DNA from: an uncultured Pseudomonadota bacterium
GTDB taxonomy: Bacteria; Pseudomonadota; Gammaproteobacteria; Burkholderiales; Rhodocyclaceae
Length of the DNA: 64,000 bases
Direction: 5' to 3'
Assembly: GCA_903870055.1 (NCBI GenBank)
Contig: CAIQBG010000024.1
Location: 1-64,000 of the forward strand
Position numbers and translations under genes: made by a program. Every line of letters begins with the position of its first letter. Positions within the stretch are counted from its first letter, which is position 1. Of the stretch, positions 1 through 64,000 are shown in pieces. A model generated the notes under the pieces. The model worked only from the letters and a program-made list of their open reading frames with translations. It was not told the DNA's origin and did not search any database.

Positions 1-180
1 CTACTGGCTTTTTAGCGACGGCCTTCTTGGCTGCCGGCTTCTTAGCAACAGCTTTCTTAGCTACTGGCTTTTTAGCGACGGCCTTCTTGGCTGCCGGCTT
101 CTTAGCAACAGCTTTCTTAGCTACTGGCTTTTTAGCGACGGCCTTCTTGGCAACTGGCTTCTTAGCGACAGCCTTCTTAG
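1..180. repeat. 60-bp in-frame tandem repeat, three copies visible
   Basis: Positions 1-60 and 61-120 are identical, and 121-180 matches them at about 55 of 60 positions, with all differences in its second half. Each unit encodes 20 residues, four KK-A/P-V/A-A pentads, on the minus strand. The array runs off the left edge, so copy number is a minimum. Identity between neighbouring units points to recent duplication by slippage or unequal recombination. Confidence 0.95.
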
Positions 181-325
181 CAGCTGGTTTCTTAGCAGCA
201 GGCTTCTTTGCAACTGCTTTTTTTGCAGCTGGTTTCTTGGCAGCTGGTTTTGCAGCAGCAGCCGGTTTCTTAGCGGCCAGTGTTGCAGCCAGGGTCATGA
301 ACGACGAGGTTGTTTCAGTTGACAT
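1..325 (-). CDS. Histone H1-like lysine/alanine-rich protein (3' end outside window)
   Basis: Reading leftward from ATG 325-323, behind an AGGAG-type ribosome site, the protein begins [20 protein letters not shown] and then becomes an almost pure run of AAKKP / AVAKK pentads to the window edge with no stop. Such tails are typical of bacterial H1-like DNA-binding proteins (the AlgP / Hc1 type), which bind DNA without sequence specificity and help compact the nucleoid. No folded domain is visible in the 108 codons present. The C-terminus is missing, so total length is unknown. The repeats are also repetitive at the DNA level (60-bp units), so length may vary between strains. The complementary strand is open too, but reads as an implausible Ala/Phe/Leu repeat. 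Confidence 0.85.
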
Positions 326-547
326 TTGGCGTCTCCTTCCAATATGGATTTGGTAAGCACAGTTTATACACTTCGTGTGGTGTGTAAAGATTTATTTATG
401 GTTTTTTTCAATTAATTGAAAGAGGTGTGACAATTTGTTCATCCACTTTTTTTAAACATCACCTAACAATCAACACGCAACAATTTCAATACAACGATTA
501 CAGCGGATAATGCGCACACGTTTTTTACGTTGCTCAGAGGAAAATCG
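326..547. promoter_or_regulatory. Divergent intergenic region between H1-like gene and rpiA
   Basis: A 222-bp A+T-rich region between two diverging genes, so it must carry promoters for both. For the leftward gene a TATAAA hexamer (368-363) lies 37 nt before the ATG, with TTTACA at 388-383, but the 14-bp spacer is short. The same bases form an imperfect inverted repeat (363-371 with 380-388, one mismatch). For rpiA a GATAAT hexamer near 506-511 is the best -10 candidate. These promoter calls are weak. Confidence 0.4.
406..421. promoter_or_regulatory. Perfect 16-bp palindrome, candidate operator
   Basis: TTTCAATTAATTGAAA is a perfect palindrome in the middle of the divergent region. Its size and symmetry suit a dimeric helix-turn-helix regulator. 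In such A+T-rich DNA a 16-bp palindrome could also arise by chance, and no regulator gene lies adjacent. Confidence 0.35.
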
Positions 548-1228
548 ATGACGCCCGAACAACAAAATCAATTGAAAAAATCTGTCGCCCAAGCTGCTGC
601 GGATTACGTTGCAGAAAATCTCCAAACCGGCGCCATACTTGGCGTTGGTACGGGTTCCACCGCAAATCTTTTTATCGATGCACTAGTACCAATCAAAGAA
701 AAAATTCGTGGCGCAGTTGCTAGTTCGGAAGCATCGGCACACAAACTCACCGCGATTGGCATTCCTCTGGTTGACCTGAATGACATCGATACCATGCCCA
801 TCTATGTCGATGGAGCGGATGAAATCGATAAATCTTTCGCCATGATCAAAGGAGGAGGCGGCGCACTCACCCGTGAAAAAATTATTGCCGATGTTGCAGA
901 CGTTTTTGTCTGCATTGCAGACACAACCAAAGTCGTTTCTGTGCTCGGCAAATTTCCGTTGCCGATTGAAGTGCTGCCCATGGCCGTGGCCCAGGTTTCT
1001 CGTGCGTTAGCCAAGCTTGGTGGCACGCCCGTTCTTCGCAAAGGTTTCGTCACCGATAACGGCAATCACATTCTCGATGTGTCTGGCTTATCCATTACAG
1101 ATCCTCGCGCTTTTGAATCAGCGCTTAACCAAATCGTAGGCACTGTAACCAATGGCCTCTTTGCGCGCCGCAGCGCGGATGTGCTGTTACTCGGCACCCT
1201 GGACGGCGTGGAAACACACATTCGGTAA
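548..1228 (+). CDS. rpiA: Ribose-5-phosphate isomerase A
   Basis: Interconverts ribose-5-phosphate and ribulose-5-phosphate in the pentose-phosphate and Calvin pathways (cytoplasm). The 226-residue product has the RpiA signatures: a [12 protein letters not shown] phosphate loop near residue 35, a YVDGADEID motif carrying the conserved catalytic-site acids near residue 85, and the [12 protein letters not shown] glycine-rich segment near residue 100. The ATG at 548, preceded by AGAGG, is preferred over an upstream in-frame TTG at 530 because it gives the family's usual N-terminus and spacing. A strong terminator follows directly, so the gene is probably monocistronic. Confidence 0.96.
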
Positions 1229-1240
1229 GTGAAACCACCC

Positions 1241-1277
1241 CAAAGCAAAAGGGACCCAATGGGTCCCTTTTGCTTTG
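1241..1277. terminator. Bidirectional rho-independent terminator (rpiA / yggX)
   Basis: A perfect 17-bp stem (1241-1257 with 1261-1277) and a 3-nt AAT loop lie between converging rpiA and yggX. The stem has a GGGACCC core flanked by A-rich and T-rich arms, so it can terminate transcription from both sides. Confidence 0.9.
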
Positions 1278-1294
1278 CTACAACACTTTTTAAG

Positions 1295-1567
1295 TCAGGC
1301 CTTTGGTGGCAAAAACCCTTCAACCTGGTCAGCGCCATCGCCAAAGAAATGCTTTTCGCACTGCTCACGCAAATATTCACGATGGCGCACGTCCGACAGA
1401 TTCAGACGGTTCTCATTAATAATCATCGTTTGCAGCTTTACCCATTGTTGCCAGGCTTCTTTAGAAACCGAAGCCATCAGTTTCTGACCAAAAGCACCTG
1501 GTACTGGTGGAAAATCTAGCCCTTCGGCTTCCTTACCCAGTTTGATGCATTGAACAGTACGCGCCAT
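1295..1567 (-). CDS. yggX: Fe(2+)-trafficking / oxidative damage protection protein, YggX family
   Basis: A 90-residue protein with the full YggX family pattern: [21 protein letters not shown] at the N-terminus with the single conserved Cys at position 7, then a helical [22 protein letters not shown] segment, ending in [15 protein letters not shown]. Family members are small soluble proteins linked to protection of iron-sulfur enzymes from oxidation. An AGGGA ribosome site precedes the ATG. It lies 25 bp downstream of argA in the same direction and is probably cotranscribed with it. Confidence 0.95.
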
Positions 1568-1592
1568 ATTGATATTCCCTGTTGTGACGTTA

Positions 1593-2900
1593 TTAGAGGT
1601 TCTTTACAAATACTTTGGAGTTGCGCTGATAGTTGTACATCTCACGTTTGCGATCAGGCAGATCTTCTACCTTTGCCGGTTTATAGCCACGTTCGATAAA
1701 CCAGTGCGCTGTCCGTGTCGTCAGCACATACAACCGACGGATGCTTTGTGCACGGGCACGCGCTTCAATCGCCTGCATGAGACGTTCGCCATAGCCCCAT
1801 TCACGATGTTCATCGTCAACGGCCAAGCAGGCAAGCTCGGCGTTTTCAGTATCCAGCAAATACAAGGCTGCACAACCTACGATCACGTTATCGTGCTCCA
1901 GCACCGTAAACTGGCCAACTTCCTGTTCGATGCGCTCACGCGGGCGCGGCACCAACGTGCCATCCTGCTCCAACGGTTCAATGATGCCTAGTAGACCAGC
2001 AAGGTCATCTGGCCGCGCATCGCGTAGTCGATCCAGAGAGTCACGAGTAATGATGGTGCCCACACCATCATGGGTAAAGAGCTCAAGAATCATCGAGCCA
2101 TCATCGTTATAGCCGACCAGATGTACCCGTCCTACCCCAGCGCGACAAGCGCGGATCGAGCAGGGTAGAAACCGGCGCATATCTGGTGACAACCAGTCTG
2201 CCCGCTTGAGCAGCTTATCGGCACCTTCAGTAGTCAATTCCTCAATCAAGGTGCCATCGGCTTCAAGTGCACCAGCGGTATCGCCAATATAAATCAGCTT
2301 GTCGGCGCGTAGCGCCACGGCAACAGCCTCGGCCACTTCTTCCATCGCGAGGTTAAAAATTTCACCCGAGGGACTGCCGCCCTCGCAGGATTGCAAAACG
2401 ATATTGCCCAGAGAGTGCTGCGCACGCATCCCGTCTGCGTCCACTTTGCGGACAATGCCGGCATACTGCATATCGACGCCGTCGATCACACCCATGGGAC
2501 GCGCTGTCAGGAAGTTACCTGCAACAACTCGGATCGTGCTGCCTGCCATCGGTGTATTCGGCAAACCTTGCGAGAGCAGCGCCTCAATTTCCAGATAAAC
2601 ACTGCCCACTGCATGCAATACGCAATCAAGCGTATCGGCATCCGTCACCCGGTAATTGCCATGAAAGACTGAAGGCAGACCACGATCACGTAACTCTTCT
2701 TCAATCTGTGGGCGTGCGCCATGAACCACCACCAGGCGAATGCCTAGGCTAGCCAGCAAATTAATGTCGTAGGCAAAGGTTTTGGCCAATGGGCCGCTAA
2801 TCGCCTTGCCACCAACAGCAATAACAAAGGTCTTCCCTCGGAAGCTATTAATATAGGGGGCAACCGAACGGAACCAGGCAACGAAATTTGGATCAGGCAC
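1593..2900 (-). CDS. argA: Amino-acid N-acetyltransferase (N-acetylglutamate synthase)
   Basis: Catalyses the first step of arginine synthesis, acetyl-CoA plus glutamate to N-acetylglutamate. The 435-residue product has the classical two-domain layout: an amino-acid-kinase-like domain (about 1-285, with GGKAISG and [13 protein letters not shown] motifs), which in this family binds the arginine inhibitor, and a C-terminal GNAT acetyltransferase domain (about 290-435, with [18 protein letters not shown] as the acetyl-CoA loop). The start is GTG, preceded by a GGAG-type site; no ATG fits the family N-terminus. The length is normal for proteobacterial ArgA. Confidence 0.95.
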
Positions 2901-2945
2901 GGCTCTCTCCGCCAGCAGAATTCAAGCGTGGCATATTACCCCACA

Positions 2946-3743
2946 TTAACGCAGATCACCGGCAATTGCCTGCGTTACCGCAAGCGCCACGGGACCAGCC
3001 GTTTCTGTTCTAAAGACACGCGGTCCCAATCGAAAGCATAGAAACCCAGCCGCCTGAGCCGCCGTAATTTCTTCCGGCGCAAAACCACCCTCCGGTCCGA
3101 TCAGAATGGTGAGATCCGTTAGTCCCTGCTGGCGCTCCAGCCATGCGGGGAAGCTTTCTGTTGCATCCGGGTCCAGCATGACGCGCACGCCGGTGCCAAC
3201 TGACATCGCCAAAGCCTGCGTCAACGTCTGCACTGGCAGCAATTCTGGCAATCGATTGAGCCCACATTGCTCTGCTGCCGACACAATCACGCCCTGCCAA
3301 TGCCCATGGCGTTTGTCTGCGCGCGCGGCATCTAAACGCGTCATGCAACGACGGGTTTCAATCGGCACGCAACGGTGCACACCCAGCTCTACTGATTTTT
3401 GCCAGGTGTAATCCATACGCTCCGCTGCCGAAACCCCCTGCCACAAACTCACTTGCAGGTTACTCGCCCGATCATCAAGCTGGAACTCATCCAGAATCAC
3501 ATCAGCCACGATCTGCCGACTATTGCGTGAATCACGTTGTTTTTTAGGCGGCGGCACGTTCGTTGCCATCTCACGCTCAGCCAATCGACCCGCATAAGCA
3601 CCACCTGCGCCGTTAAATAGCACCAGCGGATCACCCGGCTGCAAACGCAAAACGCGCACGGCATGATTAGCCACGGCTTCGGGCAGAGAGACGCACTGAC
3701 CGACGGCCAGGGGCTGGGGCACATAAAAACGCGGAATCACCAT
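2946..3743 (-). CDS. rsmE: 16S rRNA (uracil(1498)-N3)-methyltransferase
   Basis: Methylates N3 of U1498 in 16S rRNA using S-adenosylmethionine. The 265-residue protein begins MVIPRFYVPQPL, has the N-terminal PUA-like region (AVRVLRLQPGDPLVLFNG) and the C-terminal SPOUT knot with the hallmark LTILIGPEGGFAPEEI and FRLGPRVFRTETA motifs. It is somewhat longer than E. coli RsmE, with an extra basic segment (PPPKKQRDSRNSRQ) about residue 75. The ATG at 3743 is chosen because it gives the family N-terminus; a longer frame continues upstream through the divergent gene but has no support. No Shine-Dalgarno sequence precedes the ATG. Confidence 0.94.
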   Translation of the reverse strand: MVIPRFYVPQPLAVGQCVSLPEAVANHAVRVLRLQPGDPLVLFNGAGGAYAGRLAEREMATNVPPPKKQRDSRNSRQIVADVILDEFQLDDRASNLQVSLWQGVSAAERMDYTWQKSVELGVHRCVPIETRRCMTRLDAARADKRHGHWQGVIVSAAEQCGLNRLPELLPVQTLTQALAMSVGTGVRVMLDPDATESFPAWLERQQGLTDLTILIGPEGGFAPEEITAAQAAGFLCFRLGPRVFRTETAGPVALAVTQAIAGDLR

Positions 3744-3762
3744 GGTTGCTATTATAGAGCGC
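3744..3762. promoter_or_regulatory. Compact bidirectional promoter with overlapping -10 elements
   Basis: The 19 bp between the rsmE ATG (3743, minus) and the ATG at 3763 (plus) contain TATAAT on the minus strand (3756-3751) and TATTAT on the plus strand (3750-3755), sharing five base pairs. Each hexamer is followed by exactly 7 nt before its own ATG, so transcription from either would start at or next to the start codon. The plus-strand hexamer also has the TGn extended -10 motif (3747-3749). No clear -35 is seen on either side. Confidence 0.55.
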
Positions 3763-4641
3763 ATGTCCGCTCCTCTGATCTCTGAAACCGCCTTCTGGGC
3801 GACGTGCGCCATTGAATTAAAAGAATCTCTACAAGCACTGGCTGTTCGTGAAGTGCTTCCGCGCTTCGAACATGCACAGATCAGTACTAAATCCGATGGT
3901 ACTTTGCTCAGTGACGCCGACCTGGCCGTGCAAAATGCCTTATCGAACATTCTGAGCTCCCTTTACCCGGCACCGCTGCTGGGGGAAGAAATGCCTGCCG
4001 ATCTGCAACAAGAGCTCTGGCAAGATTGCCAAAAGGGCAAGGGCTCACTCTGGATTGCCGATCCGATTGACGGCACGACCAACTTTGCCAACGGCCTGCC
4101 CTGGTTTGCCATTTCAGTGGCCTTGGTGCACCAAGGGGTAACTGTACTCGGCGCAACGATTGCTCCCGCCTTGCACAAAAGCTGGCACGTCTCCTTGGGT
4201 GGTGGCAGTTACTGTAACGACGCCCGTCTGGCACTCAGCCCGGAACCAAGAAGCCTTAAAGAATGCGTTGTCGGTGTCGACATGACTTATCTCCCTGCCG
4301 CCTTGCGCCAGAATATTGCCAACATTTCACCTGCCGGTATCGCCCGAGGTAATGAACAAACAGCCCCATGGCGCGGTTGGCGCAGCCTGGGCGCCAGCAC
4401 GCTGGAATGGTGTGCCCTCGCCTCTGGTCAGATTCAAGCCTATGTCCACGGTGGGCAGATGCCCTGGGATGCCGCAACTGGTCGACTTTTGCTGGCTGAG
4501 GCTGGCGGCTCCAGCTTGAGCCTACCTAGTGTACTTAAGCAAACCACACACGATGGATCGCTCAGTCCCCTAGGCTACGCCGCTGCCGCACCCGGTATTT
4601 GGACAGCCTGGCAACAGTGGTTGCGTGATCAAGCGGGTTGA
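3763..4641 (+). CDS. Inositol monophosphatase family protein
   Basis: A Mg-dependent, Li-sensitive-type sugar phosphatase fold of 292 residues. Both diagnostic motifs are present: WIADPIDGTTNFANG about residue 103, where the two Asp residues bind metal, and PWDAATGRLLLAEAGGS near residue 235. An acidic GEEMP precedes motif 1 and supplies the upstream metal-binding Glu. The substrate (inositol phosphate, 3'-phosphoadenosine phosphate, or another) cannot be read from sequence. ATG 3763 is chosen over ATG 3742 because the latter overlaps the rsmE start codon and the -10 element. It is followed 48 bp later by fbp, a related phosphatase fold. Confidence 0.88.
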   Translation: MSAPLISETAFWATCAIELKESLQALAVREVLPRFEHAQISTKSDGTLLSDADLAVQNALSNILSSLYPAPLLGEEMPADLQQELWQDCQKGKGSLWIADPIDGTTNFANGLPWFAISVALVHQGVTVLGATIAPALHKSWHVSLGGGSYCNDARLALSPEPRSLKECVVGVDMTYLPAALRQNIANISPAGIARGNEQTAPWRGWRSLGASTLEWCALASGQIQAYVHGGQMPWDAATGRLLLAEAGGSSLSLPSVLKQTTHDGSLSPLGYAAAAPGIWTAWQQWLRDQAG

Positions 4642-4689
4642 ACCCAGTACAATTGCACTCATCCCTATTTAATTAGCGAAAACGTCAAC

Positions 4690-5688
4690 ATGCGCATCCC
4701 ACTTTCCCGCTTCCTGATCGAACAACAACGCGAATCCAAAACACTGGACCCGAACCTGCGCCTGCTCATCGAAGTGGTCGCCCGTGCCTGCAAGGCCATT
4801 GCTATTGCCATTGGCAAGGGCAACCTCGGTGATGCCATGGGCACTGCCGGCACCGATAACGTGCAAGGTGAAGTGCAGAAGAAGCTGGATGTGATCTCCA
4901 ACGAAATCCTGTTGGATGCCAATGAATGGGGGGGGCACCTAGCCGCCATGGCCTCGGAAGAGATGGATCTACCCTTCTGTATTCCGAACCGCTACCCGAA
5001 GGGCGAGTACCTGCTGGTATTCGATCCACTCGATGGCTCCTCTAATATTGATGTCAACATTTCAGTTGGCACCATCTTCTCGGTGCTGCGTGCCCCAGAT
5101 GGCATCGACTGTGCTAATGGCGATGCCTTCCTGCAAAAGGGCTGTACCCAGGTTGCCGCCGGTTATGCCGTCTACGGCCCGAACACCCAGCTGGTGCTGA
5201 CCTTTGGCCACGGCGTTCACGTATTCACCCTGGATCGCGAGATCGGCACCTTCCGCCTGACCCAGGAAAACCTGCAGGTCCCGGAAGATACGCGTGAATT
5301 CGCCATCAACATGTCGAATCAGCGCCATTGGGAAGAACCTGTACAACGCTATGTGGCCGAGCTCCTCGCCGGTAAAGAAGGCCCACGCGGCGAAGACTTC
5401 AATATGCGCTGGGTTGCTTCCATGGTGGCCGATGTCCATCGTATCCTCTCGCGCGGCGGCCTGTTCATGTACCCACTCGACGCTAAAATGGCCAAACAGG
5501 GTGGCAAACTGCGCCTCTTATATGAAGCCAACCCGATGGCCTTCCTGATCGAACAAGCCGGCGGCGCTGCCACAACCGGTCGCGAGCGCATTCTCGACCT
5601 GCAACCCACCAGCCTGCACCAACGTGTACCGGTGATTCTGGGCTCGAAGAACGAGGTTGAGCGCGTCACTTCGTATCACACTAAGTAA
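4690..5688 (+). CDS. fbp: Class 1 fructose-1,6-bisphosphatase
   Basis: Hydrolyses fructose-1,6-bisphosphate to fructose-6-phosphate in gluconeogenesis and the Calvin cycle. The 332-residue length is normal. The active-site motif [20 protein letters not shown] lies near residue 110, with SEEMD supplying further metal ligands upstream, and the substrate-binding [20 protein letters not shown] and [16 protein letters not shown] segments follow near 255-290. It sits between the inositol-phosphatase-like gene and tkt, within a block of central carbon genes. Confidence 0.96.
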
Positions 5689-5695
5689 CGCTCTT

Positions 5696-5761
5696 AAAAC
5701 ATCGGATTACCAACGCCAGTGGTTGGCAGCACACGGGGTAAGCCCGATTTGCGATGTTTTT
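5696..5761 (+). terminator. Branched hairpin ending in a T-run after fbp
   Basis: AAAACATCG (5696-5704) pairs perfectly with CGATGTTTT (5752-5760), and a further T follows. Two smaller hairpins sit inside: CCAAC with a GTTGG arm around 5710-5726, and GGG/CCC around 5736-5745. A long outer stem with two inner hairpins and a T-run fits a terminator for fbp but is more elaborate than usual, so a small structured RNA is possible. Confidence 0.5.
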
Positions 5762-5764
5762 CAT

Positions 5765-5820
5765 AGTCGATGAGGGCGCTTTTGGTCAGGGCTAACCTGA
5801 ACTCTTAACGGTAATCGACT
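5765..5820 (+). other. Second possible stem-loop upstream of tkt
   Basis: AGTCGAT (5765-5771) can pair with ATCGACT (5814-5820), enclosing a smaller TCAGG/CCTGA hairpin. It lies immediately after the branched hairpin and about 100 bp before the tkt start, so it may belong to the tkt leader. The rest of the 5689-5922 gap shows no reading frame. Confidence 0.3.
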
Positions 5821-5922
5821 AACCGCAAAGAACTTTCTAGTTTTTCGGCTAAGCTACCGACCCCATTCTTTGCAGACACGCCAGTTTTAGCCGATAATTG
5901 CGTCTTTTGCCGGGCTAACTTC

Positions 5923-7968
5923 GTGTCTTCCCTGTCTGCTGCCAACACCCCATCCCGTCCTGCCCGCCCAGCACCCGCTGCTCCGGCCTATAACGAACTG
6001 ACGGGTGCGATTCGTGCCCTGGCCATGGACGCCGTCCAGCAGGCCAATTCCGGACACCCCGGCATGCCACTCGGCATGGCTGAAATCGCCGAAGTCCTCT
6101 GGCGCCAACACCTGAGCCATAACCCGGCTAACCCTGCCTGGCCAAATCGCGACCGCTTCGTGCTGTCCAATGGTCACGGCTCGATGTTGCTCTATGCCCT
6201 GCTCCACCTGAGCGGCTACGACCTGAGTATCGAAGACCTTAAACAGTTCCGCCAACTGCACAGCCGTACACCCGGTCACCCGGAATACGGTTACACAGCG
6301 GGCGTTGAAACGACGACTGGCCCACTCGGCCAGGGCATTGCCAACGCCGTAGGCATGGCCATCTCGGAAAAGCTACTCGCTGCCGAATTCAATCGCGATG
6401 GTCACACCATCGTTAACCACCATACCTATGCCTTCATGGGCGACGGCTGCCTGATGGAAGGTGTCTCCCATGAAGCCTGTTCCCTAGCCGGCACACTGGG
6501 CCTTGGCAAACTGATCGCCTTCTGGGACGACAACGGTATCTCGATCGATGGCCAGGTCGAAGGCTGGTTCACCGACGATACGCCGGCTCGCTTTGCTGCC
6601 TATGGCTGGCAAGTAATCCCGAACGTGAATGGTCACGATGCCGCTGCGCTGAATGAAGCGATTAAAGCTGCCAAAGCTGACGGCCAGCGCCCGACACTGA
6701 TCTGCTGCCGCACAGCCATCGGCATGGGTTCGCCAAACAAAGCAAATAGTGCCGATGTGCACGGTGCCCCACTGGGTGGTGATGAAATCGCAGCAACCCG
6801 TGCCGCCATTGGCTGGAAGCATGCAGCCTTTGAAATCCCGGCAGACGTCTACACCGCCTGGAATGCCCGCGTTGCCGGTGCTAAACGGGAAGCCACCTGG
6901 GATCAACACTTTGCTGCATACAGCAAATCCTTCCCGGCTGAGGCTGCCGAATTCACGCGCCGTATCAACGGCAAGCTGCCCGCCAACTGGACCAAGAACG
7001 CGCAAGACTTCATCGCCGCAACCCAGGCCAAGGCCGAAACGGTTGCCACGCGTAAAGCCTCACAATTGGCCATTGAAGCCCTTGCACCGAATCTGCCGGA
7101 GCTACTGGGCGGCTCAGCCGACCTGGCTGGCTCTAACCTGACCTGGTGGAAGGGTGCTAAGGGCATCTCCGCCAATGACGGCGGCAATTACCTGTTCTAC
7201 GGTGTGCGTGAATTCGGTATGACCGCCATCGCCAACGGTATCGCGCTAGCCGGTGGCTTCATTCCCTACACCGCTACTTTTATGGTGTTCTCGGATTACG
7301 CCCGTAACGCCATCCGCATGGCTGCACTGATGAAGATTCGTCAGATCATGGTCTATACCCACGACTCCATTGGTTTGGGTGAAGATGGCCCGACGCACCA
7401 ACCGATTGAGCACGCGGCTTCGCTACGCATTATTCCGAATCTGGATGTGTGGCGCCCGGCCGATGCAACTGAAACAGCCATTGCCTGGGTCAGCGGCATC
7501 CAACGTGCCGATGGCCCCACTGCCCTATTGCTCTCGCGTCAGAATCTGCCCCCCGTTGCTAACAAAACACCGGCCGATCAGATTGCCCGCGGTGGCTACG
7601 TAGTCTCACCTGCAGCTAATGCCAAGGCAGTACTGATGGCTACCGGCTCCGAGGTCAAACTGGCGCTTGATGCACAGGCAGTACTGGCCGAAGCGGGTGT
7701 TGCCGTAAGCGTTGTATCGATGCCATCGACCACCACCTTCGACAAACAGGACAAGGCCTGGCGTGATAGCGTTCTGCCTGCTGGCCTGCCACGCGTTGCC
7801 GTCGAAGCCGGTCACCCGGATGGCTGGTACAAATATGTCGGCCTCGAAGGTGCCGTCGTTGGTATCGCCCGCTTCGGCGAATCGGCCCCGGCCGGTCTGC
7901 TCTTCAAAGAATTCGGCTTCACCGTCGAAAATGTTGTGAACACCGTGCGCGGTGTGCTTTCTAACTAA
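5923..7968 (+). CDS. tkt: Transketolase
   Basis: Thiamine-diphosphate enzyme that moves two-carbon units between sugar phosphates in the pentose-phosphate and Calvin pathways. The 681 residues include [19 protein letters not shown] near the N-terminus, the thiamine-diphosphate site [18 protein letters not shown] near 165, the [16 protein letters not shown] glutamate region near 425, and [18 protein letters not shown] near 475. The start is GTG, preceded only by a weak ribosome site; it adds an Ala/Pro-rich tail of about 20 residues before the conserved region. gap follows 27 bp later in the same direction. Confidence 0.96.
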
Positions 7969-7995
7969 TTAACTATAACTACCCGGAGATCAAAA

Positions 7996-9024
7996 ATGAC
8001 CATCAATGTCGCTATCAACGGTTTCGGTCGTATCGGCCGCTGCACCCTGCGCGCAATTTATGAACTTGGCCTGCAAAAAGAGTTCAACCTCGTTGCCATC
8101 AATGCCTCCGGCGATCTGAAAACCAACGCCCACCTGCTGAAGTACGACACCACGCACGGCCGCTTCCGCACGTCTGTTGAAACCGAAGGCGAAAACTGCA
8201 TCATCATCGACGGCAAGAAGATTGCCTTCTACTCGACTAAAGATCCAAAGACCATTAACTGGGCCGACCACAAAGTCGACATGGTACTGGAATGCACAGG
8301 CGCCTACACATCAAAAGCAAAGGCTCAAGTCTTGCTGGAGCAAGGTGCCAAGCGCGTGCTGATCTCGGCACCGGGCGGTAGCGATGTCGACGCCACTGTT
8401 GTTTTCGGTGTTAACACCGAAGTCCTCAAGGGCGACATGACCGTTGTTTCAAATGCTTCGTGCACCACCAACTGTCTGGCGCCTGTTGCCAAAATTCTGT
8501 CTGACAATGTCGGCATCAAGTCGGGGCTGATGACGACCGTTCACGCCTACACCAACGACCAGGTGACTGTGGACGTGCGTCACTCGGATCTGCGCCGCGC
8601 CCGTGCTGCTGCCCAGAACATCATTCCGACCAAGACTGGCGCCGCTGCTGCTGTCGGCCTCGTTCTGCCGCAACTGAAGGGCAAGTTTGATGGTTTTGCA
8701 CTGCGCGTGCCGACCATTAACGTATCGCTGGTTGACCTGACTTTCACCACCGACCGTCCAACCACCAAAGAAGAAATCAACAGCCTGATGACGGCTGCTG
8801 CCAATGGCCCAATGAAAAACGTTCTGGCCGTGAACAACGATCCGCTGGTGTCTTCAGACTTCAACCATGACCCGCACTCCTCGACCTTCGATGCCACACA
8901 AACACGTGTGATCCAGGCAGACGACGGTAGCACCCTGGTTAAGGTTCTGGCCTGGTACGACAACGAATGGGGTTATAGCTGCCGTATGCTGGACACTGCC
9001 CGCGCCTGGGTTAATGCCAAATAA
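7996..9024 (+). CDS. gap: Type I glyceraldehyde-3-phosphate dehydrogenase
   Basis: Oxidises glyceraldehyde-3-phosphate with phosphate and NAD(P). It has 342 residues with the N-terminal dinucleotide fold [17 protein letters not shown], the catalytic [12 protein letters not shown] motif (catalytic Cys near residue 158), and the [17 protein letters not shown]-terminus. A CGGAG ribosome site precedes the ATG. The second gene of the tkt-gap-pgk-pyk-fba run, separated from pgk by 36 bp. Cofactor preference cannot be decided by eye. Confidence 0.96.
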
Positions 9025-9060
9025 GCGCCAAGTAATCACCAGCCACCTCGGAGCCTGATC

Positions 9061-10245
9061 ATGAATGTTAAGAAGCTGACTGATGTCGATGTGCGCGGCA
9101 AGCGCGTATTCATCCGTGCCGACCTCAACGTCCCTCAAGACGATGCCGGCAACATCACCGAAGACACCCGTATCCGTGCATCGATTCCATCCATCCAGTA
9201 CTGCCTGGATAATGGCGCCGCTGTGATGGTGACTTCACACCTGGGTCGTCCGACCGAGGGTGAAGTTAAGGCCGATGACACGCTCATGCCTGTCGCTGTT
9301 CGCATGGGTCAGCTACTTAACAAGCCTGTCCGCCTGATCCAGAACTGGGTAGACGGTGGCTTTGAAGTCAAACCTGGCGAAGTGGTTCTGCTGGAAAACT
9401 GCCGCTGCAATAAAGGCGAAAAGAAAGACAACGAAGAGCTTGCCAAGAAAATGGCCGCGCTTTGCGATGTCTATGTGAACGATGCCTTCGGTACCGCCCA
9501 CCGTGCCGAAGCGACGACACATGGCATCGCCCGTTTTGCCCCAGTGGCCTGCGCAGGCATGCTGATGGGTGGCGAAATTGATGCCCTGGCAAAAGCCATC
9601 GAAAACCCGGCACGTCCGTTGGTAGCGATTGTTGGCGGCGCAAAAGTCTCTTCCAAACTGGTCATCCTCAAGTCATTGGCCGAGAAAGTCGATCAACTCA
9701 TCGTCGGTGGCGGTATCGCCAATACCTTCCTGCTGGCATCGGGTCACCGCATCGGCGAGTCGCTTGCCGAACCGGAACTGGTTAAAGAAGCCCAGGCCAT
9801 TATGGACATGATGAAAGCCCGCGGCGCTGAAGTGCCGCTACCGGTCGACGTCGTTGTCGCTGATGAAGTCTCTGCCCTGGCCCGCGCTAATAAGATTCCT
9901 GTAGATGAAGTCACGGCGCATGACCGCATCCTCGATGTCGGCCCTAAAACAGCGGCGCGTCTATCAGACATCATTGCCCATGCTGGCACCATCATCTGGA
10001 ACGGCCCGGTGGGTGTGTTCGAACATGATCAGTTTGCCGGTGGTACCAAGATGATGTCATCTGCCATTGCACACTCAGACGCTTTCTCTATTGCCGGTGG
10101 TGGAGACACTCTGGCCGCGATTGCTAAATTCAAGATTGCCGATGATGTCGGTTATATCTCCACAGGTGGCGGCGCTTTCCTCGAATTCCTCGAGGGCAAG
10201 ACACTGCCTGCCATTGAAGCGCTAGAAGCCCGCGCTAACGGCTAA
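9061..10245 (+). CDS. pgk: Phosphoglycerate kinase
   Basis: Transfers phosphate between 1,3-bisphosphoglycerate and ADP. The 394-residue protein has [13 protein letters not shown] near the N-terminus, the substrate-site [10 protein letters not shown] segment, [25 protein letters not shown], and the C-terminal nucleotide region WNGPVGVFE followed by [20 protein letters not shown] ribosome site precedes the ATG, and pyk starts 13 bp after the stop, indicating cotranscription. Confidence 0.97.
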
Positions 10246-10258
10246 CCAGGAAGACGCC

Positions 10259-11704
10259 ATGCTCCGTAGCACCAAGATCGTTGCAACGTTGGGTCCCTCC
10301 AGCTCATCGCCGGAGGCACTCGGTGCTCTGATCGCTGCGGGCGTGGATGTCGTACGCCTCAATTTCAGCCATGGCACGGCCGACGACCATAGGGCACGCG
10401 CCACGCTCGTTCGTGAGCTAGCGCAACAATATCGACGCCCAGTGGGTATTCTGGTTGACCTTCAAGGCCCCAAGATCCGTGTCGGTAAGTTTGCCGATGG
10501 CAAAGTAACGCTCACCAAGGGTGCCGAGTTCATTCTCGATGCCGCCTGCAAACTGGGCAACCAGGAGCGTGTGGGTCTGGACTATCCAGAACTGCCGAAC
10601 GACGTGCATGCGGGCGATGTGCTGCTACTTGATGACGGCCGGGTGGTTCTGAACGTCATCGCCGTGAATGGCCCGGAAATTCATACCAAAGTTCATGTGG
10701 GTGGCCCCCTCTCGAACAACAAGGGCATTAACCGTAAAGGCGGCGGCCTCTCAGCGCCGGCGCTGACCGACAAAGACAAGGCCGACATGATCACGGCGGC
10801 CGAAATCGGCGCCGACTTTCTGGCCATCTCCTTCCCACGTGAAGCGGCTGACATTCATCTGTCTCGCGACCTCATGAAAAAGGCTGGTGGGAAGTCACTC
10901 ATCATCGCCAAAATCGAACGCACCGAGGCTATTGAAAATCTCGAAGAAATTCTCGAAGCCTCAGACGGCATCATGGTCGCCCGTGGCGATCTGGGTGTCG
11001 AAGTCGGCGATGCCGCTGTGCCTGCGCTACAGAAGCGCATGATCCGCATGGCGCGCGAAATGAACAAACTGGCCATTACTGCGACCCAAATGATGGAATC
11101 GATGATCAGTTCGCCGATTCCTACACGCGCAGAAGTTTCGGATGTGGCTAATGCTGTGCTGGATGGTACTGATGCCGTGATGCTTTCGGCCGAAACAGCC
11201 AGTGGTCAGTACCCGGTTGAAACGGTCGAGGCCATGGTGCGCATCTGCCTTGAGGCAGAGCGCTCCTATCCCGTTATGCTGGAAAGCGAATTCCTTAATC
11301 GCATCTTCACGCGTGTCGATCAATCAATTGCCATGGCCGCCATCTGGACGGCGCACCATCTCAAAGTGAAGGCAATTGCGGCGCTTACAGAGTCTGGCTC
11401 CACAGCGCTCTGGATGAGCCGCCTGAATTGCGGCGTACCGGTCTTCGCGCTGACGCCTGATGAAGCTGCTCGTAACCGGATGACGCTATTCCGAGACGTC
11501 TACCCGATGCTCATGCCGCGCAGCCACCCAGACCGAGACATGATGCTGTCTGATGCCGAAACGGTATTACTTGATCAAGGTGCTGTCGAACGTGGTGACT
11601 TGGTCGTCATGACTATCGGCGAACCCATCGGCACCCCCGGCGGCACCAATACGCTCAAAATTGTTCATGTCGGGGATCATGCAACCCCCGATATCACTGG
11701 TTAA
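10259..11704 (+). CDS. pyk: Pyruvate kinase
   Basis: Converts phosphoenolpyruvate and ADP to pyruvate and ATP. The 481 residues begin MLRSTKIVATLGPSS, followed by VRLNFSHG, the catalytic lysine segment KSLIIAKIERTEAIENL (near 215), MVARGDLGVEV and the ITATQMMESMI motif. The C-terminal regulatory domain is complete. A SD-like AGGAAGA precedes the ATG. It lies inside an otherwise reversible glycolytic/gluconeogenic operon, so an irreversible glycolytic enzyme is made alongside genes that also serve gluconeogenesis. Confidence 0.96.
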   Translation: MLRSTKIVATLGPSSSSPEALGALIAAGVDVVRLNFSHGTADDHRARATLVRELAQQYRRPVGILVDLQGPKIRVGKFADGKVTLTKGAEFILDAACKLGNQERVGLDYPELPNDVHAGDVLLLDDGRVVLNVIAVNGPEIHTKVHVGGPLSNNKGINRKGGGLSAPALTDKDKADMITAAEIGADFLAISFPREAADIHLSRDLMKKAGGKSLIIAKIERTEAIENLEEILEASDGIMVARGDLGVEVGDAAVPALQKRMIRMAREMNKLAITATQMMESMISSPIPTRAEVSDVANAVLDGTDAVMLSAETASGQYPVETVEAMVRICLEAERSYPVMLESEFLNRIFTRVDQSIAMAAIWTAHHLKVKAIAALTESGSTALWMSRLNCGVPVFALTPDEAARNRMTLFRDVYPMLMPRSHPDRDMMLSDAETVLLDQGAVERGDLVVMTIGEPIGTPGGTNTLKIVHVGDHATPDITG

Positions 11705-11748
11705 CTTTTTAAAACATTTCACCCGGCATCCTGCCTACGGAGATTGCT

Positions 11749-12813
11749 ATGTCCCTCGTCTCGCTACGCCAACTGCTCGACCACGCCGCCGAAAACAACT
11801 ACGGCCTACCTGCTTTCAACGTTAACAACATGGAGCAGGTCTGGGCCATCATGGAAGGTGCCGACAAGCTGAACGCACCAGTGATCATGCAAGCCTCCGC
11901 CGGCGCCCGCAAATATGCCGGCGAGCCTTTCCTGCGTCACCAGATTCTGGCCGCACTGGAAGCCTACCCACACATCCCGGTCGTCATGCATCAGGATCAC
12001 GGTCAAAGCCCGGCTGTCTGTATGGGCGCCATCCGCTCTGGCTTCTCGTCAGTGATGATGGACGGTTCGCTGATGGAAGATGGCAAAACCGTTGCCTCCT
12101 TCGACTACAACGTTGACGTCACGCGCAAGGTTGTCGAGCTATCACATAGCATTGGTGTTTCCGTTGAAGGCGAACTGGGCGTGCTCGGTTCACTAGAAAC
12201 CATGACCGGTGACAAAGAAGATGGTCATGGCGCCGAAGGCCAGATGACCATGGAGCAATTGCTGACTGATCCGGATCAAGCTGCTGACTTCGTCAAAGCC
12301 ACACAGTGTGATGCCTTGGCTATCGCCATCGGCACCAGCCACGGCGCCTACAAGTTCACCAAAAAGCCTACTGGCGACATCCTCGCCATCTGGCGCATCA
12401 AGGAAATCCACGCCCGCATCCCGAATACCCATCTGGTCATGCACGGTTCTTCGTCGGTGCCGCAAGAGCTGCTGGCCGAGATTAGCGAATTCGGTTGTGA
12501 CATGAAAGAAACATACGGCGTTCCCGTAGAAGAAATTCAGGAAGCCATCAAGCATGGCGTACGCAAGATCAACATCGATACCGATATCCGCCTGGCCATG
12601 ACCGGCGCGATCCGTCGCTTCTTTGTGGAAAACCCAAGCAAATTCGACCCACGCGAATACCTCAAGCCAGCCCGTGAAGCCGCCATGAAGGTGTGTGAAG
12701 CCCGCTTCGAAGCCTTCGGCTGTGCCGGTCAGGCCAGCAAGATCAAGCCGATTACACTGGATGCTATGGCCACCAAGTACGCCAAGGGCGAGCTCAATCA
12801 AGTTGTCCGCTAA
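11749..12813 (+). CDS. fba: Class II fructose-bisphosphate aldolase
   Basis: Zinc-dependent aldolase that joins or splits fructose-1,6-bisphosphate (and probably sedoheptulose-1,7-bisphosphate in Calvin-type members). It has 354 residues. [16 protein letters not shown] supplies the first zinc His, the [13 protein letters not shown] segment and [11 protein letters not shown] follow, then [11 protein letters not shown] with the third zinc His and [17 protein letters not shown] with the phosphate-binding residues. The sequence pattern resembles the Calvin-cycle (CbbA-like) class II subgroup common in betaproteobacteria. A CGGAG ribosome site precedes the ATG. Confidence 0.95.
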
Positions 12814-12831
12814 TCTTTACCGGTAATTTTT

Positions 12832-13770
12832 ATGTCCCAAGCCCTATTCGAATCGACCATCACCAGCCTGCCCCTGATTGCCAAGGGCAAAGTGCGCGAC
12901 ATCTATGCCGTTGGTGATGACAAGCTGTTGATCGTCAGCAGCGACCGTCTGTCGGCCTTTGATGTCATCCTGCCGGACCCGATTCCCGCCAAGGGCAAAG
13001 TACTCACACAGACAGCCAGCTTCTGGTTCAAGAAACTGGCCGACATCGTGGCTACGCACAGCACGGGCATCGATCCGGAAACCGTGGTTGCCGAAAACGA
13101 GCGCGCTCAAGTACGTGGTCGCGCCGTTGTGGTGAAGCGTTTGCGCCCGCTGCCGATTGAAGCCGTCGTTCGTGGCTACATCATCGGCTCGGGCTGGAAA
13201 GACTATCAGGATACCGGTACCGTTTGTGGCATCAAGCTACCCGCTGGTCTACAACAGGCAGAGAAGTTGCCAGAACTGATCTTTACGCCGGCCACCAAAG
13301 CCGCCGTAGGTGATCACGACGAAAACATCTCCTTCGAACAGGCTCAGGCGCATTGCAACAAGGAACTGGAACAAGCACTGACGGGCACCGGTAAAACGGG
13401 CGCCCAACTGGTGACTGAAGCCCGTGACGCTGCTTTTGCGCTTTATAAAGCTGCAGCCGACTATGCGGCGACCAAAGGCATCATCATCGCCGACACCAAA
13501 TTCGAATTCGGTATCGATGATAAAGGCACCCTGCACCTAATTGACGAGATCCTGACACCGGATTCATCGCGCTTCTGGCCGGCAGATGCCTGGAAGCCAG
13601 GTAGCAACCCGCCGTCCTACGATAAACAGTACGTGCGCGATTATCTGGAGACGCTGGACTGGAATAAGAGGGCCCCTGGCCCCACATTACCCAAAGAAGT
13701 GATCGAACAAACAGCCGCCAAGTACTTCGAAGCCTTCGAAAAACTGACCGGACAGAAACTCGCCGAATAG
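12832..13770 (+). CDS. purC: Phosphoribosylaminoimidazolesuccinocarboxamide synthase
   Basis: SAICAR synthase of purine biosynthesis: joins CAIR and aspartate with ATP. At 312 residues it is the long form, compared with about 237 in E. coli. [27 protein letters not shown] is the N-terminal ATP region, [27 protein letters not shown] the middle signature, and [29 protein letters not shown] the C-terminal signature. It starts 18 bp after fba, with no clear Shine-Dalgarno sequence, and is probably cotranscribed with it. purE and purK do not follow here. Confidence 0.96.
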
Positions 13771-13820
13771 TTCTACCCACAAAAACAAGAATGCAGCACA
13801 ACCCCCAAGGAAGCCCCGCC

Positions 13821-15860
13821 ATGAATCCACTACTCGATTTCGCGGGGCTTCCCCGCTTTGACGTTATTCAACCATCGGATGTGCAGCCCGCCATCAGCCA
13901 GCTGCTGGATGAATCACGCGCCGAAGTTGATCGCCTGCTCTCTAATGACGTGCCCGTTACCTGGGATAGCTTCGCTCAACCGCTCCAAGACAACCTGGAG
14001 CACCTGTCGCGTGCCTGGGGCATTGTTGGGCACCTGCATAGTGTTAATGACATTCCACCCTGGCGTGAAGCCTATAACGCCATGCTGCCCGAAGTCACGA
14101 CGTTTTACGCCGGTCTCGGCCAGAATCTGGCACTCTTCAAACGTTATCAGGCTCTGGCTGCTAGCCCAGAGTTCGCGACACTAAGCCCGGCACGTCAGCG
14201 CATCCTGCTCAACGAAGTGCGTGATTTCAAACTATCTGGTGCCGAACTCCCTGATAGCGATAAACCCCGCTTTCAGGCGCTACAGGAACGTCTCTCGCAA
14301 CTGGCCGCTAAATTCTCTGAAAACCTGCTCGATGCAACGAATGCCTTTCACCTGGATGTCACTAACGAGGCTGAACTGGATGGGTTGCCTGCCGATGTAA
14401 AGGCTGCCGCCAAGAACGCCGCTGACAAAGCAAACATCAGCGGCTGGCGCTTCACGCTGCACGCGCCGTCTTATCTACCCGTCATGCAATATGCCAGCCA
14501 TCGCCCGCTACGCGCCCAGATGTACCGTGGCTATGCCATCCGTGCCAGTGAATTTGCAGATTGTGCCAGCAAGCCTGAGTGGAATAACGATGCGCTCATT
14601 AACGAGATTCTAAAACTGCGCAGCGAAATGGCCCAGATGCTTGGCTATCAGAGCTATGCCGACGTGTCGCTCGTCCCTAAGATGGCAAACAGCGTACCGC
14701 AGGTACTCGACTTTCTCCATGATCTGGCGCACCGTGCCCGCCCCTATGCCGAAGCCGACCTGGCTAAACTCACCAATTTCGCTAAAACTGAACTGGGCTT
14801 TACTGAAGTAGAACCCTGGGACATCGCCTACATTTCTGAAAAGCTCAAGCAAGCCCGCTACAGCTTCTCAGATGATGAAGTGAAACAGTACTTCCCGGAG
14901 CCTAAAGTCCTGGGCGGTCTGTTCAGTGTCATTGAACGGCTGTTCAGCGTACAGATCACACCGGACACAGCGCCTGTCTGGCACCCCAGCGTTCGTTTCT
15001 TCCGCATCACCCGCAACAACCAACTGATTGGTCAGTTCTATCTGGATCTTTACGCCCGCGAAGAAAAGCGCGGCGGCGCTTGGATGGATGAAGCGCTGAC
15101 CCGTCGTCGCACACAGAGCGGCATTCAAACGCCGGTGGCTTATCTGAACTGCAACTTCCCTGCCCCCGTGGGCAGCAAGCCCGCCACCTTCTCGCACGAT
15201 GATGTCATCACACTCTTCCATGAAACAGGGCATGGCCTACATCATCTGCTAACCCGGGTAGAAGACCTGGCTGTCTCTGGTATTCATGGCGTGGAATGGG
15301 ATGCCGTAGAGCTGCCCTCCCAGTTTATGGAGAACTTCTGCTGGGAATGGTCTGTGCTGCAAGACATGACCGGACATGCCGACACCGGCGAACCATTGCC
15401 ACGCGCGCTATACGACAAAATGCTGGCTGCCAAAAACTTCCAGAGCGGTCTGTTTAACCTGCGCCAGCTTGAATTCTCGCTGTTTGATCTACTCATCCAT
15501 AGTGATCCTGCGTGTAGCCGCCCGGTTCTGGATGTGCTGGCCGATGTCCGCAAGGAAGTCGCCGTCATCCACCCGCCCACCTGGCACCGTTTCCCCAACA
15601 GCTTCTCGCACATCTTCGCGGGGGGTTATGCGGCCGGTTATTACAGCTACAAGTGGGCAGAAGTCCTTTCCGCCGATGCCTTCGCTGCCTTTGAAGAGAG
15701 CGGCAATCCGGTTGATCCCGCAACGGGCGCCAAATTCCTCACTGAGATCCTCTCAGTCGGCGGCTCGCGCCCGGCCATTGAATCATTCCGTGCGTTCCGT
15801 GGCCGTGACCCCCAGGTAGATGCGCTATTGCGCCATAGCGGCATGACCGCTGAAGCCTAA
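13821..15860 (+). CDS. prlC: M3 family metallopeptidase (oligopeptidase A type)
   Basis: A 679-residue cytoplasmic zinc oligopeptidase of the thimet/oligopeptidase A family, which degrades short peptides. The zinc motif HETGH lies in the segment LFHETGHGLHHLLT near residue 460, with the downstream Glu in GVEWDAVELPSQFMENFCWE completing the metal site. ATG 13821 is preferred over ATG 13791 because AAGGAAG lies at proper distance upstream and the family begins at about this point. Length matches E. coli OpdA (680). Confidence 0.93.
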   Translation: MNPLLDFAGLPRFDVIQPSDVQPAISQLLDESRAEVDRLLSNDVPVTWDSFAQPLQDNLEHLSRAWGIVGHLHSVNDIPPWREAYNAMLPEVTTFYAGLGQNLALFKRYQALAASPEFATLSPARQRILLNEVRDFKLSGAELPDSDKPRFQALQERLSQLAAKFSENLLDATNAFHLDVTNEAELDGLPADVKAAAKNAADKANISGWRFTLHAPSYLPVMQYASHRPLRAQMYRGYAIRASEFADCASKPEWNNDALINEILKLRSEMAQMLGYQSYADVSLVPKMANSVPQVLDFLHDLAHRARPYAEADLAKLTNFAKTELGFTEVEPWDIAYISEKLKQARYSFSDDEVKQYFPEPKVLGGLFSVIERLFSVQITPDTAPVWHPSVRFFRITRNNQLIGQFYLDLYAREEKRGGAWMDEALTRRRTQSGIQTPVAYLNCNFPAPVGSKPATFSHDDVITLFHETGHGLHHLLTRVEDLAVSGIHGVEWDAVELPSQFMENFCWEWSVLQDMTGHADTGEPLPRALYDKMLAAKNFQSGLFNLRQLEFSLFDLLIHSDPACSRPVLDVLADVRKEVAVIHPPTWHRFPNSFSHIFAGGYAAGYYSYKWAEVLSADAFAAFEESGNPVDPATGAKFLTEILSVGGSRPAIESFRAFRGRDPQVDALLRHSGMTAEA

Positions 15861-15891
15861 AGCAACTTCACCTAATCTGGAACCAGAAGCT

Positions 15892-16482
15892 ATGGAATCA
15901 CTAACTAGCATCCACACACTTGAGCTCTTTCCGTTTTTCAAGAACTTGCCCTTAGGCATCATTGGTCTATTCGCAGCGCTGTGGATTAACGTTTTCTTTT
16001 TGCGCCGGATCACCATCAATTTTGAAATTGGTGGTCGCATATGTCTAAACAGAAACAATCCTGTTGGCGTCTTTCACCATTACTTCCGGGCGATTACCTA
16101 TCTGATGATCGTGCAGATCATTGTAATCATCCTTTGGGGATTGGCACTCTATGGCCTTGCGTTGGTCAAGGACCCCATGGATGCCATCATGTTTGCAGGG
16201 AGCTGTTACACCACCATGGGCATCGTCACGGAGGTGATGCCATTAGGTTGGAAGTTCATCGCCATCGTTATTGCACTCTCAGGTTTATTCGCAATCGCAT
16301 TGGCTACCTCGGCCATGATTAACATGTCGACCCTATTCCGTCGGGCCTGGTTGATGAAACATGCCGTACGTATCGAGTCGATACTTGCGCGTGAGAACGT
16401 TGAAATCCCTGACTTCATGTCAGTTGAAGAAACAATCAAGGTGAAAGCCGAAATCAAAACCACGGAAAACCCGAACTTATGA
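15892..16482 (+). CDS. Two-helix channel-like membrane protein with altered filter
   Basis: A 196-residue membrane protein. Hydrophobic segments lie at about 18-36, 64-86 and 127-148; between the last two is the pore-like sequence AGSCYTTMGIVTEVMPLGWK. This layout (helix, re-entrant pore, helix) and the SCYTT motif match the bacterial two-TM ion-channel family (PF07885-like), whose members read CYTTxGYGD. Here GYGD is replaced by GIVTE, so potassium selectivity is doubtful. A charged cytoplasmic tail of about 45 residues follows. The stop overlaps the next gene's start (ATGA), implying translational coupling. Confidence 0.6.
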   Translation: MESLTSIHTLELFPFFKNLPLGIIGLFAALWINVFFLRRITINFEIGGRICLNRNNPVGVFHHYFRAITYLMIVQIIVIILWGLALYGLALVKDPMDAIMFAGSCYTTMGIVTEVMPLGWKFIAIVIALSGLFAIALATSAMINMSTLFRRAWLMKHAVRIESILARENVEIPDFMSVEETIKVKAEIKTTENPNL

Positions 16483-16793
16483 GTCTTGTCAGGTTTCAAT
16501 CCCCAACCCAGGGTAGCGTCATCATGTTTGGGCAAGATGCCCAGACACTCCTAGATACATTAGGACTTCCCGTACATGGGGAAATGACGGCCGGCCAATT
16601 GCCGGACTTGTTACAACGTCTTAAAACAGCCATTGATGCCGACAAAGCTGCCAATCCTGTGATCTGGCCTGAAGATCTGGATGCGCCAGAAGACATGGAT
16701 GCACCGGTAATCGTCCACTTTGCTCAGCGTGCCGCGCCGATGGTGCCGCTGATGGAACGCTGTATCAAATCTGGTGAAACCATTCTCTGGTAA
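16479..16793 (+). CDS. DUF1840 domain-containing protein
   Basis: A 104-residue soluble protein matching DUF1840, a family of unknown function found mainly in betaproteobacteria. The pattern LVRFQSPTQGSVIMFGQDAQTLLDTLG at the N-terminus, a middle GEMTAGQLPDLLQRLKTAI helix pair, and the C-terminal RAAPMVPLMERCIKSGETILW are all characteristic. The ATG at 16479 overlaps the preceding stop by four bases. An internal ATG at 16524 would remove the conserved beginning and is rejected. Confidence 0.88.
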   Translation: MSLVRFQSPTQGSVIMFGQDAQTLLDTLGLPVHGEMTAGQLPDLLQRLKTAIDADKAANPVIWPEDLDAPEDMDAPVIVHFAQRAAPMVPLMERCIKSGETILW

Positions 16794-16801
16794 TACACGG
16801 C

Positions 16802-17554
16802 TTAAACGACCAGCGGTAACCCCTCATCCTGCTCAATCAGGCGCGCTACTAAAGACATTAAGTCCAGGCCTGTAGTTTCGGCCAACACCTGGACCCGCTC
16901 TCTCAGCACCGCTTCATCCAACGATGCCGTTGTTGCCAGCGCCCCGAGTGCAATGACATTACCGCCCGGCGTTTGTGGCAATAAGCGACTCTGCCCATGA
17001 AAAGCCGCATCCAGGGCAATACAGCTTTTCAGAAAATGCGGGCTACGGCTTAAAAAATTACATACCAGCAAACCACCTTCAGCCAGCCGTGCCCGGCAAT
17101 GCTGATAAAACGACAGACTTTCCAGGTTACCCGTTGCGCCATCCGCATCAAAGCCATCAATCAAAATCAGATCGTATAGATCCGATGATGCGGCTATCCA
17201 TGCAGCACCGTCTCCAATCTCAATCTCTAGCTGCTCACCCATAGGTGGCAAGTTAAAGCACTGCTGTGCTGCACCAACGACGGCAGGCTCAAGCTCCACA
17301 ACCGTTTGCCGGGCCTCCGGCAGGTTTGCATAAATAAACCGGGTTAGCGATGCGGCACCCAGGCCAATCTGCAAAATCCGTTTCGGCATCACGGGCCAGC
17401 CGGATGAAAGCAGCAACGCCGCCATCATCTCCCGTGTATAGGCCAGCTCCAGATCGCGTGGGCGACTAATACGCATGGCACCCTGCACCCAATCCGAACC
17501 GAAATGCAGGGTACGTACACCACGAACTTCTCGAATCTCTATAGGAGAGGACAT
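16802..17554 (-). CDS. Spermidine synthase-like methyltransferase-fold protein
   Basis: A 250-residue Rossmann-fold protein of the spermidine/spermine synthase superfamily. RILQIGLGAASLTRFIYANLPEARQTVVELEP is the nucleotide-binding start (GxGxA-type loop and acidic Glu after beta-2), GDGAAWIAASSDLYDLILIDGFDADG carries the usual catalytic-region Asp residues, and LVCNFLSRSP follows. It lacks the long N-terminal domain of SpeE, and no decarboxylase partner gene (speD) is nearby, so aminopropyl transfer is unproven. ATG 17554 is used; a TTG at 17566 is an alternative. The gene ends 8 bp from DUF1840 in convergent orientation. Confidence 0.75.
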   Translation of the reverse strand: MSSPIEIREVRGVRTLHFGSDWVQGAMRISRPRDLELAYTREMMAALLLSSGWPVMPKRILQIGLGAASLTRFIYANLPEARQTVVELEPAVVGAAQQCFNLPPMGEQLEIEIGDGAAWIAASSDLYDLILIDGFDADGATGNLESLSFYQHCRARLAEGGLLVCNFLSRSPHFLKSCIALDAAFHGQSRLLPQTPGGNVIALGALATTASLDEAVLRERVQVLAETTGLDLMSLVARLIEQDEGLPLVV

Positions 17555-17631
17555 ATGACTAGGCAAATAGAAACATTTAAGCTGAAATAGTGATGTTAGA
17601 CTGAACCATCACATTGTCCATCAGAACCGCC

Positions 17632-18492
17632 ATGGCAAAAAATAAACACCCCTCAGACGAACTGAGCAAACTTGATAAACGCATCACAAATCGTGAGTTT
17701 AAACTCCTGCTCAAACCCCGGGGATTAGATCGTCGACACCGCATCGCTGAACTACAAACAGAGATACACAACCTCTGCGAGGAAAGCGGTTTACTGTTCA
17801 CTGTGCCAGAAACCATGAACAGTGGCATGCGCAACATCTATTTTGTTGACACGCTAGACAACTCACTGCGTCGAAACAAACTGATTATGCGGGTGCGCGA
17901 ATCGCGTAAAGAAGCATGGACCGACGACTGGTGCGAAGTCACCTTTAAATGCCGCTCGGAAGATATCGACCGAGCCTGGACACTCAATCCGATCCCAAAG
18001 ACAGCTATACCCTTTCGCATTCGTTTCAAGGAAGAAATCCTCAAGGATGGCCCAATCGGTTCAATACGCCGCCTGTACTCACATAACGCCATCCTGGATC
18101 AGGTACCGATTGAACGTGTGCCAAACCGCAAACTTTCTGCCTTGCTACCGACATTTCCAGGTTTGGCCGAGGTGAACCTACCGTTTGAACAGAAGCTACG
18201 CATTGTTGGCAATGCAAAAAACAAAGTGCTTGAAGCGTGTGTCACCCTGGGCAATATCGCTTTCTCGGACAAAGTTCATGCCCATTGCGAAATCGCCATC
18301 TGGTTCCACACGGTGGGCGACCCGATGATTGGTGAACTGGCCTTTGCTTACCGCGTTCATAAAAGCAACCGCAAAGACATCAAGGCACACCGGCTCGCTG
18401 ACGAGTTCTTCAAAAAACTCCAGCAGTTCTTCGCCAAAGACATCGCACTAGGCACCACTAAAACTGCAATGATCTATGGCAGCAAAGAATAG
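17632..18492 (+). CDS. Probable CYTH / triphosphate tunnel metalloenzyme-fold protein
   Basis: I do not recognise a named family, but the 286-residue protein carries features of the CYTH/TTM superfamily. An NREFKLLLKP strand near residue 20 fits the ExK-type opening, RNIYFVDTLDNSLRRNKLIMRVRES near 63-87 resembles the YFDTxxxxLRxxxxxLRxR core, WCEVTFKCR near 95 resembles the TxK strand, and later alternating strands (AHCEIAIWF, GELAFAYRV) could close the barrel. TTM proteins bind triphosphates with metal; members include adenylate cyclase, thiamine triphosphatase and polyphosphate enzymes. Its specific role is unknown. The 3' end overlaps the chromate transporter gene by 17 bp. Confidence 0.55.
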   Translation: MAKNKHPSDELSKLDKRITNREFKLLLKPRGLDRRHRIAELQTEIHNLCEESGLLFTVPETMNSGMRNIYFVDTLDNSLRRNKLIMRVRESRKEAWTDDWCEVTFKCRSEDIDRAWTLNPIPKTAIPFRIRFKEEILKDGPIGSIRRLYSHNAILDQVPIERVPNRKLSALLPTFPGLAEVNLPFEQKLRIVGNAKNKVLEACVTLGNIAFSDKVHAHCEIAIWFHTVGDPMIGELAFAYRVHKSNRKDIKAHRLADEFFKKLQQFFAKDIALGTTKTAMIYGSKE

Positions 18493-19057
18493 CGCCGATA
18501 CCTCGAAGATCGCGTTACATCAGATCTTCTGGCAATTTCTTATTGTCGGCGCCATCAGCTTCGGCGGCGGTATCGTCGCCTATCTAAAAGAATTACTGGT
18601 TATCCGCTACCGCTGGGTCGATAGTGACGAATTCATCGTCATGCTCTCGATTAGCCAGACCGTGCCCGGCCTCAACTCGGTCAACATTGCCATCCTCATG
18701 GGAGATCGCCTGCGCGGTGCCCTGGGGGCCTGGGCCGCAGCTATCGGTCTACTTTTACCAGGTGGGCTCATCGTTATGGCCATTGGCATCCTGTATGGCA
18801 TCAATAGCGATCATCCTATGGCCAATCATGTCCTTGGCGGTGTTGCGGCAGCAGCGGCGGCTCTACTGGCCACGGTGACCTGGAACTTGGGTGAACGCAC
18901 CTTCAAGAAACGTAAATCACTGGCCTTGCTCTTCCTGACCTTTGTACTGATGAGCATCGTCAAATGGCCCCTGTATCTTGTACTCGGCGTCGTGCTGCCT
19001 TTAGCCCTATTTATCTATAGGCCAACCCCAGCTTCAAAAACAGAGGCACAACCATGA
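18476..19057 (+). CDS. Chromate transporter, first short subunit
   Basis: A 193-residue membrane protein of the CHR family. IGAISFGGGIVAYLKELLV is the conserved N-terminal signature, followed by a QTVPGLNSVNIAILMGDRLRG motif and about five to six hydrophobic segments. Full-length ChrA is about 400 residues with two homologous halves; here each half is a separate gene, as in two-gene short-chain CHR systems. These transporters export chromate or related anions. The product probably forms a heterodimer with the downstream subunit, whose ATG overlaps this stop (ATGA). Confidence 0.88.
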   Translation: MAAKNSADTSKIALHQIFWQFLIVGAISFGGGIVAYLKELLVIRYRWVDSDEFIVMLSISQTVPGLNSVNIAILMGDRLRGALGAWAAAIGLLLPGGLIVMAIGILYGINSDHPMANHVLGGVAAAAAALLATVTWNLGERTFKKRKSLALLFLTFVLMSIVKWPLYLVLGVVLPLALFIYRPTPASKTEAQP

Positions 19058-19578
19058 CGTCATGGTTCCAGCTGGTCAGCGTGTTTTCCATGCTATCGCT
19101 GCTCGCTGTAGGCGGTGGCTCTGCTGTGCTGCCAGAAATGCAGAGCCTGCTTCACGAACATTTCAACTTCAGCCAAACTGATTTTGTGCACGCTTACAGC
19201 GTTGGTCAAATCGCCCCGGGGCCCAACATGCTGGCGGTACTTATCATGGGCGACATGATCGACGGCATCGCAGGCGCCTTCATTGTGGCACTTGCCTTCT
19301 TTATCCCCTCCAGCATTCTCTGCCTTTATGCAGGTCGCTTATGGACGCGCATCGGCGACACGCCGTGGCGGCATTGCCTACAACAAGCACTGGAACCCAT
19401 TTCCATCGGCCTCATGTGCTCAGGCGTTTACACCATTGCCAAAGAATCCCTCGTCAATTGGCAATCGTGTGCCGTAGCGCTAGTGGTTGGCCTACTGCTG
19501 CTCAAGACCAAGATCAACCCGGTCATTCTGATTCTAGGCGGTGGCATTGTTGGATATTTCTGCTCCGTCATCAGATAA
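19054..19578 (+). CDS. Chromate transporter, second short subunit
   Basis: A 174-residue second CHR-domain protein. LLAVGGGSAVLPEMQSLL is the N-terminal signature, followed by YSVGQIAPGPNMLAVLIMGDMIDG and further hydrophobic segments. It differs clearly from the first subunit and is probably inserted in the opposite membrane orientation, as known for two-gene CHR pairs. Both genes are intact and linked by a four-base overlap, so this is not a frameshifted chrA. A substrate other than chromate is possible. Confidence 0.88.
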   Translation: MTSWFQLVSVFSMLSLLAVGGGSAVLPEMQSLLHEHFNFSQTDFVHAYSVGQIAPGPNMLAVLIMGDMIDGIAGAFIVALAFFIPSSILCLYAGRLWTRIGDTPWRHCLQQALEPISIGLMCSGVYTIAKESLVNWQSCAVALVVGLLLLKTKINPVILILGGGIVGYFCSVIR

Positions 19579-19618
19579 AATTCTCTGTCATATTTTAAAG
19601 ATCTGGAGGGTACGTTTA

Positions 19619-20344
19619 ATGCGAAATATCCAACCAACAACCCGACGTGGTTTCCTAAAATCTGTAACCTACGTTCTAGGGGCGGCCCTTTCTACTACAA
19701 CGCTCTCTAGTTACGCTACGGATGTTGCATATCCGAAACCAGAAAACGTGATATCTCCAGAAGATGCACTTCAAAGGCTGATGGAAGGAAATGGCCGGTA
19801 TGTAGCCAACACACCCCAACCCTCTACGTACGCATCTACACGCGCAGCTTTAGTTACAGGACAAAATCCGTATGCGTGCATACTTGGTTGCTCGGATTCT
19901 CGGGTCAACCCGGATCTTTGTTTTGATGCCGGCCGAGGTGATTTATTCGTTGCGCGCGTTGCTGGTAATTTTGTAACACCGGAAATTCTGGCCAGCTTGG
20001 AATATGGCACAGCGGTTTTGCAATCGCCATTAATTGTGGTGCTAGGCCATAACAGTTGTGGCGCCATTAAAGCCTCCATCAAAGCAGTAAAAAATGATGA
20101 AGACTTCCCCGGCCACATTCAACTACTAGCGTCCAGCCTTGCACCAGCGATTGATGCTGCCATAAAAAAGGACCCCAAAAATGTGGAAGACACCGCCGTC
20201 CGAGAAAACGTACGTATAAACGTCGAGGCCCTAAAAAATTCGACCCCGATACTCCGTCGTTTGGTTCAGAGCAAAAAAATATTGGTCGTTGGTGGCGTAT
20301 ATGATTTAAACACCGGACGCGTTGATCTCGTTACCCCAACTTAA
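19619..20344 (+). CDS. Tat-exported beta-class carbonic anhydrase
   Basis: Hydrates CO2 to bicarbonate using zinc. The 241-residue protein starts with a twin-arginine signal (TTRRGFLKSVTYVLG, then a hydrophobic core ending in SYA near residue 34), so the mature enzyme should be periplasmic. The beta-class zinc ligands are present: CSDSRVNP (Cys and Asp) near residue 87, and GHNSCGA (His and Cys) near 145. The ATG at 19619 follows a GGAGGG ribosome site; an upstream in-frame ATG at 19541 lies inside the preceding gene. A methyltransferase gene begins 6 bp after the stop. Confidence 0.92.
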   Translation: MRNIQPTTRRGFLKSVTYVLGAALSTTTLSSYATDVAYPKPENVISPEDALQRLMEGNGRYVANTPQPSTYASTRAALVTGQNPYACILGCSDSRVNPDLCFDAGRGDLFVARVAGNFVTPEILASLEYGTAVLQSPLIVVLGHNSCGAIKASIKAVKNDEDFPGHIQLLASSLAPAIDAAIKKDPKNVEDTAVRENVRINVEALKNSTPILRRLVQSKKILVVGGVYDLNTGRVDLVTPT

Positions 20345-20350
20345 GAACCT

Positions 20351-21070
20351 ATGCCGAGTAAAAACACTGGTCGCAGTGCCGTTGATGTTTTTCTGAAGTC
20401 CTGGCAGGTCTATCAGGACATCATTACGCACAACTACATGTTTCACAGTGAGATCTCTGGCGCAACACGTGAAGCGCTGTTGGGATTTAACCCTAGTCAG
20501 AAGCTCAATGTGCTTGATCTGGGCTGCGGGGATGGCAGCATGACATTGACACTACTTCCCCCTGAGCGCATTGAAACTTATATCGGCTGCGATCTGAGCA
20601 AGCCCGCTCTTGATATTGCCCAACGCCAAATTGATGCCCTAAGCATTTCTGCCAAACTATTATGTGACGACATGCTAAAGGTTGCTGAAAAACAGCCTGC
20701 CCAGAGTATCGACCTGGTTTTAAGCAGCTATGCCATTCACCACCTCAACGCCAATAACAAGCAGCGACTTTTAGAACAAGTATCTCGCACATTAAAACCT
20801 GAGGGCCAGTTTGTACTAATTGATATCTTCCTAGACCCTACGGAAGATCGAACTGCTTATATGCATCACTATATAACTGTGCTGCAAAAGAGCTGGAGCA
20901 AGCTCTCTCCCGAGGCGCAGGATCTTGTGGTTAACCACGCCACGGAGTACGACTACCCAGAACAAACTACGTTCTATCAGATGCTTTGCGAGAAGTTAGG
21001 TTTAGGTTCGGGGCAACGACTGGCCAAGCATACGTGGCATGAAGCCTGGGTATTTAATCGCGCAGCTTAA
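20351..21070 (+). CDS. Class I SAM-dependent methyltransferase
   Basis: A 239-residue soluble methyltransferase. NVLDLGCGDGSMTLTLLP near residue 52 is the SAM-binding motif I, CDLSKPALDIAQRQI gives the acidic residue after beta-2, and VLSSYAIHHLNANNKQRLLEQVSRTLKPEGQFVLIDIF matches motifs II-III of UbiE/Trm-like methyltransferases. The substrate is not predictable. It is 6 bp behind the carbonic anhydrase gene and probably cotranscribed. Its last four bases overlap the end of the converging cadD-like gene. Confidence 0.85.
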   Translation: MPSKNTGRSAVDVFLKSWQVYQDIITHNYMFHSEISGATREALLGFNPSQKLNVLDLGCGDGSMTLTLLPPERIETYIGCDLSKPALDIAQRQIDALSISAKLLCDDMLKVAEKQPAQSIDLVLSSYAIHHLNANNKQRLLEQVSRTLKPEGQFVLIDIFLDPTEDRTAYMHHYITVLQKSWSKLSPEAQDLVVNHATEYDYPEQTTFYQMLCEKLGLGSGQRLAKHTWHEAWVFNRAA

Positions 21071-21681
21071 TTCAATAACACCAAGGCACCCGATAGGATA
21101 TCCAGGCCAAGAAGTGTCAGGACGATTGGCAAAATCTTGTGGCCGTATTTACGAATCAGATGACCAAACACCCGGTTATTCACAAGCACATAGCCCAACA
21201 AGCACCAAAGGAGCGTCATCACGGCAAATACGGCTATGAATAGTGGAATACTGGATAACGAGTTTGCGAACATCGGTATATAGACACCAAGATTGTCACC
21301 CCCATTAGCTAGGGTCACACCTGCTACTGCCACCATTTGAGACCCGACACTACGCTCTACAGCATGCTCCTGCAGCTGGATTTCAGCCTCTTCTTCTGCA
21401 TCATCGGCATCAGCCCACAGAGATTTGATCTGACTTAGACCCAAATATAGAGGAAGCAACCCCAGCAAAGATATCCAGCCTTCGGGCAAAGCAATCGCCA
21501 GCCACGCAACCACCGTACTCGCAGCAACCAACCCGGCAATACCTAGGCACTGCCCAAGAACAATCGAGCGTGCTTTGAGCTTTTTGTCAGCAAAAAACGC
21601 TGCTAACAAGAAGATGTCATCAATGTTTGTTGATACAAATACGACAATGGCAACACCACATTGCGCAAAAATTTCTAGCAT
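21067..21681 (-). CDS. CadD-family cadmium resistance transporter
   Basis: A 204-residue membrane protein with about five to six hydrophobic helices. The N-terminus VFVSTNIDDIFLLAAFFADKKLKARSIVLGQCLGI is characteristic of the CadD/LysE-related family; the NIDD motif early in the first helix is conserved. A charged loop rich in Asp/Glu (WADADDAEEEAEIQLQEH) lies near residue 90. Some family members confer cadmium tolerance, but substrate range is uncertain. The gene is divergent from the TAXI gene and converges with the methyltransferase gene. Confidence 0.82.
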   Translation of the reverse strand: MLEIFAQCGVAIVVFVSTNIDDIFLLAAFFADKKLKARSIVLGQCLGIAGLVAASTVVAWLAIALPEGWISLLGLLPLYLGLSQIKSLWADADDAEEEAEIQLQEHAVERSVGSQMVAVAGVTLANGGDNLGVYIPMFANSLSSIPLFIAVFAVMTLLWCLLGYVLVNNRVFGHLIRKYGHKILPIVLTLLGLDILSGALVLLN

Positions 21682-21745
21682 ACTCAGTCTCAGTTAATCT
21701 CATACTATACTTCAGATTAGTCGACCACTTTACCCCCCTGCTTCC

Positions 21746-23122
21746 ATGATAAAACAACTCGAGTCTATTAACGCTTTCATGCGTAACTACTTACGCTATG
21801 ACCTTAAACGCGAATTGGCTGCATGGTTAAAGATTGGTCAGTACTACCTGCCTGTGCTCATTGTAGCGGCCATCGCCATTGGTACGACCTTATTTTTTAT
21901 CAAACCATTTCCTGATCAGAGCACGTATCTCGCCATGGGCCAGTCAGGTAGTTTGTCGGACCAGACAGGTAGAGCGTTTGCCGAATACTTTCGCAAACAC
22001 GGTCTGGATCTGACTATTGAAAACATGGCTGGTTTGGATTCTGGGCTCCAACTGCTTGAATCTAACGATTCCAAGATTAACGCCAGCTTTGTCACATCGG
22101 GTACTGCGACCCGGGACAATTATCCCAACCTTGTTTCATTAGGCAGTGTACAGGTTGCCCCGCTCTGGCTATTTTATCGTGGAGACAAGGTGGTTACGGA
22201 CGATCCGTTTGAGTATTACAAAGATAAGCAGATCAGCATTGGTGCTGAAGGTACTGTTACTAATAAGCTGTTTCTGAGACTCATGGAACTGAACAATCCA
22301 GGCACCGGCATTCAGAAAAACTTTCTCCAGCTGACTCACGCTGAAGCTGCAGAGCAACTTCGCAAAGGGAAAATCGATGCCATGTTTATTGTTGATGGCA
22401 TCAACTCTAAAGTTGTTGAGTCATTGATCCACGATCCTGAAATCAGGCTAATGAATTTTCCATTAGCTGATGCCTACATAAAAAACCTGCCCTCCTTACA
22501 AAAGGTGGTTGTTCCTCGTGCATCGATCGAAATCGCGCAGATACGACCAAATGCCGACATTACGCTGTTAGCTGCCAGCGTTAACTTGCTCGTTGAGAAG
22601 AGTTTACACTCCAGCATACAGTGGGCATTTCTACTTGCCGCAAAAGATGCCAATCTAAAAACCGAGCATTTCTTCTCCAGCTCAGCGAGCTATCCAAAGT
22701 ATCAGGATAAGTCATTTCCTTTAAGCGAGATTGCTGACCGCTTCTACACCACAGGCACTCCCGCACTGTTCAACTACCTCCCCATATGGTTCGCAGCGCT
22801 AATAGAGAATATATGGGTGGAGCTACTTGCATTTTTTCTAGTGATTCTTCCAGTGGCAAAAAAGGTGTTCGGATTCAGAACCTTTACGTCAAAAAGACTG
22901 CTGGCAAGGCTATTCTGGGAACTGCGTTACCTTGAAGATGAAGCACTAAACTGCAAATCCAAATCAGAACTTGAACAAGTGATCGCACGGTTACAGGAAC
23001 TGGAAGCAACGGCAGCCGAAACCTGGATCGAAGATCAGGATTTACGCTTCTATTTCAATCTATCCAAGGGTGTCAGCTCAAGCATTCAAGCAGTTAAAAA
23101 GCAGATGGAGCAATACCCCTAA
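21746..23122 (+). CDS. TAXI-family TRAP receptor-like protein, membrane anchored
   Basis: A 458-residue protein. A membrane helix at about 35-52 replaces a cleavable signal. The middle (about 60-340) is a TAXI-type periplasmic binding domain: YLAMGQSGSLSDQTGRAFAEYF, IGAEGTVTNKLFLRLMELN and KGKIDAMFIVDG are typical. A second helix lies near 350-372, then a C-terminal region with coiled-coil character (KSKSELEQVIARLQELEATAAE). No DctM/DctQ-type permease gene lies nearby. The two anchors suggest a tethered receptor with a cytoplasmic tail rather than a free binding protein. Confidence 0.82.
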   Translation: MIKQLESINAFMRNYLRYDLKRELAAWLKIGQYYLPVLIVAAIAIGTTLFFIKPFPDQSTYLAMGQSGSLSDQTGRAFAEYFRKHGLDLTIENMAGLDSGLQLLESNDSKINASFVTSGTATRDNYPNLVSLGSVQVAPLWLFYRGDKVVTDDPFEYYKDKQISIGAEGTVTNKLFLRLMELNNPGTGIQKNFLQLTHAEAAEQLRKGKIDAMFIVDGINSKVVESLIHDPEIRLMNFPLADAYIKNLPSLQKVVVPRASIEIAQIRPNADITLLAASVNLLVEKSLHSSIQWAFLLAAKDANLKTEHFFSSSASYPKYQDKSFPLSEIADRFYTTGTPALFNYLPIWFAALIENIWVELLAFFLVILPVAKKVFGFRTFTSKRLLARLFWELRYLEDEALNCKSKSELEQVIARLQELEATAAETWIEDQDLRFYFNLSKGVSSSIQAVKKQMEQYP

Positions 23123-23131
23123 TAAGGATAT

Positions 23132-24358
23132 TTAGAACAATAGACCTGCTTCTAGCATTAATCTAACCTGGTTGTTGTTCATGCCATTGGCGCCAAAGGC
23201 CACGGTAGGAGTCGGATTAAAGGCTTTGACATAGCTAAACTCTGCGCGGGCAAAAACCTTATCCCACTGAATCGTTGGTGTTATGGTGCCCGACCAGGCC
23301 GCGCTCCCAGGACCGTACATCAGGCCAGCTTGGCTATCCAATACATTGCTGTTGCCGTAACTCGATTGATACTCAAAGCGGGTTGGGATTGAAACATGAT
23401 GCTTGGGTGCGTTTCCATCTACGAGCGGTGTGATGTGATACGTTGTTAGCAACGCCGCACCATAGGTGCCTGAACTGCCGTTAATGCCAATAGCGGTATT
23501 GCTGGGCACGTAGGTATATTGCAAATAGGGGGTTACGGTCCAGTAGTCACTGGTGTACTGATAAATCAAATTGCTGATCTGGGAATTATTAGTCAGCAGT
23601 TGCGTTGTAGGGTTGTTGGTGGCGTTACCCGATACGGCGCCTGTCCAGCTGATAGTGTAAGCGCTTTGCTCACTGGTTTTAAGGCTGGCTAGCCCACCGA
23701 GCCAGTTATAGACATCGGAATAGGCGCCATCATTCCAGGTAAATGCGGCAGAGAACGGCCCTTTTTCAAAGTTTAACTGCATGCCGCGGCTAACCGAGTT
23801 GGTTTGTACCCACAGCAAACCCCGTTGAATATTGGGGTTCTCGTAAGTGAAGGTTGCTTCAACCCCACCCATTGAAGGAATTTTACCAATGGCCAAGGAC
23901 AAGTTCTCATTCGGAACAATGGTGGCATACGCCTGTGGTAAAAAGCCGAAACTACCCTCAGTGGTAGGCTGCGCCCGCATAAAGGGAACGCCAAGTGTTG
24001 CTATGGTGTACAAGCCTGTTTGCGCAAACAGTCTTACCGGCCCATCGTTCTTTTGAACAATAAGCTGCGCATTGGAAAACCCGGAATAGGCTGATGCATT
24101 GTCAGCCACTGGGTTGGTCTGACGAAAGCTTTGCCCAGTTGCAATAACTTGTGCCGACCAATCCCCAAGTTCTGGCTTTTTGATATGCAACAGGTTGGGC
24201 GTAAAGGCCAGCGTGTCACCCATAACAAAACCCAGAATGGGCCCGGGGATATCTTCGTGATCACCATCCTGGCCTTGAAAGGCAACAGCCGAGCCCTCCC
24301 ATGCCAACACTATTAAGGCGACGGCAACCCTACGACTTAGGCCGGGATCAATTGGCAT
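23132..24358 (-). CDS. Outer-membrane beta-barrel protein
   Basis: A 408-residue protein with a signal peptide (RRVAVALIVLAWEGSAVA) and a mature part of alternating amphipathic strands with aromatic girdles, ending in Phe (LMLEAGLLF) as outer-membrane proteins do. It is likely a porin-type barrel; the family is not recognised with certainty and the substrate is unknown. The in-frame ATG at 24358 is chosen because it puts the signal peptide at the N-terminus; a longer frame starting upstream overlaps the preceding gene. No Shine-Dalgarno sequence is evident. Confidence 0.75.
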   Translation of the reverse strand: MPIDPGLSRRVAVALIVLAWEGSAVAFQGQDGDHEDIPGPILGFVMGDTLAFTPNLLHIKKPELGDWSAQVIATGQSFRQTNPVADNASAYSGFSNAQLIVQKNDGPVRLFAQTGLYTIATLGVPFMRAQPTTEGSFGFLPQAYATIVPNENLSLAIGKIPSMGGVEATFTYENPNIQRGLLWVQTNSVSRGMQLNFEKGPFSAAFTWNDGAYSDVYNWLGGLASLKTSEQSAYTISWTGAVSGNATNNPTTQLLTNNSQISNLIYQYTSDYWTVTPYLQYTYVPSNTAIGINGSSGTYGAALLTTYHITPLVDGNAPKHHVSIPTRFEYQSSYGNSNVLDSQAGLMYGPGSAAWSGTITPTIQWDKVFARAEFSYVKAFNPTPTVAFGANGMNNNQVRLMLEAGLLF

Positions 24359-24383
24359 ACGGAACGATAAAAACGACAAAAAT

Positions 24384-24920
24384 TTATTTAGGCTTGAAGT
24401 GATTGTAGTCACGCATAAAAACCGACATAAGCTCTGGCGAGGCATCTTCTGCTGCCTTGGCGATTTGTAATGCGAAATCAAAATAAGCTGTTTTTCTGTT
24501 GAGATCCCAGTTGGCGGGCGGCATGGTTACAAGATCTCTGATATTGGCTGTTTTATCCGCTAACTTAATCTGCTTAGCCTTAGGCGATAGATGGTGGGCA
24601 TGCGCCAACTCCAGGCGCTTCTTATCTTCTGGTGCCGTTGTTTTTAAATCCGTAAGCTCTACCACTAGATCGGAAACCTCCCGCCCGAAAACCATAACAA
24701 GCTCTTCTCGCGTTGTATTGGTGTCTTCAATCGTATCGTGCAATAGTGCTGCCGCAAGCGTTGCCGCATCGGTTATGCCACCCTCTTCCATCAGAATATA
24801 GGCGACTTCCAGGGGGTGATTGATGTAAGGCGTTTCGGTTGCGTCTCTACGGCGCTGGTCTTTATGCTTTTCTCCCGAGAAAAAAGCAGCGCGTAAAACC
24901 AGGCAAAGATCTTTACTCAT
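24384..24920 (-). CDS. Small alarmone hydrolase-like HD-domain protein
   Basis: A 178-residue stand-alone HD-domain protein resembling the hydrolase half of SpoT and the Mesh1-type small (p)ppGpp hydrolases. HKDQRRRDATETPYINHPLEVAYILMEEGG holds the first His and substrate-binding residues, AALLHDTIEDT is the HD motif, and KQIKLADKTANIRDL the C-terminal metal/ligand motif. No synthetase, TGS or ACT domain is present. It would degrade (p)ppGpp or a related nucleotide. It lies upstream of and in the same direction as the outer-membrane barrel gene. Confidence 0.85.
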   Translation of the reverse strand: MSKDLCLVLRAAFFSGEKHKDQRRRDATETPYINHPLEVAYILMEEGGITDAATLAAALLHDTIEDTNTTREELVMVFGREVSDLVVELTDLKTTAPEDKKRLELAHAHHLSPKAKQIKLADKTANIRDLVTMPPANWDLNRKTAYFDFALQIAKAAEDASPELMSVFMRDYNHFKPK

Positions 24921-25099
24921 AGGGTTACCGTTGTAACGAAATCAGGTAGACAGGGATTAGGCAGATAGGCATTGGCACCTTAACAAGAATTCCACCAGCA
25001 ACTCCCGAAAAATTCTGACATTTTAATGAAAGTTGAGTCAAAATCACCGAATTAGCCAGCATCATAATGATTACGATCAAACTCAGTTGCCTTTAACCA

Positions 25100-25924
25100 A
25101 TGATAGCTACCAACGGATCCATGCTCTTTACATTTCTCAAATCGTTAACTGACAGTCAAGTTCTGCTCTTTTACCCTTTAGCCGCATGCGCTGTATTACT
25201 CGTTTTGACCTTGGTGTTTACACGTTTCCGAGCGCAGCTAGGCTTAGGGCACTACGATAGCGACATTGTCGATACCGCTACGCAAAACACCATGTCGGGT
25301 GCCTATGTCGTGCTTGGTTTTGTGCTGGTACTGGCCATGACCGCAGTTTCTGATCTTGAAAATAGCGTTAATCAAGAAGCAACAGCGATTAAAAGCCTCG
25401 AACGGCTTCTCGTTTTAGATACTTCTAAACCAGCTTTGCAAGCCCGTGAAAATTTGATTACCTACACCGAATCCATTCTTACCGATGAGTGGCCTGGTTT
25501 GTCTGAAGGACAAGCGAACCCAAAAACCTCGGCGCACCTCAAAGAACTTTTTATGAGTCTGGATTCGTTTAACCCAAAAACACCCAAAGATACGGTGCTG
25601 TACGAAAAAATTCTGGACACCGCCAACAAAACAGCAGAACTGCGTAATAGTCGCAATTACAACGTGCAGAGCACCTTACCGGAGGTTTTTTACCTGGTGA
25701 GTTTTGTGAGCTTGCTGGGTGTCATTATCATTTGCGCACTGCGCCTCATCGAGGCAACGCCAATGAGATCGATTTCACTTACGGTGCAGATCATTATGCT
25801 CACCCTCATGTTTAGCGCCATCGTGATTACGGATCTGCCTTATCTTGGTGAAACAGTGACTTCGCCCGATGCAATTCAGTCCGCGCTGAAAAGCATGAAA
25901 AATCGTACGATTACCACGCCATAA
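25100..25924 (+). CDS. DUF4239 / bestrophin-like membrane protein
   Basis: A 274-residue membrane protein. Two hydrophobic helices near the N-terminus (about 22-41 and 68-88), a soluble domain of about 110 residues, then two more helices (about 195-218 and 226-246) match the DUF4239 layout. NTMSGAYVVLGFVLVLAMTAVSDLENSVNQEATAIKSLERLL is typical of the family's second helix and following segment. DUF4239 has distant similarity to bestrophin channels, but function is unknown. ATG 25121 is an alternative start. The next gene begins 36 bp downstream. Confidence 0.72.
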   Translation: MIATNGSMLFTFLKSLTDSQVLLFYPLAACAVLLVLTLVFTRFRAQLGLGHYDSDIVDTATQNTMSGAYVVLGFVLVLAMTAVSDLENSVNQEATAIKSLERLLVLDTSKPALQARENLITYTESILTDEWPGLSEGQANPKTSAHLKELFMSLDSFNPKTPKDTVLYEKILDTANKTAELRNSRNYNVQSTLPEVFYLVSFVSLLGVIIICALRLIEATPMRSISLTVQIIMLTLMFSAIVITDLPYLGETVTSPDAIQSALKSMKNRTITTP

Positions 25925-25960
25925 TTGCTTTGTTAATTGAACCATGTTAGAGCGCCCGAC

Positions 25961-26851
25961 ATGACCACATCATTTCAAATGATTGACAGTGATATCACTA
26001 AAAACCGTCGGTTCTCTAAGAAGAACGTTTACATCATCACCACCGAAGTGCGCGTGCATAAAGGTATACGCGTCGTTATCGAAGATGGCACGACGATACT
26101 CATAATGAACGGCCTAAAACCCAAATGCCGCCTGCTGCGTGCTGCGCTGATTTTTGATCAGGGCTCGATTTTGCGTGCCAACCGATTCTACGTAAAAGCC
26201 TGTAACGCCAACTGTCGACAGGTTAAGCAAGCAGACAATGGTGGTTTGTGGTTCTTAGGCAATTACCAGAACGCAAGCAAAGACAAAGTGACCATCAAGG
26301 CCAGTCCGAAGAACCCGGCATCTTCTTTCCAGGCAGGTCTGATCGCGACTTACTATTTAGGCCGCCTCGATCCATTAAAAGAAACATCACGAACCAAAGT
26401 CGTTGATGACGACATCGACGGTTTCTCTGTTTTAGGCGTTGCTCCTAAAGAATGGGATATCAAGGAAGTGCGCAGCTTTAACTCGGGCGATGATGGTTTT
26501 GATGTGACGAATTCGCATATTCAGCTTGACCGGTTGAAGGTAGTTAACCCTATTGAGGACGGCATCAATCTCAGCAGCAGTCGCGTTGAAATTAAACGCA
26601 GTCTGATCCTAGATGTCACAAAATCCAAGGCCACAGACCGCGATATCTTTGACTTTGAAACGGATGACGGTGCCAGCTATCTTGAGATCGCCCAGCATTG
26701 CCACGTGGATATCAAAGGTGTTTTTGGTGATGAACTGGTTTTGAGTTCTAAAGATCTACCTAAGCCCAACAGCAACCCGGAGGCACGTTATAAGTTTAAA
26801 GGTGTTACGCGCAAGGCTGCTACCTTGGTATACAGCATTAATCTCGACTGA
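25961..26851 (+). CDS. Probable right-handed parallel beta-helix protein
   Basis: A 296-residue protein without a signal peptide or membrane helix. The spacing of short hydrophobic strands and Asn/Asp/Gly turns (EVRSFNSGDDGFDVTNSHIQLDRLKVVNPIEDGINLSSSRVEIKRSLIL read in pieces) is that of a parallel beta-helix like pectate-lyase or bactofilin-like folds. Catalytic residues of a known lyase are not evident. ATG 25961 is used; a TTG at 25937 also lies in frame. It follows the DUF4239 gene closely, suggesting an operon. Function unknown. Confidence 0.55.
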   Translation: MTTSFQMIDSDITKNRRFSKKNVYIITTEVRVHKGIRVVIEDGTTILIMNGLKPKCRLLRAALIFDQGSILRANRFYVKACNANCRQVKQADNGGLWFLGNYQNASKDKVTIKASPKNPASSFQAGLIATYYLGRLDPLKETSRTKVVDDDIDGFSVLGVAPKEWDIKEVRSFNSGDDGFDVTNSHIQLDRLKVVNPIEDGINLSSSRVEIKRSLILDVTKSKATDRDIFDFETDDGASYLEIAQHCHVDIKGVFGDELVLSSKDLPKPNSNPEARYKFKGVTRKAATLVYSINLD

Positions 26852-26860
26852 GCTAATTTT

Positions 26861-27226
26861 TTACCAGTTAAGCATGCTTATCAAGATCATGCAGCCCAAC
26901 CCGAAAAAGGCCGCGCCTACAGCAACCGCAGGCCAAAGCTCATAAACAACGGTCTGTGGACTAGCAATTTTCTTTGATGTCTGGATAAAACGTACTAGCG
27001 CACCAGCAATAGTTATCAGTCCAAAGATCACCAATGCCTCACTAGCCTGTCGCGTATCGTGTACGCTTAAATCGGCCACTGCACCCGGCGTGATGGCTAA
27101 AAAATGCTTAAGTACGACATGAAACTTTTCAAGTACAAAACCAAAGGCAATGAAAGCAATGCCAGTACGGACCCAAGCAAGCAGCGTTCGTTCGTTGGAG
27201 GCATGATCCGAATATCGCTCGATCAT
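26861..27226 (-). CDS. DUF202 (YidH-like) inner-membrane protein
   Basis: A 121-residue protein with three hydrophobic helices and the DUF202 N-terminal signature NERTLLAWVRTGIAFIAFGFVLEKF. The family is common in inner membranes, with no established function. It converges on the beta-helix gene with only 9 bp between stops and no terminator hairpin visible between them. Confidence 0.88.
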   Translation of the reverse strand: MIERYSDHASNERTLLAWVRTGIAFIAFGFVLEKFHVVLKHFLAITPGAVADLSVHDTRQASEALVIFGLITIAGALVRFIQTSKKIASPQTVVYELWPAVAVGAAFFGLGCMILISMLNW

Positions 27227-27303
27227 TTCAACCCTCTGTAGTTAAGACAGGGATAATAAAATTGCGCAGTTAAAAATATATTGAATCAATTTGCGCTAAT
27301 AGT

Positions 27304-27388
27304 TGGTGCCTCGGGTCGGAATCGAACCGACACTCCTTTCGGAACCGGATTTTGAGTCCGGCGCGTCTACCAGTTCCACCACCGAGGC
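27304..27388 (-). tRNA. tRNA-Leu (anticodon CAA)
   Basis: An 85-nt cloverleaf read leftward from 27388. GCCTCGG pairs with CCGAGGC in the acceptor stem, the anticodon arm is CCGGA-CTCAAAA-TCCGG with anticodon CAA, a long variable arm marks class II, and GGTTCGATTCC is the T arm. The CCA end is encoded (27304-27306). It decodes UUG. Confidence 0.96.
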
Positions 27389-27399
27389 ACGCGGATGGC

Positions 27400-27405
27400 A
27401 TTATA
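27400..27405 (-). promoter_or_regulatory. -10 element of tRNA-Leu
   Basis: A consensus TATAAT on the minus strand ends 11 nt before the mature tRNA 5' end. No clear -35 is visible. A G+C-rich GCCATCCGCG discriminator region follows, as in many stringently controlled stable-RNA promoters. Confidence 0.55.
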
Positions 27406-27430
27406 CACGTGAGTTTGGCTCTGTAGCCTT

Positions 27431-27436
27431 TATACT
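27431..27436 (+). promoter_or_regulatory. -10-like hexamer 8 nt before queA ATG
   Basis: TATACT is followed by eight bases, TGCGACCC, and then the queA ATG. No Shine-Dalgarno sequence is present, so a leaderless or nearly leaderless mRNA is possible. No -35 is evident. Confidence 0.4.
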
Positions 27437-27444
27437 TGCGACCC

Positions 27445-29645
<2,201 letters not shown>

Positions 29646-29712
29646 CAAGCGCGTTGTGTTAAAAATGCTAGAATTACCGCTTTAGTTAATCAACCTCTCC
29701 GGAGACGCACCT

Positions 29713-30018
29713 GTGAACGCATCGCTTCAAGAAAATCTGAGCCAGTTTCTACCGTTGATCGCCATGTTTGCGATCCTGTACTTCCTGATGATTCGCCCAC
29801 AGATGAAGAAAGCCAAAGAACACAAGGCACTCATCGCCGGTCTGCAAAAGGGTGACGAAGTGGTTACCCAAGGTGGTTTGACTGGCAAAGTCACTGTCGT
29901 TGGTGACAACTACGTAAAAATCGAAATCGGCAGCAACAGCGCCGGCGCGGTAGAAATTACCGTACAACGCCCTGCCATCGGTATCGTTCTGCCGAAGGGT
30001 TCGCTCAACTCGCTGTAA
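29713..30018 (+). CDS. yajC: Preprotein translocase subunit YajC
   Basis: A 101-residue single-span inner-membrane protein that associates with SecDF. The membrane helix LPLIAMFAILYFLMIRPQMKKAKEHK is the family signature, followed by a small beta domain (GDEVVTQGGLTGKVTVVGDNYVKIEI). The start is GTG at 29713, preceded by a CCGGAGA ribosome site at good distance. The normal length for YajC is about 110. Confidence 0.95.
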   Translation: MNASLQENLSQFLPLIAMFAILYFLMIRPQMKKAKEHKALIAGLQKGDEVVTQGGLTGKVTVVGDNYVKIEIGSNSAGAVEITVQRPAIGIVLPKGSLNSL

Positions 30019-30065
30019 CGGCGCGCTGCAACCAACCGGATTTGCACTAGCGTGCATGTTCGACC

Positions 30066-30092
30066 CGGGGGCTTCGGCCCCCGTTTGACTTT
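30066..30092 (+). terminator. UUCG hairpin between yajC and secD
   Basis: CGGGGGC-TTCG-GCCCCCG (30066-30083) is a very stable 7-bp stem with a UUCG tetraloop, followed by a broken T-tract (TTTGACTTTTC). It lies 14-40 nt before secD, so it may act as a partial terminator lowering secDF expression relative to yajC. Confidence 0.65.
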
Positions 30093-30105
30093 TCTGTGAC
30101 CCGTC

Positions 30106-31977
30106 ATGAATCGCTATCCGCTCTGGAAATACATTGTCGTAGCCATCGCCCTTGTTATCGGCGTGCTCTACACATTGCCCAACTTCTTTGGTGAAACACC
30201 GGCTGTGCAGGTGTCACCTATCCGTGCCACGCTCAAGTCGGATGACAAATTGCTGCAACAGGTTTCTGCAGCCCTCGACAAGAACGGCATTCCCAGCGCG
30301 GGCGCATTTCTGGATACCAACGGCGTCAAGGTTCGCTTACCGGATACCGACACACAGCTCAAAGCACGCGATGTACTTGAACATGCGTTCAACCCCAAGG
30401 CAGACAGCGCGCAATACGTTGTGGCACTCAACCTGCTCTCCGCTTCACCCAAATGGCTGACTTCGATTCATGCCCTACCGATGTATCTAGGCCTGGATCT
30501 GCGTGGTGGCGTTCACTTCCTGCTGCAAGTTGACCTGCAAGGTGCACTCACCAAACGTATTGATGCCACTTCGGCTGATATCCGCACCCTGCTGCGCGAC
30601 AAGAACATCCGCCACGCCGGTATTAGCCGCGAAGATCAACGTGTCGTCATTCGCTTCCGCGAAGCCGATTACCGTAACCAGGCTCGCGCTGCCTTGCTTG
30701 ATAGCCAACCTGATCTGAACTTTACCGAACAAACCCTTGGTGGCGACCCAGCTTTAGTAGGCAACTTCAAGCCGGAAGCCATCAAGCGCATTCAGGAATT
30801 TGCGGTTAAACAGAACATCACCACACTGCACAACCGTATTAATGAATTGGGTGTTGCCGAGCCGATTATTCAGCAATCCGGTATTGATCGCATTGTGGTG
30901 CAGCTGCCCGGCGTGCAAGATACGGCCAAAGCTAAAGATATTCTAGGCCGCACAGCGACCCTTGAAATTCGCATGGTGGACGACACTCCAGGCGCCCTGG
31001 AATCTGCCGTCAACGGTAATGTTCCAGCCACTGCCGAGCTGTATACCGAGCGTGGCGGCAGCCCGATTCTCGTTAAGAAAGTGGTTGTGCTCACTGGAGA
31101 ACGTCTCAACGATGCACAGCCTGGCTTTGACAACCAGACACAGGAACCTGCCGTTCACCTGACCCTGGATTCAGCTGGCTCGCGCATCTTCCGCGATGTC
31201 ACCCGTGAAAACGTGGGCAAGCGCATGGCGATCCTGCTCATTGAAAAGGGCAAGGGCGAAGTCATTACCGCCCCGGTGATTCGTAGTGAAATCGGTGGTG
31301 GCAAGGTGCAGATTTCTGGTCGTATGACCACGGTAGAAGCCACCGAAACGGCCCTGCTGCTGCGCGCCGGTTCTCTGGCTGCGCCCATGGAAATCATTGA
31401 AGAGCGTACCGTTGGTCCATCGCTGGGCGCTGAGAACATCTCGCGTGGCTTCCACGCCACGCTGTGGGGCTTTGCGGCCATCGCCGTATTCATGATCATC
31501 TACTACGGCATGTTTGGCGTCATTTCAGTGATGGCGCTTTCGGCTAACCTGCTCTTCCTCATCGCGATTCTGTCGCTGCTGCAAGCCACGCTGACACTGC
31601 CAGGCATTGCCGCTATTGCATTGGCGCTGGGTATGGCGATTGATGCCAACGTGCTGATTAACGAACGGATCCGTGAAGAGCTGCGTAACGGTTCAACGCC
31701 GCAAGCGGCTATATCGGCAGGTTACGAGCGCGCTTTCGACACCATTCTCGACTCGAACATCACCACGCTGATCGCTGGTCTTGCGCTGCTGATTTTTGGC
31801 TCGGGCCCGGTGCGGGGCTTTGCCGTCGTGCATTGCCTGGGCATTCTGACTTCGATCTTTAGCGCCGTGGTGGTTTCACGCGCGCTGGTCAACATCATCT
31901 ACGGCCGCCAGAAGCGCCTGACCAAGATTTCTATTGGTCAGGTCTGGAAGCCTGAATCCAATCAACCGACTGCCTAA
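30106..31977 (+). CDS. secD: Protein translocase subunit SecD
   Basis: Proton-driven accessory subunit that pulls secreted proteins through SecYEG. The 623-residue protein has a first membrane helix at about 9-27, a large periplasmic part starting with LDLRGGVHFLLQVDL, and five C-terminal helices with the SecD motifs SLGAENISRGFHATLWG and ALGMAIDANVLINERIREELRNG (the Asp there is the conserved proton-path residue). Length and motifs are normal. secF starts 15 bp after the stop. Confidence 0.97.
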   Translation: MNRYPLWKYIVVAIALVIGVLYTLPNFFGETPAVQVSPIRATLKSDDKLLQQVSAALDKNGIPSAGAFLDTNGVKVRLPDTDTQLKARDVLEHAFNPKADSAQYVVALNLLSASPKWLTSIHALPMYLGLDLRGGVHFLLQVDLQGALTKRIDATSADIRTLLRDKNIRHAGISREDQRVVIRFREADYRNQARAALLDSQPDLNFTEQTLGGDPALVGNFKPEAIKRIQEFAVKQNITTLHNRINELGVAEPIIQQSGIDRIVVQLPGVQDTAKAKDILGRTATLEIRMVDDTPGALESAVNGNVPATAELYTERGGSPILVKKVVVLTGERLNDAQPGFDNQTQEPAVHLTLDSAGSRIFRDVTRENVGKRMAILLIEKGKGEVITAPVIRSEIGGGKVQISGRMTTVEATETALLLRAGSLAAPMEIIEERTVGPSLGAENISRGFHATLWGFAAIAVFMIIYYGMFGVISVMALSANLLFLIAILSLLQATLTLPGIAAIALALGMAIDANVLINERIREELRNGSTPQAAISAGYERAFDTILDSNITTLIAGLALLIFGSGPVRGFAVVHCLGILTSIFSAVVVSRALVNIIYGRQKRLTKISIGQVWKPESNQPTA

Positions 31978-31992
31978 GACGGAGCGACGATC

Positions 31993-32937
31993 ATGGAACT
32001 TTTCCGCATCCGCAAAGACATCCCCTTCATGCGCCATGCGCTGGTGTTCAACATTATTTCGTTGCTCACCTTCCTGCTGGCCGTGTTTTTCCTCGCAACC
32101 CGTGGCCTACACTTCTCGGTAGAGTTCACCGGCGGCACACTGGTCGAAGTTCAGTACAAGCAAGCCGCCGATCTCGAAGCCATTCGTGGCGGCCTGGGCA
32201 AAGCCAACTTCCAGGACTATGCGGTTCAGAACTTCGGCTCCAGCCGTGACGTGCTGATTCGCCTACCGCTCAAGCCTTCGCAAAGCTCGGCCGCGATCGG
32301 TACTGGCGTTATGGAAGCACTGGATGCCAGCGCCCCGGGGGCACAGCTACAGCGCGTTGAGTTCGTTGGCCCGCAGGTCGGTGAAGAACTGGCGCACGAT
32401 GGCGCTTTAGCATTGCTACTCGTCATCATCGGCATCATGTTGTACTTGGCCTTACGCTTTGAGTGGCGCTTCGCCCTCTCGGCCATCATCGCTAACCTGC
32501 ATGACGTCATCATCATCCTGGGGTTCTTCGCCTTCTTCCAGTGGGAGTTCTCCCTACCGGTGCTGGCTGCCGTTCTGGCTGTACTGGGCTACTCAGTGAA
32601 CGAATCCGTGGTGGTCTTTGACCGCGTACGCGAAACCTTCCGCAAAAAACGCGGCATGACCACCCCGCAGATTCTGGACCATGCCATCACCAGCACCATC
32701 TCCCGCACCATCATCACTCACGGTGCCACAGAAATGATGGTGCTCTCGATGCTGGTCTTTGGTGGCGATGCCCTGCACTACTTTGCCTTGGCACTTACCA
32801 TCGGCATTCTGTTCGGCATCTACTCATCCGTGCTGGTCGCCAGCCCGCTGGTTATGTGGCTGGGCGTATCGAAGGATCAGTTCATCAAACCGGTTAAACG
32901 GGTTGAAACAGCGAATGAAGATGGGGCCTGCGTTTAA
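31993..32937 (+). CDS. secF: Protein translocase subunit SecF
   Basis: Partner of SecD in the accessory translocase complex. The 314-residue protein has six membrane helices: one near 20-40, then LHFSVEFTGGTLVEVQY in the periplasmic domain, then five helices with ALRFEWRFALSAIIANLHDVIIILGFFAFF and LGYSVNESVVVFDRVRETFRK motifs. A strong terminator directly downstream ends the queA-to-secF transcription unit. Confidence 0.97.
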   Translation: MELFRIRKDIPFMRHALVFNIISLLTFLLAVFFLATRGLHFSVEFTGGTLVEVQYKQAADLEAIRGGLGKANFQDYAVQNFGSSRDVLIRLPLKPSQSSAAIGTGVMEALDASAPGAQLQRVEFVGPQVGEELAHDGALALLLVIIGIMLYLALRFEWRFALSAIIANLHDVIIILGFFAFFQWEFSLPVLAAVLAVLGYSVNESVVVFDRVRETFRKKRGMTTPQILDHAITSTISRTIITHGATEMMVLSMLVFGGDALHYFALALTIGILFGIYSSVLVASPLVMWLGVSKDQFIKPVKRVETANEDGACV

Positions 32938-32955
32938 TTAGCGCCCGCACCAGTT

Positions 32956-32983
32956 AAAACGCCACCTTCGGGTGGCGTTTTTT
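32956..32983. terminator. Rho-independent terminator after secF
   Basis: AAAACGCCACC-TTCG-GGTGGCGTTTT (32956-32981) is an 11-bp stem with a UUCG loop, followed by a run of Ts. The A-rich left arm also makes it usable by the XRE gene on the other strand. Confidence 0.92.
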
Positions 32984-33260
32984 ATTGCTCGTCGCTACCA
33001 GTAGCTGAATCTTGCTTTGCCCAACATGCATCCAGATCTTTGAAGAAATCAGACGGCTTTAACTCAAGCGCCGCAACAATGCGTTCGATATTAAGTAAAG
33101 CCAGATTACGTTCGCCACGCTCGACACCACCCATATAGGAACGGTCGATTTCGCAAATATCGGCAAAAGCCTCCTGTGAATAGCCTTTTGTCTTCCGCTG
33201 CTCTCGTACAAGCTGCCCAAAGGCAACCAAAATGGATGGTTTTGCAGTGTTTTTAGCCAT
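32982..33260 (-). CDS. XRE-family transcriptional regulator
   Basis: A 92-residue DNA-binding protein. The helix-turn-helix domain spans about residues 13-68: FGQLVREQRKTKGYSQEAFADICEIDRSYMGGVERGERNLALLNIERIVAALEL has the classic Cro/CI pattern when read in parts. The short Asp/Ser-rich tail has no other domain. ATG 33260 is preferred, with a GAGAG ribosome site upstream; the frame extends further upstream only through the 15-bp repeats. It is divergent from an outer-membrane protein gene, which it may control. Confidence 0.85.
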   Translation of the reverse strand: MAKNTAKPSILVAFGQLVREQRKTKGYSQEAFADICEIDRSYMGGVERGERNLALLNIERIVAALELKPSDFFKDLDACWAKQDSATGSDEQ

Positions 33261-33292
33261 GGCTAATGCTCTCGTTATGGGGACGAAAGCAC

Positions 33293-33337
33293 CACGGTCT
33301 AAAAATACACGGTTTATAAGCACGCGGTTTATAAGTA
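33293..33337. repeat. Three adjacent 15-bp direct repeats, candidate operators
   Basis: Units at 33293-33307, 33308-33322 and 33323-33337 read CACGGTCTAAAAATA, CACGGTTTATAAGCA and CGCGGTTTATAAGTA. Units 2 and 3 share 13 of 15 bases. They lie between the XRE gene and the divergent outer-membrane protein gene. A period of 15 bp (about 1.4 helical turns) would place neighbouring sites on different DNA faces. Confidence 0.6.
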
Positions 33338-33400
33338 TCATTTTATGATATCGTTCTATCTAGAGGATGCCAATACCAACCTTCCATAAAGGAGAGAACA

Positions 33401-34090
33401 ATGAAAAAACTTATCACTGCTGCAGCTATTGCTGCCATTTCTGGCTCCGCCTTCGCGGCAGGCGCCTTTGACGGCCCGTTTGTTCAACTTGGTATAGGTG
33501 GTGCAGCCACCGAATCCAGCAATAGTTACACCACTAAAGGTGTATACAACACGGTATTAGGGAACATTCCAAGTGGCAGCACAGACTCAGGAAGTTTCTT
33601 GGGCCAAATCCTAGGTGGCTACTCACAGTCTATCGAGCAGCTCAATCTCGCAGCCAACATTTTTTATATGATTGGCAATCAAGATGCCGGTAGCCAAACC
33701 TTCAACACGCGATATTTGACCCTACCCGTTACCGTCTCCAACTCTGTCAAACTTGAGAACACCTGGGGCATTTCCCTAGAGCCTGGCTACTATGTCACCG
33801 ACAAAACCCTAGGCTACCTAAAATTCTCTTGGTTTAATTCCACACTGAAATCATCTCCTAGCGTTTCTGCACTTGGTGCAACCGATACCGGAAACTATTC
33901 ATCAAATGTAAACGGTGCTGGCTTTGGTATAGGTGCAAAGCAAATGTTCAACAATAATCTCTACGGATTTCTGGAATATCAGTACGTCACGTATGGTTCA
34001 ACAAGCTTCAATACGTCTGATGGTGGTGTATCAATATCAGCGAAGCCGACGCAAAACTACGGCATGGTTGGTTTAGGGTATAAATTTTAA
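33401..34090 (+). CDS. Outer-membrane beta-barrel protein, small
   Basis: A 229-residue secreted protein. The signal peptide is MKKLITAAAIAAISGSAFA; the mature part starts AGAFDGPFVQLGIGGA, is rich in Ser/Asn/Gly turns between amphipathic strands, and ends GLGYKF with C-terminal Phe, as in eight-stranded OmpA/OmpW-like barrels. A GGAGAG ribosome site precedes the ATG. Next to a divergent XRE regulator with repeats between, so probably regulated. A terminator and a lipoprotein gene follow. The region is A+T-richer than its surroundings. Confidence 0.78.
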   Translation: MKKLITAAAIAAISGSAFAAGAFDGPFVQLGIGGAATESSNSYTTKGVYNTVLGNIPSGSTDSGSFLGQILGGYSQSIEQLNLAANIFYMIGNQDAGSQTFNTRYLTLPVTVSNSVKLENTWGISLEPGYYVTDKTLGYLKFSWFNSTLKSSPSVSALGATDTGNYSSNVNGAGFGIGAKQMFNNNLYGFLEYQYVTYGSTSFNTSDGGVSISAKPTQNYGMVGLGYKF

Positions 34091-34101
34091 TTACTCAATC
34101 T

Positions 34102-34122
34102 GAGCCCTTCGGGGCTCTTTTT
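34102..34122 (+). terminator. Hairpin between outer-membrane protein and lipoprotein genes
   Basis: GAGCCC-TTCG-GGGCTC (34102-34117) followed by TTTTT. It ends 20 bases before the lipoprotein ATG, so some transcription may read through into that gene. Confidence 0.85.
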
Positions 34123-34136
34123 GATTGGAGAACACT

Positions 34137-34715
34137 ATGAAATTACTTATCACAGCAGCAGCCTTGGCACTGCTCGCAACAGGCTGTGCAACCAATAATT
34201 CACCTAGATATGCATCATCTGCCGACACTGTACATGCGCTCCGAGGTATGAAAATCGGAGAGGTAGCTACTGTAGGTAACTTTACAATGACATCGACTGC
34301 CGACTTACAATGCCGTGCAGTTGGTCCAATTATGCTTCCAGACAATCACAACTTGCCAAGCTACATAAAGAAAGCTCTTGAAGATGAGCTGAAGATGGCA
34401 GGCATGTACAACCCAACCAACCCGGCTGTCAACTTAACTGGCCTTGTTAACAAAGCGGCATTCACCAGTGCAAAAGGATTCTTTCAGGGGCACTGGGAAC
34501 TGGATGTAACGATTCAGTCTTCCAATGGAAAATCAGTTAGCGCTCAAGAGCAATATGAGTTTGACAGCGCCTACCTTGCCGATAAGGGATGCCAGAAAAC
34601 TGCTGACGCTCTTGTCCCTGCAGTACAAAATGTACTACAAAAAATCGTAACTTCTCCCAGCTTCAAGGATCTGTTTATAACAGATCAGCAAGTGCCTACA
34701 AAAAAGAAAAAATAG
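34137..34715 (+). CDS. Predicted lipoprotein of unknown function
   Basis: A 192-residue protein with a lipoprotein signal (MKLLITAAALALLATGCATN); lipidation Cys near residue 17. The mature part has no recognised domain; it contains a Cys pair (one in the LQCRAVGPI segment and one in DKGCQKTAD) and ends in a lysine run (PTKKKK). Placed in the envelope; inner or outer membrane cannot be told. ATG 34137, behind GGAG, is chosen over an in-frame upstream start. Preceded by a hairpin terminator and followed by another. Confidence 0.7.
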   Translation: MKLLITAAALALLATGCATNNSPRYASSADTVHALRGMKIGEVATVGNFTMTSTADLQCRAVGPIMLPDNHNLPSYIKKALEDELKMAGMYNPTNPAVNLTGLVNKAAFTSAKGFFQGHWELDVTIQSSNGKSVSAQEQYEFDSAYLADKGCQKTADALVPAVQNVLQKIVTSPSFKDLFITDQQVPTKKKK

Positions 34716-34720
34716 GTGTT

Positions 34721-34762
34721 GCAAGAACGAAACGCCACCTTCCGGTGGCGTTTCGTTCTTGC
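34721..34762. terminator. Long bidirectional hairpin terminator
   Basis: A perfect 19-bp stem (34721-34739 with 34744-34762) and TTCC loop lie between the converging lipoprotein and MFS genes. The core GCCACC/GGTGGC is the same as in the secF terminator. Confidence 0.9.
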
Positions 34763-34763
34763 T

Positions 34764-35984
34764 CTATCCTGCTTGATTGATCACGCTCGTATGACGCCTC
34801 ATTAGTACATGCATCAGTAAAAGCATTAGAAAGGCAGCACCTGCAAAACCATACATAATAAAATACGGCTCACCCTGATTCTGCGACAAACCCGTCTGGT
34901 AGAAAGCATATTGAAATAGTGATATTCCTGATACCACACCCAGGTTTAATGCCACTGGCAATACGGATCCGACCTCTTGAACCAGATCGCTAGGGATACT
35001 GCTCATCATCCAACGGTTATTAGGCGCAGAAAACAAACCAGTCGAGACGCCAAGAAAAAGCAGCAGCAAAGCAGCGGCTATAGATCCCTCTGACAACTGT
35101 ACTGCAAACAAGAGACACCCCCCGCCGGCTATCATGTACGAGATCTGAACTAATTTTCCAGAGCCATATCGATCCGATCCACGGCCTGCAACAGCGGAAG
35201 CCAGGATAAATCCAATGGCGTAAACAAGCATAAATAGACTGCTTCGCAGACTACTCATATGTAGTGTCGATTCCATATAGAAAGGCGCGAGATATCGCAC
35301 GCCGCCTAAAATGAGCTGGAACAAAAACAACGTCAATAGGCAATAAGCAAACAAGTCAAAACGAACTAATCTCTCAAGCAGCCCCTTCAAGGAGGTCGTT
35401 CTATTTTCCCGGAGCGCATCTGCCGGCAATGCGCGCATGGCGAATACAAGCAATGCTGCAAAAAGTGGGATCTGCACCAAAAACACCCAGCGCCATTCTA
35501 GACAATGTGCCACCAACCCACCCATCGGCAAACCGAGAATCATCCCCAAACCTGCCCCTTGAGAAACGATGCCATAACCCCAGCCTAAATGATCGCGCTC
35601 CAACCACATGGGGATCAAGGTGTAACCCGCTGAGACCATAAGCCCGATGCCAACACCTTGAATCAAACGAAACCACAGCAGCATGGATAATGCGTTTGCA
35701 CATGCGCTTAGGACGGTTCCCGTAATGGCAATCACACAGGCAATAATAAACACTTTGGCGAAACCAAAGCGCCGGCCTAGAAAACCTCCAGGTAACAAAG
35801 CCAATACTGCGCCTAACAAATAAATCGTAATGACTTGGGCAATGGCTGAGCCCGAGACACCCAGTTCCCGTTGCGTATCAGGTAGCGCGATATGCACAAA
35901 AAAGGCCTCGAACTGAAAAAGAAAAGCTGCAAATCCCACACAATATGCAACGTAGCGTTGACGGCTACTTAAATGGGCATCCAT
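34764..35984 (-). CDS. Major facilitator superfamily transporter
   Basis: A 406-residue 12-helix MFS protein. After MDAHLSSRQRYVAYCVGFAAFLFQF, the second-to-third-helix motif A appears as GGFLGRRFGFAKVFI, and the fourth helix region GIGLMVSAGYTLIP resembles drug/H+ antiporters. Substrate is unknown; multidrug efflux is a possibility. ATG 35984 is used because the longer frame overlaps the upstream gene's end. It reads in the same direction as the unknown 484-residue protein and the lysozyme gene, possibly one unit. Confidence 0.85.
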   Translation of the reverse strand: MDAHLSSRQRYVAYCVGFAAFLFQFEAFFVHIALPDTQRELGVSGSAIAQVITIYLLGAVLALLPGGFLGRRFGFAKVFIIACVIAITGTVLSACANALSMLLWFRLIQGVGIGLMVSAGYTLIPMWLERDHLGWGYGIVSQGAGLGMILGLPMGGLVAHCLEWRWVFLVQIPLFAALLVFAMRALPADALRENRTTSLKGLLERLVRFDLFAYCLLTLFLFQLILGGVRYLAPFYMESTLHMSSLRSSLFMLVYAIGFILASAVAGRGSDRYGSGKLVQISYMIAGGGCLLFAVQLSEGSIAAALLLLFLGVSTGLFSAPNNRWMMSSIPSDLVQEVGSVLPVALNLGVVSGISLFQYAFYQTGLSQNQGEPYFIMYGFAGAAFLMLLLMHVLMRRHTSVINQAG

Positions 35985-36003
35985 CACAATAAGCACTTTA
36001 CAA

Positions 36004-37458
36004 TTAGAATCGGCATTGGATGTCAGCGGGTAAGGCACCATCCCACTTTTTAAAACTGGTCATAGCCATCCAGGCACCAGACACCTTTACAAAAGATTCA
36101 TCTTTTGTGTAAACCGACTGCACTTCATACGGCAGTTGATGCGCCTGAAGGTGATGCTCTAGCAGCACATGCAGTAACAACGCCTTGTCGCGATCCGTCC
36201 CAGTTTTTAGCCTGAGCGTCTCGTCCGGCATGGCGATCCTGTCTCGGTCGTTGAAAATGGATGTCGATCCGGGAAGAGATTGAACAATTGAAACAATGTC
36301 GTCGATTCCCTCAGCGGCTCTTCCCGTGTCACGAGCCAGCGGATTTCTTCGTGCGTTTAACAGATACGGCGTGTGATTCTCGACCTGCAACGAGCGGTAC
36401 GCATAAAAAGCTTTTCTTGCCCATGGTTCTGTTGTGTTTTGTAGACGGTCGATCAATTGCTCACGGGAAGAAATATCCAGCAATTGCCGGAAAAAATTTG
36501 CATGATCTGATTCAGGCGTGCTCACCTGTTTGTTTTGTAAACCATCCGTTACTTGTCGCAAACCAACACCAAAAAAAGCTTCCATCTCCTGCAAATATTC
36601 ATCGAGGTATTCTTCAGGGATCGAAGATTCACCAGACGCAAAATCAAAAACACCTGAAACCGTTGTCATCTGGCTGAAATTGGAAAAAATCTGATCAAAG
36701 CAGGCTTGGTGATTGTCCGCATGTTGCTCAGCGACAAGGCGATCCCAGTCGTTTTTTGAATATAGCTGATTCTTTCCGTTGAACCACCAGCGTCTACCGT
36801 CCTCTGAATAGCCGAACGCACCATAGTGGGAGACACTACTCATGACCATTATGGCTCGAACATCGCCTGCTTTAGGAATTGCAATAGCCAGTGCGATAAA
36901 TAGGGCAACCTCGTCCAGACATGAGGTCAAACCATTAGGGCTTTTCGTTGAGCGGCCCGTCAGTTTTCTATGTGCTTTGATTAAGTCGAAGTTTGTATAG
37001 GCATAGCTGGGAAACTTGCCCTCTTGAATCCAGGATATCGCCTGATTACCCGCTATTTCAAGAGCACCACCTTTTTTTTGGTATTCGATAAAACTCGCTT
37101 CAAGTCCGCGCACAGCATCATCAAAGAAGTGGCCATCCAACCGAGCCCGTTCTGAATGCAAATCGACAAAACCATAAATCGCCGCAACCTCAACCGGGTG
37201 AAGATGCGTAAAACTTTTATTCAGGTGCTTCTGGATAAGCCTAATCGAAGGCGGTATCTCTGATGCAGATTCCAGCGGGATAGCATCTGGCTGATCCAAA
37301 ACTCTCTGGCTGAATGCCCAAAGCCCCGATGAAAGCAGATTGGCCAGACAGAGTGTCCCGATCAAATCGGTATCGAAAAAGACATCAAAGATATTCGGCG
37401 CGACAGCAACACTAAGCGCTTCATTCACTCGATTTATTTGTTGCGTCTGCAATGTCAT
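36004..37458 (-). CDS. Unknown protein with possible Cys-His catalytic pair
   Basis: A 484-residue protein I do not recognise. No signal peptide or transmembrane helix is clear, though the segment CLDEVALFIALAIAIPKAGDVRAIMVM near 185-210 is hydrophobic. A Cys in that helix (SCLDEVALF) followed about 35 residues later by SHYGAFGYSEDGRRWWFNG resembles the Cys-His arrangement of transglutaminase-like or papain-like folds; the third residue is not evident. The C-terminal part is rich in Asp/Arg/Leu. It overlaps the lysozyme gene upstream by four bases (ATGA), implying coupled translation. Function unknown. Confidence 0.55.
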   Translation of the reverse strand: MTLQTQQINRVNEALSVAVAPNIFDVFFDTDLIGTLCLANLLSSGLWAFSQRVLDQPDAIPLESASEIPPSIRLIQKHLNKSFTHLHPVEVAAIYGFVDLHSERARLDGHFFDDAVRGLEASFIEYQKKGGALEIAGNQAISWIQEGKFPSYAYTNFDLIKAHRKLTGRSTKSPNGLTSCLDEVALFIALAIAIPKAGDVRAIMVMSSVSHYGAFGYSEDGRRWWFNGKNQLYSKNDWDRLVAEQHADNHQACFDQIFSNFSQMTTVSGVFDFASGESSIPEEYLDEYLQEMEAFFGVGLRQVTDGLQNKQVSTPESDHANFFRQLLDISSREQLIDRLQNTTEPWARKAFYAYRSLQVENHTPYLLNARRNPLARDTGRAAEGIDDIVSIVQSLPGSTSIFNDRDRIAMPDETLRLKTGTDRDKALLLHVLLEHHLQAHQLPYEVQSVYTKDESFVKVSGAWMAMTSFKKWDGALPADIQCRF

Positions 37459-37991
37459 GCCTTTGCCCCTAGACTTACGTGCTTAGCTAGATTTGCAACA
37501 CTGTCAGTACGCTTACGCCAGCCCTCGCCGAAATGCACATAGGTCGGCAATAGCCGGTAGAAGTTATGTCGTGCCTCGGTATAGGCTTCAATTAATTCAT
37601 GCAGACCCTGTGCAGACACATACTCATTAACGGCAGTAATCGTTTTAGGGCCGATAGCGCCATCAGCAGGGACGCCAACAATTCTTTGTAACAGACGTGC
37701 AGCCTGTGCTGGGCCGGCATTCACTGCCGTATCGAACACGGCCAGATCCAACCCATCCGGTAAATCACCGCAACGACAGGCATCCCAATAGCGTTTACGG
37801 TAGATCTCGGCGAGATGCTCATCGGGAATCGCGCGTAGTTCGTCGTGACTCACATCGCGCCCCAGATAGTGCGCGTAAGTTCTATGAGTAATGCCCTTCA
37901 TGGTAGCGCCACCCGGATCATTCGGGTTATTGGCCCACCCACCCTCGAATGCGAGGGTATGCGCCAGCGCTTCCGGAAAATTACGTTCCAT
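37455..37991 (-). CDS. GH108-type lysozyme (N-acetylmuramidase)
   Basis: A 178-residue peptidoglycan hydrolase. The N-terminal domain has the GH108 catalytic Glu in LAFEGGWANNPNDPGGATMKGIT near residue 16, and the fold continues to about residue 95 (DLAVFDTAVNAGPAQAARLLQ). The C-terminal part (VPADGAIGPKTITAVNEYV) is the peptidoglycan-binding domain usually paired with it. The family is typical of phage endolysins and of secreted effectors. There is no signal peptide, and no other phage gene surrounds it. It is translationally coupled to the unknown 484-residue protein. Confidence 0.88.
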   Translation of the reverse strand: MERNFPEALAHTLAFEGGWANNPNDPGGATMKGITHRTYAHYLGRDVSHDELRAIPDEHLAEIYRKRYWDACRCGDLPDGLDLAVFDTAVNAGPAQAARLLQRIVGVPADGAIGPKTITAVNEYVSAQGLHELIEAYTEARHNFYRLLPTYVHFGEGWRKRTDSVANLAKHVSLGAKA

Positions 37992-38014
37992 GGCGCTGGT
38001 CTTTGTTACCAGTC

Positions 38015-38353
38015 TTAGGCTGGCAGGTCTTCGACAACGGCAAAGACGTGCTTAACACGCAGCGTCTCTGCATCGTTTTCGGCAATCGCCAGGAGGCGGT
38101 CGATATTGGCGTGCTTACCGGGATTCGTACGCGCATCAGCCGTATGTTCGGCAAAGACATCCAGGCCCTGCTTGGCGGCATCGATATTGATCGAACCCCA
38201 GACTTGCGCCAGGTGGTTATAAACCGCCAGAGAACCCTGGCTACCCGCCTTGTTTTCAATAATGGCAGCGAGGTTACCCTCGCCATCACGCAGTTCAATG
38301 GCGGCCAGGTGAGAAATGCCGGGGAGCTTTTTGAGGTTATCAGCGAATGCCAT
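38015..38353 (-). CDS. DUF2322 family protein
   Basis: A 112-residue small soluble protein matching DUF2322, found in beta- and gammaproteobacteria and of unknown function. The pattern MAFADNLKKLPGISHLAAIELRDGEG, then NKAGSQGSLAVYNHLAQVWGSI and LRVKHVFAVVE at the end are typical. It follows purB by 9 bp in the same direction, probably in an operon, and the lysozyme gene lies 23 bp further on. Confidence 0.85.
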   Translation of the reverse strand: MAFADNLKKLPGISHLAAIELRDGEGNLAAIIENKAGSQGSLAVYNHLAQVWGSINIDAAKQGLDVFAEHTADARTNPGKHANIDRLLAIAENDAETLRVKHVFAVVEDLPA

Positions 38354-38362
38354 AGGAGCTCC

Positions 38363-40491
<2,129 letters not shown>

Positions 40492-40495
<4 letters not shown>

Positions 40496-40508
40496 GCGAG
40501 ATCGCTTA
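40492..40508. terminator. Weak palindrome between GST and mnmA ends
   Basis: TAAGCGA-GA-TCGCTTA overlaps the GST stop codon between two converging genes with a 10-bp gap. The stem is short and the loop too tight for a good terminator; recorded as a possible one. Confidence 0.3.
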
Positions 40509-41678
40509 CTCGGCGAGGGACTGCAAATCAGCAGTGCCCGCCGGGCGCCCGCCCATGCGGGCTGATTCAATAATGCCCCCACCCAGGCAAACACGGCTCT
40601 CGTACATCACCAGCGATTGACCTGGCGTCACTGCCCACTGCGGAGCGGCGAAACGGATAACAGCACGCTGTTCGTCAATCTGCTCGATTTCACAGGCGGC
40701 GTCGGGTGAGCGGTAACGTGTCTTGGCGGTATAGACCCAGTGTTTATGGGGCGGCTCGCCAGAGATCCAGTTCATATCCGTGATGGTGACTTCATCCACC
40801 AGCAATGCCGGATGATCATGACCTGACACAACATACAGGACATTCGTGGCCATATCTTTACGTGCCACATACCAGGCATCATGCTCGCCCGGCGTTTTAT
40901 CGTAACCTTTGTCGTTGCCTTTAATACCGCCGATATGCAGACCTTTACGCTGGCCCAAGGTGTGGAACGCCAAGCCCTGATGCGTACCCAATAATTTGCC
41001 CGACTCCAGATCGCGAATCTCGCCAGGGTTCTGCGGCACATAGCGCTGCAGGAAATCGTTGAACGGACGCTCACCAATAAAGCAGATGCCGGTAGAGTCT
41101 TTTTTCTTAGCCACCGGCAAACCCGCGGCTTCAGCCTTTGCACGCACTTCCGGCTTGAGCCAGTTGGCCAGTGGGAACATGGCCGGCTGGAGCTGAGTCT
41201 GGTTGAGGCGATAGAGGAAGTAACTCTGATCTTTATTGCCGTCTTCGGCCTTGAGCAGCTGACGCTTGCCGTCAAAATCCTGCAAACCGGCATAGTGCCC
41301 GGTGGCAATTGCATCAGCACCTAGGCTGACGGCATGGTCAAGGAATGCGGCAAACTTGATTTCGGCATTACACAACACATCCGGATTTGGCGTACGGCCC
41401 GCGTTGTATTCCTGCAGAAACGTTGCAAAGACACGATCACGATATTCCTTGGCGAAGTTCACCACTTCAACATCGATGCCCAGAATATCGGTAACACTCA
41501 TCACATCAATGAGGTCCTGGCGTGTGCTGCAATACTCATCCGTATCGTCATCTTCCCAGTTCTTCATGAACAGGCCAATCACACGATAGCCCTGCTCTTT
41601 GAGCAGTAACGCTGCAACGGAAGAATCCACACCGCCGGACAAGCCGACGACCACAGTTTTAATAGACGAAGACGACAT
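40506..41678 (-). CDS. mnmA: tRNA-specific 2-thiouridylase MnmA
   Basis: Makes 2-thiouridine at position 34 of tRNA-Lys, -Glu and -Gln. The 390 residues include the PP-loop [37 protein letters not shown], the first catalytic Cys ([10 protein letters not shown], near residue 102), and the second ([13 protein letters not shown], near residue 201), with ATGHYA between. The length is slightly above E. coli's 368. It is transcribed leftward, and the converging GST gene ends 10 bp away. Confidence 0.96.
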
Positions 41679-41690
41679 CAGGTGGTTTCC

Positions 41691-42305
41691 TTAGCGACCC
41701 GCTAACGGCCTAGCGGCAGTCGTATGGTGTTGCGTTTCTAGCGTATAGAATCGGTACGCCGCCCATTCTCTCACGCTCGCAACAGGTGGCAAACTTCCCT
41801 GTTCTACAGGCCATGGGTCGATCGTATATATCCGGCTATCTTGTTCGGTATCGTCACCGGCTTCGACCAGTGTGGCCGTGTAATGGGATGCAACCAGCAG
41901 CGTTCGATGGGCATATGGGCCGACCTGATGCCAGCGCAATGCGCGCTTTTTCTGAAGCAAAGACAGCATATTGGCTGTGGTCGTTGAATGATCAATACAA
42001 TCCATGCGGCCGTCTACGGTTTCTTCCTCATCATTACCGGGTTCATCCGCCCCAATCGGTGTCTGTTCTGCGGCTCTCACGTAGAGCTTTCGCACAACCT
42101 CTGCCGCGGCAGTGCGTTCTTCTGCCGGCGTTTTAGCCTGTCGCAAAGGGACAAGCGTTTTCTTGAGCCAGGCATCCGGATAAAGTACCGCAGCCTGCTT
42201 CTCGCAACCCCAGTTATAACAAACGACCACATAGCTTTCGGCGCAAGCCATGCTACTGGCAAAAAGGATGCCCAGAAATAGTCCGCGACGCAAAAGCCGA
42301 TGCAT
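41691..42305 (-). CDS. Exported protein with possible Cys-His-Asp site
   Basis: A 204-residue protein with a cleavable signal (RRGLFLGILFASSMACA). The mature part has SYVVVCYNWGCEKQA early, then MDCIDHSTTTANMLSLLQKK near residue 103, WHQVGPYAHRTLLVASHYTATLVEAG and finally IYTIDPW. Cys, His and Asp in that order would suit a transglutaminase/papain-like fold, but this is inferred from spacing. I do not know the family. ATG 42305 shares its last base with the stop of the upstream nudJ-like gene (TGATG), so the two are coupled. Confidence 0.6.
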   Translation of the reverse strand: MHRLLRRGLFLGILFASSMACAESYVVVCYNWGCEKQAAVLYPDAWLKKTLVPLRQAKTPAEERTAAAEVVRKLYVRAAEQTPIGADEPGNDEEETVDGRMDCIDHSTTTANMLSLLQKKRALRWHQVGPYAHRTLLVASHYTATLVEAGDDTEQDSRIYTIDPWPVEQGSLPPVASVREWAAYRFYTLETQHHTTAARPLAGR

Positions 42306-42766
42306 CAATCGTAGTGGGTAATGGTGTCGAGTGGCATACGGCGCCCGTCCAGCCAGTCTTCGACACACTGCAGCACCAGTGGGCTGCGATGCCGATCTCG
42401 TGTTGCCTTCAGTTCCTCTAGTGTTAGCCAATGCGCGGCCACAATGCCGTCATCTAGCTGGCGACCAGCTTCTACTTGATCCAGCCGACAGTCAAAAGCA
42501 AAGCGTAGATAGGTAATATCGCCCGCCGGTACCGTCCATTGATAGACACCGACCAATGACTGTGGGGTGACATGGCAACCAGTTTCTTCCAATGCTTCAC
42601 GCGCACAGGCAGCGACCAGGGATTCACCCTCATCCATATGCCCCGCCGGTTGGTTGAACCGCAACCCGGCCGAGGTTTCCTCTTCCACTACCAGGAACCG
42701 GCCATCTTTCTCAACCAGGGCAGCAACCGTGACGCTGGGTTTCCAGCGGGATTTTTGTGTATTCAT
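42305..42766 (-). CDS. nudJ: NUDIX hydrolase (NudJ-like phosphatase)
   Basis: A 153-residue Nudix hydrolase that hydrolyses nucleotide or thiamine pyrophosphate-type substrates. The Nudix box GHMDEGESLVAACAREALEETG matches GX5EX7REUXEEXGU exactly. Flanking segments (FLVVEEETSAGLRFNQPAGHM, LRFAFDCRL, HWLTLEELKA) resemble NudJ; the length equals E. coli NudJ (153). ATG 42766 is chosen, with an alternative at 42775. A TAAAAT hexamer ends 7 nt before the ATG. In E. coli nudJ follows mnmA, and here the two are also neighbours, with the small exported protein between. Confidence 0.88.
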   Translation of the reverse strand: MNTQKSRWKPSVTVAALVEKDGRFLVVEEETSAGLRFNQPAGHMDEGESLVAACAREALEETGCHVTPQSLVGVYQWTVPAGDITYLRFAFDCRLDQVEAGRQLDDGIVAAHWLTLEELKATRDRHRSPLVLQCVEDWLDGRRMPLDTITHYD

Positions 42767-42773
42767 ATTGCAC

Positions 42774-42779
42774 ATTTTA
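42774..42779 (-). promoter_or_regulatory. -10-like hexamer 7 nt before nudJ ATG
   Basis: TAAAAT on the minus strand is followed by seven bases, GTGCAAT, and ATG. No Shine-Dalgarno sequence is present. Part of the repeated leaderless pattern in this window. Confidence 0.35.
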
Positions 42780-42917
42780 CCGAAAGCGCAGGCACGTGGC
42801 CTAAAGCGCGCTAAATCCACCAGACGACCTGATTTTGAGCGAGAAATCGGCTAAAATCGCACCATCTGGCCGATCTATTGCGGCCCATTTGTGACTTTTG
42901 TTCAAGGGATTCACATC

Positions 42918-43838
42918 ATGTCGATGTCTGATCGCGACGGTTTTATCTGGATGGACGGCAAACTCGTGCCCTGGCGCGATGCCACCACCCACGTTCTGAC
43001 CCATTCTCTGCATTACGGCATGAGTGTTTTTGAGGGCGTACGGGCTTACGATACCGGTCGCGGCACATCAATTTTCCGTCTGCAAGACCACACCCGTCGC
43101 CTGTTTAATTCGGCGCATATCTTCCAGATGGAAGTGCCCTACGACGAAGAAACCATCAACGAAGCGCACAAGGAAGTCGTGCGCAGCAACAAGCTTGAAA
43201 GCGCCTATATCCGCCCGCTGGTGTACTACGGGTCGGAAAAGATGGGCGTTTCGCCAAAGGGTGCCAAAGTACACGTGGCTATCGGCGCATGGCCATGGGG
43301 TGCTTACCTGGGCGAAGATGGTCTGAAAAAGGGCATCCGCGTGAAGACCTCGTCGTTCACCCGTCACCACGTTAACGTGTCGATGGTGCGCGCCAAGGCA
43401 AGCGGCCACTACGTCAACTCGATTCTAGCCAACAACGAAGCTATTGCTGACGGCTATGATGAAGCGCTGCTGCTCGATACCGAAGGTTATGTGTCTGAAG
43501 GCGCCGGTGAGAATCTCTTTATCGTTAAGAGCGGTAAAGTTTACACGCCTGAACTATCGTCTTGCCTGGAAGGCATTACTCGTGAGAGCGTCGTCACACT
43601 GGCTCGCGATCTGGGTATTTCGGTTGAACAAAAACGTATTACCCGTGATGAAGTCTATTGCGCCGACGAAGCATTCTTCACCGGCACGGCCGCTGAAGTA
43701 ACCCCGATTCGCGAACTCGACAACCGCAAGATCGGCATTGGTAGCCGTGGCCCGGTTACTGAACGCATCCAGTCTGCCTACTTCGATGCGGTAAACGGCC
43801 GTAGCCCGAAGCACGAAGACTGGCTGAGCTTTATCTGA
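42918..43838 (+). CDS. ilvE: Branched-chain amino acid aminotransferase
   Basis: PLP-dependent transaminase for Val, Leu and Ile. The 306-residue fold-type IV enzyme has WMDGKLVPWRDATTHVLTHSLHYGMSVFEG at the start, the catalytic Lys in VRAKASGHYVNSILANNEA near residue 160, and EGAGENLFIVKSG and GTAAEVTPI (cofactor phosphate contacts). ATG 42918 follows AAGGGA at about 8 nt. In-frame GTG 42891 is rejected. A zinc-finger protein and waaF follow in the same direction. Confidence 0.95.
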   Translation: MSMSDRDGFIWMDGKLVPWRDATTHVLTHSLHYGMSVFEGVRAYDTGRGTSIFRLQDHTRRLFNSAHIFQMEVPYDEETINEAHKEVVRSNKLESAYIRPLVYYGSEKMGVSPKGAKVHVAIGAWPWGAYLGEDGLKKGIRVKTSSFTRHHVNVSMVRAKASGHYVNSILANNEAIADGYDEALLLDTEGYVSEGAGENLFIVKSGKVYTPELSSCLEGITRESVVTLARDLGISVEQKRITRDEVYCADEAFFTGTAAEVTPIRELDNRKIGIGSRGPVTERIQSAYFDAVNGRSPKHEDWLSFI

Positions 43839-43864
43839 TTCACTTCATTTCCGAGGCAATTCTG

Positions 43865-44071
43865 ATGAACGCACCGCTTGAAAAAACACTGTCAGCCAAA
43901 GCACTGACGGTTACCGCCGATGATCTCCCCCTGCACTGTCCGCCGCAAGGCGTGCAACTGTGGTCGGGTCACCCACGTGTTTACCTCGATGTTCTTAAAA
44001 CCGGCGAAGTAAAGTGTCCTTACTGTGGGACGCATTACACCTTCTCTGGCCCACAACCGCACGGTCATTGA
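43865..44071 (+). CDS. Small zinc-finger protein (zf-CHCC type)
   Basis: A 68-residue protein. LHCPPQGVQLWSGHPRVYLDVLKTGEVKCPYCGTHYTF provides the Cys-His-Cys-Cys set of the zf-CHCC family, which is related to the NDUFS6 subunit of complex I. In betaproteobacteria this gene regularly lies between ilvE and waaF. Role unknown. It is 26 bp after ilvE. Confidence 0.9.
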   Translation: MNAPLEKTLSAKALTVTADDLPLHCPPQGVQLWSGHPRVYLDVLKTGEVKCPYCGTHYTFSGPQPHGH

Positions 44072-44103
44072 TTGCGTAGTCTACGCAGAGAGACTGTGAG
44101 TCT

Positions 44104-45123
44104 ATGAAGGCTGTCTCTCTGCTTGTTGCGCCGGCCTGGGTCGGCGATGCGGTGATGAGTGAACCGCTCATCCGCAAAATTGCAGCGCACGATCAATGCC
44201 CTGTTGATGTACTCGCGCCACCGTGGGTGGCGCCGCTCTATGAGCGCATGCCCAATGTGCGCAAGGTCATTCCTGCACCTTTTGCCCATGGCCGTCTGGA
44301 TCTCAAGGCACGCTGGAATCTAGGCCAGTTACTCCGCGCACAGGGCTACCAGAATGCTTACGTCTTACCCAATTCTTTAAAGTCGGCGCTGCCCACTTTT
44401 TTTGCTGGCGTTCCTAACCGCATCGGCTTTACCGGGGAATCCCGTTACGGCTTGATCAATAGGCGGCTGAAACTCGATAAGCAACAGCTACCCCGTATGG
44501 TGGATCGGTTTCTCGCTTTAGGGCCAGCGGCGAACCCGAACGTTGATGCCGACTTTCCCAAGCTCTCGGCGCGTCACGGCAGCTTTGAGCAGCTCGTCTC
44601 AGCCTTAGATCTGAGCATTCATGGTCGATTGGCCATTCTGTGCCCCGGTGCTGAATACGGCCCGGCCAAGCGCTGGCCAGCCGAACACTTTGCTAGCCTA
44701 GCGCGACAACTGCATGACGCAGGTTATACGGTCTGGACGGTTGGGTCTGGCAAAGATCAAGAGATCGGCGCACGCATAGAAGCATTAAGTGATGGCATAG
44801 CCATTAATCTATGTGGCCGAACAAAGCTGGCAGACGCCATTGATCTGATGAGCACTGCGGATATCGTGGTGAGTAATGATTCAGGCCTCATGCATGTCGC
44901 TGCGGCATTGGAACGACCACTCATCGCGCTATTTGGCTCTTCATCGCCCCAATTCACGCCCCCGCTGAGCAATCAGGTTGCCATTCTGCAGCATGCCGTA
45001 CCCTGCAGCCCCTGCTTCGCCCGCACTTGCCGTTACGACCACCTGGATTGCCTGACCAAGCTATCACCTGAAGCAGTGATGGCCTCCATCCGTACGCTCA
45101 ACCCGGAAAGCCACCCTGCATGA
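44104..45123 (+). CDS. waaF: Lipopolysaccharide heptosyltransferase II
   Basis: Transfers the second heptose to the inner core of lipopolysaccharide. The 339-residue glycosyltransferase family 9 protein has VAPAWVGDAVMSEPLIRKI at the N-terminus, FAGVPNRIGFTGESRYGLINRR, ILCPGAEYGPAKRWPAEHFASLA and VVSNDSGLMHVAAALERPLIALFGSSSPQFTPP. These are WaaF signatures. The start is 32 bp after the zinc-finger gene; the stop overlaps the next gene by four bases. Confidence 0.95.
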   Translation: MKAVSLLVAPAWVGDAVMSEPLIRKIAAHDQCPVDVLAPPWVAPLYERMPNVRKVIPAPFAHGRLDLKARWNLGQLLRAQGYQNAYVLPNSLKSALPTFFAGVPNRIGFTGESRYGLINRRLKLDKQQLPRMVDRFLALGPAANPNVDADFPKLSARHGSFEQLVSALDLSIHGRLAILCPGAEYGPAKRWPAEHFASLARQLHDAGYTVWTVGSGKDQEIGARIEALSDGIAINLCGRTKLADAIDLMSTADIVVSNDSGLMHVAAALERPLIALFGSSSPQFTPPLSNQVAILQHAVPCSPCFARTCRYDHLDCLTKLSPEAVMASIRTLNPESHPA

Positions 45124-45614
45124 GCCTGCCACCGCCGACTGCACCCGTCCCCAATTTTGCGACGCCTGATGAAGCCGAACAGGGCTTTTATGAAAGCATT
45201 ACCCAGGCAAACATCGATGCACTGATGGCCGTTTGGGCAGACGAAGACGACATTGTCTGCATTGACCCGGATGGACGCCGAGCTGCCGGTCATGTGGCCA
45301 TTAGACAGGGTTGGCAATCAATTTTCAGCGGCTGCCATCATCTGGAAATCGAAGTGATGAATGTGATGCGCTGGCAAAGTGGGCTGGTGGCGATTCATCT
45401 GGTTCAGGAGAGTGTCACCCTCTTTAGCGTACCGGAAGAACTCACCGATCCGGAGCATCCGAACTCGCTCGTCAAGCGCAATGGCATCACTACCGCAATG
45501 AATGTTTATGTACGCGGCGGCAATGGATGGCGGCTGGTCTGCCATCAGGCAACGGCACAACTGGCTTCGATAGAAGAACAGGTTGCGGCCGCCGCAACGC
45601 ATACCTTGCACTAA
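45120..45614 (+). CDS. NTF2-like (SnoaL / DUF4440-type) protein
   Basis: A 164-residue protein with one cone-shaped NTF2-like fold: EAEQGFYESITQANIDALMAVWADEDDIVCIDPDGRRAAGHVAIRQGW when read in parts is the helix-plus-strand start, and GGNGWRLVCHQATAQ the last strand. Such domains occur in isomerases and as small-molecule-binding pockets; no catalytic function is evident. Its ATG overlaps the waaF stop (ATGA), and the yheT-like gene begins 12 bp later. Confidence 0.78.
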   Translation: MSLPPPTAPVPNFATPDEAEQGFYESITQANIDALMAVWADEDDIVCIDPDGRRAAGHVAIRQGWQSIFSGCHHLEIEVMNVMRWQSGLVAIHLVQESVTLFSVPEELTDPEHPNSLVKRNGITTAMNVYVRGGNGWRLVCHQATAQLASIEEQVAAAATHTLH

Positions 45615-45626
45615 AGCAAATCCCTC

Positions 45627-46598
45627 ATGTTGCCGATGGCGCCGTACCGTGCACCTTTCTACCTCTTCAATGGCCACCTGCAAACCTTATGGCCGGTGTG
45701 GCAAACCCTGCGCAAACCGGCAATTAACTGGCCTAGAGAACGTTGGGAAACACCTGATGGTGACTTTATCGATGTGGACTGCATCAACCAAGGGTCAGCA
45801 GACAAACCGGTAGTGATTCTGTTTCATGGCCTGGAGGGCAGCTCGCAATCACATTACGCGCGAGGCCTGGCTGCCGTGTTGCAGCAGGTGGGCTGGACTG
45901 GCTTTGTCCCCCACTTCCGTGGATGCAGCGGCGAGTTAAATCGCTTACCCCGCGCGTATCACTCAGGAGACTCCACCGAAATTGATTGGATCCTGAAACG
46001 GTTTAAACAACGCGAGCCACAGCGCAAACTCTTTGCAGCGGGCGTTTCTTTAGGCGGCAACGCCCTGATGAAATGGTTAGGCGAGCAAGGCGCATCGGCC
46101 GGCGACGTGATTGAAGGTGCCGCAGCCGTCAGCCCTCCGATGGATGTGGGGGCGTGCGGCGCCTGGTTAGATCAGGGTAATAACCGTTCGGTATACACCC
46201 AGCATTTTCTGCGCACCATGAAATTACAGAGCGAAGCACGTCTTGAACGCTTCCCCGATCTATTTGATGCAAAGCGCATGCGCGCCGCCACCACATTACG
46301 TGAGTTCGATGACACCGTTACGGCACCACTGCACGGTTTCAAGAATGTCGATGATTACTGGACGCGTGCCTCTGCACTCCCACTACTTGGCGGCATTCGC
46401 GCACCGACACTCCTGTTAATGCCCCGCAACGATCCCTTTTTACCTGACGCCTGTTACCCACAACAATGCCCAGAAGCCCTAACCTTGGAAACACCTGCCA
46501 GCGGTGGCCACGTGGGTTTTAGTGGCGGCAAAGGGCTGAATAAAGATCTGTGGCTACCCTCCCGTATAATTAACTTTTTTGCACAACTATCAGCCTAA
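45627..46598 (+). CDS. YheT-family alpha/beta hydrolase
   Basis: A 323-residue alpha/beta hydrolase. The N-terminus (APFYLFNGHLQTLWPVW) is the YheT signature; VILFHGLEGSSQSHYARGLA is the oxyanion region, FAAGVSLGGNALMKWLGE carries the nucleophile Ser near residue 143 (GVSLGG), and the C-terminal SGGHVGFSGG holds the catalytic His. Substrate is unknown. No Shine-Dalgarno sequence precedes the ATG, but it lies only 12 bp after the NTF2-like gene, so it is probably in the same operon. Confidence 0.92.
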   Translation: MLPMAPYRAPFYLFNGHLQTLWPVWQTLRKPAINWPRERWETPDGDFIDVDCINQGSADKPVVILFHGLEGSSQSHYARGLAAVLQQVGWTGFVPHFRGCSGELNRLPRAYHSGDSTEIDWILKRFKQREPQRKLFAAGVSLGGNALMKWLGEQGASAGDVIEGAAAVSPPMDVGACGAWLDQGNNRSVYTQHFLRTMKLQSEARLERFPDLFDAKRMRAATTLREFDDTVTAPLHGFKNVDDYWTRASALPLLGGIRAPTLLLMPRNDPFLPDACYPQQCPEALTLETPASGGHVGFSGGKGLNKDLWLPSRIINFFAQLSA

Positions 46599-46639
46599 AC
46601 TAAGCTGCCGCTGATTCTTAACTACGAGCCTGACCGACC

Positions 46640-48043
46640 ATGTCCGCTAACCGTTTCGCAATTCCTGCCCTGCCTGCATCGATTTTTAAAGCCTACGATA
46701 TTCGTGGCATCGTCGATGACACACTGACTCCCGAAGTTGTTCGAGCAGTTGGCCTTGGCCTCGGTACGCTGGCACGTGAGCGCGGCGTCAAAGCCATTGC
46801 CGTAGGTCGCGATGGCCGCCTATCCGGTCCGTCGTTATCGCAAGCGCTGCAGGAAGGCATTGTTGCTGCGGGCATTGATGCGATTGATGTAGGCTGCGTG
46901 CCAACGCCCGTCACCTACTTTGCCGGTTTTGAGCTGGAAACCTATTCATGCGTATCCGTAACGGGTAGCCACAACCCACCGGATTACAACGGCCTCAAAA
47001 TGGTTGTCGCTGGCGAAACCTTGTCGGGCGATGCCATTCAGGCACTTAAGCAACGTATCGAAGCTGGCGATGTGCACTGGGCAGATCAACCCGGCCAGAT
47101 GCGAGTCGCCGATGTGAAGTCTGCTTATCTGGATCGTATTGTCGGAGACGTAAAGCTTGCCCGCCCGATGACGATTGCAGTGGATTGCGGCAACGGCGTT
47201 GCCGGTGAACTGGCCCCCGAACTCTTCAAGCGTATGGGCTGTAAAGTGATTCCGCTGTTTTGCGAGATCGATGGCACCTTCCCGAACCACCATCCGGACC
47301 CATCGAAACCCGAAAACCTGAAAGACCTGGTTGCTGAACTCGCCAAGACCGATGCAGAAATCGGCCTGGCATTTGATGGTGATGGCGATCGCTTGGGCGT
47401 TGTCACTAAAGACGGGCAGATTATCTTCCCGGATCGCCAGATGATGCTCTTTGCACAGGATGTGCTGAGCCGTTGCCCTGGCGCCGACATCATTTTTGAT
47501 GTGAAGTGTTCCCGCCTGCTGGGTGATGCGATTCGCGCCGCCGGTGGCAAGCCGCTGATGTGGAAAACCGGCCACGCGCTGATTAAAGCCAAGCTCAAGG
47601 AAACCGGCGCCCCTCTGGCTGGCGAAATGAGCGGCCACGTATTCTTTAAAGAACGCTGGTTCGGTTTTGACGATGGCCTTTACACCGGCGCACGCTTACT
47701 CGAGATTCTGTCGCGATCGCCAGATGCCAACCCGGTACTGACTTCATTACCCAACAGCCAGAGCACACCGGAACTGAACATCAGCATGAAAGAAGGCGAG
47801 CCACATGCACTGATGGCAGAGCTGGCCGTGGCACCGGATTTCCCCGGCGCCCGTGACGTGATCACGATTGATGGCTTGCGTGTTGAATATGCCGACGGCT
47901 TTGGCCTTGCCCGCCCGTCGAACACCACACCGGTAGTTGTGTTGCGTTTTGAGGCTGACAATGCGGCAGCGCTAGAACGTATTCAGGCTGAATTCCGCCG
48001 CGTACTCAATACTGCACGCCCGGGCCTAGCACTGCCCTTCTAA
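46640..48043 (+). CDS. Phosphomannomutase / phosphoglucomutase
   Basis: A 467-residue alpha-D-phosphohexomutase of the AlgC/ManB type that interconverts hexose-1- and -6-phosphates for envelope sugars. IFKAYDIRGIVDDTLTPE opens domain 1, SVTGSHNPPDYNGLKMV carries the phosphorylated Ser near residue 108, LAFDGDGDRLGVV is the metal loop, and GEMSGHVFFKERWFGFDDGLY the sugar-binding loop. A TATAAT at 46565-46570 within the end of the preceding gene could be its own promoter. It follows waaF-region genes involved in lipopolysaccharide synthesis. Confidence 0.93.
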   Translation: MSANRFAIPALPASIFKAYDIRGIVDDTLTPEVVRAVGLGLGTLARERGVKAIAVGRDGRLSGPSLSQALQEGIVAAGIDAIDVGCVPTPVTYFAGFELETYSCVSVTGSHNPPDYNGLKMVVAGETLSGDAIQALKQRIEAGDVHWADQPGQMRVADVKSAYLDRIVGDVKLARPMTIAVDCGNGVAGELAPELFKRMGCKVIPLFCEIDGTFPNHHPDPSKPENLKDLVAELAKTDAEIGLAFDGDGDRLGVVTKDGQIIFPDRQMMLFAQDVLSRCPGADIIFDVKCSRLLGDAIRAAGGKPLMWKTGHALIKAKLKETGAPLAGEMSGHVFFKERWFGFDDGLYTGARLLEILSRSPDANPVLTSLPNSQSTPELNISMKEGEPHALMAELAVAPDFPGARDVITIDGLRVEYADGFGLARPSNTTPVVVLRFEADNAAALERIQAEFRRVLNTARPGLALPF

Positions 48044-48052
48044 GATAAGCGC

Positions 48053-48072
48053 TTAGCGGCCTTTGCCGCTAA
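48053..48072. terminator. Hairpin at convergent ends of phosphomutase and small exported protein genes
   Basis: TTAGCGGC-CTTT-GCCGCTAA is a perfect 8-bp stem overlapping the last codons of the minus-strand gene. A TAAGCGCTTA palindrome lies just before it. There is no T-run, so terminator activity is uncertain. Confidence 0.4.
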
Positions 48073-48376
48073 GGCTGCCCCGGTTGTAGTCTTTGTCACC
48101 GGGCAGGATGTAGCGGCCAATACCAAAAGCACCGCCTTGAGCACCTTCTGGGCGAACTTTATTCTCTGGGAACTGATCCGCTACCTTCTTGGCTTCAGCC
48201 GCCTTGACGGTATTGACGTATTCCCAACGACCATTCGGAAATAGCAGAATATCTTCGCCATTGGCAGTTTTGCCAGCAATGGGTGTGCGCTCCGGCGTAT
48301 CGGCAATATCAGCCCATGCCAGCGGTGTCACCACCACTAACAGTGCAGCAATACTGGCGTGAATTAGCTTACTCAC
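48053..48376 (-). CDS. Small exported protein, unknown function
   Basis: A 107-residue protein with a signal peptide ([22 protein letters not shown]). The mature part contains [17 protein letters not shown], a motif common to small periplasmic proteins of unknown function, and a Gly-rich C-terminus ([27 protein letters not shown] in part). The start overlaps the alaS stop by four bases (ATGA-type), so it is cotranscribed with alaS. No partner suggests its job. Confidence 0.7.
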
Positions 48377-50997
48377 CGTTCAGCAACCCAGGCATTGACC
48401 GAAGACAAAGCGTTCGCCAGATTGGCTGGCTGTGTACCACCTGCCTGGGCCATATCCGGACGGCCACCGCCCTTGCCACCGACTTGACCGGCAACAAAGT
48501 TGACGAGTTCACCGGCCTTGAAGCGGTTTGTCAGATCAGCGGTAACGCCCGCAATGACAGAAACCTTTTCACCTTCGGCAACACCCAGCACGATGACCGC
48601 CGACTTGAGCTGATCCTTCAGCTGATCCAGCGTTTCACGTAATGCAGAACCACTGACGCCTTCCAACTTAACAGCCAGCACGGAAACACCATTGACGGTC
48701 TGCGCCTGGCTTGCCAGGTCACCACCTTGAGCCGCAGCCAGTTTGGATTGCAAACGGGCGACTTCTTTTTCCTGAACCTTGATACCTTCCAGCACGGCAG
48801 CAATACGCGCTGGTGCTTCCGCTGGTTTACATTTCACCAAGCCCGCAATTTCATTAAGCGCCTGACGACGGAACTGTACGGCTGCCAAAGCGTAATCACC
48901 CGTGAGTGCTTCAATACGACGCACGCCAGCGGCAACCCCAGATTCGGCAATGATCGTAAATAGACCGATATCGCCTGTGCGGGTTACGTGTGTACCCCCA
49001 CATAACTCACGCGAGGTGCCGATATCCAGTACACGTACAGTATCGCCATATTTTTCACCGAAGAGCATCATGGCACCAAGACGCTGTGCATCTTCAATAC
49101 CCATCTCCCGAGCTTCGCTCGGCAGATTACGCATAATCTCGCGGTTAACAATATCTTCTACCGTACAAATCTGCTCGGCGGTCATCGGCGCGTTGTGCGC
49201 AAAGTCAAAGCGGGTCTTCTCGGCATCAACCAGAGAGCCCTTCTGTTGCACATGTTCACCCAGCACTTCGCGCAAAGCTTTGTGCATCAGGTGTGTGGCC
49301 GAGTGGTTACGCATGGTGCGCTCACGATCAACCACATTCACAGAGGCCTGAACGGTGTTGCCAACCGTCAGTGAACCTTCACGCAGCGTGCCATGATGCC
49401 CAAAGACCTGCGGCTGGATCTTCTGGGTATCTTCCACCAGAAACTCGCCGTGTGCGGACTTCAACACACCGCTATCGCCCACCTGACCACCGGATTCGGC
49501 ATAGAACGGCGTCTGATCCAGAACGACGACACCGGCATCACCGGCCTTCAGTTCATTAACGGCAACGCCATCACGGTACAGCGCCACCACATTGGCTTCA
49601 ACCGCCATGTGGTCGTAACCTTCAAAGCGCGTTTGCGGGCCTTCATAGACCAACGCCGCTGCCATATGGAATTTGCCGGCTGCACGCGCCTGTTCGCGCT
49701 GGCGCCGCATTGCCGTGTCAAAGCCGGCTTCGTCGACATTCAGCTCACGCTCACGACAAACGTCAGCCGTTAGATCCAGCGGGAAGCCATAGGTATCGTG
49801 CAGTTTGAAAGCGATATCGCCATCCAGCACGCCGCCTGTAGGCAAACTACCCAAAGCACCGTCCAGAATTTCCATGCCATGCGCGATGGTTTCGAAAAAG
49901 CGTTCTTCTTCCAGACGCAGAATATCAGTGACGCGCTGTTCAGCACGGGCAAGTTCCGGATAGGCTTCACCCATCTCGGCAACCAGCGCTGATACCAGCG
50001 TATTAAAGAAGGGCGTACGCGCACCGAGCTTGTAGCCATGACGAATCGCACGGCGGACGATACGGCGCAGCACATAACCACGACCTTCGTTACCCGGAAT
50101 AACGCCATCCACAATCAGGAATGCACAAGCACGAATGTGATCGGCAATGACTTTTAGAGAGGCCGCATCAATCGTCGCTTCACCACCGGCTACATGAACA
50201 GACTTCTGAGCCGCTGCGATTAGACTCTGGAAGAGGTCGATTTCGTAATTGCTGTGTACATGCTGCAGCACGGCGGCAATACGCTCAAGACCCATACCGG
50301 TATCCACGCAGGGACGTGGCAGCGGATGCAGGACACCCGCTTCATCACGGTTGAACTGCATGAACACCAGATTCCAGATCTCGATGTAACGATCACCGTC
50401 TTCTTCTGCCGATCCCGGTGGGCCACCCCAGATGTCTGCACCATGGTCGTAAAAGATTTCCGTACACGGACCACAAGGGCCGGTGTCCGCCATTTGCCAG
50501 AAGTTGTCTGATGCGTAGCGGGCACCCTTGTTGTCTCCGATGCGGATGATGCGCTCTTTCGGCACACCGACTTCGTTAGCCCAGATGTCGTAGGCTTCGT
50601 CATCTTCCTGGTAAACCGTGACCCAGAGCTTTTCTTTGGGCAGACCGTAAACACCTGTCAGCAGTTCCCAGGCAAAGTTAATCGCATCACGCTTGAAATA
50701 ATCGCCAAAGCTGAAGTTGCCCAGCATTTCAAAGAAGGTGTGATGACGTGCGGTATAGCCGACATTTTCCAGGTCGTTGTGCTTGCCACCGGCACGCACA
50801 CTACGCTGTGACGAGGTCGCACGCGTGTACGGACGTTTGTCCTGACCTAAAAACACATCCTTGAACTGAACCATCCCCGAGTTAGTGAAAAGCAAGGTTG
50901 GGTCGTTTCCCGGAACCAGCGAACTGGAGGGCACAATCGTATGCCCTTTTGATTCGTAGAAACGGAGAAACTTTTCCCGGATTTCGGCGCTTTTCAT
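48373..50997 (-). CDS. alaS: Alanine-tRNA ligase
   Basis: Charges tRNA-Ala. The 874-residue protein has the class II catalytic domain ([49 protein letters not shown]), the editing domain with [16 protein letters not shown] and [15 protein letters not shown] zinc motifs, and the C-terminal oligomerisation/C-Ala domain ([12 protein letters not shown]). Length and all three parts are normal. The gene is read leftward; a small exported-protein gene follows with a four-base overlap. Confidence 0.97.
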
Positions 50998-51040
50998 AAC
51001 GGGGTGGTCCTAATGCTTATGCTGGTAAATGAACAGATGA

Positions 51041-52324
51041 TTATTTGCGACGTGCCTTGCCGGTGCTCGCAACGGTTGGCAGTGGCTTGTAAACAGCCTG
51101 TCCGCGAGCAACAGCGTTATCCAAAGCAGATTTGGCTGATTTCTTACCCATGAAGACTGCTTCCATTTCTTCATCAACAATCTGGCGCAACTGCGGATTC
51201 AGTGAAATCCAGCCTACGGTGGCGCCCGAAGCAGCAGGCTTCATGACATTTGCCAGACCCAGATCCTGCGCTTGCAGGTCATCACGCAGCAGCTTACTTT
51301 GCGCACCTGCTTGTGCAGCTGGCGTCAACGGCAAGAAACCGCCCTGACGAGCAATTGTCAATTGTGTTTGCGGTGTCAGCGTGTACTCGAGGAACTTGGC
51401 AGCAGCTTTGTACTCTTCCTTCGCATGACCTTGGCCAACCCATATTGCAGCACCAGCCGCCAGCGTATTGAAAGGTGCGCCTGCATTGTCATCAATCACA
51501 GGCAACGAACCCACACCGAAATCAAACTTCTTGCTGGCTTGCAATTCGGTGATCAATTCACTATTCGTGGTGATCATCGCACACTCGCCATTGACGAAAT
51601 GCGCATCTGCTTCGTTATTGCGGCCAAAGCTCGTGAAGTATTCAGTTTTGTACCAGGATGTCAGGCGTGCCAGATGGCGCACCTGAATCAGCGTATTGAA
51701 GGCGAGTTTGCCGTCAGGCGTAACTGTTTGCGCACCCGCCCAGGCTGAGACGTTATCAATGTGAACCCAAACCGGCCATGACGTGGTGTACTCACAATTT
51801 GTCGCATGAGCTGCGTCAATCTTGCCAGACATATCCTGCATTTCTTCCCAGGTCTTCGGCGCCTTATTAGGGTCTAAGCCTGCGGCCTTGAAGATGGCTT
51901 TGTTCCAGAACAGCACGGGCGTTGTAAAGGCAACCGGCAGCGCCTGCACCTGATTGTTCACGGTAACAGCGTTGCGTAGTGGCTCAGCGATGGTTTTAGG
52001 ATTGAATTTAACCTTGTTATCAGCCAACAGTTTTTCAACGGAGACATACGCATCCGGATTGTTCAGGTATTTGGCCAGATCGACACGGGTTGCCAGATTC
52101 AGGATCGAAGGCTTGCCATTCGGTGCACGTTTAACAAGCTGAACGTCAACGTCTTTGTTGCTCTCATTGAAGCGACTGACCAGTTGTTGGAGCTCTTTAG
52201 CATGCTGGCCTTCAAGCTGGTGCGCCAGCGTCAGTTCGGTTTTGGCAAAAGCGGCACTCACCGGTAGCAACAGCGTCAACAATAACGATGAGCGACGTAC
52301 AAAAGCGGTATTTGCTTGAAACAT
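51041..52324 (-). CDS. ugpB: UgpB-like glycerol-3-phosphate ABC transporter binding protein
   Basis: A 427-residue periplasmic binding protein with a signal peptide ([18 protein letters not shown]). The mature part resembles UgpB ([66 protein letters not shown]), which captures glycerol-3-phosphate or its diesters. No ugpA, ugpE or ugpC genes lie next to it: alaS follows and a helicase gene is divergent. ATG 52324 puts the signal at the N-terminus; the upstream extension is rejected. Confidence 0.88.
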
Positions 52325-52436
52325 GGTCGGAGTCCTTAATAGCTTGAAGACGATGCGATGCAAATTGCACGGGTCAATCTGCGCCAAAACCCTGAATTAT
52401 ACGGATTTAAGGGCAAAATCTGGCATTTTGGCTGTG

Positions 52437-52442
52437 TATAAT
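52437..52442 (+). promoter_or_regulatory. Consensus -10, 6 nt before helicase ATG
   Basis: TATAAT followed by CAGCCC and ATG. With transcription starting about 7 nt after the hexamer, the mRNA would begin at the A of the start codon. No ribosome-binding site and no clear -35 are present. Confidence 0.5.
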
Positions 52443-52448
52443 CAGCCC

Positions 52449-54020
52449 ATGACTGAATTGATTGCGGAAGATACACCGCCGACCCCGACATTTGCCGAAT
52501 TGGGTCTTGATCCTGCCATCGTGCGGGCTATTACCGATACTGGTTACACTACACCCACCCCCATTCAGGCTGCCGCAATTCCTGCAGTCATGGGTGGCCG
52601 TGACCTAAAAGCTTGTGCCCAAACAGGTACCGGCAAAACGGCGGCTTTCAGCCTCCCTCTGCTACAGCGCCTGCTACCGCATGCCAACAGTAGCACCTCA
52701 CCTGCCAAGCATCCCGTACGCGCGCTGATTCTGACGCCTACCCGCGAGCTGGCGATTCAGGTTTATGACAATCTTAAAGAATATGGCAAGTATCTGCCCT
52801 ACCGCATTGCCTGCGTTTACGGCGGTACGGATATCAAACCCCAGATCGCCGAACTGAAGCTGGGTGTGGAATTTCTGGTGGCAACCCCGGGTCGTTTTCT
52901 GGATCTGGTTGAACAAAAAGCCGTTACCCTGAATTCGGTTCAAGCCTTAGTCCTGGATGAAGCCGACCGGATGCTGGACATGGGATTTATTCCAGACATC
53001 CAGCGCATCCTGAATCTCCTGCCTAAAACGCGCCAGGGTCTGCTCTTCTCTGCAACCTTCTCTACCGAAATCCAGCGGCTGGCCGACACCATGCTGCAAA
53101 ACCCTGAGTACATCGAGGTTGCCAAGCGCAATAGCGTCTCCGATACGATTACCCATCAGGTACACCCGGTAGCCGAATCCCGCAAGATGGCGTTACTGGT
53201 CAACCTGCTACGCACCGGCACCATGAATCAGGCGCTGGTTTTCGTACGCACCAAACAAGGCTGCAGCCGTCTGGCGCGAGCCCTACACCATGCTGGCATC
53301 AAGACCGATGCCATTCATGGCGACAAATCACAATCAGAACGAATGAAGGCGTTAAGTGCTTTCAAAGCAGGCGAAATGCAGGCATTGGTGGCCACCGATG
53401 TTGCAGCTCGAGGCATCGATATTGAAGAGCTGCCTTATGTTGTTAATTACGAGTTGCCGCATACGCCGGAAGATTACGTCCACCGCATCGGCCGCACCGG
53501 CCGCGCTGGTAATCTGGGCAATGCGCTGTCACTGGTCTGCGCAGACGAAACCGGATACCTGGCCGATATTGAAAAACTGATCAACAAGCCGATCACTCAG
53601 ATTGTCGTCCCGGGCTTCGAGCCGGAAGATGATTGGTGTTATCCGCCGTCCGGCAAAAAACGGGATCGCAGTGCGCTGAATTCAAGTCGAAGCACTGAAC
53701 GTAACGAACGGACCCCTCGAGAAGGCCGCCCGACACAGCGGCCTGAACGGGGTTCGGAATATGCCGTTCGCGGTTCGGAGCACACCACGCGTCGCACTGA
53801 GCGTACTGATCGCCCGCAACAGGATCGATCACGCAGCCATTACACACCTAAGCCGACAACGGTTGCTGCCGATGGATTTGATTTCAACAAGCCTTATGAA
53901 TCAGCGCCCAGCAGCACGGTTGAAACAACGAATAGCGTTACCCAAGCAGCCACACCAACTCGCCGTCCTGGCAAAATGGTAGCAGCCCTGCTGGGCGGCA
54001 TTAAAAAGCCCCAAACTTAA
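52449..54020 (+). CDS. rhlE: DEAD-box ATP-dependent RNA helicase (RhlE-like)
   Basis: A 523-residue RNA helicase. All core motifs are seen: a Q-motif region ([27 protein letters not shown]), [10 protein letters not shown] (motif I), [20 protein letters not shown] ([13 protein letters not shown]), SAT, and the C-terminal [10 protein letters not shown]. After about residue 395 comes a basic, Arg/Glu/Thr-rich disordered tail ([17 protein letters not shown]) that likely binds RNA. The exact subfamily (RhlE, SrmB, DbpA) is a judgement from the core. ATG 52449 is used; an upstream frame has no similarity. Confidence 0.88.
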
Positions 54021-54037
54021 TATCAACGGAGTCGATC

Positions 54038-54601
54038 ATGGGTAACCGATTGAGCAAGATCGTGACACGCACGGGCGATAGCGGCACCACCGGCCTGGGA
54101 GATGGTTCCCGTGTTGGCAAGGACAGCCCGCGTATCGACATGCTGGGCGAGCTGGATGAACTGAACTCTTCCATCGGCGTGCTTCTTGCGGAAGCATTGC
54201 CAGAGCCCTGCGGTAACAAAATTCGCGAGTGCTTACTGACCGTACAGAACCACCTGTTTGATCTCGGTGGGGAAATCTGTATTCCGGGGCATAAGAGCAT
54301 TGGCGAAGATCATGTCACCATGCTCGAAGGTTGGGCCGAGGAATACAACGCCGAATTACCTGCGCTCAAGGAGTTCATCCTGCCTGGCGGCACACGCCCT
54401 GCAGCCATAGCGCATCTCTCCCGCACCATTTGCCGCCGTGCCGAGCGTTCAATCGTACATCTCGGTCATAACGAAGCGGTTTCGGTGCATGCCCGCCAAT
54501 ACCTGAACCGTTTATCGGATCTACTGTTTGTGCTGGGTCGCACGCTCAATCGTGCCGGCGGCCAAGGCGATATTCTCTGGAACAATACCCGCGGCCGCTA
54601 A
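54038..54601 (+). CDS. Cob(I)yrinic acid a,c-diamide adenosyltransferase, PduO type
   Basis: Forms the cobalt-carbon bond of adenosylcobalamin using ATP. The 187-residue protein has the PduO-type N-terminal motif SKIVTRTGDSGTTGLGDGSRVGKDSPRI (ATP binding), an ELDELNSSIGVLLAE helix, and FILPGGTRPAAIAHLSRTICRRAERSIV. A GGAG ribosome site precedes the ATG. It lies 17 bp after the helicase gene and is followed by a terminator, so the two are probably one unit. Cobalamin must be available to this organism. Confidence 0.94.
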   Translation: MGNRLSKIVTRTGDSGTTGLGDGSRVGKDSPRIDMLGELDELNSSIGVLLAEALPEPCGNKIRECLLTVQNHLFDLGGEICIPGHKSIGEDHVTMLEGWAEEYNAELPALKEFILPGGTRPAAIAHLSRTICRRAERSIVHLGHNEAVSVHARQYLNRLSDLLFVLGRTLNRAGGQGDILWNNTRGR

Positions 54602-54625
54602 TGAAGTCTTTATAGCGGCACCATG

Positions 54626-54655
54626 AAAAAAGCCCGGTGAGAACCGGGCTTTTTT
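54626..54655. terminator. Rho-independent terminator after the adenosyltransferase gene
   Basis: AAAAAAGCCCGGT-GAGA-ACCGGGCTTTTTT (54626-54655) has a 13-bp stem and works on both strands; the converging DAHP synthase gene ends at 54674. Confidence 0.93.
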
Positions 54656-54673
54656 GTTTATGCAACGTAACAA

Positions 54674-55765
54674 TTACTTGTCTGCGATTACCAGACGGCG
54701 TTGACGCACGCCTTCCGCCAACTGATCAAGCAGCTTGACGCTGTCTTCCCAGTTGATACAGGCATCAGTAATGCTCACGCCGTAATCTAGTGGCTTACCC
54801 GCCACCAGATCCTGACGGCCTGCATTGATATGCGACTCCACCATCACGCCCATGATGCGTTCTTCACCATTTGCCAGCTGTGCAGCCACATCGGTACTAA
54901 CTTCCATCTGACGCTGATATTCCTTGCGGCTATTGCCATGAGAGAAGTCAATCATCACACGTGCCGGAATGCCAGCTTTAGCCATATCGGTACAAGCCGC
55001 ATCAACGCTGGCCGCATCATAGTTAGGCTCTTTACCACCACGCAGAATCACATGGCAATCTTCATTGCCCAGCGTCTGCACAATGGCGGCATGGCCTGAT
55101 TTAGTGACTGATAGGAAGTGGTGTGGTGACTGTGCCGAACGAATGGCATCCAGCGCGATGCGCACATTGCCATCTGTACCATTCTTGAAGCCTACCGGGC
55201 ACGATAGACCCGAGGCCAATTCCCGGTGCACTTGCGACTCGGTTGTGCGGGCACCAATAGCACCCCAGCTGATCAGATCGCCCACGTACTGCGGCGTGAT
55301 CATATCCAGGAATTCCGTGGCACACGGGAGGCCAATGGTGTTTACATCGAGCAGCAGTTTGCGGGCGCGGCGTAGGCCTTCGTTAATGTCAAAGCTGTTG
55401 TCCAGATGCGGATCGTTGATCAGCCCTTTCCAACCCACCGTTGTGCGCGGCTTCTCAAAATAAACGCGCATCACAATCAAAAGATCATCGGATAGACGTT
55501 CTGCTTCAACTGCCAGGCGGCGTGCATAATCCAGCGCCATTTCCGGTTCGTGAATCGAGCAAGGCCCAATCACAACCACCAGACGATCGTCCGCGCCATG
55601 CAGCACGCGGTGAATACCATGACGTGCCGCCGTAACGCGTTGTGCCACAGGCGCGCTCACCGGGAAAGCATTCAGCACACTGGACGGCGGCGCCAACTCA
55701 CTGATAGCGCCAATGCGTACATCATCGGTGCTGGTCTGGGTCGTTGTGTTTCTAGTTTCAACCAT
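54674..55765 (-). CDS. 3-deoxy-7-phosphoheptulonate synthase (class I, AroFGH type)
   Basis: First step of the shikimate pathway: condenses phosphoenolpyruvate and erythrose-4-phosphate. The 363-residue class I enzyme has VVIGPCSIHEPEMALDYARRL, YFEKPRTTVGWKGLINDPHLD, GARTTESQVHRELASGLSCPVGFKNGTDGN and MIDFSHGNSRK, all AroF/G/H signatures. Which aromatic amino acid inhibits it cannot be read. ATG 55765 is preferred over 55771 because it places AGGGA at 6 nt. Confidence 0.94.
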   Translation of the reverse strand: MVETRNTTTQTSTDDVRIGAISELAPPSSVLNAFPVSAPVAQRVTAARHGIHRVLHGADDRLVVVIGPCSIHEPEMALDYARRLAVEAERLSDDLLIVMRVYFEKPRTTVGWKGLINDPHLDNSFDINEGLRRARKLLLDVNTIGLPCATEFLDMITPQYVGDLISWGAIGARTTESQVHRELASGLSCPVGFKNGTDGNVRIALDAIRSAQSPHHFLSVTKSGHAAIVQTLGNEDCHVILRGGKEPNYDAASVDAACTDMAKAGIPARVMIDFSHGNSRKEYQRQMEVSTDVAAQLANGEERIMGVMVESHINAGRQDLVAGKPLDYGVSITDACINWEDSVKLLDQLAEGVRQRRLVIADK

Positions 55766-55783
55766 GATCATTCCCTGAGAGTC

Positions 55784-57328
55784 TCAAACGCCTTCTTGCG
55801 GGTTAAGTTTTGCCGGTTCGTTGTGCAGGCGGTTTAAGGCATTAAGGTAAGCCTTCACCGAAGCAATGACGATATCGGTATCGGCACCACTGCCATTCAC
55901 CACACGACCACCCCTCGAAAGACGCACTGTTACGTCGCCCTGGGCATCCGTACCGGAAGTGATGTTATTCACTGAATACAGGAGCAATTCGCAACCCGTA
56001 TTAAGCACCGATTCAATCGCCTTGAAGGTGGCATCTACCGGACCAGAACCTGTGGACTCAGCTTTCTTCTCTTCTCCACCTACGGACAACGTCAAACGCG
56101 CCACAGGCACTTCGCCTGTTTCGGAAGTCACTTGCGAATAGGTGAGCTTGTAGTGTTCGGTTTCCGGCGTGACAGCTTCATCAGAAAGCAAAGCCTGAAG
56201 GTCTTCATCAAAGATCTCATGCTTCTTGTCGGCAAGCTCCTTGAAGCGGGCAAAAGCCGAGTTAAGCGCTTCTTCGCTTTCAAGCACTACACCAAGCTCG
56301 TTCAAACGCGACTTAAACGCATTGCGACCAGAATGCTTACCAAGCACAAGCTTGTTCTGCGACCAGCCCACATCTTCTGCACGCATGATCTCGTAGGTTT
56401 CGCGATGCTTGAGGACGCCATCCTGGTGAATGCCAGATTCGTGGGCAAATGCATTTGCACCAACTATCGCCTTGTTAGGCTGCACCGGGTAACCCGTAAT
56501 TTGCGAGATAAGTTTCGAGGCTGGCACGATCTGTGTGGCATCGATTCGTGTTTCTACCGGGAAGACATCGGCGCGCGTGCGTACCGCCATCACCACTTCT
56601 TCGAGCGATGCATTACCGGCACGCTCACCCAAGCCGTTAACCGTACATTCCACTTGACGGGCACCAGCGATCACTGCAGCCAAAGAATTGGCAACCGCCA
56701 AACCAAGATCGTTGTGGCAATGGACCGACCAGACCACTTTGTCCGAACCCGGCACACGCTCGATGAGCTGACGGATCGTTTCGGCGTACTGACCTGGGAC
56801 GTTGTAGCCCACGGTATCGGGCACATTCAGGGTGGTCGCACCGGCTTTGATGACGGCTTCGAAGACACGGCAGAGGAAATCAATATCCGAACGGCCGGCA
56901 TCTTCTGCCGAGAACTCCACATCGTCCGTGTATTCACGTGCCCAGCCAATAGCCTTCACTGCTTGCTCGACCACCTGATCCGGTGTCATGCGGAGTTTTT
57001 TCTCCATATGAATCGGGCTAGTAGCGATAAAGGTATGGACACGCTTGCGTGGTGCCGGGGCAATTGCCTCGCCCGCACGACGGATATCGTTTTCATTGGC
57101 GCGTGCCAATGAACAGATCGTCGATTCACGAATCACCTGAGCGATCGAGTTAATCGAATCAAAGTCACCCGGCGATGCAGCTGCAAAACCAGCCTCGATC
57201 ACATCCACGCGCATACGCTCCAACTGGCGTGCAACACGGATCTTCTCGTCCTTGGTCATTGAAGCACCCGGGCTCTGTTCGCCATCGCGCAAGGTGGTAT
57301 CAAAAATAATCAATTGGTCTTTTTTCAT
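55784..57328 (-). CDS. leuA: 2-isopropylmalate synthase
   Basis: First committed step of leucine synthesis. It has 514 residues: the catalytic TIM barrel with [17 protein letters not shown] at the start and [18 protein letters not shown] with [16 protein letters not shown] (zinc His motif) further on, then the C-terminal regulatory domain ([20 protein letters not shown]), which in this family binds leucine for feedback inhibition. A TAGGAG ribosome site precedes the ATG. Upstream lies a leader-peptide gene and a hairpin, indicating leucine-controlled attenuation. Confidence 0.96.
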
Positions 57329-57386
57329 GTCAGGCTCCTACGGGCGAGGCAATTTGTGTGCCCATGCCCTAAATCAAAATCGGGGT

Positions 57387-57404
57387 TCCGGCTAAGGCGC
57401 CGGA
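57387..57404 (-). terminator. Candidate attenuator hairpin upstream of leuA
   Basis: Read leftward: TCCGGC-GCCTTA-GCCGGA, a 6-bp G+C-rich stem with a 6-nt loop, then the T-rich ATTTTGATTT. It lies 26 nt after the leader-peptide stop and 58 nt before leuA. The alternative pairing of GGCGC in the leader codons with GCGCC at the start of this hairpin would break it, as attenuation requires. Confidence 0.5.
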
Positions 57405-57430
57405 TCAGTCATGGCAATGCGAGTGGGGGT

Positions 57431-57565
57431 TTATAGTGTGCGCGCCACGCGCAGCAGCGGCCGTGCACCCAGCAGCAGATGCAGCCAATAAGTCGCGCGG
57501 CCACCCGAGGACACCTTGAGAGTGCCAGTGGCATTAGCGAAAAGAATCATAAACATTGCAGACAT
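57431..57565 (-). CDS. leuL: Leucine-rich leader peptide of leuA (candidate leuL)
   Basis: A 44-codon reading frame read from ATG 57565 to TAA at 57433-57431. The product begins MSAMFMILFANATGT and ends WLHLLLGARPLLRVARTL. Nine of 44 residues are leucine; codons 28-38 (57484-57452) contain six, including a LLL run. A ribosome starved of leucyl-tRNA would stall there. The frame sits between a strong promoter and a hairpin before leuA, the arrangement of leucine attenuators. Because it is short it could be overlooked by gene finders. No Shine-Dalgarno sequence; it appears leaderless. Confidence 0.75.
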   Translation of the reverse strand: MSAMFMILFANATGTLKVSSGGRATYWLHLLLGARPLLRVARTL

Positions 57566-57572
57566 GGGTTGT

Positions 57573-57601
57573 AATATAAGCCCTAGAAGGGTCTCTGGCA
57601 A
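57573..57601 (-). promoter_or_regulatory. Sigma70-type promoter for the leuA leader
   Basis: TTGCCA (57601-57596), a 17-bp spacer and TATATT (57578-57573): five of six consensus bases in each hexamer with ideal spacing. The -10 ends 7 nt before the leader ATG, so transcription would start at or next to it. This is the best promoter match in the window. Confidence 0.75.
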
Positions 57602-57650
57602 TTGTTTTTGCCTATAAGTTCAATAGCTTCTGAATCAGAGAGCACTTGCC

Positions 57651-58193
57651 ATGACATTGAATGCCAAACAGTCCATCTTGCTGATCGTTGACCTGCAGGA
57701 ACGCCTTTTGCCCGCAATTGACGGTGGACAAGCCATTATCAACCAGACCGCCTGGCTGATCGGCGTTGCACGCGAATTGGGTGTGCCTGTCATCGCTACC
57801 GAACAATACCCATTGGGATTAGGTTCGTCTGCGCCCCAGATTGCCGATTTACTCCTGCCCGGCGAACTTGTGGAAAAAACCCATTTTTCTGCGGTAGCTG
57901 AAGGCAATCTGCTCAGCCACCCCCATGGCAATCGCCTCCAATGGGTGGTTTGTGGCACTGAGTCTCATGTCTGTGTGCAGCAGACCGTTCTGGATCTATT
58001 AGCCGCTGGCCGCCAGGTTGCCGTAGTGGAAGAGGCCGTTGGTTCCAGAAAGCCCGGTGATACAGCGCTGGCATTACAGCGTATGCGCCAGCATGGCGCT
58101 GATATCGTTTCCCGGGAGATGGTCGCGTTTGAATGGCTAGGCAAAGCCAACACCCCCGAGTTTCGCACTGTCCTTAAGGACTTTATCCGCTAA
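57651..58193 (+). CDS. Isochorismatase-family hydrolase
   Basis: A 180-residue cysteine hydrolase. ILLIVDLQERLLPAI holds the catalytic Asp, VVCGTESHVCVQQTVLDLLAAG the nucleophile Cys (near residue 111) and oxyanion turn, and a Lys (VEKTHFSAV) lies between them, matching the Asp-Lys-Cys triad of the YcaC/nicotinamidase-like group. Substrate unknown. It is divergent from the leuA leader, with a GAGAG ribosome site before the ATG. Confidence 0.9.
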   Translation: MTLNAKQSILLIVDLQERLLPAIDGGQAIINQTAWLIGVARELGVPVIATEQYPLGLGSSAPQIADLLLPGELVEKTHFSAVAEGNLLSHPHGNRLQWVVCGTESHVCVQQTVLDLLAAGRQVAVVEEAVGSRKPGDTALALQRMRQHGADIVSREMVAFEWLGKANTPEFRTVLKDFIR

Positions 58194-58210
58194 AGACTAA
58201 ACCGACGGCA

Positions 58211-58525
58211 TCACAAGGCAGCGAACCCCTCATCAACTTCCCGCTGCGCGGTTGGCCGGATCACACGTGCTACTTCCTGGCCGTCTTTTACAAAAATCAA
58301 TGCCGGCCAGAGTTTCACGGTGAAGCTACGCCCCAAGCGCCTGCCCTTACCGTCTTCCAGGCGGATATGCCGCACATCAGGGTATCGTTTCAGCGCATCT
58401 GCAATGAGTGGTTGAGCCGCCTGACAATGCGGACATTCATTGATACCAAATTCAAGCAACACCGCGCCGCGCATGGCGTCGACTTCGTCACGGCTTGGCT
58501 CAGTCGAAAAGGGAACTGGGGGCAT
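58211..58525 (-). CDS. Thioredoxin-like protein with CPHC active site
   Basis: A 104-residue single-domain thioredoxin fold. AVLLEFGINECPHCQAAQPLIADAL has a CPHC motif (the DsbA/glutaredoxin-type dipeptide rather than CGPC), and KLWPALIFVKDGQEVARV holds the cis-Pro and the last strands. There is no signal peptide, so it is probably cytoplasmic. An AGGAG ribosome site precedes the ATG. It converges with the isochorismatase-like gene and is divergent from the U32 gene. Confidence 0.88.
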   Translation of the reverse strand: MPPVPFSTEPSRDEVDAMRGAVLLEFGINECPHCQAAQPLIADALKRYPDVRHIRLEDGKGRRLGRSFTVKLWPALIFVKDGQEVARVIRPTAQREVDEGFAAL

Positions 58526-58550
58526 AGCGCACTCCTGGACAATGAAGCGA

Positions 58551-58556
58551 TATCAT
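58551..58556 (+). promoter_or_regulatory. -10-like hexamer 7 nt before the U32 gene ATG
   Basis: TATCAT (five of six consensus bases) followed by AACGCCC and ATG. No Shine-Dalgarno sequence and no clear -35. Same arrangement as at rsmE and the leuA leader. Confidence 0.4.
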
Positions 58557-58563
58557 AACGCCC

Positions 58564-60549
58564 ATGCTGCCCCATCATCTAGAACTCCTTGCCCCTGCCC
58601 GTGATGCCGACATCGGTATTGAAGCCGTTATTCATGGGGCCGATGCCGTTTACATTGGGGGGCCATCGTTTGGCGCCCGTGCCGCGGCTGATAACACGGT
58701 TCAGGATATTGCCCGGCTGGCCAAATATGCGCACCGCTTCAATAGTCGCATCTTCGTGACGCTCAACACCATTCTGCGCGATGACGAACTGGAACCTGCG
58801 CGCAAGCTCGCTTGGCAGCTCTACGATGCCGGCGTCGATGCGTTAATTATTCAGGATATGGGGCTGCTGGAAATCGACTTGCCGCCCATCCAGCTGCATG
58901 CCAGCACGCAAACGGATATCCGTACACCGGAAAAAGCACGCTTCATGCAGGACTGCGGTCTCTCACAGATCGTGCTTGCCCGCGAACTGACGCTGCCACA
59001 AATCGCTGCCATCGATGCCGCATTAGGTCCACGCGATGCAGCTGGACGTGCTGCGCTGGAGTTCTTTATTCACGGCGCCCTGTGCGTTGCCTATAGCGGC
59101 CTCTGCTATATCAGTCATGCACATACGGGTCGCAGCGCCAATCGGGGCGACTGCTCGCAGGCCTGTCGCTTGCCCTACGAAGTGAAAGATACACAGGGGC
59201 GCATTGTCGCGCATGACAAACACGTGCTGTCCATGAAGGACAACAACCAGAGCGATAACTTAGGTGCGCTGATCGATGCGGGCATTCGCAGCTTCAAGAT
59301 CGAAGGCCGTTATAAAGACATGGCCTACGTCAAAAACATCACGGCCCACTATCGCTTGCTGCTCGACCAGATTCTGGAAGAGCGCCCCGAGCTGGCCCGT
59401 AGTTCCAGTGGGCACAGCACCTTTAGCTTTACACCGGACCCCAACCAGAACTTCAATCGGGAATTCACCGATTATTTTGTTCAGGGCCGCAAGGAAGATA
59501 TCGGCGCTTTTGATACGCCCAAAAACCCGGGACAGACGATCGGCTGGATTACTAAAGTAGGCGCAGACCATCTGGAGCTCTCCACCGACCAAGCGGATAC
59601 CCAGATCAACAATGGTGATGGTCTCTGCTACTACGACCTCCAGAAAACGCTCGTCGGCCTGCAGATCAACCGTGCCGAAGTAACGACACAGCCCGGCATC
59701 TGGAAACTCTGGCCCAAAGATCCTATAGCCAGCTTCAAAGACCTACGCGCCGGCGTTCAAGTCAACCGCAATCGCGACATGCAATGGACGCGCACCCTGG
59801 ATAAGAAATCCGCCGAACGATTGATCGGTGTCTATATCTCGTTAAGCAATACAGGCGATAGCCTGCGACTTGAACTTACGGATGAGGATGGTCACAGCGG
59901 CAGTGCGACCCTGGATGGCCCATTGCAAGTGGCTAATGACCCGGCTCAATCCGAAGCCAAACTGCGCGATGGCTTACAGCGGTTAGGCGATACGATTTTT
60001 AAACCCATCGCCGTACAGCTTGAACTGACGCAGCCCTGGTTCGTGCCTGCATCGCAGCTCAATGCCTTGCGCCGTGCCGCAGTTGAGGCCCTGGAAATGA
60101 CTCGAGCCGCTGCCTGGAGCCGCCTACCGCGCGCGACCCCCGTGTCGCCTCCGGTACCTTACCCGGAAGACACGCTCAGCTATCTGGCCAATGTTTTTAA
60201 CGAACAAGCCCACGCATTTTATGCCCGCCATGGCGTCAAGATTATCGATGCGGCGTATGAGTCGCATGAAGAAGCGGGTGAAGTTAGCCTGATGATCACC
60301 AAACACTGTGTCCGTTTCTCACTTAACCTGTGTCCCAAACAGGCCAAGGGCGTCACCGGTGTTCAAGGTACGGTGCGTGCCGAACCGCTACAGCTCATCA
60401 ACGGCAAAGAGAAACTGACCCTGCGCTTTGACTGCAAGCCCTGCGAAATGCATGTCATGGGCAAAATCAAACAGAGTGTGCTCAAGTCAGCGAGCGAGAG
60501 TCCGCTTCGTTTCTACAAAACGAGACCAGACGCCAAAGGCGCGCATTAG
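58564..60549 (+). CDS. rlhA: U32 family peptidase-like 23S rRNA C2501 hydroxylase
   Basis: A 661-residue member of the U32 family close in length to E. coli YegQ/RlhA (653), which installs 5-hydroxycytidine at 23S rRNA position 2501. [35 protein letters not shown] opens the TIM-barrel part, [36 protein letters not shown] gives the conserved Cys cluster when read in parts, and a long C-terminal region follows. A related U32 protein (TrhP-type) is the alternative, but the length favours RlhA. Confidence 0.85.
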
Positions 60550-61004
60550 GAATTCGGTGGGCGCCGCTTGGCCAGCATACGATCCAGCTGATTGGCAAAC
60601 GCCTGCACATCAGATTTAGACAGCCCCGATGGCCCACCCGTATCAACACCGCTGTTGCGTAAATTTTCCATAAAATTTCGCATGGTGAGGCGCCCTTCGA
60701 TATTGCTCTTGTCCATGAGCTCGCCGCGCGAATCCAGCACCAGCGCTCCTTTGGCTATCACCTGAGATGCTAGGGGAATATCCGATGTCACCACCAGATC
60801 TCCAGACACGGCTTCCTCCACAATCCGTTGATCTGCGACATCAAAGCCAGCAGGCACCTGTAGCGCCCGAATCCAGGGTGATGGCGGTACTCGCAACATC
60901 TGGTTGGCGATTAGCGTTACAGGCACTTTGGCGCGATTAGCAGCCCGATACAGGACTTCTTTGATCGCAATCGGACACGCATCCGCATCAACCCAGATTT
61001 TCAT
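60546..61004 (-). CDS. YaiI/YqxD family protein (DUF188)
   Basis: A 152-residue protein with the DUF188 signature: [22 protein letters not shown] with acidic residues at the start, [31 protein letters not shown] in the middle, and [13 protein letters not shown] at the end. The fold is PIN-like and nuclease activity has been suggested, but the function is unestablished. Its 3' end overlaps the converging rlhA end by four bases. Confidence 0.92.
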
Positions 61005-61021
61005 GCATTCGTCCTAATGAA

Positions 61022-61047
61022 AAAGCCCCGACATGTGTCGAGGCTTT
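61022..61047 (-). terminator. Terminator of tRNA-Thr
   Basis: Read leftward: AAAGCCTCGACA-CA-TGTCGGGGCTTT followed by T's, a 12-bp stem with one mismatch, 10 nt after the tRNA end. Confidence 0.8.
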
Positions 61048-61056
61048 GAATGGAGA

Positions 61057-61132
61057 TGGTGCCGATGGCCGGAATCGAACTGGCGACCTTCGCATTACGA
61101 ATGCGCTGCTCTACCAACTGAGCTACATCGGC
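61057..61132 (-). tRNA. tRNA-Thr (anticodon CGT)
   Basis: A 76-nt cloverleaf read from 61132. GCCGATG pairs with CATCGGC in the acceptor stem; the anticodon loop is TTCGTAA, anticodon CGT; T arm GCCAG-TTCGATT-CCGGC has one weak pair. CCA is encoded (61057-61059). It decodes ACG. It is close to E. coli thrW-type tRNA. Confidence 0.95.
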
Positions 61133-61144
61133 TCCAAGCGCAAG

Positions 61145-61150
61145 ATTATA
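61145..61150 (-). promoter_or_regulatory. Extended -10 of tRNA-Thr
   Basis: TGC-TATAAT on the minus strand, ending 12 nt before the tRNA 5' end. The pilV stop codon lies 8 bp upstream of it, so the tRNA has its own promoter behind the pil genes. Confidence 0.6.
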
Positions 61151-61157
61151 GCAAAAT

Positions 61158-61610
61158 TTAAGGCAATGGCTCACGGTGCGGCGCTCCAGATTGAATGAGC
61201 CAGGCCTGCGCTGCCAATTGGGAAGTGCCCAGCCTTGCGGGTAAGTTCAAGGTGCTTTCCTCACCAGTTCTGGGCTCTCGCCAACGCATAATAATGGTGG
61301 CTTCTAGCAAGCCGCTGGCATTGGCAGAAGACGTCCATGAACGTTGTAACGTCACATCATAGGCCTTGGGCTCATCAGAGCCGGGCGGCGGCAGATGCCC
61401 TGCTGCCAGTTCAAAACGCATCGATTCTAGTTTATCTTCAGCCAATCGGATGGCACTATCATGCAGCACACTCTCTGCCGTGCCTCCAAGCATGCCAAGC
61501 TGCAAACGCGCCAGACCCAAGAGCCCCACACCCAGAATGACCAGAGCAATAAGCACTTCAACCAGGCTGAAGCCTTGCGCGTCAGAGGCTATCGACTTTG
61601 TGCGTCTCAT
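61158..61610 (-). CDS. pilV: Type IV pilus minor pilin PilV-like
   Basis: A 150-residue prepilin-like protein. QGFSLVEVLIALVILGVGLLGLARLQLG has the prepilin site (G followed by F), the conserved Glu5 and a hydrophobic helix; the leader is about 13 residues with SKSIASDAQG before the cleavage site. The remainder is a short beta domain. Minor pilins prime pilus assembly. The start overlaps the pilX stop by four bases. Confidence 0.85.
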   Translation of the reverse strand: MRRTKSIASDAQGFSLVEVLIALVILGVGLLGLARLQLGMLGGTAESVLHDSAIRLAEDKLESMRFELAAGHLPPPGSDEPKAYDVTLQRSWTSSANASGLLEATIIMRWREPRTGEESTLNLPARLGTSQLAAQAWLIQSGAPHREPLP

Positions 61611-62692
61611 TCGCCATCACTCCAGGTGCCTGGCACTGGCACAAAGGTACCCAATTTCGTTTGCGCTGCCTGGAGCGCGATCGGGTTATAGGTGTAGACA
61701 CCCCCATCCTGAACGAGCAGATTGTTTTCTGCGATGAGTGCACCATCGAGTCGACCCGCTATTAAACGCAATTCAGTCACCGGTGCCATGCTGTAAACCA
61801 CGCCACTGATCCGGGCCGATCCTGAAATCTGTAGTCCTCCGCTCGCAATGATAACGACTGGTGCTGTGTTTGTTCCCAAGGCGCCACTACTGAGACGTGC
61901 ATTCCCTTCCAGCCAGATAACGCGGCTACCGGCCCCAGCAACAGCCCCACTACAGTCGCCGTTACAATTGATGTTGGTTGCTACTTTCTTAATATAGGCT
62001 TTGTCTGTGCCAAACCATGATTCAAAAAAGCGATCGGCCGAGAGCTGCGCATAGCGCTTATCGTGCATCACTTCCGCCGAATCCGGATGCTGCCCAGGAA
62101 TCGTTGTGCGCTGTACAGCTTCGTCATAACTAATGGCTTTACCTGCATGTAACAACATGCCCCGCACAGCAGCTGTTTGATTATTCAAAGCGACTGGCCC
62201 GCTCACGGAAATATCACCACGCGCATTGAGTAAACTGTACGGAATACGGTGGAGACCACCACGCATGGCCAGCATCTGGGTTATCGTGGCGCGACCTTGC
62301 TGGCAGTCCGCCAGGCAACCGGTGCTTTGCAATTGCAAACGAATGTCTGACCCGCCAAGTGCAACTCCTTTAAGCTTTACGGTCGCATCAAGCTGATCGC
62401 CCAAAGACACTTTCTGCTCTGGCTGCAGAATCGTGTCGTAAGCACCATTAGCTTTACGGTCAACCAGTATCTGATTGCGCAGTAGTGGATCATTCAGACG
62501 ATCCAAGGCGACTGCTAAACCGGAATCAGCGGCTGCATAAGCGAGCCGATGACTATACCCATTCTGAGTGATGCGCAGGTCGGTGAGCAGATTACGTTGT
62601 GTAAACAGCAGCATGAGTGCCGCCCCGCCCAGTAAGATCAATGATATAGGCAGGACACCGGCACCTTGCTGTCTGTGAAACAGGCGATTCAT
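61607..62692 (-). CDS. PilX-like pilus assembly protein, unusually long
   Basis: A 361-residue protein. The N-terminus (HRQQGAGVLPISLILLGGAALMLLF) is prepilin-like but lacks the Glu at position +5, as in PilX and GspK-type minor pilins. YSHRLAYAAADSGLAVALDRL is the conserved PilX helix continuation. PilX proteins are usually under 200 residues; the remaining 160 residues include Gly/Ser-rich strands. Two Cys pairs (DCQQ/LAD region, NCNGDCSG) occur. It lies between pilW and pilV with four-base overlaps. Confidence 0.7.
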   Translation of the reverse strand: MNRLFHRQQGAGVLPISLILLGGAALMLLFTQRNLLTDLRITQNGYSHRLAYAAADSGLAVALDRLNDPLLRNQILVDRKANGAYDTILQPEQKVSLGDQLDATVKLKGVALGGSDIRLQLQSTGCLADCQQGRATITQMLAMRGGLHRIPYSLLNARGDISVSGPVALNNQTAAVRGMLLHAGKAISYDEAVQRTTIPGQHPDSAEVMHDKRYAQLSADRFFESWFGTDKAYIKKVATNINCNGDCSGAVAGAGSRVIWLEGNARLSSGALGTNTAPVVIIASGGLQISGSARISGVVYSMAPVTELRLIAGRLDGALIAENNLLVQDGGVYTYNPIALQAAQTKLGTFVPVPGTWSDGE

Positions 62693-63309
62693 GGTGATGC
62701 CACCGAATTGCGCCAGGTGATGCGATCTACCAGCACCCGTTCGACCGTGGGATCTGATTTGAGACGACCCACAATGCGTATCTGTAGTGAAGGTATAGAC
62801 ATTGCCATACTGCCAGCAGGTGCTTGTGCTAGCGCTGCCTGAAACTCAAGTTCCGTTACACTCATAAAGGCCGGATCGGTAATCGTCTCGGGTGCTGCTG
62901 CTGTACCGGTATGCATCAGAATCGTGCCCGCTTTGGCATCGTGGGTAAATCGACCACTGACTAATTTCCCATCAGCCTCCCGATAGGCATAAGTTAGCGA
63001 ACTACCCCGTAGTCCGGCATACAAGGCTTCTCCGTCAATGGCTGGGAGCGCTGGTTGATCAATCACAAATTTAGCGGGCACGCCGATGTCTGAGACTGCT
63101 TCGGGAAACTGCCCTGCCCGACGGATGTCCTGAACCATCATATCCATCAGCGTTCGGACATCTTGCTCCAGACGGGCAACTTTCAACGTCGTTGTATTGC
63201 CTTCGACTAAACGCGACATAAACTGCAAGACACCGGCCAGCACCATGAGCCCCAATGCCATGGCAATGAGGGTTTCCAATAACGTAACGCCGCGTTGATC
63301 GCGGCACAT
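62689..63309 (-). CDS. pilW: PilW-like minor pilin
   Basis: A 206-residue prepilin-like protein. MCRDQRGVTLLETLIAMALGLMVLAGVLQFMSRL gives a 6- to 7-residue leader, the G-V cleavage site and Glu5. The rest is a mixed domain as in PilW. ATG 63309 fits the leader length; ATG 63357 would overlap the end of the pilE-like gene and give a leader of about 23 residues, which is possible but less typical. The 3' end overlaps the pilX-like start. Confidence 0.78.
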   Translation of the reverse strand: MCRDQRGVTLLETLIAMALGLMVLAGVLQFMSRLVEGNTTTLKVARLEQDVRTLMDMMVQDIRRAGQFPEAVSDIGVPAKFVIDQPALPAIDGEALYAGLRGSSLTYAYREADGKLVSGRFTHDAKAGTILMHTGTAAAPETITDPAFMSVTELEFQAALAQAPAGSMAMSIPSLQIRIVGRLKSDPTVERVLVDRITWRNSVASP

Positions 63310-63328
63310 CTTCAGACGCTTAAGGGCT

Positions 63329-63760
63329 TTATTGCTGCCAACAAACCGCGGGTTCATAGTTTGTTTCCAAGCCGCGAACAACCAGCGTTAGGGTATTACA
63401 TGGCGTACCTGCTTGTTCATCCTGAGCTTGATTGCTACCCGGCAATGCTCTGGCCGTCAGCGTGTAGTCCTGCCCACCCTGCGGCTGCAAGCTTAGTTGG
63501 TAGTGTTTTCCAACGCCTGCAGCTGTTGTCCAGCTTGCCGGCAGTGTCGGCGCCGCACCAATGCGCACAAGCCGCTGCTTTTCAACAACAAGCTGCATAC
63601 GTAAAAGCTCTGCCTTGGCGTCCGCCCGCGCGCTGCGCTTGAGATAGCCGGAATACGATGGATAGGCGATGCCGGCCAAAACGCCGACGATCACCAGCAC
63701 GATCAGCAATTCAATAAGGGTAAAGCCCGTCTGTAGCCGCCTGGCGGTTAGCACGGGCAT
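63329..63760 (-). CDS. pilE: PilE-like type IV pilin
   Basis: A 143-residue pilin-like protein with an 11- to 12-residue leader. QTGFTLIELLIVLVIVGVLAGIAYPSYSGYLKRSARADAKAEL is the prepilin site, Glu5 and helix, a near-perfect PilE N-terminus. Two Cys near the C-terminus (AGTPCNTL and AVCWQQ) could form the usual pilin disulfide. It is first of the visible leftward pil genes and starts 4 bp after the pssA stop. Confidence 0.9.
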   Translation of the reverse strand: MPVLTARRLQTGFTLIELLIVLVIVGVLAGIAYPSYSGYLKRSARADAKAELLRMQLVVEKQRLVRIGAAPTLPASWTTAAGVGKHYQLSLQPQGGQDYTLTARALPGSNQAQDEQAGTPCNTLTLVVRGLETNYEPAVCWQQ

Positions 63761-63764
63761 AGGC

Positions 63765-64000
63765 TCAGACCTGTGGGCGCCGTTGCCGCTTAGGCAGAAT
63801 GGTCATGACATAGCCCGAAAGCGCATAGACCAGGAAAAAGCCAAAGAGCCAACCCGGGGGGTAGCTTGAAATCAATACCAACGCCAGGGCAAAAGCGGCA
63901 ACAGCGACAAAGGGCACGCTCTTGCGCAGGTTGATATCTTTGAATGAATAAAACTTGACGTTAGTCACCATGGTGACACCCGCAAAGATAGTCAGCCCAG
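63765..64000 (-). CDS. pssA: Phosphatidylserine synthase-type protein (C-terminal part)
   Basis: The gene enters from the right edge: the frame is open through 64000 without a stop and reads GLTIFAGVTMVTNVKFYSFKDINLRKSVPF, then two hydrophobic segments and a basic tail (PKRQRRPQV). This matches the C-terminal helices of PssA, which makes phosphatidylserine from CDP-diacylglycerol and serine. The internal ATG at 63971 is not the start. The catalytic CDP-alcohol phosphatidyltransferase motif is outside the window. The pilE-like gene follows 4 bp after the stop. Confidence 0.85.
   Translation of the reverse strand, partial: GLTIFAGVTMVTNVKFYSFKDINLRKSVPFVAVAAFALALVLISSYPPGWLFGFFLVYALSGYVMTILPKRQRRPQV

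Follow-up and report, generated by a model that had tools for sequence, protein, structure and literature searches.

The analyzed window, i.e., the whole stretch of 64,000 nucleotides, contains a leuA gene for 2-isopropylmalate synthase that is preceded by a short, leucine-rich open reading frame with a promoter-like sequence directly in front of it. The identity of LeuA is firm (NF002087 at 923.6 bits, with a cut-off of 729). The following features of the locus, listed in the order of transcription, are treated below:

57573-57601, minus strand: promoter TTGCCA-17-TATATT, the -10 box of which ends 7 nt before the leader ATG (promoter scan; conserved spacing)
57431-57565, minus strand: leuL-like leader peptide ORF of 44 codons, predicted to be leaderless (same-genus counterparts L003-L005 and frame test)
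57452-57484, minus strand: Leu-rich control codons, codons 28-38, LHLLLGARPLL (Leu enrichment across 118 leaders)
57439-57453, minus strand: hairpin TGCGCG-TGG-CGCGCA inside the conserved codons CTG CTG CGC NNN GCG CGC (89 of 90 loci; codon constraint)
57413-57430, minus strand: stretch rich in C and poor in G that immediately follows the leader stop, ACCCCCACTCGCATTGCC, a candidate part of a Rho loading site (base composition; predicted to be unpaired)
57387-57404, minus strand: downstream hairpin TCCGGC-GCCTTA-GCCGGA without an adjacent U-tract (arm coevolution; not terminator-like)
57335-57339, minus strand: Shine-Dalgarno (SD) motif AGGAG of leuA (letters of the window)
55784-57328, minus strand: leuA, 2-isopropylmalate synthase, the regulated gene (NF002087, TIGR00973)

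The leader frame (MSAMFMILFANATGTLKVSSGGRATYWLHLLLGARPLLRVARTL) has nine Leu codons, six of them in codons 28-38, just as the original prediction had described it. The near-consensus promoter that it had proposed was also found; it matches the consensus at 10 of 12 positions and was the best of four promoter-like sites in a scanned region of 5 kb, for which 3.5 sites would be expected by chance. A hairpin of 6 bp with a weak tail 58 nt ahead of leuA was likewise present, and it was not listed by the terminator scan. As, in addition, the leader RNA of the window was not more stable than shuffled sequences (z +0.56), the window taken by itself is compatible with chance. The leader had been called uncatalogued, and this held for every library searched. 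Rfam yielded no match to the leader in the window, at the gathering score or at an E value of 5, and none in 20 relatives at the gathering score, and searches of Pfam and NCBIfam with the leader peptides yielded no significant match. The Rfam scan of the window located tRNA genes at 61060-61132 and 27307-27388, both on the minus strand.

A second biosynthetic gene follows leuA in the same direction. It starts 12 nt after leuA (54674-55771, minus strand) and was named by eye from its sequence as an aroG-like DAHP synthase gene. The same arrangement was seen in the same-genus loci L003 and L004. The control exerted by the leuA leader may extend to the synthesis of aromatic amino acids.

The distribution of the leader was analyzed with leuA upstream regions from 200 genomes of the same family, 80 named contigs, and extra regions. 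A leader was scored as present in 96 of 184 unique upstream regions, which is about half of the sample. For the statistics, six weak or deviant loci were dropped and loci found with a nucleotide pattern were added, resulting in a set of 118 loci, 90 of which had been found by leuA homology only. The loci found with the exact pattern were left out of the codon and hairpin statistics and kept in the promoter, terminator, and coevolution statistics. About 20 families of the order have counterparts of the window leader ahead of genes for 2-isopropylmalate synthase; typical peptides are MVTFLHTGFLSLRALLLARPLLRCAR, MTFERDPSLLSLRLLPAGLLLGPLLRPAR, and MHFSRHISQLHSTSSLLAALLLRVAR. The culturable species Aromatoleum toluclasticum and Nitrosomonas eutropha are among the carriers. 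Most leaders have a length of 23-46 codons. In the three same-genus loci, the frame and the ending are kept, while the length shifts by whole codons (39 or 44 codons). The Leu codons are retained in the relatives, and across the 118 leaders the fraction of Leu is 0.36 in the second half versus 0.17 in the first half. As far as comparison of sequences can tell, the observation made in the window is real and extends far beyond one genome.

Among 399 sampled genomes of the order, 58 contained the pattern CTGCTGCGCNNNGCGCGCTRA from the leader end, versus a single match for the reversed control. In a sample of the class, nearly all of it from other orders, it was found in 1 of 274 genomes. The window leader is a variant with two extra codons and is therefore missed by the exact pattern. 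At all 30 pattern loci that were read, the downstream gene encodes a 2-isopropylmalate synthase of either the LeuA type or the long-form type, so that the 21-nt signature is useful for annotation. The control element tracks this function and not the particular gene. The loci L129-L134 and L116 carry this leader element in front of a 2-isopropylmalate synthase of the long form, an enzyme that differs in type from the LeuA of the window. A c-di-GMP-I riboswitch (Rfam RF01051, 65.3 bits) lies near one of these loci (L129:2223-2301, minus strand).

Other short reading frames were also seen ahead of leuA. In the gammaproteobacterial leuA loci L094 and L110, a Leu-rich ORF follows a TATAGT box, and its stop codon lies inside an inverted repeat resembling CTGCCCTAGGGCAG; this ORF is possibly a distant or parallel version of the leader. 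In three Methylotenera-like contigs (L052, L056, L074), another conserved short ORF (MLN...AVS...ALxLRKxLALR...LR) is located upstream of leuA and begins 9 nt after a TATATT sequence.

The distance between promoter and start codon is a conserved property of the leaders. In 103 of the 118 loci, the best -10 hexamer lies 6-7 nt ahead of the leader ATG, and the commonest hexamers are TATATT (45 loci) and TATAGT (44 loci). With the -10 box at this distance, transcription is predicted to start on the A of the ATG or right beside it, without space for an SD motif. The original prediction had called the leader apparently leaderless, and as a prediction this is right. The leader transcript is predicted to be leaderless, and the underlying geometry is not a quirk of one genome. 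The calling of leaders partly used the promoter and the ending as criteria, and therefore, the cleanest, non-circular evidence comes from a frame test. For this test, 83 loci were picked solely by the nucleotide pattern at the leader end, and a strict -10 box followed at 6-7 nt by an ATG was sought upstream in any frame. It was found in 58 of the 83 loci, and in all 58 the ATG was in frame and open to the stop codon. Selection for leaderlessness in a leader peptide is unusual. With a leaderless start, ribosomes would load at the 5′ end once it emerges, which may be important for synchronizing the ribosome with RNA polymerase.

The end of the leader is near-invariant and consists of the codons CTG CTG CGC NNN GCG CGC (LLRxAR) close to the stop codon. 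Codons were counted in 74 leaders that end with LLRx[AG]R, all of them found by leuA homology. CTG was used in 71 and 73 cases at the two Leu positions, CGC in 74 cases at each of the two Arg positions, and GCG in 72 cases at the Ala position, while any codon occurs at the fourth position. Elsewhere in these leaders and in leuA, only 42-47% of the Leu, 53-62% of the Arg, and 33-37% of the Ala residues are encoded by the same codons. At the nucleotide level, this ending forms a hairpin, TGCGC-N3-GCGC(G/A), with a loop of 3-7 nt across the loci. A stem with four or more GC pairs that ends within 12 nt of the stop codon was found in 89 of 90 loci, compared to 0-28% at most other offsets; higher frequencies 50-60 nt downstream reflect the second hairpin. 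At four loci (L063, L077, L082, L102), the frame or the peptide is altered and the hairpin is retained, and three others (L065, L086, L111) have the compensatory change UGCCC/GGGCA. Both observations argue that selection acts on the RNA. The thermodynamic z-scores of this hairpin alone were not below those of shuffled sequences, because sequences this rich in G and C mostly fold even when shuffled. For this hairpin, it is the conservation of position and not stability that counts. As a speculation, it may slow the ribosome or the polymerase, or it may keep the Leu codons off the downstream arm. A pairing of GCAG after the stop codon with CTGC of the Leu codons was considered and rejected, as just 25 of the 118 loci have GCAG there, and its frequency further downstream is no lower.

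The leader stop codon is directly followed by a nearly G-free stretch. In the first 16 nt, G accounts for 2-5% and C for up to 66% of the nucleotides, and no more than one G is present in 82 of 90 loci. The predicted pairing after the stop is 0.15-0.26, compared to 0.30-0.49 in shuffled sequences, and it exceeds that of the shuffles at about 30-55 nt. Over 80 nt around the leader stop, the median C/G ratio is 1.84 versus 0.95 at the leuA start. C-rich, G-poor, and unstructured RNA near the leader stop, as in Rho-dependent leader attenuators of the tnaC or CruR type, is thus present; C-rich RNA by itself is not proof of a rut site. This stretch and the hairpin-forming end codons are two of the strongest signals, and both were absent from the original prediction. 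Together they would make a compact and testable layout for an attenuation that needs no terminator.

Further downstream, the second hairpin is kept in the relatives. Coevolution was tested for 13 region pairs, and only two of them survive strict correction, namely the two halves of the region from +15 to +65, which form the strongest pair (z -7.1, 78 loci), and the leader regions -66 to -36 and -36 to -18 (z -3.4). The pair of leader region -66 to -36 and the downstream 3′ arm showed weak coevolution (z -2.6, p 0.006), which hints at refolding instead of Rho. The classical 2:3 pairing between leader region -36 to -18 and downstream region +15 to +40 showed no coevolution (z +1.3). A scan for hairpins followed by a U-tract yielded candidates in 21% of the 118 loci versus 18% of the shuffles, whereas the attenuator region of E. 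coli leuL, which was used as positive control, scored 26 in the same scan, above all 118 loci. A U-tract next to the stem is absent from the closest relatives of the window and from most of the 118 loci; the tails in the genus of the window are GATTTTGATTT, GATTTTGATTC, GATTGAATTT, and GATTGAATTC, none of which adjoins the stem. A fold of all 81 segments together with RNAalifold did not result in a consensus since the alignment was too divergent, but clade-wise folding did.

The original prediction had inferred that leuA is regulated by attenuation. The Leu-rich leader ahead of leuA and its predicted leaderless start stood up to the analysis, but the intrinsic-terminator attenuator and the mutually exclusive pairings that go with it did not. 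Of the characteristics of a leuL-type attenuator, the short translated ORF with control codons was found, and the intrinsic terminator and the 2:3 pairing were not. The leader thus appears to work like a Leu-sensing leader peptide but lacks two defining features of a classical attenuator.

Several known systems resemble the leader in part. Proteobacterial attenuators are reportedly the subject of a study by Vitreschak et al. in 2004. Like the window leader, E. coli leuL is a Leu-rich peptide just before leuA with a hairpin in between. It differs in having a run of four CTA codons in the middle of the peptide and a strong hairpin with a T-run, in contrast to LLRxAR at or near the stop, common CTG codons, no T-run, and a predicted leaderless start. 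The LeuL peptides of epsilonproteobacteria comprise 20-35 amino acids and carry Leu codons at their C-terminal end before leuA, which is similar, but the Leu codons are rare ones in C. jejuni, a ribosome binding site is predicted, and the RNA ends shortly after the leader stop (PMC3847290). The actinobacterial LEU element also has a Leu-codon leader upstream of leuA without an obvious terminator, and it contains a conserved pseudoknot (PMC1262725). A pairing of the Leu codons with the leuA SD motif is possible for that element; at our loci, a stem of leader and SD motif appears in the clade consensus folds, but the SD pairing is not above that of shuffles. That element belongs to another phylum and has another leader. 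The trpL (rnTrpL) leader ORF of Sinorhizobium meliloti begins right at the transcript's 5′ end and mediates transcription attenuation (PMC7298713). It is an alphaproteobacterial Trp leader, whereas here Leu is concerned and leaderlessness is predicted from the promoter position only. The upstream ORF CruR of Bordetella pertussis exerts Rho-dependent control over the following genes and senses copper via a nascent DUF2946 protein that carries the arrest motif RAPP (PMC9426467). It is not a Leu-codon sensor, but it is a betaproteobacterial upstream ORF that controls the genes after it, and the leader described here is a candidate for Rho-dependent control as well. No description of a betaproteobacterial leuA leader was found in the open-access literature searched; some member may already have been mentioned, for instance in the study of 2004.

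From what is established for leader peptides, a ribosome would be expected to stall at the Leu codons while tRNA-Leu is uncharged. The reading to which we give an even chance is that of a leaderless, leuL-like leader that senses leucine for leuA and acts via Rho-dependent termination. The Leu codons would sense charged tRNA-Leu. With ample leucine, the ribosome would complete the leader and depart, and the C-rich RNA of the Leu-codon region and the stretch after the stop would become exposed. Rho could then load, and a polymerase slowed at the downstream hairpin would be terminated ahead of leuA. Under leucine shortage, the ribosome would stall on the Leu codons and cover part of the C-rich RNA, Rho would not load, and leuA would be transcribed. 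In favour of Rho are the unpaired and C-rich RNA around the leader stop, the lack of terminators, and the Bordetella upstream ORF as a precedent. It counts against this reading that about half of the sampled leuA upstream regions have no such leader and that a ribosome halted at the last pair of Leu codons extends only to about the stop codon, so that it would cover part and not all of the C-rich RNA. Leucine sensing by a translated leader is supported much better than the Rho step. On the best reading, the output is not intrinsic termination, and for the output step the first candidate would be Rho-dependent termination and the second a refolding that controls leuA translation. The hairpin at the end of the ORF is not explained by the Rho model and has no settled role in the refolding model either.

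For the refolding model, ample leucine would let the leader RNA pair with the region after the stop and with the leuA SD motif; a stalled ribosome would break this pairing, so that the downstream hairpin forms alone and leuA is freed. Such a pairing would be akin to the one reported for the actinobacterial LEU element. The consensus folds of the clade alignments A-D place the SD motif in a basal stem together with the 5′ portion of the leader, downstream RNA is a better pairing partner of the Leu-rich region than shuffles are (z -0.86), and leader region -66 to -36 coevolves weakly with the downstream 3′ arm. In the window, the predicted paired probability of AGGAG is 0.79 with the full leader and 0.50 when the leader is masked. 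However, the pairing of the SD motif with the leader is not above that with shuffled leaders (0.494 versus 0.471, p 0.39), masking of the leader lowers SD pairing merely from 0.83 to 0.77, and coevolution involving the SD motif is weak (p 0.12 and 0.016 among the 13 tests). SD sequestration as the sole mechanism was rejected on the basis of the shuffles and the small relief by masking, and translational attenuation as a whole is rather unlikely, with perhaps one chance in a few. Classical attenuation, in which the downstream hairpin would be a weak intrinsic terminator and stalling would favour a 2:3 antiterminator, is improbable: leader peptide, Leu codons, and conserved hairpin do stand in the right order, and a few loci (e.g., L097, L220, L025) have terminator-like sites, but such sites are hardly more frequent than in shuffles, and neither 2:3 coevolution nor, within the genus, a stem-adjacent U-tract was found.

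The strong conservation of the C-terminal residues, which reach the stop in most loci, would also be expected if LLRxAR were a ribosome-arrest sequence of the nascent peptide rather than a set of sensing codons. The constraint sits at the codon level, however, and lineages with an altered peptide (LKLRSRAN, LKLRQGAY, LLLPRRGH) keep the hairpin, one of them with compensatory bases, which makes nascent-peptide arrest very unlikely. Very unlikely as well is a reading in which TGCGC-N-GCGCA serves as a DNA operator to which a transcription factor binds. Its location downstream of the promoter and its form, a short inverted repeat, would suit an operator, but its spacer ranges from 3 to 7, it moves relative to the promoter as the leader becomes longer or shorter while staying with the end of an ORF, and in 48 of 90 loci a terminal G-U replaces the palindrome. 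That the ORF is a chance frame without a regulatory role has a negligible probability; the weak evidence from the window alone would agree with it, but the in-frame result at all 58 loci and the codon constraint across about 20 families refute it by comparison.

Taken together, it is conceivable, although somewhat short of an even chance, that these leaders constitute a widespread betaproteobacterial class of leaderless, Leu-sensing elements controlling 2-isopropylmalate synthase with no intrinsic terminator involved, via the end-codon hairpin and the exposed G-free stretch, and by means of Rho or a new ribosome-dependent RNA switch. If true, this would explain the control of leucine synthesis in many betaproteobacteria for which the searched libraries list no such element.
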